A DNA stretch of 37,127 nt from Armatimonadota bacterium (GTDB lineage Bacteria; Armatimonadota; Zipacnadia; Zipacnadales; UBA11051). Below the pieces are notes generated by a model. It was not told where the DNA came from and did not search any database. It saw only the letters and a list, made by a program, of their open reading frames with translations. Where the stretch lies: contig JABLXH010000045.1 of NCBI GenBank assembly GCA_013178155.1, positions 1 through 37,127 on the forward strand, given 5' to 3'. This document shows positions 1-37,127 of the stretch, piece by piece; position 1 is the stretch's first letter; each line of letters starts with the position of its first letter. The position numbers were made by a program, and so were the translations under genes.

Positions 1-198
1 CATGTAGCGGTTATCGGTGCCGTAGTAGCTCATCTGCACCAGCACGATGCGGTCCACGCCACAGGGCCGGGCGTGGGCCAGGAGCTCCTCTGGCGGGAAG
101 GTCGTGGGCGCCATGTCGGCGGCCGTGAAGCCTTCGGCCAAGGGATAGGCCCTCAAGTCATCGGTCCACACATGCACATGCGCATCAATGAAGCCCAT
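1..198 (-). CDS. Amidohydrolase (Amidohydro_2-type metal-dependent hydrolase), N-terminal part
   Basis: This is the 5' end of a gene that runs off the left edge; 66 codons are visible. The protein begins MGFIDAHVHVW, the first strand of an amidohydrolase TIM barrel with the HxH metal pair (His7, His9). A segment near residues 48-57 (CGVDRIVLVQ) fits the second strand of the Amidohydro_2 family. Members are usually 270-330 aa cytosolic hydrolases or decarboxylases acting on small cyclic or carboxylated substrates; the substrate cannot be told here. The ATG at 198 is preceded by AAAGGA about 8 bases upstream. It lies about 105 bases downstream of the DUF4838 gene on the same strand and may share its transcript. 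Confidence 0.75.
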   Translation of the reverse strand, partial: MGFIDAHVHVWTDDLRAYPLAEGFTAADMAPTTFPPEELLAHARPCGVDRIVLVQMSYYGTDNRYM

Positions 199-303
199 AT
201 TGGCTGTCCTTTCCTGGCAAGAGGCAGCAGACGTGGCCGCTGCGGAGGCCGATGTAACCCTTTCTCCGGTATCCGCTGTTGGACGCCGAGACGCTGACAG
301 CTC

Positions 304-2814
304 TTAATCCAGCGTCACCTCAGCGAGACGCTCGGGGACGTGCACGGTGCTGTAGGGCACCCAGGCGTCAATGTCCAGGCCCCCGGTGCCGTTGACCGCC
401 GGACTGCTGACCCGCACCACGTTCAGGTACACCTTCTCGCCGACCCGCGCCCCGTCTTGGTGCAGGCTGCGCAGGGGGATCGCCAGGCGCACCACCCAGC
501 GGTCGGGGACGGAGGTGTCCGAAATCGCCACGATGCCATGGTCGAGCAGTTCGACATTGCTGCCGCCGCCCCCCTCGCCGTTGGTGGTCGCCGCCACCGT
601 GCCCGTGGGGCCCACAGCGAACTGCCGGTAGGGCCTGCCCCGCTGCGCCGCTACGAACAGCTCCCAGGTGTCGAAGGGATAGACCCCTGCCGAGACCACC
701 AGCTTGCTCGTGTCGCATGGATCCGTCAATTCCAGATACAGGTGCGTGTTGTCATGGGCGATGCGGCCGGCAAGTGGACGGGGTGATGGCTTGTCGCCGC
801 CCCGCACATGGAAGCCGCCCGGCAGCTCGGCCGCCTGGTCCCAGGCGACCCGCGCCGGATCGCCTCCGCTGTCGGTCACCGCGGGAGCTGACATAGCTGG
901 GATCGGCGCCGTGGCGCGGGCGTGGTACTGGTCTGCCCCGGCCTTCATGTACTGCCAGGTCGCCAGGTCAAACAGCGCCACGCGCTGCCGATAGGGCTCG
1001 GTCTGGGCCAGGCGCTTGGCCTCCTCCACCCACTGCTGGTATCGCGCCATGCGCTCCGGAGTGCCCAGCCGCCCCCAGGCAATGTCCACGTTCTGGTGCA
1101 TGGCCGGTTGCTCGTAGTTGGCCGGGTCGCAGTAGGCAGCCTCGATGTCCAGGTACATCCGTTTCAGAGGTTCGGCGGCCGGGCCGTAGTAGCGGGTGAA
1201 GTACTCGTCCAGCAGGGCGTCTACGTCCAGCGACGGGTCATCCATGAGCTTGTAGGTGATATAGGCCTCGACTTCCTGGCCGTAGCCGCAATGGAACATG
1301 CCGCGAAAGCCATACCGGGCGAAGAGCTTCATCTGCTCGCCGATCTTGTGGGCGAAATAACCGGGGAAGGCGTGAAAGTTGCCATTGACGGCAATCTCCA
1401 CCGGGAACGTGTAGTAGAGCCACAGGTACATGGGACGCTCGTCCGCCTGCTTGGCCCAGGCGGCCAGAGCCCGCAGTTCGTTCTCATACTGCTGGGTGGC
1501 GTAGGGTAGACGGTTACAGGCGAAGCAGTACTGCACGGCCACATTGGGCTCGAGCTGGAAGGTCCGCGGCGGATAGGCGTGGGTCATGTAGGCCAGGGTG
1601 ACGATCCACTTGTCGGGATGGGTCTTGCGGACTTCCCTGGCGACCTCGTTGACGAAGTGGAAGAAGTAGTCCCCGTCGCGCCCGCAGGTGAAGTTGCCCT
1701 CGCCCTCGTCGCTCCTGGTAGCGGCGATGAGCTGCTGACACTCGTCACACTTGCAGAAGGCGGCGTTGTCCATGGGCTCGACGCAGAAGAAGTCGCCGGC
1801 GGCCTGTGAACCGGGGTACTTCTTGCCGGTGTCGAAGAACTCCCGAGCGTCTTTGGCGACCTGCTCGATGAGTCCCCGGTTGGTGTAGCACATCTGCGGC
1901 GGGCGGCCCTCGTAGCCTTGTGCGAACCAGTCCTTGTGCTGGCCCTCGAAAAGCTCCGGGTTCTGCGGGTTGGGCTCCCAGAAGCGGTCATAGTAGCCAT
2001 AGAGTGAGTGGTTGCCGGGCGTCAGCTCGCCGCCATCGCGCATCCGGTAGCGGAAGAGCTGCACGAACCCGCGCTTGGCGTGGATCCAGCGCCACCAGTC
2101 GCCCGCGAGTTTGGTGACCTCCGGGTAGGCCAGCGCGTCGTAGGCCTTCCACTCCTCCTCGGAGCGCGGCTGCAGGACCGTGAAGCGATCGTACTGCTCG
2201 CTGGGCAGATAGCAGGCGTACCGATAGCGGAAGAAGGGCTTGCGGGTCACGTCGGAGCCGCTCACGACCAGAGTTGGGCTGCGGGGAATGTCGGCCCCGA
2301 ACTCCGCCGGGTTGAACCAGCGGACGTTGCAGCAACGCTCCAGGAAGTCATAGACCGCATACATGGTGCCCATGGGCTTCCACATGTCCGGCCAGGTGCC
2401 GACCGCCTCGGGCGAAGGTAGCTGGGAGTACTCCACCTTGCCATAGTCCGGGTCGTCCTTTCCGGCCAGGATCAGGGCGTCGGGCAGAAAGCGGATGGCA
2501 TACTCCTGCTGCCCGAACTTGCGGTTCCATAGCCCCAGGCGTCGCGTAAAGTGACTCTCACCGACATACACGGGTACGCCCCCGACGGCCTCGCCCTCGG
2601 CGACGATGGGCACGTCGGCACCCGTGATCTGATGCAGGTGCCACTGGAGCTCATAGGCTGCAAACTGGGCGGCCCGGGTGGGGTGACTGCTGAGGACGAT
2701 GGTACACGCAGCCTGACCATCGCGAGTCAGCGTCAGACGCGGCGGCGCGGCCTGGGCCACGGCCACCAGGAGGAGCAGAACGACGAGCAGTGACAGGTCC
2801 AGTGCAAGGCGCAT
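304..2814 (-). CDS. Exported DUF4838 domain protein with C-terminal CBM9-like domain
   Basis: 836 aa. It begins with a clear signal peptide (MRLALDLSLLVVLLLL... ending near AQA, about residue 20), so it is exported. Residues about 25-120 resemble the N-terminal domain of GH67/GH20 enzymes (LSSHPTRAAQFAAYELQWHL, then an exposed-edge VPVYVGES). The central ~450 residues are DUF4838-like, with a Cys-rich CKCDECQ element typical of that family. The last ~190 residues look like a CBM9/DOMON-type carbohydrate-binding sandwich (WDQAAELPGGF, AHDNTHLYLELTD, ending IDAWVPY). The family is predicted to act on polysaccharides or uronic-acid-containing glycans, but no activity is established. ATG 2814 has GGGAGG 8 bases upstream; longer in-frame extension exists but would bury the signal peptide and overlap the upstream gene. 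Confidence 0.8.
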   Translation of the reverse strand: MRLALDLSLLVVLLLLVAVAQAAPPRLTLTRDGQAACTIVLSSHPTRAAQFAAYELQWHLHQITGADVPIVAEGEAVGGVPVYVGESHFTRRLGLWNRKFGQQEYAIRFLPDALILAGKDDPDYGKVEYSQLPSPEAVGTWPDMWKPMGTMYAVYDFLERCCNVRWFNPAEFGADIPRSPTLVVSGSDVTRKPFFRYRYACYLPSEQYDRFTVLQPRSEEEWKAYDALAYPEVTKLAGDWWRWIHAKRGFVQLFRYRMRDGGELTPGNHSLYGYYDRFWEPNPQNPELFEGQHKDWFAQGYEGRPPQMCYTNRGLIEQVAKDAREFFDTGKKYPGSQAAGDFFCVEPMDNAAFCKCDECQQLIAATRSDEGEGNFTCGRDGDYFFHFVNEVAREVRKTHPDKWIVTLAYMTHAYPPRTFQLEPNVAVQYCFACNRLPYATQQYENELRALAAWAKQADERPMYLWLYYTFPVEIAVNGNFHAFPGYFAHKIGEQMKLFARYGFRGMFHCGYGQEVEAYITYKLMDDPSLDVDALLDEYFTRYYGPAAEPLKRMYLDIEAAYCDPANYEQPAMHQNVDIAWGRLGTPERMARYQQWVEEAKRLAQTEPYRQRVALFDLATWQYMKAGADQYHARATAPIPAMSAPAVTDSGGDPARVAWDQAAELPGGFHVRGGDKPSPRPLAGRIAHDNTHLYLELTDPCDTSKLVVSAGVYPFDTWELFVAAQRGRPYRQFAVGPTGTVAATTNGEGGGGSNVELLDHGIVAISDTSVPDRWVVRLAIPLRSLHQDGARVGEKVYLNVVRVSSPAVNGTGGLDIDAWVPYSTVHVPERLAEVTLD

Positions 2815-2923
2815 GGTGGCGAACCTCCCGATGGGTTCGGTTGGCGGTCGAGAGACCCGGTGGGGGATGTTGGCCGGTGAGGGGGAGATGTCCTGCATGG
2901 GAGATCCGCCTGTCGCAAGGGGG

Positions 2924-4189
2924 CTAACGGACCGGGAGGGGCTCCACCGCCTCCCACTTCCCTGGCCGGCCGGCTTCCACGCAACGCCAGCCCCAGGGTT
3001 CGTCCGGCCCGGTCTGGCGGTTACGGAGGAAGGCACCGGCTGGCCAGATGCCCTTCTGCGGCGGGCCTTCGGCGGTCACGTCCCCCACCTGGTAAGGGCG
3101 CATCTGCTCCGGCAGGTCGCGAAGCCGCAGTTCGACCTGCTCCGGGCCGATGAAGAAGCGCAGGCAGGCTTCGCCCCGTACTTCCGCGGCATCGAAATAC
3201 GTGTCCAGGTCCAGCTTGTCGCTCACTCGCAGTACCGGCAGATCCGGGAAGCCGGTACAGTCGCGCACCACGATCTGGTTCGGGATCTCCTCGCAGAAGA
3301 TGAAGGCATTGCGGATCCGGTTGCCCAGGCAGTAGCAGTGGCAGGCCTCCATGATGATGAAGCTGGGAATCACCGGATATTCGTGGTCATAGCGGACCTT
3401 GTTCACCACCGCCGTGAAACCCGCAAACTCCCCCCCGAAGCGAAAGTTGCGACAGGTTACGCTGCCGTAGTTGTCAATCCAGCGCTGGTCGTTCTCCGGT
3501 GTCACCATGGGCACCCCACAGATGTGCTCGCACACCAGCCAGCCGTGGTTCTCGATGACGGCCTTATCCTTCATAGCCGGGCTGCTGGTGATCCAGCAGT
3601 CGCTCATCCTGGCCATGTCACAGTAGGTGACCAGTGCCTGGTCGCAGGTGATGAAGATACTGTTGGTGATGGTCAGGACCGTGGAGAAGCTCTGGTCGCC
3701 CAACTTCACCGCGACTCCGGTGGCGTTCTGGAAGACGCAGTTGTCTATCACAATGCGCCCGGTGTCTATGTTGGGATTGCCGATGTTGAGGTGGTGACGT
3801 CCGCCCAGGAAGGTCAGGCCGCTGACCCTCCAGCGCCACGCCCAGTCGTTGACGATGATGTCCACCGTCGGGTCGGTTTGCTCCAGGATGGCATTGCCCT
3901 CGCCTACGAGGTGCCCGCGAGGCTTGAGTGGAGCCGAGAGCCGGTAGCGCCCATTGGGGAAGTAGACCTCGGGCAGGGAGGTAACATAGCACTGTCCCTC
4001 GATGGGCTGCCAGGAGATGATCCGCTTCTCCGCGGCAGCGAAGGCGGCCTCGATGGCGGGGGTGTCGTCCGCGACGCCATCGCCGACGGCGCCAAACTCA
4101 CGGACGTTGAGCTGACCCGGCGCGGGCTGGGCGTTGGCGGCGAGGGACAGAGCGAGCACACCCATGGCGAGCAGTCCAAAGCGGAGCAT
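2924..4189 (-). CDS. Exported pectate-lyase-3-like right-handed beta-helix protein
   Basis: 421 aa with a signal peptide (MLRFGLLAMGVLALSLAANA). Directly after it comes the diagnostic start of the Pectate_lyase_3/GH28-like beta-helix family: LNVREFGAVGDGVADDTPAI at about residues 26-45. The rest alternates short strands and turns (for example GRIVIDNCVFQNATGVAV), as expected for a parallel beta-helix. Such proteins bind or cleave acidic polysaccharides; the catalytic type cannot be assigned. The ATG at 4189 is chosen because it begins the signal peptide and has AAGGA about 10 bases before it. An ATG at 4207 and a TTG at 4225 are alternative starts with weaker sites. It is 109 bases upstream of the DUF4838 gene and probably co-transcribed with it. 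Confidence 0.75.
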   Translation of the reverse strand: MLRFGLLAMGVLALSLAANAQPAPGQLNVREFGAVGDGVADDTPAIEAAFAAAEKRIISWQPIEGQCYVTSLPEVYFPNGRYRLSAPLKPRGHLVGEGNAILEQTDPTVDIIVNDWAWRWRVSGLTFLGGRHHLNIGNPNIDTGRIVIDNCVFQNATGVAVKLGDQSFSTVLTITNSIFITCDQALVTYCDMARMSDCWITSSPAMKDKAVIENHGWLVCEHICGVPMVTPENDQRWIDNYGSVTCRNFRFGGEFAGFTAVVNKVRYDHEYPVIPSFIIMEACHCYCLGNRIRNAFIFCEEIPNQIVVRDCTGFPDLPVLRVSDKLDLDTYFDAAEVRGEACLRFFIGPEQVELRLRDLPEQMRPYQVGDVTAEGPPQKGIWPAGAFLRNRQTGPDEPWGWRCVEAGRPGKWEAVEPLPVR

Positions 4190-4765
4190 GAGTACCCGTT
4201 CCTTCATCTCGGTCTGGTCACGCAAGCGGCGGCAAGCGCAATCCGGATGGCAGACTGCGACCTCTTGGACCGCGGCCCGGCGGCCGCACTCCGCCGCTGT
4301 GGCGCCACTCGGCAGGTGCCTTCGGCGCAGACCTCAATCTTCCCTGCCGAGAGGCCGGCGTGACCCGACCGCTCGCAATGAGGACCCGGGCGAGTGGCCC
4401 CCCGGGGCCACTTGCCGTGCTTCCGGCTAGCGCTGGGGTAGACAAGCGTCGCGTAAGTAGGTTACACTGTCCGTACATACACCCTACAACGCAGCCCTGG
4501 ACGCTGTTTGCGCCAAGCACACAGCCGGTTCGTAGTGATGGGACGTTCCCCGTCGGATGTCGACCCGGGAGGCGGCGCCTCCCTGCGGTCATGGCGCATC
4601 TGACCTAGCTTCCCCCATTCGACATCGGACCAGCAGACCCCAGGAGTGGCCTTCCGGCCCCCTGCGCCGCCGGGCGCCAGGGAGTCGATGGCTCAAGCAA
4701 GAGCCCGTCCGGGCTCGGGCCCGGCCTGCTGTCCTGCGGCTGACACAAAGGAGCTCAGGATCGTC
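4190..4765. other. Intergenic region between divergent genes; possible promoter and one hairpin
   Basis: 576 bases without a convincing gene; the short open frames have no ribosome site or recognisable product. A plus-strand promoter-like pair TAGACA (4439-4444) and TACACT (4463-4468) with an 18-base spacer is visible. On the minus strand TTGTAG/TGTAAC with 17 bases overlaps it. Both are imperfect and far from the starts at 4766 and 4189. GGGAGGC-ggc-GCCTCCC (4567-4583) can form a 7-bp hairpin with a 3-base loop. Nothing else stands out. Confidence 0.35.
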
Positions 4766-5491
4766 ATGTACCTTGAAGCACCCAGAATCGCGCCTGTGCT
4801 ATGCACCGCAGCGATGGTCGCCGGCTTTGCTGGCGTCGTCACTGTATCTCAGGCCAATACCAATCAGGCAAGCGACACGTCGCGGCTATCGCCGGGCGCG
4901 GCCGGCCAGGCCACGACCCTACGGTCCAGCGACGGACTGACTGCTGAGCAGCGCCTGCGCCGCGAGAAGTGTGGGCACATCTGGCGCACACTGTACCCGT
5001 GGAGCTACCACTCGGAGCTGGTGGACTTCTTCTGCGGCGAGCATGAGCGCGTGGGACTGGCCGAGATGTGGTGGGAGTCGCTGGTCTACGGTGCGTCGGG
5101 GAGCGAACTGCGACCGCGCATGGTCTGCCGTGGCGGCGGTATGGTCTCGCGAGGCCTGATGGACTGTGCCTGGACCTTCGCCAAGGACCATCGGCACCGT
5201 CTGGAGCCCCTCCTGGGTGGCGGCCGATCCTGGGGCCCGGACGCCCTCCTAGACCCCTGGGTCAGCATACGATGCCATGTCCTGGAGCTGGCCCACTACC
5301 GGCAGAAGTCCGGCCGCCAGGGCTGGAGCCTGCTGCGCCAGGTGTTCCTGCCCGTGAGTCCCGATGGCAGCCGAACGCTGCGGGAGCAGCGCCGCTGGCT
5401 GCGCATTGAGGCGACGCACCAACGCGCGGTGGGCGCCCTGCTGGCGCGACAGGCGAAGCGGCAGCCGACGCTGGTGAGCGCCAGGCCCTGA
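4766..5491 (+). CDS. Small exported protein, possible lytic-transglycosylase (SLT/lysozyme-fold) relative
   Basis: 241 aa. The N-terminus (residues 1-30) has a hydrophobic stretch (VLCTAAMVAGFAGVVTV) consistent with a signal peptide or anchor, followed by a Ser/Thr/Ala-rich linker. The conserved-looking core has a Glu in WWES (Glu104), then SRGLMD (residues 128-133) and LLDPWVSIRC (161-170). That order recalls the SLT transglycosylase fold: catalytic Glu in an ES pair, a GLMQ loop, then a DP..NI helix. If correct it would cleave or bind peptidoglycan in the envelope. The match is by eye and distant, so an unrelated fold is possible. The ATG has AAGGAG upstream with long spacing. It stands alone on the plus strand and ends at a strong hairpin. 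Confidence 0.45.
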   Translation: MYLEAPRIAPVLCTAAMVAGFAGVVTVSQANTNQASDTSRLSPGAAGQATTLRSSDGLTAEQRLRREKCGHIWRTLYPWSYHSELVDFFCGEHERVGLAEMWWESLVYGASGSELRPRMVCRGGGMVSRGLMDCAWTFAKDHRHRLEPLLGGGRSWGPDALLDPWVSIRCHVLELAHYRQKSGRQGWSLLRQVFLPVSPDGSRTLREQRRWLRIEATHQRAVGALLARQAKRQPTLVSARP

Positions 5492-5511
5492 CGGACCGGA
5501 CGGAGAACAGC

Positions 5512-5539
5512 GCGGGGCCGGTCGAGTGACCGGCCCCGC
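5512..5539. terminator. Strong GC hairpin, likely terminator for the plus-strand gene ending at 5491
   Basis: GCGGGGCCGGTC-GAGT-GACCGGCCCCGC is a perfect 12-bp stem with a 4-base loop, 20 bases after the stop at 5491. There is no long T tract, so it may be an atypical terminator or an mRNA end-stabiliser. It sits between convergent genes. Confidence 0.6.
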
Positions 5540-5557
5540 AGCTTGTGGAGCTCCCAC

Positions 5558-5579
5558 AGGCCGGCTGCTCCGCCGGCCT
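5558..5579. terminator. Second hairpin, likely terminator for the glutamine synthetase gene
   Basis: AGGCCGGC-TGCTCC-GCCGGCCT forms an 8-bp perfect stem, 11 bases past the minus-strand glutamine synthetase stop at 5591. A further small palindrome TGTGG-AGCTC-CCACA (5544-5558) abuts it. Together with 5512-5539 it makes a two-way termination zone between convergent genes. Confidence 0.5.
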
Positions 5580-5590
5580 CCCCACACGAC

Positions 5591-7024
5591 CTAGAGATCG
5601 TAGTACAGGACATATTCGTGCGGGTGCGGCCGCAGGTCCACGGCACTCACCTCGTCGCGCTTGAAGGCGATCCACGCCTGGATGATGTCCTCTGTGAACA
5701 CCCCGCCCGCCAGCAGAAACTCATGGTCGGCTTTCAGGGCGTCCAATGCGTCGGCCAGGGAGGTCGGGAGCTGAACGATGCGCGCCCGGTCCTCCGCCGG
5801 CATCTTGGTCACGTCCTGGTCAAAGGGGCCGAAGTTGTGGGCCGCCGGGTCAATCCCCTGGCGCACGCCATCGAGGCCCGCCATGGTCATGGCCGCCAGG
5901 CACAGGTAGGGGTTGCAGGTGGCATCGGGAGGCCGGAACTCAATGCGGTTTTCGCGCTCGTTGACCGCATAGGCGGGAACGCGGATAGCGGCCGTGCGGT
6001 TGGAGAGCCCGAAGAAGGCGCTGATCGGCGCCTCGTATCCTGGCACCAGACGGCGGTAGGAGTTCGTGCTGGGGCTGCAGAAGGCCAGCAGGGCGGCCGC
6101 GTGTTTCAGCAGGCCGCCGATCCATTGCAGCGCCAACGGGCTGAGGTGGGCGTAGCAGTCCGCCGGGTCCCAGAACAGTGACTTCCCCCCATGGGTCACG
6201 TACTGGTGCACGTGCATCCCGTTGCCCGCCTCGCCGAACATCGGCTTGGGCATGAACGTGGCTGAGAGGCCCTCGCGGACAGCGGTGTTGCGGATAATGT
6301 ACTTCATCTTCATGGTCGCGTCGGCCATCTGCAGCAGCGGGCCCAGTCCCACCTCGATCTCCACCTGCCCCGGCGCGCCCACCTCATGGTGGTGGTAGTG
6401 GCACTCGACGCCCGCCCTCTCGATGGCCAGCATCATGGCCGTGCGCGCGTCGTTGAGCAGGTCGCGGGGCGGCGCGGCATGGTAGCCGCCGTGGGCCGGG
6501 ATCTTATGGGCCAGGTTGGGCATCTCGTCAGCGTCCATATTCCAGGGCGCCTCGGCCGAGTCTACCTCATAGCCAGCGGCATTCATCTCCGACGCATAGC
6601 GCACATCGGAGAACAGATAGAACTCGAGTTCGGGCGAGAAGACCGGATGCCCCGGGCTAACCACCGTAGAGAAGTGGGCCTCGGCCTTGCGAGCGATGCC
6701 CCGGGGATCCCGGCTGTAGGCCTCACCGCTGATGGGCTCCACGATGTCGCAGATGAAGCTCAGGGTCCGGGCGCGGCAGAACTCGTCCACCATGCCGCTG
6801 CTGAGGTCGGGCACCACGCGCATGTCTCCGGCTTCCACCTTCTTGTAGCCGGGGTAGCTGGAGGTGTCTACACCGACGCCGTGGGCGAGGTCATCGGCCG
6901 TCAGGCGACTGGCGGGGACGGTGACATGGTGCCAGCGGCCGGGCAGGTCAGTGACCTTGAGGTCAACAGTCTGGACATCTTCCGCGGAGATGAAGGCTAG
7001 AACTTCTGAGGCTTCGGAGAACAT
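5591..7024 (-). CDS. glnA: Glutamine synthetase, type I
   Basis: 477 aa cytosolic enzyme that makes glutamine from glutamate, ammonia and ATP. Motifs are complete: PELEF with metal-binding Glu132/Glu134, the VEIE strand near 221-224, NGMHVHQ (residues 268-274), PGYEAPIS (328-335), SNRTAAIRVP (341-350) and the RIEFRPPD loop followed by NPYLCLAAM (371-379). The length is right for a GSI monomer (dodecamer). At the place where GSI-beta enzymes carry the adenylylated Tyr of NLYDLPPEE, this protein has DVTKMPAED, that is Thr406 in place of Tyr. Control by adenylylation is therefore unlikely, and feedback or transcriptional control more likely. ATG 7024 has AAGGGGG about 8 bases upstream. It is divergent from the glycosidase-like gene at 7278. 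Confidence 0.95.
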   Translation of the reverse strand: MFSEASEVLAFISAEDVQTVDLKVTDLPGRWHHVTVPASRLTADDLAHGVGVDTSSYPGYKKVEAGDMRVVPDLSSGMVDEFCRARTLSFICDIVEPISGEAYSRDPRGIARKAEAHFSTVVSPGHPVFSPELEFYLFSDVRYASEMNAAGYEVDSAEAPWNMDADEMPNLAHKIPAHGGYHAAPPRDLLNDARTAMMLAIERAGVECHYHHHEVGAPGQVEIEVGLGPLLQMADATMKMKYIIRNTAVREGLSATFMPKPMFGEAGNGMHVHQYVTHGGKSLFWDPADCYAHLSPLALQWIGGLLKHAAALLAFCSPSTNSYRRLVPGYEAPISAFFGLSNRTAAIRVPAYAVNERENRIEFRPPDATCNPYLCLAAMTMAGLDGVRQGIDPAAHNFGPFDQDVTKMPAEDRARIVQLPTSLADALDALKADHEFLLAGGVFTEDIIQAWIAFKRDEVSAVDLRPHPHEYVLYYDL

Positions 7025-7149
7025 CGGTGACCCCCTTGCTGCAATCGCCGCCCGTTGGCGGCTTGGTTCGGATTAGGCTTCCTGTGCTATGGTCCGCGGC
7101 TCAGCACCGGCTGGGGCTGGCCTGGCCGCGTGCTGCGGGGCCGGTGGCC

Positions 7150-7179
7150 ATTATGACTCCGTATTCCCACAAGACGCAA
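7150..7179 (-). promoter_or_regulatory. Possible sigma70-type promoter for glutamine synthetase
   Basis: Read on the minus strand, TTGCGT (7174-7179) and CATAAT (7150-7155) are separated by 18 bases. This is a fair -35/-10 pair in a locally AT-richer patch about 125 bases upstream of the glnA start. Similar pairs can arise by chance. Confidence 0.3.
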
Positions 7180-7198
7180 GGTTTTTTCGGCTCAAATT

Positions 7199-7214
7199 TG
7201 GCACAGGAACTGCG
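7199..7214 (+). promoter_or_regulatory. Possible sigma54 (-24/-12) promoter for the gene at 7278
   Basis: TGGCACAGGAACTGCG on the plus strand has GG (7200-7201) and GC (7212-7213) with the required 10-base spacing and a perfect TGGCAC -24 element. It would start transcription near 7225, about 53 bases before the ATG at 7278. No enhancer-binding protein with a sigma54 interaction domain is encoded in the window, so this rests on sequence match alone. Confidence 0.35.
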
Positions 7215-7277
7215 CTGGCCGCCGCGGAATAGCTGCAACGTCCATGCGAACTACGTTCCCTCTGCGGAGGCACGGCG

Positions 7278-9344
7278 ATGGCCAGCACTTATGGCGTCTA
7301 CCCGGAGAGTCACGACCTCATCGAGGACGCGGAACAGCGCGCCCTGACGGTACGAAACCCCCACTACGCCGTCACTCACAGCCTGGCTCAGGGTGGGGCG
7401 ATCACGGGCGTGCGCTGCTTCCACGGTTCGGATCGCAACCTGCTGCTGGGCGCCTGCTGCGGGGCGTTGACGGTTGCCGGCGGAGGAACTTACAGCGAAG
7501 GCCATGACAGTTCGCCCGCGGTCGAGGTCCGGCGCGAGGGTGACGACCTCATCCTGGTCTTCGAGGGTCTGCTGCGTGACCCCGAGGGGCGCGACTGCGG
7601 CATCTCCTACCGGCACATCTACCGGCACCGCTGGGGGCATGTGCGGATGGACCGGCGGCTGCACTTCACCGGTGGACACAAGATCAGCCGGGTCTGCCTC
7701 CAGCAGTGGGCCGTGCAGCCCCAGCTCACTCACTACGGCATCCGCCCTGGCGCCACGGCCGAAGCCTCGGCCTGGACAGCCGCCTTTGGAGTCTGCCAGT
7801 GGGGGCGCTTCACGCCCGGGGCGGCCTTCGATTGCCCCTATGTTACGCGGGTCGTGCCGCGGTATGTTTGCTGCGCCGACCCCGGCCGCGAGGGCCTGGA
7901 GTGGTTCGTGGGGTCGGAACTCGGGCAGTGGGAGTACCAACTGACAGGCGCGTCCGGCTATGGCAGTTTCCAGCTCGGACCGCAGACACGGCCGCTGGGG
8001 ATCAGCATGTCGGTCTGCCCCCTCGACGTGCCGCGTGGCGGCGTCGTGCTGGAGGGCGACTATGACTTCCGGTCCTATATGGGTGTGCCCATCATCTCCG
8101 GCCGGGCCAACCGGCTTTTCCTGCACCGCTCGTTCAACCGCAAACACTGGCCCACGGAGGACCAGATCAGGTCGAACGCCGAGCGGGGCGTGTGCACTAT
8201 GCACTTCCACCATGATGGTGATACCTTCCGCGATGGGCAGTTCTGGCGGGATGGGTCATACCCGCCCTTCGGGCCCGAGGACATGCGGGAGTACGATCGC
8301 GTCATCGCCGACTGCCACCGTCACGGCATCCGCGTGGCCACGTACTTCTCCAACAAGGAGTTGCACCCGACGGTAGACGCCTACAAGCAGCATGGGGCGG
8401 AGTGGGCGCGGCTGCCCGATGACACCGGGGAGCAGCTCCACAACGCCTACTCTGGCGACGAGTACGGTGCCCAGATGTGCCTGCGGTCAGGCTGGGCTGA
8501 GTTCCACAAGCAGTACATAGACCGCGTGCTGTCGCACCACGACCTGGACGGTACCTACTACGATTGGAATGTGGCCCTCTACTGCCACAACACTCGACAC
8601 GTCGGCGGTTGCGAGCAGGTGGTTCGGGAGCCTGGCATTGGTGGCTGGGCGTTCTCTCCGGCCGGTCACTGGGATATGGACGAACTGCTGGACCTGATGA
8701 TCTGGACCCGGCGGCGGGTGGGCCCTGACGGGTTGATGATCATCCACAACACCATGGTGCCGATGGCGGCCACTGAGAACTATGCCGACTACGTTGTCGC
8801 CATGGAGTGGGGTTACTCCCGGCTGGCGACAGGGGCTCCCGATATCGCGGAGCTGCCGCTGGAGTGGAGCTTCATGGGCCACCGCTCGCGCGGTGTGATC
8901 GGTTACGGGTGTCTGGAGGAGGACGCTCCGGAACGCGTGCACCGGCAGATGACTCTCCGCGCTCTGCTGACCGGCGTGGCTCCCTGGCCCGTGGCGGATC
9001 TGGACCTGGAGATGTTCGCCGGCTTGAAGGGGCATGACCTGAGCCGGTATCGCTTCGCCGATCCGGCACGTGGCCTGGTGGCTGTCGAGGGAGGACAGAC
9101 CGCGGGAGCGATCTACCATGGCCCGGAGGAGGCCCTGGTCCTGGTGGGTAACCTCGCGTCTCAGCCGCGCGTGCTACGCTTCCGTCTGGACCCTGCCCTT
9201 TGCGAACAGAGCCGGGCCGAGCGCTATGCCGTGACCAGTGAGTGCGGCGAAGCGCTTGTGGAGGCGGCCGCCCTGACCGCTGACGGCGTCGAGGTTTCCG
9301 TCGCCGCCGACAGTGCCGCAGTGGTGCGGATTGTGCCGGCCTAA
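7278..9344 (+). CDS. Glycoside-hydrolase-like TIM-barrel protein (family not assigned)
   Basis: 688 aa with no signal peptide, so probably cytosolic. The first ~260 residues look like a beta-sandwich of the kind that precedes GH31/GH36-type barrels. The middle (about 290-610) has barrel-like repeats: a strand and acid in LDGTYYDWN near residues 422-430, and a candidate Glu in VAMEWGYS near residue 509. The C-terminus (about 610-688, YHGPEEALVLVGNLASQPRV) is a small beta domain common after such barrels. It probably acts on an oligosaccharide, but the catalytic pair is a guess. GGAGG lies 7 bases before the ATG. It is followed after 69 bases by the membrane/spermidine-synthase fusion and is divergent from glnA. 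Confidence 0.6.
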   Translation: MASTYGVYPESHDLIEDAEQRALTVRNPHYAVTHSLAQGGAITGVRCFHGSDRNLLLGACCGALTVAGGGTYSEGHDSSPAVEVRREGDDLILVFEGLLRDPEGRDCGISYRHIYRHRWGHVRMDRRLHFTGGHKISRVCLQQWAVQPQLTHYGIRPGATAEASAWTAAFGVCQWGRFTPGAAFDCPYVTRVVPRYVCCADPGREGLEWFVGSELGQWEYQLTGASGYGSFQLGPQTRPLGISMSVCPLDVPRGGVVLEGDYDFRSYMGVPIISGRANRLFLHRSFNRKHWPTEDQIRSNAERGVCTMHFHHDGDTFRDGQFWRDGSYPPFGPEDMREYDRVIADCHRHGIRVATYFSNKELHPTVDAYKQHGAEWARLPDDTGEQLHNAYSGDEYGAQMCLRSGWAEFHKQYIDRVLSHHDLDGTYYDWNVALYCHNTRHVGGCEQVVREPGIGGWAFSPAGHWDMDELLDLMIWTRRRVGPDGLMIIHNTMVPMAATENYADYVVAMEWGYSRLATGAPDIAELPLEWSFMGHRSRGVIGYGCLEEDAPERVHRQMTLRALLTGVAPWPVADLDLEMFAGLKGHDLSRYRFADPARGLVAVEGGQTAGAIYHGPEEALVLVGNLASQPRVLRFRLDPALCEQSRAERYAVTSECGEALVEAAALTADGVEVSVAADSAAVVRIVPA

Positions 9345-9413
9345 GCAGGGGCAGGCGTGTTCGTGTAGAATACGTCGGGCTGTCGTGCTCTCCATCGGAC
9401 TCGAGGAACCCAC

Positions 9414-11534
9414 ATGCTACGCTACGCGGTACCGATCACACTGGGGGCTTTCTTGCTGTTTCAGGTCCAGCCACTCATTGCGCGCCACATCCTGCCCTGG
9501 TTTGGCGGCACGCCGGCGGTCTGGACGACCTGTATGCTGTTCTTTCAGCTCCTGCTGCTGGGCGGCTATGCCTACTCTCACCTGCTCGTCTGTCGGCTCA
9601 GCCCCCGGGGACAGGCCATCGTGCACACCGTCATCATTGCCGGCTCGTTGGTGGTGTTGCTGGGTCTGGCCCAGAGCTGGGGCGCACCCTTGCTGCCGGG
9701 CAGCCAGTGGCGCCCCGCCGATAGCAGCCTGCCAATCCTGCGCATTGTGTTGCTGCTCGCCATGGCCGTCGGCCTTCCCTACTTCATCCTGGCGACCACC
9801 AGTCCGATGTTGCAGGCCTGGTTCAGCCGCGTGTTTCCGGGCGTGTCACCCTACCGTCTCTATACGCTGAGCAACATCGGCTCGCTGCTGGCGCTCGTTA
9901 CCTATCCCGTCGTGATGGAACCGCATTTCACGTTGCGGTCACAGGCCTGGATCTGGGGTGCCGGCTATGGGCTGTTCGTCGTCGGGTATATCTACTGCGC
10001 CTTGCGTGGCCTGCCCCGTGGCGCCGACGCTGACGCGGCGACCTGTCTGGTGCCAACTACAGAAGCGGACGCCGGGGACGAGGCCTTGCCGTCAGCGGCA
10101 CGGCGGTGGGCCTGGGTGCTGCTGCCGGCTCTGGCCTCCCTGATGCTGCTGGCTATCACCAATCAGATGTGCCAGGAAGTGGCCGTCATTCCCTTCCTTT
10201 GGGTCCTGCCGCTGAGTCTTTACCTGCTGTCCTTCATCATCTGCTTCGACAGCCCTCGCTGGTATGTGCGCATTGTCTATCTGCCGCTCCTGATGCTGGC
10301 GGTGGTCGCCGCCGCCTACATTACGGCCGAGCAGGAGAACCTGGACATTCGGCTGCAGATCGGGGGCCTATCCCTGGCCCTGTTCGTAGCGTGCATGGTA
10401 TGCCATGGCGAGCTGGTTGCCCTGAAGCCGGCGCCGCGCCATCTGACCGCCTTCTACCTTGCCGTAGCCGTGGGCGGGGCACTAGGTGGGCTGTTTGTGG
10501 GCGTACTGGCTCCCCTGGCCTTTCGGGGCTACTGGGAACTGCCCATCGGCCTGGCGCTCACCTGGCTGGTCGGTCTGGCCGTTTTTCTGTGGCGTTCACC
10601 CGTGCCGCGGCCAGCTCGCCCGTGGGTCGGCTACGGGCTCTTGGGTGTCACCATCGGACTGCCCTTCGTGCCCCTGGTGTACCCGCTGCAGACCGACGAG
10701 AAGATCGTCTATGCCGGGCGCAACTTCTACGGGATGCTGAAGGTGCGGGAGGACTATCCGGACGAGCCGATGCGTCGCCGCCACACCCTGGTCCATGGCC
10801 GCATCATCCACGGTTGGCAGTTCTTGGCTTCCGCCAAGCGACGCCTGGCGACCTCGTATTACAGCCCGACCAGCGGGATGGGACTCACGATGGCCAACCA
10901 CCCGCGCCGGCGGCCGGGAGCCATGGAGCCCATCCGCTTCGGTGTCCTGGGCCTGGGGGTGGGTACCCTGGCGGCCTTCATGCAGGAGGGGGACTATCTG
11001 CGTTTCTATGAGATCAACCCCGAGGTGCTGCACATCGCCCAGGATACCCGGTACTTCAGCTACCTGGCGCAGTGTCCAGCCAAAGTGGACGTGGTCATGG
11101 GGGACGGGCGCATCTCACTGGAACGGGAGCTGCAGATGGGTGAGCCGCAGAGGTTTGACATCCTGGCTTTGGACGCCTTCAGCAGCGACTCTGTGCCCTG
11201 TCACCTCCTGACGAAGGAGGCCTTCGATATCTACGTCCAGCACCTGCGCGATGAGGACAGCGTGATTGCAGTGGACATCAGCAACCGTGTGCTGGACCTG
11301 CAACCGGTGGTCTACGCCGTGGGGCGCTACCTGGGCTGGAAGGTGCTGACGGTCCACGACCCTGCCCCGAAGGACAGTGATGCCTTCTCGGCCTCGGACT
11401 GGATGCTGTTGACGCGCAGCCAGACCTTCACCGCGCTGCCGGAAGTCGCCCAGTACCTGACCGACCCGGGCGAGGTCCGGCAGATGCGCCTGTGGACAGA
11501 CGACTATCACAACCTGTTTCAGATCATGAAGTAG
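9414..11534 (+). CDS. Polytopic membrane protein fused to spermidine-synthase-like domain
   Basis: 706 aa. Residues about 1-440 contain about a dozen hydrophobic segments (begins MLRYAVPITLGAFLLFQVQP). The C-terminal ~220 residues form a Rossmann methyltransferase/polyamine-synthase-like domain: RFGVLGLGVGTL (near 507-518) is the SAM/dcSAM glycine-rich loop, followed by an acidic EINPE, GDGRIS, and FDILALDAFSSDSVP. It ends with TDDYHNLFQ, the usual end of this 'fused MFS/spermidine synthase' family. The family is widespread in uncultured bacteria and its reaction is unproven; it may modify a substrate at the membrane. GAGGA lies 7 bases before the ATG. It probably shares a transcript with the upstream glycosidase-like gene. 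Confidence 0.8.
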   Translation: MLRYAVPITLGAFLLFQVQPLIARHILPWFGGTPAVWTTCMLFFQLLLLGGYAYSHLLVCRLSPRGQAIVHTVIIAGSLVVLLGLAQSWGAPLLPGSQWRPADSSLPILRIVLLLAMAVGLPYFILATTSPMLQAWFSRVFPGVSPYRLYTLSNIGSLLALVTYPVVMEPHFTLRSQAWIWGAGYGLFVVGYIYCALRGLPRGADADAATCLVPTTEADAGDEALPSAARRWAWVLLPALASLMLLAITNQMCQEVAVIPFLWVLPLSLYLLSFIICFDSPRWYVRIVYLPLLMLAVVAAAYITAEQENLDIRLQIGGLSLALFVACMVCHGELVALKPAPRHLTAFYLAVAVGGALGGLFVGVLAPLAFRGYWELPIGLALTWLVGLAVFLWRSPVPRPARPWVGYGLLGVTIGLPFVPLVYPLQTDEKIVYAGRNFYGMLKVREDYPDEPMRRRHTLVHGRIIHGWQFLASAKRRLATSYYSPTSGMGLTMANHPRRRPGAMEPIRFGVLGLGVGTLAAFMQEGDYLRFYEINPEVLHIAQDTRYFSYLAQCPAKVDVVMGDGRISLERELQMGEPQRFDILALDAFSSDSVPCHLLTKEAFDIYVQHLRDEDSVIAVDISNRVLDLQPVVYAVGRYLGWKVLTVHDPAPKDSDAFSASDWMLLTRSQTFTALPEVAQYLTDPGEVRQMRLWTDDYHNLFQIMK

Positions 11535-11537
11535 AGC

Positions 11538-11589
11538 CCGGGCAACCACACGCCGCACAAGTGCTGCGGGACCTGCTGGTGTGGCCCGG
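11538..11589. terminator. Nested inverted repeat between convergent genes, possible two-way terminator
   Basis: CCGGG (11538-11542) and CCACAC (11546-11551) can pair with GTGTGG (11579-11584) and CCCGG (11585-11589). A smaller CCGCA/TGCGG hairpin lies inside. It fills the gap between the plus-strand stop at 11534 and the end of the hydrogenase-regulatory block at 11607. There is no T tract. Confidence 0.4.
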
Positions 11590-11606
11590 TCGGGTGCGGG
11601 GAGCGC

Positions 11607-13118
11607 TCAGTGGTGCCCGCCGGTGCTCTGCGCCAGCGGGAGGTGGACGGTGAAGGTGCTGCCTTGGCCCAGTTGGCTGCGTACCGTGATCTGGCCGTGG
11701 TAACCGTCAACGATCCGCTTGACTATGGACAGGCCCAGCCCTGTCCCCGTCACCAGCTTGGTCGCTTCGGTCTTCTCCCGGAAGAACTCGTCAAAGATGC
11801 GCTGCTGTGCCTCCTCCGAGATGCCGACGCCGGTGTCACTGACCTCGATACACAGCCGCTGATCTTGCACCCGCAGGCTCACCGTTACCCGGCCGCCGGG
11901 ACGGTTGTACTTGATAGCGTTGCTGATCAAGTTGCTGAGGAGTGCGCTGATCTCCTGATGGTCAGCGTCCATCTGCACCGGTTCGGGTGGCAGGTCGAGC
12001 GTCGGGGGAATGCCGCGCTGGGCGGCCAGCGGCTCCATGAGGCTGCAGACCTCGCTGGCGATCTCCGCCACATCCAGCGAGCGGATGGTTCGCACCGCCG
12101 CCCGCGCTTCCATGCGAGAGATGGCCAGCAGGTCATTGACCATGTCCAGCAGAGCGCGCAGGCGGGCGTGAGAGCGCTCAAGAAGCTCGCGCTGTTTGGA
12201 GGGGTCCGGAGCGTAACCGTCCAGGATGACCATCAGGTTGGAGTCAATGGCGGCCAGCGGTGCCCGCAGCTCGTGGGCGACCATGTTCACAAACTGGGCT
12301 TTGACCAGCTCGACCTTCTTGAGCTCACTGACATCACTAAGAACAGTCACGGCCCCAAGACAACTGCCCTCAGGGTCTGTGACAGGGCTGACGGAGGCCA
12401 TCACCACCTGGTGCGGCTCGGAGCCCACCCGGATCTCGCGGGTGAGGCGTGCCACCTCGGTGCCGGCCGTGGCCTCTTCAATGAGCCGCACCAGGTCGGG
12501 CAGCGGCAGGCTGTCGCGGATGTGTCGTGCCGGTCCCGGTTCCTGGCAGCCGATCATGGCCAGTGCCGCGGCGTTGTACAGGACCACCTGTGCGTCGCGA
12601 TTGGTGACGATCACGCCGTCGGTCATGGCCTCCACAATGGAGCGCAGTCGGCCTTTTTCGGTGGCGAGCTCCAGGAGGCGCCGCTCCCGCTCTTCCCACA
12701 GCCGATTCCGCTCCCGCACCAGCCGGGCGCGCTCCAGAGCCTTGCGGGTCACACTGAGCAGCTCGTCGGGGGTGAAGGGCTTGGCAACGAAGTCATAGGC
12801 GCCGCGCTTGGTAGCGTCCACAGCCATGCTCAGCGTGGCGTATGCGGTGATGACCACAAAGACGGTCTCGGTTCCCAGCTCCTGGGCCGCAGCCAGGAAC
12901 TCCAGGCCGTCCATGCCAGGCATCTTGAGGTCCACGAGCACAAGGTCATAGTCCTTCTGGGGCAGCCACTCCAGGGCCTGCAAGGCCGATTCCGTGGTAT
13001 CGGTGGCATAGCCCTCGGCCGTCAGGACCCTCCGGCAGCCCTCACGGACGCCCGGCTCATCGTCAATGACCAGTATGGAGGCGGGAGGCTCGTCGCTTCG
13101 ATGAGGCTCGGCAGCCAC
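11607..13118 (-). CDS. Hybrid response regulator-PAS-histidine kinase
   Basis: 503 aa, soluble. Domains in order: receiver (about 13-125) with acidic pair DD19-20, phospho-acceptor Asp63 in LVDLKMPGMDG, Thr91 and Lys113; a coiled linker (about 125-160); PAS (about 157-265); HisKA with His282 in VAHELRAPL; HATPase with N box near 396-400, DTGVG (428-432) and GTGLGLS (458-464). A receiver at the front of a kinase suggests it takes phosphate from another kinase, most likely one of the two encoded just upstream, and relays it onward. It has no DNA-binding domain. The start is GTG with AGGGTGG upstream, 40 bases after the previous stop, so it is the last gene of the hydrogenase block. Confidence 0.85.
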   Translation of the reverse strand: MAAEPHRSDEPPASILVIDDEPGVREGCRRVLTAEGYATDTTESALQALEWLPQKDYDLVLVDLKMPGMDGLEFLAAAQELGTETVFVVITAYATLSMAVDATKRGAYDFVAKPFTPDELLSVTRKALERARLVRERNRLWEERERRLLELATEKGRLRSIVEAMTDGVIVTNRDAQVVLYNAAALAMIGCQEPGPARHIRDSLPLPDLVRLIEEATAGTEVARLTREIRVGSEPHQVVMASVSPVTDPEGSCLGAVTVLSDVSELKKVELVKAQFVNMVAHELRAPLAAIDSNLMVILDGYAPDPSKQRELLERSHARLRALLDMVNDLLAISRMEARAAVRTIRSLDVAEIASEVCSLMEPLAAQRGIPPTLDLPPEPVQMDADHQEISALLSNLISNAIKYNRPGGRVTVSLRVQDQRLCIEVSDTGVGISEEAQQRIFDEFFREKTEATKLVTGTGLGLSIVKRIVDGYHGQITVRSQLGQGSTFTVHLPLAQSTGGHH

Positions 13119-13158
13119 AGCAAACCACCCTGTAGGAGACCTTCGGCGGTCGGGCCCA

Positions 13159-15162
13159 CTAGCCGATGATCTCGTGGGAATTGCCTTCCTGCACTGCTTC
13201 CCGCGGCAGCGTTATCACGAAGGACGCGCCGCCTTCGGGCCGATTGGCGGCCAGAATGTCGCCCCGGTGCATCTTGACGATGCCCCGGGTCAGGGCCAGC
13301 CCCAGCCCCGTCCCCTGACCCATCGGCTTGGTGGTGAAGAAGGGGTCAAAGATCTGCGGGAGCACGGCCTCGTCAATGCCTGGTCCGGTGTCCGCAAACT
13401 CGATGCGCACCGAATCGGAGGTGGGTTGCGAGGCCATGACCGTCAGCGTCCCCTGGCCCGACATGGCCTCACACGCATTCTCGATCACGTTGCGGAACAC
13501 CTGAGTCAGTTGGTCGGCGTCGGCGGTGACGGGCGCCATACCGTCGGCGAACTCGCGCACGAAGGCGACTCCCTCCCATTGTCGCTCGGCAGTATCCAGC
13601 ACCGAGTGCAGCAGGGCAGACAGGTCGAACGTGGTCAGGTTGAGACGGTTTTCGCGCGCGAAGTCCAGCAGGGCCACCATGATGCTCTTGCAGCGATTGG
13701 CCTCCGCCACCACGGTCTCCAGATCGTCGCGCCGGGGGTCGTTGGGCGGAAGCTGCCGCAGCAGCAGGTGGCTGTAGAGCAGCACGGTCGCCAGCGGGTT
13801 GTTGACCTGGTGAGCAACGCCGGCCGCCAACTGTCCCACGGCCGCCAGTTTCTCAGCCTGTACGAGCCGTTCCTGAGTACTGGCCAGGGCAGCGTGCGAA
13901 CGCTGCAGCCGCTCCAGAGCCTGCTGCGTCTCATCAATCAGATATGGCAGGCACATCTCTACCTCGGCCAGTCCATGGCAGACCGCAATCGCCTTCTCGC
14001 GGCAGGTCTGATAGCCGCAAGCGCCGCAGTTCAGCTCATCTTCGGGCGAGTACTTGCGCATCCTCGCCAGCACCGCTCTGATCTCCTCCTCGGCGGGCGG
14101 GGGAGGGTCGACAGGCTGCGCGCGATAGGCACGAGTGAGGTCCAGGTCGTCATACTGGGCGAGGTAGGCCTCGACCTCCTCGGGCGTCATGTCCGTCTCA
14201 GCCTTGACGAAGGAGGTGACCAGGTCCTTGCGCGCAAACTCGCCTACCTCGGCAGCCATGACCGGACCGTTGATGCAACCCTCGCAGAGGAGAATATCCA
14301 CAAAGTGGGTGTGGAACTCCCCTGTCTTCATCTCGTCAATCAGCCGCTGGACCCGCAAGACGCCATCGGCGACCAGGATGTCGCTGTCGAGTACGTCTTG
14401 CTCCAGGGCGGCCGTCTTCAGCAGTCCGCCGGAGACGGGGAAAACCCGTCCCAAGGCCGCTCGCGGCGGATCAAAGGCACTGTCGGGCTCTTGCGACACG
14501 TCCAGCCCGGCGCTCGCCAACAGCTCACGCAGCTCTTCGTAGGTCATCACGGCATCAATGACCCCGGCGACCTCGGGGTCGCGCATCTCGCTCTTCTTGG
14601 CGGTGCAAGGTCCGATGAACACGATGCGGGCGTCGGGCCAGTGTCGTTGCTTCACCGCTCGCCCGAGCGCGATCATGGGCGAGACGATGGGCGCCAGGGC
14701 GGGCACGAGCGTGGGGGCGAACTTCTCGATGTAGTTGACGAGGGCCGGGCAGGGGCTGGCGAGCAGAAGTTCGCCCTGGTTCTGTTGCACGAGCTGACGG
14801 TAGCGCCGGGCCACAAGGTCCGCGCCAAACGCCACTTCGACGACGCGTGTGAAGCCCAGTCTGCGCAGGACGGAGACCACTTGGCCCGGTCGCCAGGGGT
14901 GAAACGCCGCGGGGAAGGAGGGGGCCAGGGCGGCGACCACCTCACCATCATCGGCCAGGAAGCCCCGCACAGTCTCAACACTGTCCTCGATCGCCTTGGC
15001 ACGCTGAGCGCAGACGCGATAGCAGTTGCCGCAGGAGATACAGCGCTCGTCAACGACGGTGGCCTGGCCCTCCACCACACGGATGGCGCGCGCGGGACAG
15101 TGTCGCACGCAGTGGTAGCAGCGCTTGCAGCGGTCGCCGATGGTCTGGACTACGCCGGGCAT
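13159..15162 (-). CDS. [FeFe]-hydrogenase-like iron-sulfur sensor histidine kinase
   Basis: 667 aa, no membrane segment. Order: two [4Fe-4S] ferredoxin motifs (Cys12/15/18/22 and Cys41/44/47/51); an iron-only hydrogenase large-subunit C-terminal domain (about 70-320) with ASPCPA (Cys138), GPCTAKKSE (Cys186) and LLCEGCING (Cys293, Cys296); an extra FeS domain (Cys379, 382, 387, 404); a coiled linker; then an NtrB-like kinase with His451 in HQVNNP, DTGPG and GTGLGL boxes. The catalytic [FeFe] motif TSCCP is changed so that the proton-transfer Cys position is Pro, and the last motif is CxxC not CxxxC. It is therefore probably a sensor of H2 or redox state rather than an H2-turning enzyme. GAGGA precedes the ATG; it overlaps the upstream kinase gene by 13 bases. 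Confidence 0.88.
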   Translation of the reverse strand: MPGVVQTIGDRCKRCYHCVRHCPARAIRVVEGQATVVDERCISCGNCYRVCAQRAKAIEDSVETVRGFLADDGEVVAALAPSFPAAFHPWRPGQVVSVLRRLGFTRVVEVAFGADLVARRYRQLVQQNQGELLLASPCPALVNYIEKFAPTLVPALAPIVSPMIALGRAVKQRHWPDARIVFIGPCTAKKSEMRDPEVAGVIDAVMTYEELRELLASAGLDVSQEPDSAFDPPRAALGRVFPVSGGLLKTAALEQDVLDSDILVADGVLRVQRLIDEMKTGEFHTHFVDILLCEGCINGPVMAAEVGEFARKDLVTSFVKAETDMTPEEVEAYLAQYDDLDLTRAYRAQPVDPPPPAEEEIRAVLARMRKYSPEDELNCGACGYQTCREKAIAVCHGLAEVEMCLPYLIDETQQALERLQRSHAALASTQERLVQAEKLAAVGQLAAGVAHQVNNPLATVLLYSHLLLRQLPPNDPRRDDLETVVAEANRCKSIMVALLDFARENRLNLTTFDLSALLHSVLDTAERQWEGVAFVREFADGMAPVTADADQLTQVFRNVIENACEAMSGQGTLTVMASQPTSDSVRIEFADTGPGIDEAVLPQIFDPFFTTKPMGQGTGLGLALTRGIVKMHRGDILAANRPEGGASFVITLPREAVQEGNSHEIIG

Positions 15163-16559
15163 GGCTGGTCCTCACTGGTCGTCTGCGCCGGGCGACAAGC
15201 CGGGAGGCGTACCGAGAAGGTGCTTCCGCGCCCCACTTCGCTCTCCACTCTCACCTCGCCACCATGGGCCTGCACAATCGCCTTGACGATGGACAGCCCC
15301 AGTCCCGAGCCGTGGATCTGCGATTCCCGGGCGGACGCCGTGCGGTAGAACTCATCGAAGAGGCGGGGGATGTCTTCGGGCGCGATGCCAACCCCGGTGT
15401 CGCGGACATGCAACCATACCGCCTCCCCGGATGGCTCGAGCTCCGCGCTGATGGTGACCGACCCACCCGGCGGCGTGTACTTGATGCCATTGCCGAGGAG
15501 GTTCACGAGCATGGTGTGAAGTCCGTCACGCTGACCGCACACCGGCGGCAGACCGGGCGGGAAAGAGGCACTGACCGTCACGTGCTTGTTGGCTGCGATG
15601 TCGGCCAGTGTGTCGATCGCCACCTCCGCGAGCTGGGGCAAAGAGACCTCGGCCATGGGTTCCTGTAGCGGCGCCTCGCGGACCCGGCTGAGGGTCAGCA
15701 GGTCATCTACCAGGTCCAGCAGGGTCTCCGTGCGGGCCTCGGCCCGGTCGAGTGTCTGCCGTAGCTTGTCCGGCACATCTCCGGTCAGGCCATCGCGCAT
15801 GACGCGCAGCATCATGCCGATGCTGGCCAGTGGCGCCCGCAGTTCATGGGAGACGCGGCGCATGTAGTGTAGTTGCATGGCCTGCGTCTCCTGGAGCCCG
15901 GTGCGGGCGATCTCGCAGGCGTTGGCCTGGCGCTGCACCTCCGCAAGGGCGGCCGCCAGCTCCTGCTCGCGCTGCCGCAGGCGCTGGGTGATGGTGGAGG
16001 TCAGGTATACGGTGGCATAGAGGGCCGAGCCGAGTACGGCGACGTGGCCAGCGACGTCCAGGAGGGTGTAGGCCGGGCCCCGGGACTCGAATATCCGATT
16101 GTGGCTCAGATAGCCGTAGTATTCGCCGAAGACGACGGCCGCATACAGTGCCGAGGCCAGGGTAGCCTGGGCGAAAGCAGCCGTGCGCGACAGCAGGGTG
16201 CTGGCGATGATGGTATGGAACACGAAGTACACAGCGAAGGGGTTCTCAACCCCTCCGGCCAGATGGACCAGCACCGCGAGGGCGATCAGGTCGGCCGCGA
16301 TCTGGACATTGGCCAGGACCATCGCCGCGCGGTACCGCTGGCCCTCGCCGCGCGGCAAGCGCTTCTCTGCCTCCCGGAGGAGCACATTGTAAGCGGCGAC
16401 AAAGACCCCCAGAGCCACCAGATCCCAGACGGGTATCGGGTAGCCCAGAGGCCCTCCCGCGACCAGGGCAGCGACTACGATGCCGGCAGCGGCCAGCCAC
16501 CGCAGGCGGATGAACCAGCGGTTATCGCGCTCAAGCTCGTGCTCGGTGATCTCCGTCAT
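15150..16559 (-). CDS. Membrane sensor histidine kinase with RegB-like quinone motif
   Basis: 469 aa. About six hydrophobic segments lie between residues 18 and 190, followed by a coiled linker and a kinase core. His238 is in RVSHELRAPLASI; an N box (VNLLGNGIKY), DTGVGI and GSGLGLSIV follow. In the membrane part, GGVENPF (residues 102-108) matches the GGxxNPF heptad that binds ubiquinone in RegB/PrrB kinases. A Cys (Cys215) lies in the linker about 23 residues before the phospho-His, in the same general region as RegB's redox-active Cys. In proteobacteria RegB controls hydrogenase among other redox genes; here it is inferred to read membrane quinone redox state. The start ATG lacks a strong ribosome site. 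It overlaps the next kinase gene, which indicates co-translation. Confidence 0.83.
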   Translation of the reverse strand: MTEITEHELERDNRWFIRLRWLAAAGIVVAALVAGGPLGYPIPVWDLVALGVFVAAYNVLLREAEKRLPRGEGQRYRAAMVLANVQIAADLIALAVLVHLAGGVENPFAVYFVFHTIIASTLLSRTAAFAQATLASALYAAVVFGEYYGYLSHNRIFESRGPAYTLLDVAGHVAVLGSALYATVYLTSTITQRLRQREQELAAALAEVQRQANACEIARTGLQETQAMQLHYMRRVSHELRAPLASIGMMLRVMRDGLTGDVPDKLRQTLDRAEARTETLLDLVDDLLTLSRVREAPLQEPMAEVSLPQLAEVAIDTLADIAANKHVTVSASFPPGLPPVCGQRDGLHTMLVNLLGNGIKYTPPGGSVTISAELEPSGEAVWLHVRDTGVGIAPEDIPRLFDEFYRTASARESQIHGSGLGLSIVKAIVQAHGGEVRVESEVGRGSTFSVRLPACRPAQTTSEDQPCPA

Positions 16560-16608
16560 GCTGGCGACCGGTCACGGCAGACAGGCGGGACCTGGTACCC
16601 AGCGGCGG

Positions 16609-17031
16609 CTATTGCCACAGCTGGAGCACCTGCTCGATGCGCTTCAGCAGTGTCCCCGGCTCCGCGGGCTTGTCTATGAACCCTTGCACGGGCAGGAACT
16701 CACCGGGAGTGTAAGTCCCGTCTGTCTGCTCCGGGTAGAAGCGCAGCTTGGTAGTCTCATGGATCGCCGACAGAATCACGATCGGTATCTGCGCCAGTTC
16801 AGGTGGATACTCATTGCGCAGCTTCCACACAAAGTGGAAACCTTCGGTGCCATCGGGCATCATCACGTCCAGGAGGATGATGTCCGGGACGAAGGTCTCC
16901 AGTTTCTTGAAGGCCTGTTCCGGGCTGCCTGCGCCCTCCACTTCGTAGTTGGCGCTCTCAAGCACGAGACGCAGGGTCTCTACAATGTCGGGGTCATCGT
17001 CGACCACGAGCACCTTGGCTGTCTTGGCCAC
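16609..17031 (-). CDS. Stand-alone response regulator receiver domain
   Basis: 140 aa, a single CheY-type receiver with the acidic triplet DDD at 11-13, phospho-acceptor Asp55 in ILLDVMMPDG, a Ser switch in VILSA and Lys in FIDKP. It has a roughly 25-residue insertion between the switch strand and the Lys strand (TTKLRFYPEQTDGTYTPGEF), longer than in CheY. No DNA-binding or enzymatic output domain is present. GTG at 17031 is chosen because AAGGAGG lies 8 bases before it and the receiver begins at once (VAKTAKVLVVDDD). The gene follows the maturation protease and precedes three kinases, so it is likely a relay partner for them. Confidence 0.85.
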   Translation of the reverse strand: MAKTAKVLVVDDDPDIVETLRLVLESANYEVEGAGSPEQAFKKLETFVPDIILLDVMMPDGTEGFHFVWKLRNEYPPELAQIPIVILSAIHETTKLRFYPEQTDGTYTPGEFLPVQGFIDKPAEPGTLLKRIEQVLQLWQ

Positions 17032-17068
17032 GCTTTGGACCTCCTTCAGGTTGGGCCTGCATGTGGGT

Positions 17069-17551
17069 TCAATGGTCTGGCTCCGCCGTCTCAGCAAGCA
17101 ATCGGCGCACCGCCGCCAGGGCTTCCGGCACGGCCTGGGTCACGGTCGCAGTCAGCTCGAAGCCCGGCGCTACCTCCTCGGGCTGTATCCCGACGATATG
17201 CACCTGCGGTTGTACCCCGATCAACTGGCCCAGCTCCAACACCTGTTCCAGCCCCACCTGGTGCAAAGAGGCGATCATCGCCGGGGGAACCACTTCTACT
17301 TCTTGTGGCGTGAAGACCCGAACGGTTCCCGGGGCCGCGCCCATGTCCACCGCATCCACCACAATCACCCGTTGGGCGCCCTCCATCTCAAAGAGCAGGT
17401 TGATGCCGCCCAGCGCTCCCTCTACCACCTGAACGCCAGGGGCTGTCCCCTCCTCAGCGAGCAGACGCGCCACTACCACCCCCACCCCCTCGTCACGATA
17501 CAGCTCGTTGCCAACCCCCAGTACCACCGTATGGGGCGGCTGCTCACTCAC
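17069..17551 (-). CDS. Hydrogenase maturation endopeptidase
   Basis: 160 aa, HycI/HybD/HoxW-type peptidase that trims the C-terminus of the [NiFe] large subunit after nickel is inserted. LGVGNELYRDEGVG (residues 11-24) is the family start motif. The three nickel-sensing ligands are visible as Glu16, Asp66 (in VVDAVD) and His97 (in SLHQVG), close to Glu16/Asp62/His93 of E. coli HybD. The GTG start at 17551 overlaps the large-subunit stop (GTGTGAG), with GGTGGAG upstream inside the large-subunit gene, giving translational coupling. Its likely substrate is the adjacent HydA. Confidence 0.92.
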   Translation of the reverse strand: MSEQPPHTVVLGVGNELYRDEGVGVVVARLLAEEGTAPGVQVVEGALGGINLLFEMEGAQRVIVVDAVDMGAAPGTVRVFTPQEVEVVPPAMIASLHQVGLEQVLELGQLIGVQPQVHIVGIQPEEVAPGFELTATVTQAVPEALAAVRRLLAETAEPDH

Positions 17552-18837
17552 ACGAACTCCACCTTCAAGAGATGCGTCGCGCACGAGATGCAGGGGTCAT
17601 AGGCGCGCACGAGCATCTCCAGGTGCAAGGCGATCTCCTCCTCGGTCTTGTCCATGATCTGTGGTACCAGCGCGTGCATGTCGTGCTCGATATTGTTGAG
17701 GTTCTGCCCGGTCGGGATGATCAGGTTGCAGTCCACGATCGTGCCCTCGTCGTCCACGGCGTACTCGTGGAACAACGTACCCCGGGGCACATCGGACGCA
17801 CCCACGCCACGACCTGCTTTCACCTCCACAGTCATGTCCTCGTCATGCAGGCCCATGTCTACCAGCCGGTCAATGAACTCGACACCGTCCAAGGTGCACT
17901 CCACACATTCCACGACCTGGGCGATGGTGTTCATGTACGGGTTGTAACAGACCGGTTGCAGCCCCAAGGCCTCAGCGACCTCCTTGGACTCTGGCCGCAG
18001 TTGATCGTAGTTGATGTTGAACCGCGCCAGCGCACCCACCATGTACGGACCCGTGGCGGAGCTGACGTGCTTGGCGTGAGAATGCGGCACCACCTTCTCT
18101 CGCACCTGCTGCTTGTAGTCCGGGATGGGCGTATCGCCGTTGACCGTGGAGCGGATGACGGCGCCGCGATACAGCGCATATTCATCCGGGTGGTGCAGGG
18201 CCACGAACTCCATCTCGCGCTCGAAGGCGGGTAGCTGCAGGGTCTTCAGGAGATCCACCGTGCTGTGTAGGTCCGGAACCGAGTCCAGCAGGCGCTGCTT
18301 GAGCGCCAGCAGGTCCTCGGCCTTCGGGACTTTGGGGAAGGCCTTGACTTTCATGGCGCACGGGTGGATGTGTCGGCCTGCCACCGTGCAGCAGATGTCA
18401 TTGGCCAGGCGCTTGAGCCGCAGCGCCATCTTCACCACGTCCGGGTGAGTCTTTACCAGCGGCAGCACACTGGGCACGCCCAGCAGGTCGGGAGCGACCA
18501 GGTAGAACGCGTGCAGGTAGTGGCTCTGGAGTGTCTCGCCGGCGAAGGCAAGCTTGCGCAGCAGTAGTGTCTGCTCAGAGATCTCAACGCCCAGCGCGTT
18601 CTCCATCGCCTGCAGGGAGGCGGAGGTGTGGCCGATGGAGCAGATGCCACAGATGCGGCAAGTGATGTGGGCTGCCTCGTACCATTTCCGCCCCAGCAGG
18701 AACGCTTCGTAGAACCGGGGGGACTCGGAGATCTCCAGCTTCAGCTCCTTGATCTCACCCGCCTGCACGTCCAGCACGATATTGCCATGCCCCTCGACGC
18801 GGGTGATATCATGAACGTTGATCTTCACATCCTTCAT
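17548..18837 (-). CDS. hydA: [NiFe] hydrogenase large (alpha) subunit, group 3b-type
   Basis: 429 aa, catalytic subunit holding the NiFe(CN)2CO site. The N-terminal ligand motif is RICGIC (Cys63, Cys66) and the C-terminal one DPCISCATH (Cys416, Cys419). After His422 a 7-residue tail LLKVEFV remains, the expected peptide removed by the maturation protease encoded next. Gene order hydB-hydG-hydD-hydA and subunit make-up match cytosolic group 3b NADP-linked hydrogenases (Pyrococcus sulfhydrogenase I type), which evolve or oxidise H2 with NAD(P)(H). The ATG at 18837 has GAGGA 6 bases upstream; an upstream in-frame start 21 bases earlier is less likely. No membrane anchor. Confidence 0.93.
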   Translation of the reverse strand: MKDVKINVHDITRVEGHGNIVLDVQAGEIKELKLEISESPRFYEAFLLGRKWYEAAHITCRICGICSIGHTSASLQAMENALGVEISEQTLLLRKLAFAGETLQSHYLHAFYLVAPDLLGVPSVLPLVKTHPDVVKMALRLKRLANDICCTVAGRHIHPCAMKVKAFPKVPKAEDLLALKQRLLDSVPDLHSTVDLLKTLQLPAFEREMEFVALHHPDEYALYRGAVIRSTVNGDTPIPDYKQQVREKVVPHSHAKHVSSATGPYMVGALARFNINYDQLRPESKEVAEALGLQPVCYNPYMNTIAQVVECVECTLDGVEFIDRLVDMGLHDEDMTVEVKAGRGVGASDVPRGTLFHEYAVDDEGTIVDCNLIIPTGQNLNNIEHDMHALVPQIMDKTEEEIALHLEMLVRAYDPCISCATHLLKVEFV

Positions 18838-18872
18838 GCTGATTCCTCGCTTCTGCACCGTGGTGCTGGTGG

Positions 18873-19613
18873 CTAGGCCAGGTGATCCTCGGTGTAGCTG
18901 TTGAACATGTCGAAGTGCTGTAGCACCTCAGTCACGGTGAGTCCGTGCTCGGCCAGAGTCTCTTTGTGCGCGTTTTCGTTGGGGTTGCTCACCAGGCCCC
19001 GACAGCCCTCGCAGCCATCGCCGAAGGTGGGGCAGATGGCGCCACAGCCGGCCCTGACTACCGGACCCATGCAGGTCATGCCCCGGAAGAAGACGCAGAC
19101 GTTTTCCTTCTTTTTGCACTCCACACAAAGCGGGTAGTCAGGCAGCTTGGGCGTCTTGCCCAGCGCCACGTCGCGGACCACGCGCAGAAACTCGGTGCGG
19201 TCGATGGGACAGCCGTGTAACTCGAGGTCCACGGGCACCACGGCACGCAGCGGTCGGGCGGGGATGGTGTCGAACTGCTCCCCCGCCTTGCCGTAGACCA
19301 TCTGCTTGACCTCGTGCATGCCGTAGCGGTTCTTGAGCGCGTTCAGGCCCCCCGTCGTGGCGCAGGCGCCGATGGCGACCAGCACCTTGGCCTTCTCACG
19401 GATCTCCTTGATCTTCTTCTCATCGGCATGGGTCGAGATGCTGCCCTCCACCAGGGCGATATCGTACTCCTCCGCCTTCTCGCTGAGGCCTTCGCGCCAC
19501 TCTACCAGGTCAATGAGGTTGAGCACGTCCAGCAGTTCGTTCTCGCACTCGATGACCGCCAGACCACAGCCCTCGCAACAGGTGAAGGCAAACATGGCGA
19601 CTCGCGGCTTCAT
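18873..19613 (-). CDS. hydD: [NiFe] hydrogenase small (delta) subunit
   Basis: 246 aa iron-sulfur subunit that carries electrons from the NiFe site. Proximal cluster ligands are seen as CCEGC (Cys13, Cys16), GAC (Cys84) and HGCP (Cys135). The C-terminal half has eight more cysteines in CVEC..C (163, 166, 173) and C..GC..C..C..C (181, 190, 194, 201, 204), enough for two further [4Fe-4S] clusters. There is no Tat signal, as expected for a cytosolic group 3 enzyme. GGGAGG lies 7 bases before the ATG, which directly follows the hydG stop. Confidence 0.93.
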   Translation of the reverse strand: MKPRVAMFAFTCCEGCGLAVIECENELLDVLNLIDLVEWREGLSEKAEEYDIALVEGSISTHADEKKIKEIREKAKVLVAIGACATTGGLNALKNRYGMHEVKQMVYGKAGEQFDTIPARPLRAVVPVDLELHGCPIDRTEFLRVVRDVALGKTPKLPDYPLCVECKKKENVCVFFRGMTCMGPVVRAGCGAICPTFGDGCEGCRGLVSNPNENAHKETLAEHGLTVTEVLQHFDMFNSYTEDHLA

Positions 19614-20459
19614 TCAGATCGCCTCCCACAGTTGCTTGAGCTCATGGTAGTTAAACACCGGTCCGTCCTGACAGACGTACTTGCCATTAATCTGACAGTG
19701 GCCGCACTTACCCACACCGCACTTCATGTGGCGCTCAAGCGACAGGATGATATGCTCGTCGGCGATGCCCTTGTTGCGACACTCAAGGATCACGAACTGG
19801 TACATGATCGGTGGGCCTACGATGACGGCCCGGGTTCGCGGGGCGTCCAGCTCCAGACTGGGGAAGAGGGTGGTCACTACCCCCACATGCCCCGACCAGT
19901 CCGGGTGGGGGCGGTCTATGGTGAGCTGCAAGTCCACCGCGTTGCTGCTCTCCCACTCGGCGATCTCGTCGCGAAACAGCATCTCTTCGGGGCGCTTCAT
20001 GCCGTAGAGAATAGTGAAGTTGCCGTAGTCGGGGCGGTTGCATAGGATGTGGTGGATAAGCGGCCGCACCGGCACGAGGCCGATACCACCGGCCACCACC
20101 AGCACGTCGTTGCCCTTAAGCTGGTCATCCGGGAAGCCACGGCCGAAGGGGCCGCGGATGCCCACGTAGGCGCCCTCGGCCAGGTTGTGCAGCGCCCGGG
20201 TCACGTTGCCGACCTTGCGGACACACAGTTCGAAGTGGGGTTCTTCACAGGGCGCTGAGGCGATGGAGATCGGGGCCTCGCCGATGCCTGGCAGGCACAC
20301 CTGGACGAACTGTCCTGGCTGATGGCCTAGCGGCGCACCGTCCTCGAAACGGAGTTGAAAGAGGGTCTCCAGCTCTGTCTGGGGGACGACCTTGTCCAGC
20401 ACCGCCAGCTTTGGAACGTAGAGTTCGCGGTCGGCCTCGCATTGGCAGGCTTGAGCCAT
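19614..20459 (-). CDS. hydG: Hydrogenase gamma subunit, FAD/NAD(P)-binding with [2Fe-2S]
   Basis: 281 aa flavoprotein that passes electrons between the hydrogenase and NAD(P). An FAD-binding barrel (about 12-110) contains APISIASAP; the NAD-binding fold begins with VVAGGIGLVPVR (121-132) and includes VGPPIMYQF. A dihydroorotate-dehydrogenase-type [2Fe-2S] site ends the protein (Cys247, 252, 255, 263). It is homologous to AsrB of anaerobic sulfite reductase, hence 'sulfhydrogenase' for this family. The ATG at 20459 has AAGGAGG 9 bases upstream and starts 4 bases after the hydB stop. This symbol means sulfhydrogenase gamma, not the radical SAM HydG of [FeFe] maturation. Confidence 0.92.
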   Translation of the reverse strand: MAQACQCEADRELYVPKLAVLDKVVPQTELETLFQLRFEDGAPLGHQPGQFVQVCLPGIGEAPISIASAPCEEPHFELCVRKVGNVTRALHNLAEGAYVGIRGPFGRGFPDDQLKGNDVLVVAGGIGLVPVRPLIHHILCNRPDYGNFTILYGMKRPEEMLFRDEIAEWESSNAVDLQLTIDRPHPDWSGHVGVVTTLFPSLELDAPRTRAVIVGPPIMYQFVILECRNKGIADEHIILSLERHMKCGVGKCGHCQINGKYVCQDGPVFNYHELKQLWEAI

Positions 20460-20463
20460 GGGG

Positions 20464-21498
20464 TCAGGCCTCCTTTCCGCTGTGAGCCAGCAGTCTGTTG
20501 ATCGTGTCGACGGGGTCAATGTGCACCAGGCACTGCCTGACACACCGACCGCAGCCGCAGCAGTACGGCTCACCGTACTTGGTAAACAGGTAGGAGTACT
20601 TGCGGAAGAAGCGGTGCTTGAGGCGATCCTCGCGCTCTTCCCGGAAGTTCTCGCCCGAACCCACCTGGGCGAACTCCTCCAGCATGCATCCGTCCCACTC
20701 CCGCTCCCGGTTTCCCGAGTGAAGCGACAGGTCCATCTCGTCCAGGACATCGAAGCAGAAACAGGTGGGACAGGTGAGGTTGCAGGTGCCGCAGCTATAG
20801 CACTTCTCCGCCACTTCTGCCCAGACAGGGCTCTTTTCGAAGCCGCTGAAGTGCAGGGGCAGAGAGTTCACGTCGCAGTTGATCTTCCGCTCCTGCCGCA
20901 ACTTGGTCTCAAGGCGCTTCTTGACGGCCGCAATCTCCTCCGCCGATGCCTCACGGGCGGGGATCCCCTCCATCATCGCCTCGCCCGCCGGAGTCGCCAC
21001 CTCGACTACGTAGTCACCATTCAGGGGGGTAAGGAACAAGTCATAGCCGGTGCTGACGGAGGCGGTACCCATGCTACCGCAGAAGCAGTACTCGTCTGGC
21101 TCGCAGTCCACACCGACGATGCGGATCTGCGCCCGGCGAGCCACCCAGTTGGGGTCGACCTTCTGGTCACAGAGGGCTTTGTCCAGGGCATTCAGACCGT
21201 AGATGTCACAGGGGTGGGCACCGAAGATGACCAGCGGCTCGGCCTCGATCACCGCCTCCATCTTGGGCCGGTCAGCCAGCTCATAGTGAAGCAGCTTCTC
21301 CTTGGGCGGGAAAGCATACTTCTTGGGGGGCAGGATCGTGCTGGTGTAGTCGAGGCAGACGTCACAGGGGTCCTTTACATCCTCAAAGACCCACTGTTTG
21401 TTTCCCTCGCGCTGGTGCGGCGCCACGACCCTCCCCTCTGCCATCAGTTTCTCCAGTAGTTGCGTCACAGCTTCACAACCGATGACCTGTAACGCCAT
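20464..21498 (-). CDS. hydB: Hydrogenase beta subunit, 4Fe-4S dicluster protein (AsrA-like)
   Basis: 344 aa electron-transfer subunit. The N-terminal region resembles AsrA/HydB (LPPKKYAFPPKEKLL near 57-70, GAHPCDIYG near 93-101, and a Cys-rich VDCEPDEYCFCG). Two [4Fe-4S] ferredoxin motifs follow: CYSCGTCNLTC (Cys233-243) and CCGCGRCVRQC (Cys313-323). It couples the flavin subunit to outside electron carriers. The ATG at 21498 has AAGGAGG 7 bases upstream. It is the first gene of the structural part, separated from hypE by about 240 bases. Confidence 0.92.
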   Translation of the reverse strand: MALQVIGCEAVTQLLEKLMAEGRVVAPHQREGNKQWVFEDVKDPCDVCLDYTSTILPPKKYAFPPKEKLLHYELADRPKMEAVIEAEPLVIFGAHPCDIYGLNALDKALCDQKVDPNWVARRAQIRIVGVDCEPDEYCFCGSMGTASVSTGYDLFLTPLNGDYVVEVATPAGEAMMEGIPAREASAEEIAAVKKRLETKLRQERKINCDVNSLPLHFSGFEKSPVWAEVAEKCYSCGTCNLTCPTCFCFDVLDEMDLSLHSGNREREWDGCMLEEFAQVGSGENFREEREDRLKHRFFRKYSYLFTKYGEPYCCGCGRCVRQCLVHIDPVDTINRLLAHSGKEA

Positions 21499-21737
21499 CA
21501 ACAGACCTCCTTGGGCGCGTCCCAACAGCAGACGACGCCAGGTGTTACGCACCACGTCTCCGAACCAAAGACCTGACATGCAATGAGCGCAGGCAGCCGA
21601 TCCGTGCCATCGCCAACCATGTCAACCACCCTGCCCGCCCTCCCAAGCCAGGCACCCATACCTCGCACCCACCCTGACACACGAAGCGAGACGGCCGAAC
21701 ATCCGCGGTCTGCCCAATCAGCGCAGCGGCCACCCGG
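21499..21737. other. Spacer between hypE and hydB; no clear regulatory site
   Basis: 239 bases, the longest gap within the hydrogenase block. The only element recognised with confidence is the AAGGAGG ribosome site of hydB. A TTGACA-like hexamer occurs on the minus strand near 21619-21624 but has no -10 box at a sensible distance. No copy of the palindrome found upstream of hypA is visible. A secondary promoter here is possible but not shown. Confidence 0.4.
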
Positions 21738-22757
21738 TCAGCATATCCGGGGCAGCAGCTCGCCGCCGGGCATGTCCACGAGCCGGCGGGTGCCCAGGTC
21801 TGTCTCGAGCAGCACCCGGCCGGGTGAGTCGGTGATCACCTCCCCGATGACCGCACTACCGCGGCCCAAGGGATGAGCGCGCATGGCTTCCAGCACTGCT
21901 GTGGCCTGCCGCGGCGCCACGAAGGCGACGACCTTGCCCTCGTTGGCAATGGTCAGCGGGTCGAAGCCCAGCAGGTCACAGGCGCCGCGTACACCAGCCG
22001 TCACCGTGAGGTCTGCTTCTCTGATGATGACACCAACACGCGAATCAGCCGCGATCTCATTCAACGCTGCCGCAAGGCCCCCGCGGGTTGGGTCCCGCAG
22101 CACGTGCACGTCCGGGCCCCCGGCTGACAGCATGGTCTCCACGAGGCTCCACAGCGGCGCGCAGTCGCTCTCAACCGCCACGCTGAACCCCAGGTTCTCC
22201 CGGGCCGCGAGAACGGCGATGCCGTGGTCACCGATGGGACCGTTGATGAGTACCTGGTCGCCAGGCTGTGCGCGGAAGGCGGCAGGTGGCGGCGAAACCT
22301 GCACCTTACCGAGACCGCTCATACTCAGGAACATCCCGTCTCCGCGGCCTCTCTCCACCACCTTGGTATCCCCGGCGACCACCACTGCCCCGACCGCATC
22401 CAGAGTGGCCCGCATGGATGCAACCACCCTCTCCAGCGTCCCCAGCGGCAGGCCCTCCTCCAGAACCATGCTGACCGTCAGCACTTCGGGTCGCGCCCCA
22501 CGCATGGCCAGGTCATTGACCGTGCCGCAGACCGCCAGCTTGCCGATGTCACCGCCCGGAAAGAAGAGCGGCCTGACAGTGAAGCCATCGGTTGTAATGG
22601 CCCACGCGGGACTGCCGGCCGCCGCTGGAAGCAAAGCTGCGTCTTCCAGATGCAAGGCATGAGCCGGGTCCAGCAACGGCAGCAGGATGTCCCGCAGCAA
22701 CTGGCGCGTGCTGGCGCCACCGCCACCGTGAGCCAGCGTGACCACGGGCTCCGCCAT
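21738..22757 (-). CDS. hypE: Hydrogenase maturation protein HypE
   Basis: 339 aa, ATP-dependent dehydratase that turns a C-terminal Cys-carboxamide into Cys-thiocyanate, the source of the cyanide ligands of the NiFe site. The protein ends LLPRIC, with the modified Cys at the last position (Cys339), the hallmark of HypE. PurM/AIR-synthase-like features include TLAHGGGG (near the start), GDIGKLAVCGTVNDLAM and DPTRGGLA. The ATG at 22757 shares its A with the hypD stop (TGATG), with AGGTGA upstream, so the two are translationally coupled. Confidence 0.95.
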   Translation of the reverse strand: MAEPVVTLAHGGGGASTRQLLRDILLPLLDPAHALHLEDAALLPAAAGSPAWAITTDGFTVRPLFFPGGDIGKLAVCGTVNDLAMRGARPEVLTVSMVLEEGLPLGTLERVVASMRATLDAVGAVVVAGDTKVVERGRGDGMFLSMSGLGKVQVSPPPAAFRAQPGDQVLINGPIGDHGIAVLAARENLGFSVAVESDCAPLWSLVETMLSAGGPDVHVLRDPTRGGLAAALNEIAADSRVGVIIREADLTVTAGVRGACDLLGFDPLTIANEGKVVAFVAPRQATAVLEAMRAHPLGRGSAVIGEVITDSPGRVLLETDLGTRRLVDMPGGELLPRIC

Positions 22758-23887
22758 CAGGCGGTCACCTCGCGGACTTCCGGCGCGAGTTGGCCGTAAC
22801 GCCATTCAGCGGCACAGGAGCCCTCGCTGGAGACCATACAGGGCCCCACCGGGCTCTCAGGTCGGCAAGGATCGCCGAAGGAGGGGCAGTCCCGGGGGCT
22901 TATGGCACCGCGCAAGACGGCTCCGCAGCAGCATCCCGGCGGCTCGGGCAGCACGGCGACCTCGACCCCATGGCGTGCCACCGCATCAAAGCCGCGGTAC
23001 GCCTCTCGGAAAGCCAGCCCGCTGTCGGCAATCGTCCCGAGCCCACGCCAGGTGGTGTCCGCGGGTCTGAACACCTCGTACATGGTGCGCAAGGCCAGGG
23101 GATTGCCCTCCGGACGGACCGCCCGGGCATAGTCATTGTCCACGCGAGCCTCGCCGGCCCGCACCTGTCGCACGAGGCTCAGGATGCCCGCCATGATCTC
23201 GCCGGGCGCAAACCCTGCCACCGCGCACGGTATCCCGTACTGCTGCACCAGCGGCGCGTAGGCCTGGGCGCCGATGATGGTGCTGACATGCCCGGGGCAC
23301 AGGAGGCCATCAAGCGCCACCCCGGGCGACTGCAGCAGGGCTACCAGCGCCGGTGGCACGAGCTTGTGGGCGGCAAACACGCTCAGGTTGGGCACGCGCT
23401 GCCGGGCTGCCGACAGCACCGCCGCCGCCACGGCCGGGGCCGTGGTCTCAAACCCTACGCCCAGAAACACCACCTCGCGGTCCGGGTGGGCCTGGGCAAT
23501 CTCAACAGCCTGCAGTGGCGAGTAGACCACGCGCACGTCGGCCCCCTGGGCTTTGGCCAGCGAGAGCGTCGGTGGGGCCGAGCCGTTGTCGGTGTGACCG
23601 GGGACCCGCATCATGTCGCCGAAGGTGCACACGATCACCCCGCTGGTCGCCAACGCGATCATGGCGCTGATCTCGCCGGGTGTGGTCACACAGACCGGAC
23701 AGCCGGGGCCTGACAGCAGGCGCAGGTCGGCGGGTAGTAGCTGACGGAGGCCAAAACGGCCAATGGCCTGTGAGTGCGTTCCGCAGACCTCCATCAGCCG
23801 GATCGGACGGTCCACCAGTTCTGCCAGCATCTGGCGGAAACGGTGCGCGGCCAGCACTCTCTGCCCGTCGGTACTAGCCCTTGTCAA
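22757..23887 (-). CDS. hypD: Hydrogenase maturation protein HypD
   Basis: About 376 aa iron-sulfur scaffold on which Fe(CN)2CO is built together with HypC. MEVCGTHS, GPGCPVCVT (pair of Cys), GFETTAPA and the C-terminal cluster region CCCGAVLRG...GPCMVSSEGSCAA are all in place. The start is uncertain: TTG at 23887 gives the usual 26-residue lead before the RPIRLMEVC strand and has GGAGGAGG about 9 bases upstream, overlapping hypC by 14 bases. GTG 23857 and ATG 23830 give shorter proteins with weaker sites. It overlaps hypE by one base. Confidence 0.92.
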   Translation of the reverse strand: MTRASTDGQRVLAAHRFRQMLAELVDRPIRLMEVCGTHSQAIGRFGLRQLLPADLRLLSGPGCPVCVTTPGEISAMIALATSGVIVCTFGDMMRVPGHTDNGSAPPTLSLAKAQGADVRVVYSPLQAVEIAQAHPDREVVFLGVGFETTAPAVAAAVLSAARQRVPNLSVFAAHKLVPPALVALLQSPGVALDGLLCPGHVSTIIGAQAYAPLVQQYGIPCAVAGFAPGEIMAGILSLVRQVRAGEARVDNDYARAVRPEGNPLALRTMYEVFRPADTTWRGLGTIADSGLAFREAYRGFDAVARHGVEVAVLPEPPGCCCGAVLRGAISPRDCPSFGDPCRPESPVGPCMVSSEGSCAAEWRYGQLAPEVREVTA

Positions 23888-24098
23888 GACCGGCTGCCTC
23901 CTCCATGAGCGACAGGATTTCGAGGGCGTCGGTCTCCTCCAGGCGGTTGATGGCATAGCCGGCATGCACCAGGACGTAGTCGCCGACCGCTGCCTCCTCG
24001 ACCAGGTCCAGCCGCGCGCGAATGGTCGCCTCACCCACCTGGCAGAGGGCTTGCTGGTCAGTAATCTCAGTGATGAGGGCGGGCACGGCAAGACACAT
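23874..24098 (-). CDS. hypC: Hydrogenase maturation chaperone HypC
   Basis: 74 aa. It begins MCLAVPAL, giving the essential Cys2 once Met is removed, and has the OB-fold pattern with GDYVLVHAGYAI (residues about 42-53) and an acidic C-terminal helix. HypC carries Fe/CO2 to HypD and delivers the iron centre to the hydrogenase large subunit. It sits 20 bases after hypF and overlaps the preferred hypD start. The ribosome site (GAGAAGAA) is moderate. Confidence 0.93.
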   Translation of the reverse strand: MCLAVPALITEITDQQALCQVGEATIRARLDLVEEAAVGDYVLVHAGYAINRLEETDALEILSLMEEAAGLDKG

Positions 24099-24118
24099 GT
24101 TCTTCTCGCTCCGGTCTC

Positions 24119-26461
24119 TCAGATGCCGTCTAGTTGCGCCTCGGCGACGACCGCCTGCCCCAGCGCCAGGCCTCCGTCGTTCGGTGACACCCGCCTGTGG
24201 TGCAGCACCCGCAGCCCGCACTCATCAAGCAGGTCACACAGGCGCTCGAGCAGCAGGCGGTTCTGGAAGGTGCCCCCTGACAGGGCGACAGTCCGCAGGC
24301 CAGTCCGCTTGCAGGCCAGCACCGCGGCATCTCTCAGCATGCGGGCGAAGGTCTCTTGGAAGCGGCTAGCCACCACCGCCGCCGGGGTGCCGGCATTCAC
24401 TTCGTGCACCATGGCGCCCAGTGTCGGCAGGGGGTCCAGGACGAGTTCCTGGCCCTGCCAGCCGGCGGCATAGGGATAGGGGTCGGCGCCCGCGGAGGCA
24501 GCGGCCTCCAGCGCCATGGCGGGCTGTCCCTCGAAGGCGGCCCGGGGGCACAGCCCCAGGAGTGCGGCGACGGCGTCAAAGAGCCGTCCGGCCGAACTGG
24601 CCAGCGGGCTGTTGAGTCCGCGGCTGATCATCCGGCTCAGGACCGGCCAGCTATCGCCCGGAATGGGGTGCGTGACCGCGGGCGGCAGCGTCTCCAGGAA
24701 CTCATCGCCGTACGCTTCGCGGAGATATGATCCCAGTACGCGCCAGGGCTCGCGGATAGCGGCGTCGCCGCCGGGCAGAGGTACCGGTCGCAGATGTCCC
24801 ACCCGTCGGGCTTCGCCGCTGCTGGTCCACAGCACCTCGCAACCCCAGATGGTGCCGTCGTCGCCGTAGCCAGTGCCGTCACAGGCCAGGCCGACGACCG
24901 GATCGTAGTAGTCATTGTCCGCCATGCAGGCAACGATGTGGGCGTGGTGGTGCTGGACCTCAACCAGGGGGACTCCCAGCTCGTCAGCGCGTTCACGTGC
25001 CCACTGCGTTGAAAGGTAGCCGGGATGGCGGTCGCAGGCGAGCGCTTGCGGTGCCACCTGCAAGACGCACTGCAGGTGAGTGATGATGGCAGCGAAGTGC
25101 CGAAGCGTGGCTTCATTCTCCAGATCGCCGATGTGTTGTGACAGCACCGCATTCGTTCCGGAGGCGAGGCAGACCGTGTTCTTCAGGTGTCCACCGACCG
25201 CCAGCACGGGTCTCACCGGCCGCGCCAGGCGTATCGGCAGAGGCGCATAGCCCCGCGCCCGGCGCACAGGAATCGCGCCCCGCTGCGTCCAGCGCAGAAC
25301 CGAGTCATCGCAGCCGATCAGGATGTCACGATCGTGGTCGAGAAAGCCGTCGCAAATGCCAGCGAGGCGCAATCTCGCCTCGGCATTGTCCGTGCACAGC
25401 GGCTCCTCGCTGAGATTACCGGAGGTCATGACGAGAGCGGCAAACTCACCATCGGCGAACAGAAGGTGATGGAGAGGGGTATACGGCAGCATGACGCCGT
25501 AGTCTGGTGAACCCGGGGCAACGCTGGGCGCCAGAGCCTCGGGCAGCCGTTTGGGGGCGAGGACGATGGGGGCCGCCGGTGACTGCAGCAGTTCCTCTGC
25601 CTCGCCCTCGACAACGGCAAAGCGCCGCACCTCGCCCAAGGACCCGGCCATCACCGCCAGCGGCTTCTCCTCGCGTCGCTTGCGTTCGCGTAGCCGGCGT
25701 ACGGCTTCCTCATTGGTCGCGTCACACGCAAGGTGAAATCCGCCCAGCCCCTTGATGGCGACTATCTGCCCCGCGCGCAGGGCCTTCAGCGCCCCCGCCA
25801 GGGCCATGTCCGCAGTCAGCACCTGGCCCTCGCGGGACGTGAACCGCAGCATCGGGCCGCAGCGAGGGCAGGCTACCGGCTGGGCATGGTACCGCCGGTC
25901 CGTGATGTCATGGTACTCCCGGGCGCAGTCCGGACACATCGGGAAGGGCGCCATCGAGGTGTTGGGCCGATCGTAGGGGATGCGGCGGGTGATGGTGTAG
26001 CGTGGCCCGCAGTTCGTGCAGTTCGTGAATGGATACCGGTGCCTGCGATCGGCCGGGTCGGTGAGCTCACGCAGGCAGTCGGGACAAGTTGCGATGTCGG
26101 GGGAGATAGAGACGGGTGCCCCTGGTGCTTCGCGCGAGGGAAGGATCAGGAAGTCTGTGTCGCCAGCGGGAGAGAGGTCCTCCGCGGAGAGGGTCTCAAT
26201 GACGGCCAGAGGCGGCTTATCGGTGAGTAGTGCGGCACCGAAGGCGGCAACAGCGGACGGATGGCCCTCGACCTCGATCTCAACACCGCCCGTGAAGTTC
26301 AGGACCGTGCCGGTCAGGCGCAACTCACCGGCCAAGCGGTGCACGAACGGCCGGAAGCCCACCCCCTGGACGATACCCTCCACGACAAAGCGACGGCGCA
26401 CCACATCGCCGGTGGCGCTTGTCGTTCTCACCCCACAGGTTGCGGTCGGTTCGGTCGCCAT
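24119..26461 (-). CDS. hypF: Carbamoyltransferase HypF
   Basis: 780 aa, which makes the carbamoyl-thioester of HypE from carbamoyl phosphate and ATP. Domains in order: acylphosphatase (VEGIVQGVGFRPFVHRLA near residues 28-45); two zinc-finger pairs (CPDCLREL/CTNCGPRY and CPDCAREY/CPRCGP); a YrdC/Sua5-like domain (AIKGLGGFHLACDA); and the Kae1-like carbamoyltransferase with HHHAHIVACMAD, CDGTGYGDDGTIWG and SGGTFQNRLLLERL. The length is normal for the family. The ATG at 26461 has only a weak GGA site; a longer start at 26503 is possible. It follows hypA after an unusually structured 163-base spacer. Confidence 0.95.
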   Translation of the reverse strand: MATEPTATCGVRTTSATGDVVRRRFVVEGIVQGVGFRPFVHRLAGELRLTGTVLNFTGGVEIEVEGHPSAVAAFGAALLTDKPPLAVIETLSAEDLSPAGDTDFLILPSREAPGAPVSISPDIATCPDCLRELTDPADRRHRYPFTNCTNCGPRYTITRRIPYDRPNTSMAPFPMCPDCAREYHDITDRRYHAQPVACPRCGPMLRFTSREGQVLTADMALAGALKALRAGQIVAIKGLGGFHLACDATNEEAVRRLRERKRREEKPLAVMAGSLGEVRRFAVVEGEAEELLQSPAAPIVLAPKRLPEALAPSVAPGSPDYGVMLPYTPLHHLLFADGEFAALVMTSGNLSEEPLCTDNAEARLRLAGICDGFLDHDRDILIGCDDSVLRWTQRGAIPVRRARGYAPLPIRLARPVRPVLAVGGHLKNTVCLASGTNAVLSQHIGDLENEATLRHFAAIITHLQCVLQVAPQALACDRHPGYLSTQWARERADELGVPLVEVQHHHAHIVACMADNDYYDPVVGLACDGTGYGDDGTIWGCEVLWTSSGEARRVGHLRPVPLPGGDAAIREPWRVLGSYLREAYGDEFLETLPPAVTHPIPGDSWPVLSRMISRGLNSPLASSAGRLFDAVAALLGLCPRAAFEGQPAMALEAAASAGADPYPYAAGWQGQELVLDPLPTLGAMVHEVNAGTPAAVVASRFQETFARMLRDAAVLACKRTGLRTVALSGGTFQNRLLLERLCDLLDECGLRVLHHRRVSPNDGGLALGQAVVAEAQLDGI

Positions 26462-26624
26462 TGCGGTGATCCAATCACTCGCGGCTCTGAACCTGTGCTG
26501 CAACCACCCTCCGGGAGTCTCCCCCCCGGGTCGTCTCAGTGGTGCCCTCCGGGCCCCCTTAGGGGCGCTTCCTGAGGCGCGGAGCCTGGCCCTCCGCCAG
26601 GCTGGTGACCTCCGTCACAGGCAT
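26462..26624 (-). other. Structured spacer between hypA and hypF with three hairpins
   Basis: In transcript order this 163-base gap can form GTGAC-ggag-GTCAC (26605-26618), GCCTGGC-ggagg-GCCAGGC (26584-26602) and GCCCC-taag-GGGGC (26553-26566). These stems sit inside an otherwise tightly packed transcription unit. They may be a processing, stability or attenuation element; no T tract follows, so a full terminator is not obvious. Confidence 0.4.
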
Positions 26625-26963
26625 TCAGGCGTACTCAACAGCCCGAATCAGCATCGTCTCTCCGGCGCAGAGGCGGACCTCACCGCTCCCACACGCGGGG
26701 CACTGCAAGTCTTCCGACACGGCCTGGATCTGTCCGCACTCCCGGCACTCGCCGAGCAACGCGGCGGTCTCCAGTGTCAGGCGGATGGGTGGCAGCGCGT
26801 GATGCTCGCACACATGGTCCAGGGCGTCTTGCAAGGCCTCTTGCGTGAGGGCTGCAAGTTCCGAGACCACAACCGTAACCGCGACCGGGCGCGCATCGGC
26901 AGGGCGATGAGGTTGGTGCAGGATGGCATCCAGCACCTGGTCGGCAACGCCATGTTCATGCAT
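26625..26963 (-). CDS. hypA: Hydrogenase nickel-incorporation protein HypA
   Basis: 112 aa nickel metallochaperone. It starts MHEHGVA, with the nickel-binding His2 in the MHE motif, and has a zinc site made of two CxxC pairs, CRECG and CPACG, in the C-terminal third. It delivers nickel to the large subunit, usually with the GTPase HypB, which is not found in this window. The ATG at 26963 has GAGGA about 10 bases upstream. It is the first gene after the promoter at 27089-27117 and leads the hydrogenase block. Confidence 0.92.
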   Translation of the reverse strand: MHEHGVADQVLDAILHQPHRPADARPVAVTVVVSELAALTQEALQDALDHVCEHHALPPIRLTLETAALLGECRECGQIQAVSEDLQCPACGSGEVRLCAGETMLIRAVEYA

Positions 26964-27059
26964 GGGGATGGAATCCTCGGCAGCTACGGGGGTGAAACCA
27001 GGCCGCGGACAGACCGCCTGAACCGGGCGAACCCACACAAAAAGCTGCGAATCTAATGC

Positions 27060-27077
27060 TTGTGAACAATATCACAA
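27060..27077. promoter_or_regulatory. Rex-type (or CRP/FNR-type) operator over the hyp-hyd transcription start
   Basis: TTGTGAACAATATCACAA is an 18-base palindrome with perfect six-base arms TTGTGA/TCACAA. It matches the Rex operator TTGTGAA-N4-TTCACAA at 13 of 14 defined positions and also fits the CRP pattern TGTGA-N6-TCACA. On the minus strand it covers about +5 to +22 of the predicted transcript, a repressor position. Rex is a repressor released by high NADH/NAD+, which would suit an NAD(P)H-linked hydrogenase. No rex or crp gene is in the window. Confidence 0.65.
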
Positions 27078-27088
27078 ACTTCGTGCTT

Positions 27089-27117
27089 AGTTTACAGTTT
27101 TCCCGCCAGCTTGTCAA
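27089..27117 (-). promoter_or_regulatory. Sigma70-type promoter of the hyp-hyd-signalling block
   Basis: Minus strand: TTGACA (27112-27117, perfect -35), a 17-base spacer, and TAAACT (27089-27094, -10). Transcription would start near 27082, leaving a leader of about 120 bases before the hypA ATG at 26963. It is the best promoter match found in the window and sits in a locally AT-rich stretch. The palindromic operator lies just downstream. Confidence 0.7.
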
Positions 27118-27179
27118 CCCGGCCTTTGCGTCCGCCTTCCGGGCGGGTACCTCGCACCGGCGATGATCAAAGAGGGCGG

Positions 27180-28841
27180 CTAGTGCAGCGCCTGTCGCGT
27201 CGCGTGGGGGGACAACGGCCGTGTGTGGACCCCGGCCAGGTGACTCGGGTTCAGGTAGTTGTCGCCGGTGCCCGCCCACATCATCTGGGACTTGCGTGTC
27301 CCGCCGTGGTCCGCATCGTTGACGCCGACATCGAAACCGAAACCATCCCAGACCGGCCCGCGGAACCGGCGCAGCGTCGACAGCGGCAGCGACAACACCG
27401 CCGCATAGCCCGTCGGGGTCAGCGTGCAGTCTACGCCCAGTCCCTTCATGTCCCCGGGCAGGGGTTCCATGCTTCGCCACTGGAACCCTCTGCCTGCCGT
27501 GGGCGGAATCACCTGAATCAGCACCACCTCGGGGCCATAGACGGGCTTGCCTTGATCAGCATCGGGGCGCAGATCGAGGTAGATCTCCACCGAGTCCCCC
27601 CTGGACGGGTCCTGCAGCGAGGCGGTTGTCAGTGAGTCGTCTGTGACCTCTACCGTGCAGACCAGTCGATCGGGCTGGACCACCACAGCGAATCGCGCCG
27701 ACAAGTCTGCAGGCCCGAGCCACTCGTCACGCCCAATCGTGAACGCCTCGGGAGTGAAGGCGTGCCAGGTCCAGGCATTGGCGTCCGCGGCGGCCTCGAC
27801 GGGCACATCGGCGCGGATGGCGGGAGCGACGGTGAGCCACATGGCTTCCACCGCCCAGGGAGCCGTCTCCTGCACCGAAAGCCGCACCGGAAGGCTGACC
27901 GAACGGCCCGGAAAGCGGGGCAAGGGCACTTCGTGGCGCAGCCGATGGGCCTGCTGGGCGGAGAACTTCACGCGCTGCTCAACACACTGGTCGCCGTGCT
28001 CGAAGCGGAAGCAAGCCTCGAAGGTCGCGTCGGAGGTGTTCAGGGCGCCGATCTCAACCGGATAGGTGGCCTCGGCCGACAGCCTAGAGCCTGTCAGCAC
28101 GCGCCACTCCAGTGCCGGCGTCACGCCCAGTGCCGCCCGCAGAGCCCGGGCGACCTCGCGGGCGAAGATGACATGGGTGAAGCTACCGGGGTGGCTGCCA
28201 TACGGAAAGGGGCCCCGGCAGTCGCCATCGCCCAGGCGTAGGGCCCGGTCGAGGTCGGCTGCCGGGAGGCCCTCCGCCGCAGCCGCCGCACGGGCCGCCT
28301 CATTCCAGGCATTGCGCGGGTCGGGATCAACCATGGGCGGGAGGCAGGCTAGCACGACGGCCTTTGTCTCATCCCTGATTCGCGCCAGCAACTCCCGCAG
28401 GTCCCTGGCGAAGGCATCTACGGACCGTCCAGTGCCACGGTCGTTGCCGCCGAACTGGACGAACACGAGGTCGGGCCTGGCCTGCAGGACCTCCTCGCCC
28501 ACCCGGCGCAGGGCGTCCGCCGTGGTCTCACCCGGATGACCGTGGACCAACAGCTCCAGAGGGCTGCCGGGACAGCAGTACTCCAGACCCTGCACCACGA
28601 GGCGATGGTAGACGTTCCAGCCGTCGGTTCCCCAGCCGTCCGTGAGGGAGTCGCCGAAGGCCACCACCCGTATGGGCTCCCCGGCATGGATCCGGTTCAG
28701 CAACCTTCGGCCGCGATCACGCATGAGGTCCGGGTCACGCTGACCCCAGGCTGCCGGCGCCATGACGGCCACCAGTGCCAATGCCCAGGGGCACCACGGT
28801 CGCCACGTGCGGGGCCTTCGACTCGTCAGCAATGGGCGCAC
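27180..28841 (-). CDS. Exported SGNH/GDSL hydrolase with C-terminal CBM9-like domain
   Basis: 553 aa. The N-terminus has an Arg-rich lead and a hydrophobic core (WALALVAVMAPAAWG), a likely signal peptide. Residues about 55-240 form an SGNH hydrolase: VVAFGDSLTDGWG (block I, nucleophile Ser in GDSL), GHPGETTADAL (block II Gly), VFVQFGGNDRG (block III Asn), and a later HxxH-like SHPGSFTH. Such enzymes are lipases or carbohydrate esterases. The last ~180 residues resemble CBM9/DOMON (DDSLTT, GDSVEIYLDLRP, GFGFDVGVNDAD, MMWAGTG). With the binding domain, a sugar de-esterase is the likeliest role. GTG start with GAGGA upstream, 40 bases after the next upstream gene. Confidence 0.78.
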   Translation of the reverse strand: MRPLLTSRRPRTWRPWCPWALALVAVMAPAAWGQRDPDLMRDRGRRLLNRIHAGEPIRVVAFGDSLTDGWGTDGWNVYHRLVVQGLEYCCPGSPLELLVHGHPGETTADALRRVGEEVLQARPDLVFVQFGGNDRGTGRSVDAFARDLRELLARIRDETKAVVLACLPPMVDPDPRNAWNEAARAAAAAEGLPAADLDRALRLGDGDCRGPFPYGSHPGSFTHVIFAREVARALRAALGVTPALEWRVLTGSRLSAEATYPVEIGALNTSDATFEACFRFEHGDQCVEQRVKFSAQQAHRLRHEVPLPRFPGRSVSLPVRLSVQETAPWAVEAMWLTVAPAIRADVPVEAAADANAWTWHAFTPEAFTIGRDEWLGPADLSARFAVVVQPDRLVCTVEVTDDSLTTASLQDPSRGDSVEIYLDLRPDADQGKPVYGPEVVLIQVIPPTAGRGFQWRSMEPLPGDMKGLGVDCTLTPTGYAAVLSLPLSTLRRFRGPVWDGFGFDVGVNDADHGGTRKSQMMWAGTGDNYLNPSHLAGVHTRPLSPHATRQALH

Positions 28842-28881
28842 GTCCCGGTCCTCGTCTGTCCTGGCGCCCGGGCCACGGGGA

Positions 28882-30315
28882 TCAGTTCACTCGCTCCACG
28901 AGCAGATGCAAGCGGTAGTAGCCCGCGGCGTCGTACTCGAGCGCAGAGGTTCCCGGGCGCAGGTCTACCACCTGCTCCGACGCCTGTCCCGGCGACACCA
29001 GTTTCGCCAGCTCGTCAGCGCTCCATATCAGTCGCGCCTGGCCGATGAGGTCAGCGACGACACTCAGCTCGCGGGACACGCTGTTTTGCACCTTGGGGTG
29101 AGTGTAGTCGGGCTGTGGGGTGACCAGGGAGCGCGCCAGACTCTCCCGTATCGCCCAGGTGCGGAGGCCGGACGCGGGGGCCTCTGCCTCCCACTCCCAG
29201 AGCTCGATGACCAGGCCGAGACCCGTGCCGACTGTCACCGCTTCACGGAAGGTGGCCTGGTCGGCCTGGCTGAGCTCCTGCTGCACACCGTCGTCAAACC
29301 CTCCGTAGATGGCCGAACCGCCCGTTGCCACCTGCTGATCGGCCACCACTGTCCAAAGCAGACCCACGTTGTCGCTGCCCCACCACTCCGGGTTGCTCTC
29401 ATCCACGCACTCCAGACGCTTGAAGGTGACGAGGTAGACACCTGTCTCGCCCCCGCTCGCCGTCGGAGCCGCCGTGTCGCCAGCTACCTCCTCAGTGGGC
29501 TTGCGGAGTTTCTCAGGAACATCAGCGGCGCGAGGACTCTCAGCGGTGCGCAGCGCCCGGCAGTCGGCCGTGTAGGCCTCGACTCGCGCCTCTTCCGAAA
29601 GGTTGTCATAGCTCTGCACCAGCGCCTCCAGGTCCTCCGGCGTGGCTGCCGGAACCGCACCGAGCGCCTGCTCGAAGGTCTGGTCCAGGTCGGTCTTGTC
29701 GGCGACGCCTGCGCAATGGCGGGCGGCCAGGTTGGCCGTGAGGGGCAAGAGGGAAGCCTGCGGCCCCCGCCGCGTCCAGGCACTGGCTCGCTGCTGCGGC
29801 GTCAGCAGAGACTTGAGCTGCGGCTCGCCCGGCCCTGGCTGCCTGACGATCTGCACGTCCGCCTGCAGACCGGCAGGCGGCAAGTCGCCCTGGGTCTCCA
29901 GAGCGATAGCGCACGGCTGGCGGACCGCCGGCGTGAACTGCAGCGTCACCGGAGCCTCCGCAGTCGCCTGCACTTGTGCCCCGCCGGCCCTCAGTGTGAC
30001 GGGTGTCGGCGAGGGGCTTGCCCAGTCCACGCCGACCACGTATGTCCCTTCTACGGTCGGGACAAAGTTGCGCGTATAAGACCGGTTCAGGCTGTTGATC
30101 TGGACGGTCGAGGGTGCGGCGTGACGGGTGATGGCGCCCTTGATGACTGACTGAATGCGGGCCGCGGTGAGCGAGATACTCGCCCCGAGCCCGGCGAACC
30201 CTCCAATGGTGCCAGCGTTGCCGCCGGTGAGGATCCCGGCCTCGACCCCCACCTGGGCGTTGGCAACCGAGCCCCCCAGCAGCGCTGCGACCGTGATGGT
30301 AACCAGAAGTCGCAT
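28882..30315 (-). CDS. Exported protein of unknown function
   Basis: 477 aa with a clear signal peptide (MRLLVTITVAALLGGSVANA) and GAGGAGG 6 bases before the ATG. The mature start is Gly-rich (GVEAGILTGGNAGTIGGFAGLGA). A beta-rich part follows (about 70-135, with TYVVGVDWASPSPTPV), then an Ala/Gln-rich helical middle. The last third has WWGSDNVGLLWTVV, where Trp and Asp recur, and a mixed alpha/beta end. I do not recognise a family. It is encoded just upstream of the SGNH hydrolase on the same strand and probably shares its transcript, so a cell-surface or polysaccharide role is possible but unproven. Confidence 0.7.
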   Translation of the reverse strand: MRLLVTITVAALLGGSVANAQVGVEAGILTGGNAGTIGGFAGLGASISLTAARIQSVIKGAITRHAAPSTVQINSLNRSYTRNFVPTVEGTYVVGVDWASPSPTPVTLRAGGAQVQATAEAPVTLQFTPAVRQPCAIALETQGDLPPAGLQADVQIVRQPGPGEPQLKSLLTPQQRASAWTRRGPQASLLPLTANLAARHCAGVADKTDLDQTFEQALGAVPAATPEDLEALVQSYDNLSEEARVEAYTADCRALRTAESPRAADVPEKLRKPTEEVAGDTAAPTASGGETGVYLVTFKRLECVDESNPEWWGSDNVGLLWTVVADQQVATGGSAIYGGFDDGVQQELSQADQATFREAVTVGTGLGLVIELWEWEAEAPASGLRTWAIRESLARSLVTPQPDYTHPKVQNSVSRELSVVADLIGQARLIWSADELAKLVSPGQASEQVVDLRPGTSALEYDAAGYYRLHLLVERVN

Positions 30316-30508
30316 GGTGACCTCCTCGGACCCCCAATCCAGTGCCGGTAGTTGCCCGGCATGCTCCCCACATTGTAGGCCCGCGTGGTCATCGCCCCTG
30401 CAGCCCGACCTCAAGATCATCGCAGGTCTGCTGCGGGGCCAAGGTGTGCCACGGCGGCAGGGCGAACTCCCGGACAGTTCTGCATACCGGAAGGAAGGCG
30501 GCACAGCA

Positions 30509-31276
30509 ATGGCCAGTCCCGGCGCGACGTTTCAGGTTGAGGACCGCTCCTTCTCGCGGATGATCCTGGGACATAACCCTTTTCTGGGCTACTCGTACAT
30601 CAGCCGTGCGCGGTCCCAGGAGTATGAGACCCGCTTCGCGACCTTTGAGCCCATCCGCGACATCGTTCTCGCCGCCACGGCCGCCGGGGTGCGGAGCATG
30701 ATGCTGAGCACCGGCCATCCGCGCGGGGACCTGATCGCGCAGGCGCTGGAGGCCGCCCAGGAACAGACCGGTATTGCCTGGAGTAACATCGTCATCGTCA
30801 ACCCGGATGTGATGGACCACCTGGACTTCCTGCACCGGGTCAACTGCCAGGTCTGCCTGGTCCACGGCCAGGACACGGACTCCTTCTTCTGGCGCTCTGA
30901 GCGAACCCTTCGGCCCGAGTTTGCCGAGCTCCTGGCGGCGATCCGAGGCGCGGGGTTCGTTCCGGGGATGTCTACCCACAACGGGGGGGAGACGATTCCG
31001 GTCGCCGAGGGTTTCGACGTAGCGGTCATCAACACCCCGGTCAACAAGATCGCCTGGCGGATGTGTCCGTGCGTGGAGGACGTGCTGGGGGCAGTCCGGC
31101 GCTCGTCCAAGAAGATCATCGCCATGAAGCCGCTGGCAATGGGCCGCATCGCCCCTGATGAGGGAATGCGCTACATCGCCTCGGTTGCGGGAGTGGACGG
31201 TGTCGTGGTCGGCATTGGCACACCCCAGGAGGCCGAGGAGACGTTCGGCCTGGCCAATGAGGCCTGGGGCGACTGA
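30509..31276 (+). CDS. Aldo/keto-reductase-like TIM-barrel protein
   Basis: 255 aa, cytosolic. The first strand reads SRMILGHNPFLGYSYIS (residues about 16-32). The last strands read KIIAMKPLAMGRI and VDGVVVGIGTPQEAEETF (about 236-253), a close match to the end of the aldo/keto reductase barrel (VIVG..S.EEVEE). The usual catalytic Tyr/Lys/His set is not evident, so it may be a non-redox relative. The ATG at 30509 has AAGGAAGG upstream. It is divergent from the exported-protein gene at 30315 and ends only 3 bases from the convergent NIF3-like gene. Confidence 0.55.
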   Translation: MASPGATFQVEDRSFSRMILGHNPFLGYSYISRARSQEYETRFATFEPIRDIVLAATAAGVRSMMLSTGHPRGDLIAQALEAAQEQTGIAWSNIVIVNPDVMDHLDFLHRVNCQVCLVHGQDTDSFFWRSERTLRPEFAELLAAIRGAGFVPGMSTHNGGETIPVAEGFDVAVINTPVNKIAWRMCPCVEDVLGAVRRSSKKIIAMKPLAMGRIAPDEGMRYIASVAGVDGVVVGIGTPQEAEETFGLANEAWGD

Positions 31277-31279
31277 CAC

Positions 31280-32245
31280 CTACCCCTGAGCCCGCCGGTC
31301 AACGCGCACGAAGTTGCTGGTCTCGACGATGTCGAAGTCGCCGAACCGCCGCATGGCGTCGTCGAAGAGGCGGTTCAGGCCGTAGTTGTCGGCCGGCATG
31401 TGGGGTATCACAACGATGCTGACCCGGCGGCGCCGCGCCACCTCGTTCAGGGCCTCGCTGGTATCCACCACCCACAGCGTGCCGCAGCCTGCATCGCAGA
31501 TGGCCTCAAACACCTCCGGCGTCGGGTTCCATCCACCATAGAAGCAGGCGTAGACCTTCCCCAGGGGATTCTTCGGGTCGCCCACCGCAACGCTAGTGCC
31601 CAGGCCCCGGTCCATCATCCACTGGACCTCCGGCCAACTGTCGCAGATGTCCACCAGGTCGCCAACCGTGCGCGGCTGTTCCTCGCGCAGGATGCGGTGC
31701 CCCTCGCAGTACAGATAGAGGTCCGCCGGGCCGTGGATAGTCATGAAGGGCATCTGCAGAGCCTCGGCGATCTGGTTGAAGCGGTAGTCCGTGCTGCGGC
31801 CACCCATGCTGCCGGCGGCAGTGCGGATGAGCTTGTCCGCCACGTGCTCCGCCACGCCAAAGTCGGTCAGCATCCGGACCTGGGCCCAGAGCACATCCTC
31901 GCGCGAGGCCACCGCCCCGCCCTGCGCGGAGGCGTGGTGCGCGACCACCAGGTCCACCGGCCGTCCGTGGTCCCGCAGGCGGTCGGCGAGCAGCAGCTCC
32001 GCCCCATCTATGTTGATACCGCACAGCAGGCGTCGGACCTCAGTGTCCGGGTCGCCACACAGCATGCGGGTGTCACCGAAGGGGTTGTGCAGGCGTTCCT
32101 GCTCAAAGAGGCTTCGCTCCTTGCCAGTGAGGCTGTCGAACTCCCGGGACAGTGCGGCCATCCGATCGCGCAACCACTCCTCGCCCCGCGGGTCCATCGC
32201 CATCCCGCGCTCAATGGCGAACTCGTACAGCTCTCGCATGGTCAT
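31280..32245 (-). CDS. NIF3-like protein (NGG1p-interacting factor 3 family)
   Basis: 321 aa. Family features: an N-terminal helix ending in GMAMDPRGEEW, NPFGDTRMLCGD (about 54-65), CGINIDGAELLLADRL (75-90) and the metal-site strand VDLVVAHHA (His103, His104). NIF3/YbgI proteins bind two metals and have been linked, with weak proof, to GTP cyclohydrolase I type 2 or hydrolase roles. The ATG at 32245 is set by GGGAGG 8 bases upstream; an ATG two codons on is too far from it. The long upstream in-frame extension is ignored because it runs through the divergent promoter region. Confidence 0.72.
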   Translation of the reverse strand: MTMRELYEFAIERGMAMDPRGEEWLRDRMAALSREFDSLTGKERSLFEQERLHNPFGDTRMLCGDPDTEVRRLLCGINIDGAELLLADRLRDHGRPVDLVVAHHASAQGGAVASREDVLWAQVRMLTDFGVAEHVADKLIRTAAGSMGGRSTDYRFNQIAEALQMPFMTIHGPADLYLYCEGHRILREEQPRTVGDLVDICDSWPEVQWMMDRGLGTSVAVGDPKNPLGKVYACFYGGWNPTPEVFEAICDAGCGTLWVVDTSEALNEVARRRRVSIVVIPHMPADNYGLNRLFDDAMRRFGDFDIVETSNFVRVDRRAQG

Positions 32246-32435
32246 GGTCGGTGCCTCCCGGGCTGGATGTGGTCTGGTCGTTCGATTCGTCACTGCCATC
32301 GGGCAGACCTGTGGCCGTGTGGCCTTTGCAGACAAACGAAAGCCCTCCCCGATTCGGTGGTTTTCGGGTATACTCTCCATGTCGCCACGAGCTCTGTGCG
32401 TCCGGTTCGCGCCGGATGCGGGAGTATCGCCGCCT

Positions 32436-34868
32436 ATGCTTTGCCGGGCCCTGTGGCCTCTCCTTGTCCTGTGTGTTGGCGCACTGGCTGCGCCGACGCC
32501 TTCCACTTCCGCCGCCACTTTCCATGTCGCACCCGCCCATCCACGGGCTTCAGACGCCAACCCCGGGACTGAGCGCCTGCCGTGGGGCACGATTGAACGC
32601 GCGCAGACCGCTGTGCGGCATCTGACTGCCCGGGGACTGGACGAGGACGTGATCGTGAAGCTGCACGGTGGCGTGTACCGCTTGCAGAAGCCTCTCAGCT
32701 TCGGACCCGACGATGGAGGAGACGCGGAACACTCCGTCACCTACCTGGCCACTGGCAGCGATACGGTGATCAGCGGGGGTAAGGCGGTAGCCACCTGGCG
32801 TCCGACCGACGGCCCCGTCTGGGTCGCGTCTCTCCCCGAGGCACGGGGATCGGACTGGCGGCCAGCGCTCCTGGTGGTAGATGGCGTGCCAGCCGTGCGC
32901 GCCCGCAGGCCGAATGCCGACGCCGCCGAGCCGATGGTTGGCATCGCTGAGTCGCGACTGGATGCCCCGGCGGGGGTGCTACGTCTCACCTTCCCTGACG
33001 GCTTTGTGACCCCCTGCGACCGGTCCGGCGACATGGAGCTGGTCACCCAGGGCAACTGGGCCATCAACCGGATGCGAGTGCGGGCCCTTGACCCTGACAG
33101 CGGCACCGTGACTGTCATGATGCCCGCGGACGACCCGGCCAAGCTGCCCTGGCATTGGCCGGACAAGGGTCGCTGGTGCTTCCTGGAGAACGCACTGGAG
33201 TTCCTGGACCAGCCTGGCGAGTGGTACCTGGACCGCCAGGCCGGCAAGCTCTACTACTGGCCTCGCCCCGGCCAGGACATGCGGCGCGCGGTGGGGTACC
33301 TGTCCTGGTTGCCGCGCCTGCTCAACGTCACCGGCACCGACGACCACCCGGTCCGCAATCTGCACTTCCGCGGCCTGCGTTTCGCGCACGCCGACTGGCC
33401 CCTGCCACCCGGGGGCTACCACGGTGTGCAGGCCTGCTACTACGCCACCGACGCGGCCACGTCCTGGTGGACCGTCGAGGCGGCCCTGCGCTTCGAATGC
33501 GCCGAGGGGTGCAGCCTCACCGAGGGTGCCGTCGTATATTCCTCGGGGTGCGGGCTGAAGCTGGACAGGCGATGCTACGACAATGTCGTTGAGGGCAACG
33601 AGTTCGCCGACATCGGCGGCAACGGCCTGATGGTCGGAGCCGAGGACAAGGAACAGGAGGCGCCCCGACGCAACCGCATCGCCAACAACGTGGTGACTCG
33701 CTGTGGCACCCGCTTCTACGGCGCGGTGGGCATCTGGGTCGGCTTCGCTTCGCATACTCAGGTCGCGCACAACCTGGTCTATGATCTGCCCTACAGCGGC
33801 ATCTCCTGCGGCTGGGTCTGGGCGCCGCAGTTGTCGGAATGCCGTGAGAACGTGCTGGAGTACAACCACATCCACCACGTCATGCAGAAGCTGTGCGATG
33901 GCGGCGGCATCTATACGCTGGGCTGGCAGCCGGGAACTGTTATCCGCGGGAACGTCATCCACGATGTGTACCGCAGCCCCTATGCCCAGGGGGCGCCCAA
34001 CAACGGCATGTTCATTGACGAGGGGAGCAAGGAGTTTCTCTTCGAGGGCAATGTCATCTATGCTGTCGAGGCCGAGCCCGTGCGACACAACCAGAACAGC
34101 GCGGACTGGCACACGTGGCGCAACAACCACTTCGGGCTGCGAGCCTACGTGCCGGGAAAGATTGGCCTGGCGCTGAGCTGCCCGGCCAGCTTCCTGGAGG
34201 TGCCGCACCGGCCCGAGTTGGAGCCGGCCGAGCTGACCATCGAAGCGTGGATCAACGTCCCGACCTTCGATATCGGCGGCGACCACCGGCGCTGGATCGT
34301 GAACAAGAACGATGACGAGTGGGTGGACGGTCACTACGCTCTTTGCACCTCGCGCGACCGGGCGGGAGCATACCTGAACATTGGCGGTGGCCAGGACAAC
34401 ACCATCGCCGCCTTCAGCCCGCCGGGTGTACTGACGGCGGGCCGCTGGCACCACCTGGCCATGACCTATGATGGCCAGACCCTTCGCACCTTCGCCGATG
34501 GCCGACAGGTGGCAGAGGCGGTGGCGGGGCGGCCACGGCGACCTGGTAGCCTGCCGCTGGCCATCGGCCGACGCCAGGACGCCTACAACAGCTTCTTCGG
34601 GTTGATAGACGAGGTGCGTATCTTCGGCCGCGCTCTGTCTCCGGCTGAGATCGCGGCGCACTACCGGGCCGGGTCCGCTGACCCACCGACACCGACAGAC
34701 GCAGACAGCTTGCGCGGTCAAGTCGCCCACTTCGGCTTCGAGGACGCATCCGAGAGCATCGAGGTCATCACTCGGGCCATGCAGCAGGCAGGCCCGCAGG
34801 AGCCGTACCGCAGCCGCTTCGCGGCGCGGCATGCGGCCGCCTTGAGGCCGCCACAAAGCGGCGGGTGA
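32436..34868 (+). CDS. Exported right-handed beta-helix protein with C-terminal LamG domain
   Basis: 810 aa. The signal peptide begins MLCRALWPLLVLCVGALAAP. Residues about 30-550 form a right-handed parallel beta-helix: HGGVYRLQKPLSF, then repeated turns such as NVVEGNEFADIGGNGLMVG and NVIHDVYRSPYAQGAP. About 575-750 is a LamG/concanavalin-type domain (LTIEAWINVP, GRWHHLAMTYDGQTL, GLIDEVRIFGRALSPAEI). Such proteins bind or cleave polysaccharides outside the cell. The ATG at 32436 is chosen for the signal peptide; its ribosome site (GGGAG, spacing about 12) is weak. An ATG at 32379 is a possible alternative. Confidence 0.75.
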   Translation: MLCRALWPLLVLCVGALAAPTPSTSAATFHVAPAHPRASDANPGTERLPWGTIERAQTAVRHLTARGLDEDVIVKLHGGVYRLQKPLSFGPDDGGDAEHSVTYLATGSDTVISGGKAVATWRPTDGPVWVASLPEARGSDWRPALLVVDGVPAVRARRPNADAAEPMVGIAESRLDAPAGVLRLTFPDGFVTPCDRSGDMELVTQGNWAINRMRVRALDPDSGTVTVMMPADDPAKLPWHWPDKGRWCFLENALEFLDQPGEWYLDRQAGKLYYWPRPGQDMRRAVGYLSWLPRLLNVTGTDDHPVRNLHFRGLRFAHADWPLPPGGYHGVQACYYATDAATSWWTVEAALRFECAEGCSLTEGAVVYSSGCGLKLDRRCYDNVVEGNEFADIGGNGLMVGAEDKEQEAPRRNRIANNVVTRCGTRFYGAVGIWVGFASHTQVAHNLVYDLPYSGISCGWVWAPQLSECRENVLEYNHIHHVMQKLCDGGGIYTLGWQPGTVIRGNVIHDVYRSPYAQGAPNNGMFIDEGSKEFLFEGNVIYAVEAEPVRHNQNSADWHTWRNNHFGLRAYVPGKIGLALSCPASFLEVPHRPELEPAELTIEAWINVPTFDIGGDHRRWIVNKNDDEWVDGHYALCTSRDRAGAYLNIGGGQDNTIAAFSPPGVLTAGRWHHLAMTYDGQTLRTFADGRQVAEAVAGRPRRPGSLPLAIGRRQDAYNSFFGLIDEVRIFGRALSPAEIAAHYRAGSADPPTPTDADSLRGQVAHFGFEDASESIEVITRAMQQAGPQEPYRSRFAARHAAALRPPQSGG

Positions 34869-34911
34869 GTCAACGAGACAGCTCGCCAGCCAGGACAAGG
34901 GGGTCCAACCG

Positions 34912-35580
34912 GTGCAGCAGCTTGAGTTACCTGTGAAGGGAAACGCCTACACCAGTCGCCGCGTGGTGGTCGAGAAGCTCAAGCCGCAGGTCATGTACCG
35001 CGAGACCCCGGACCATGACCTCGACACGGGCTGGCGGTTCCTGGCCGGCGACGAGAGTCCGCAGTACCTGCAGACCCCCGGCAACGTCGTATTCTGCGAC
35101 GTTCAGGACATCGCGGCCCTGGAGCCGGAGGTTGTTCCGTTCCTCCACATGCTGCCCCCCGTAGTGTTCGTGAATACCGGCGGAAGCTTCGAAGCGGCGG
35201 CCGACCCATCGCTCCTGCCCACCATCGCCCCCCATATCCGACTCCTGTGCACGCAACTGGCTCTCAACCCGGGCACCTGGAAGCGTCTGCTTGAGTTGGG
35301 GGTCACCCCGGAGACTGCCCTGCGCCTGGACTTCACGTTCCGTGCGCCCGACGAGCAGCAGGCGCGGGCCCTGGCCGAGGAGCTGAGCACTGAGGGCGGC
35401 GAGGCGAAGGCCCGCCGAGGTGGCCTGTTGCGCCGCCATGTCTGGGTCGTGGAGGGCAGGACCAGCCCGACGACATGGACACTGGAGAAGCTCAACGACT
35501 GGGTCCATCTGATGGTCCTGCTGGGCCATCGCCACAACTGCGCCTTTGACGGGTGGAGCACGACCGTAGACAGGGCCTGA
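34912..35580 (+). CDS. DUF2185 (Imm33-like) and RraB-like fusion protein
   Basis: 222 aa, cytosolic. The N-terminal half (about 18-95) fits DUF2185/Imm33: VMYRETPDHDLDTGWRFLAG, then SPQYLQTPGN. The C-terminal third (about 138-220) fits the RraB/DUF695 fold: LDFTFRAPDEQQARALAEEL, HVWVVEG, NDWVHLMVLLGHRHNC, and a closing FDGWSTTV. RraB inhibits RNase E in E. coli; Imm33 domains occur as immunity proteins beside polymorphic toxins. No toxin gene is nearby, so neither role is shown here. The GTG start has AAGGGGG about 10 bases upstream. It lies between two exported polysaccharide-type genes. Confidence 0.65.
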   Translation: MQQLELPVKGNAYTSRRVVVEKLKPQVMYRETPDHDLDTGWRFLAGDESPQYLQTPGNVVFCDVQDIAALEPEVVPFLHMLPPVVFVNTGGSFEAAADPSLLPTIAPHIRLLCTQLALNPGTWKRLLELGVTPETALRLDFTFRAPDEQQARALAEELSTEGGEAKARRGGLLRRHVWVVEGRTSPTTWTLEKLNDWVHLMVLLGHRHNCAFDGWSTTVDRA

Positions 35581-35634
35581 CGAGACTGCTACCTCCCCGC
35601 AGACCAATCAGCCCGCGCCACAGGGAGCGTCACC

Positions 35635-37127
35635 ATGCTGCTAGTACGCCTGACTTGTCTCGCCGCCATCCTGGTTGCGGTAGGAGGGCTCACCATGACC
35701 AGCCCCGCCCTGGCGCTGGAAGCTCGCGTCGGCGATCACCGGGGGTCGCCATTCATCTTCGTCAACGGCCAGCCGACCAGCCCGCTAACCTTCTTTGGCT
35801 GGGAATCCGGCGGTGACGCCCCCACCGACGTGAACCTCACCACCGAGTGGCAGCAGTTCATCATCACGGTGGAGTCCCCCGAGCACACCGAGGGTCAAAG
35901 CGGCATCCACTTCCGACTGGGCGGCGGCGAGCCAGGGACGGTCTGGGTGGATGACATCCGCGTATACCCCGGCGAAGTGACCGACAAGCCCGCGGTGAAC
36001 TGGGCGCGAGAGGGTGATTTCGAGGGCACCCGGGAGGACGTGGAGCGCGAGTGGGACGTCTTCGCCGCAGACTACGCGGGAGTAAAGGCCACCTGGGACC
36101 TCGACCAGACCACGAAGGTCAGCGGCAAGCAGAGCCTGCGGGTGGAGATCGAGAGCGCGGGCGGCGATCACATGCACCTGCACTGGTATCAGAAAGGCTA
36201 CTCGGTGCGCGAGGGCCAGAAGTACACCTACTCGCTGTGGATGAAGGCCGACAAGCCGCGGACGGCTGACTTCATGATGCTGCACATCGGCGAGCCCTGG
36301 ACCATTTACCGCACCGAGGCCAAGCCCTACTCGGTTTACACTTCGCAGGTCATGCTGGCCCGAGACGCCGGGGTTGACATCGTCAGCTTCGGCATCGGCA
36401 TGCCCTGGCCCAGGCCGGGCGAGGAGCCCAACTTCGCGCACGTGGACGCCGCCATCACCAACACGCTCCGCGCCAATCCCAAGGCCCTGCTGCTGCCGCG
36501 CTTCGGGGTGACGCCCCCCGGCTGGTGGCTGGAAGAGCACCCTGACGAGTGCATGGTCTTCGACGACGGCCCCGGCAGCTTTGTCAGCATGGCCTCGGAG
36601 CCCTGGCGGGAGGAGATGCAGGTCCATCTGCGGGCCCTGGTCCGCCACTGCGAGGAGAAGTACGGCGACCACATGCTCGGCTATCACCCCTGCGGTCAGC
36701 ATACGGGAGAGTGGTTCTACGAGCGCTCCTGGGAGCCGCGTCTGAGTGACTTCTCCCCGGCCATGGACAAGGGCTTCCGCCAGTGGCTGCAGGGCAAATA
36801 CGGCACCGAGGCGGCCCTTCGACGGGCCTGGAACGACTCCGCCGTCACCTTCGCCACGGTGGCAGTCCCCTCCAAGGAGGAGATGCTGCACACGTCCTAC
36901 GGCTTTTTCCGCGACCCACAGACCGAGGGCAAGGTGGTGGACTATTTCCTCTACAAGCAGATCGCCATGGAGGAGCCGCTGGAGATGATGGCTCGGGTCA
37001 TCAAGGAGGAGACGAAGGGCCGGAAGCTGACCTGCTTCTTCTACGGCTATCTCTTTGATATGCACGGCCTGCCCATGGGCCCCCAGGGCAGCGGCCACCT
37101 GGCCATGGACCGCCTCCTGAAGTGCCC
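35635..37127 (+). CDS. Exported GH42-like glycosidase with inserted CBM4_9-like module, 3' end cut
   Basis: At least 497 aa, running off the right edge. The signal peptide covers about 1-28. A first barrel strand (SPFIFVNGQPTSPLTFFG, 38-55) is followed by what looks like the back half of a CBM4_9 module (TTEWQQFIITVES to VWVDDIRVYPGE, 69-114). Its front half comes next (NWAREGDFEG to ADFMMLHIG, 122-219). The barrel then resumes (YSVYTSQVMLARDAGVDIVS, 232-251). GYHPCGQHTGEWFY (349-361) holds the likely acid/base Glu358, and FRQWLQGKYGTEAALRRAW is typical of GH42-like barrels. It probably cleaves beta-linked sugars outside the cytoplasm. GGGAG lies 8 bases before the ATG. Confidence 0.75.
   Translation, partial: MLLVRLTCLAAILVAVGGLTMTSPALALEARVGDHRGSPFIFVNGQPTSPLTFFGWESGGDAPTDVNLTTEWQQFIITVESPEHTEGQSGIHFRLGGGEPGTVWVDDIRVYPGEVTDKPAVNWAREGDFEGTREDVEREWDVFAADYAGVKATWDLDQTTKVSGKQSLRVEIESAGGDHMHLHWYQKGYSVREGQKYTYSLWMKADKPRTADFMMLHIGEPWTIYRTEAKPYSVYTSQVMLARDAGVDIVSFGIGMPWPRPGEEPNFAHVDAAITNTLRANPKALLLPRFGVTPPGWWLEEHPDECMVFDDGPGSFVSMASEPWREEMQVHLRALVRHCEEKYGDHMLGYHPCGQHTGEWFYERSWEPRLSDFSPAMDKGFRQWLQGKYGTEAALRRAWNDSAVTFATVAVPSKEEMLHTSYGFFRDPQTEGKVVDYFLYKQIAMEEPLEMMARVIKEETKGRKLTCFFYGYLFDMHGLPMGPQGSGHLAMDRLLKC

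Follow-up and report, generated by a model that had tools for sequence, protein, structure and literature searches.

A predicted Rex operator at the promoter of a hyp-linked [NiFe] hydrogenase operon in an Armatimonadota bacterium

Hydrogenase operon and promoter region

The window analysed here is a stretch of 37,127 nucleotides corresponding to contig C152 of a draft Armatimonadota genome (G000; 5.53 Mb, 95.6% complete). On its minus strand lies a run of genes in the order hypA, hypF, hypC, hypD and hypE, followed by the genes for the hydrogenase beta, gamma, delta and alpha subunits. The first gene of the operon, hypA (26625..26963; Pfam HypA, E 3e-18), encodes a nickel metallochaperone with its most likely start at 26963 (MHEHG...). 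The remaining maturation genes were assigned by Pfam HypF domains, with the start set by reading frame (hypF, 24119..26461), by reading frame and the MCLAVP start motif (hypC, 23874..24098), by a Pfam HypD match of E 3e-138 on the open reading frame 22757-24091 (hypD, 22757..23874, start approximate) and by Pfam AIRS/AIRS_C domains (hypE, 21738..22757). The structural genes encode a group 3b-type beta (Fe-S) subunit (20464..21498; best NCBIfam matches HydB/ShyB), a gamma (FAD/NAD(P)) subunit (19614..20459; ShyC/HydG-type), a delta (small) subunit (18873..19613; HydD/ShyD) and an alpha (large, NiFe) subunit (17548..18837; Pfam NiFeSe_Hases and, as best NCBIfam matches, ShyA/HydA). All four sulfhydrogenase-type subunits are thus encoded within one operon; since their NCBIfam matches fall below the sulfhydrogenase equivalog cut-offs, the hydrogenase subgroup is assigned at family level only. 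Group 3b hydrogenases have been described for Zipacnadia, in a report in which Rex goes unmentioned (PMC10290634).

Within the ~160 bases that separate hypA from hypF (26462-26624), a strong hairpin rich in G+C, GCCTGGCCCTCCGCCAGGC, is accompanied by a palindrome with 2 mismatches at 26603; either RNA structure or chance could account for these features. Beside the operon, positions 13159-15162 of the window encode an [FeFe]-hydrogenase-like (Fe_hyd_lg_C) domain fused to a histidine kinase, a candidate H2 or redox sensor that is adjoined by further kinase/response-regulator genes.

Upstream of hypA, the minus strand reads TTGACA (-35; 27112..27117), a 17-base spacer and TAAACT (-10; 27089..27094), which together make up a near-consensus promoter. 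Transcription from this promoter is predicted to start at ~27082, giving a predicted leader of ~120 bases before the hypA start (26964..27082). At about +5 to +22 of this leader, on the same strand, lies the 18-mer TTGTGATATTGTTCACAA (27060..27077; TTGTGAACAATATCACAA in its plus-strand form), an exact TTGTGA-N6-TCACAA palindrome. It deviates at one position from the Rex consensus TTGTGAANNNNTTCACAA (PMC6391272), which several relatives match fully, and it also matches perfectly the CRP half-sites TGTGA-N6-TCACA. The original prediction for this locus had described a TTGACA-N17-TAAACT promoter directed toward hypA and, at about +5 to +22, a Rex-type palindrome with a single deviation from consensus, and on both points it agrees with the coordinates given here. 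In G001, the nearest relative with the operon, the -35 and -10 elements, their spacing and the gap to the operator are identical, so that the palindrome is again predicted at +5 to +22, a position compatible with repression. Because G001 retains both elements at the same distance amid an otherwise diverged leader, promoter and operator are both supported.

Occurrence and conservation of the palindrome

A whole-genome scan for the 18-mer, which the original prediction had proposed as a check, revealed a single exact copy of TTGTGA-N6-TCACAA in the 5.5-Mb genome, namely the site at 27060-27077. Base composition predicts 0.0003 exact matches for the window and 0.048 for the whole genome. When the 300 bases preceding hypA were subjected to dinucleotide shuffling 200 times, no shuffle equalled the observed match. 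When up to 2 mismatches were allowed, 49 matches were obtained against 34 for a reversed control, and looser matches in this genome are therefore mostly noise. One-mismatch matches on C145, C154, C200 and C211 lie inside open frames and were taken as chance, and another on C173 lies in a frame beside atpB. Ten 2-mismatch matches inspected for signs of a larger regulon were all unconvincing, each overlapping an open reading frame.

Orthologous operons were retrieved by their large subunit, without use of the motif, and kept where identity was at least 55% and a hyp-linked operon start had been assembled. The palindrome was found with 0 or 1 mismatch, at most 170 bases from the first gene, in the window and in all eight such relatives (G001, G009, G013, G017, G024, G028, G043 and G044), and shuffles of the upstream regions failed to equal the observed match in any of the nine operons. 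In G024, large subunit and site are on one contig, the upstream part of which was read after the motif search. The same site precedes the operon in G014, G034 and G036, genomes that were found through the motif and are thus not independent. In G042 there is a 2-mismatch site only, before the beta gene, and the neighbouring operon genes of the G045 large subunit were not found beside it. Six more divergent operons, which share ~50% identity and begin with the beta gene, lack the site, so any Rex control is not universal among these hydrogenases. Selenocysteine was considered for divergent large subunits with a flagged TGA and discarded: in the two proteins whose C-terminal motif was found, Cys is encoded by TGC and TGA is an ordinary stop. 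The genomes G002-G006 and six of the seven g5 genomes are without both hydrogenase and Rex, suggesting joint loss in a comparison uncorrected for phylogeny and completeness.

Identity of the binding protein and mode of control

The genome encodes one clear Rex protein (PF06971, E 1.9e-15), which scores 268 bits against an NCBIfam Rex equivalog cut-off of 226 and aligns over nearly its full length with Thermus Rex structures (E ~1e-54). Its DNA-binding and NAD-binding motifs are intact: the recognition segment QVRKDLSYFG is identical to that of Thermus Rex, and the protein carries a GxGxxG nucleotide motif and an FDxDP stretch. The gene is located on the minus strand of a separate contig (C2:171074; L001 1030-1701), next to nuoN, where it closes the complex I (nuo) cluster ahead of a polyprenyl synthase gene. 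No site with up to 2 mismatches occurs in the 34 kb around rex and the nuo genes, and with none before nuoA the cluster does not look autoregulated. A search of the same 95.6%-complete genome for cNMP-binding proteins (PF00027) found none; the sole HTH_Crp_2 match is sub-threshold, lies inside a GntR-type protein and was not accepted as a CRP.

Short motifs do arise randomly, as the 2-mismatch matches within open reading frames illustrate, yet we give next to no probability to a chance origin of the palindrome at 27060-27077, which is contradicted by its conservation in orthologous position before nine operons chosen without the motif and by its low expected frequency per genome. A CRP/FNR-family activator, responsive to cyclic AMP or oxygen, would suit the perfect TGTGA-N6-TCACA half-sites, and some relatives (G009, G013 and G044) encode cNMP-domain proteins. 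PF00027 is nevertheless absent not only here but also from the site-keeping genomes G001, G024, G028, G034, G036 and G043, and all seven combine the site with Rex and lack any detectable CRP/FNR-type protein. The site also lies downstream of the -10, in contrast to CRP class I/II activator sites. Across the genomes, hydrogenase presence is associated with Rex (Fisher p 0.0017) and less so with CRP (p 0.19), values that are uncorrected for phylogeny. The original prediction had favoured Rex, left CRP open and suggested a search for both genes; gene content and phylogeny now resolve the choice towards Rex, and we consider a CRP/FNR protein highly improbable as the binder. As motif identity alone cannot name a protein, the operator might be used by some other dimeric regulator that has gone unrecognised and shares these half-sites, and Rex was not detected in the 84%-complete assembly of G017 despite its two perfect sites. 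Such a regulator appears very unlikely to us, given that the Rex-type inner bases of several relatives (TTGTGAA...TTCACAA), the redox-type targets described below and the presence of Rex all agree. The 18-mer is thus almost certainly recognised by Rex.

We consider it very likely that the 18-mer serves as an operator through which Rex represses the hydrogenase operon at low NADH/NAD+, NADH relieving this repression. At a low ratio, a Rex dimer would bind the 18-mer and thereby cover the earliest transcribed bases, immediately downstream of the -10, so that initiation or promoter clearance would be blocked and the entire hypA-F-C-D-E and beta-gamma-delta-alpha operon silenced. Accumulating NADH would bind Rex and cause it to leave the DNA, and the released operon would then allow synthesis of an H2-evolving enzyme with which reductant could be disposed of as H2. 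For Rex binding, the response to NADH and the sign of control, this scheme draws on what is described for the Rex family (PMC6391272, PMC7306483).

The placement of the operator was compared among relatives, whose transcription starts were predicted by consensus scoring. The sole hypA operator of the window is centred at +13.5 from the predicted start, and the repressor-like position originally ascribed to it stands for this genome and for G001 but is not universal. In G013, G024 and G028, which belong to one genus, the operator lies 5 bases upstream of the -35 TTGACA (centre ~-50), a less obvious position for a repressor, and in G017 two perfect palindromes before hypA (L063 8570-8587 and 8636-8653, 66 bases apart) flank the promoter at -52.5 and +13.5. 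The operator overlaps the promoter in G043 and G044, and paired sites are present in G001 and G034. These upstream, flanking and paired arrangements would fit a Rex that binds but activates, or that acts mainly by another route, such as looping with a second operator, instead of a simple downstream block. For the operon studied here we judge this unlikely: its only site stands where an activator is not expected, and the literature portrays Rex as a repressor (PMC6391272, PMC7306483). A more speculative and rather doubtful extension is that Rex control of one hydrogenase operon has been rewired within one class, through a single downstream (roadblock-like) operator, a single operator upstream of the -35 or operators on both flanks, in which case repression might involve looping in some lineages and a different action, perhaps activation, in others. 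What may deserve a specialist's attention is this variation in the position and number of operators at the promoter of a single conserved operon.

Predicted regulon and relation to known Rex systems

A search of 61 Armatimonadota genomes gave 28 exact palindromes, compared with 2 for the reversed control; most of the 28 stand upstream of genes for hydrogenases or related redox functions. The targets comprise hypA or hypE of the [NiFe] operon, NADH-dependent [FeFe] hydrogenase (G001, G044 and G045), a ferredoxin-NuoE-NuoF cluster (G001, G009, G046 and G060), HdrC-like 4Fe-4S proteins (G041 and G044), a molybdopterin oxidoreductase (G053), phosphoglycerate dehydrogenase (G050) and a CofH/MqnC-type radical SAM enzyme (G057). 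The site thus accompanies promoters of genes for NADH and redox metabolism and is conserved among relatives.

The only other convincing intergenic site in the genome under study, ATGTGACTTTTTTCACAA, is found on contig C24, 24 bases upstream of the gene for an NADH-dependent [FeFe] hydrogenase A6 (792 bits against a cut-off of 765), and has exact counterparts in G001, G044 and G045. Rex very probably controls this hydrogenase as well, and the regulon of this genome is predicted to consist of two operons, both for hydrogenases. Repression of both enzymes by Rex at low NADH/NAD+ is, in our view, the best explanation of these sequence data. Here and in G001, the [FeFe] operator lies at ~+82 from the best promoter. 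In the C24 leader (L018 = G000:C24:56000-70710, ~4970-5101), a TTGACA-17-GATATT promoter precedes the Rex site by ~80 bases, and the interval holds a hairpin resembling a terminator together with a T-run. Promoter and hairpin both have comparable counterparts in G001, and the leader may act through a roadblock or through attenuation.

Taken as predictions, these results give the two hydrogenases of this uncultured Armatimonadota lineage a regulator, Rex, together with the signal it would answer to, NADH/NAD+. They extend Rex control of H2 metabolism to Armatimonadota through phylogenetic evidence that goes beyond a single motif match, and point to a switch conserved through a little-studied, uncultured bacterial class, with a regulon that is small and testable.

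The kind of switch is well known, and predictions that Rex governs hydrogenases of the group 3b and [FeFe] types already exist for Bacillota. The closest likeness is found in Calderihabitans maritimus, where a Rex-like TTGTGA-N6-TCACAA motif precedes the group 3b hydrogenase operon (hyd-3b) and Rex control was predicted (PMC7306483); this organism belongs to the Bacillota and its operon is arranged beta-gamma-small-large-protease, whereas the Armatimonadota operon begins with hypA-F-C-D-E. In the Rex regulon of Caldicellulosiruptor bescii and Thermoanaerobacterales (Ech, Hyd, hydG, hypABFCDE; PMC6391272, PMC5886521), NiFe and FeFe hydrogenases are placed under Rex together with hyp maturation genes, as is predicted here; Rex has hydrogenase targets, gel shifts tested its binding at sites upstream of hydrogenase genes in C. 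bescii (PMC6391272), and a Rex-like motif lies before the ech-hyp operon of Thermoanaerobacterium saccharolyticum (PMC5886521). The NiFe enzyme of that group is the membrane-bound Ech, in contrast to the soluble NAD(P)H-type enzyme described here, and rex of C. bescii is autoregulated, whereas no such site was seen before nuoA in our genome. In Caldithrix abyssi, a Rex-type site with two deviations likewise precedes a bifurcating [FeFe] hydrogenase cluster (PMC5317091), but rex is part of the hydrogenase cluster itself, whereas in the Armatimonadota genome it belongs to the complex I cluster.
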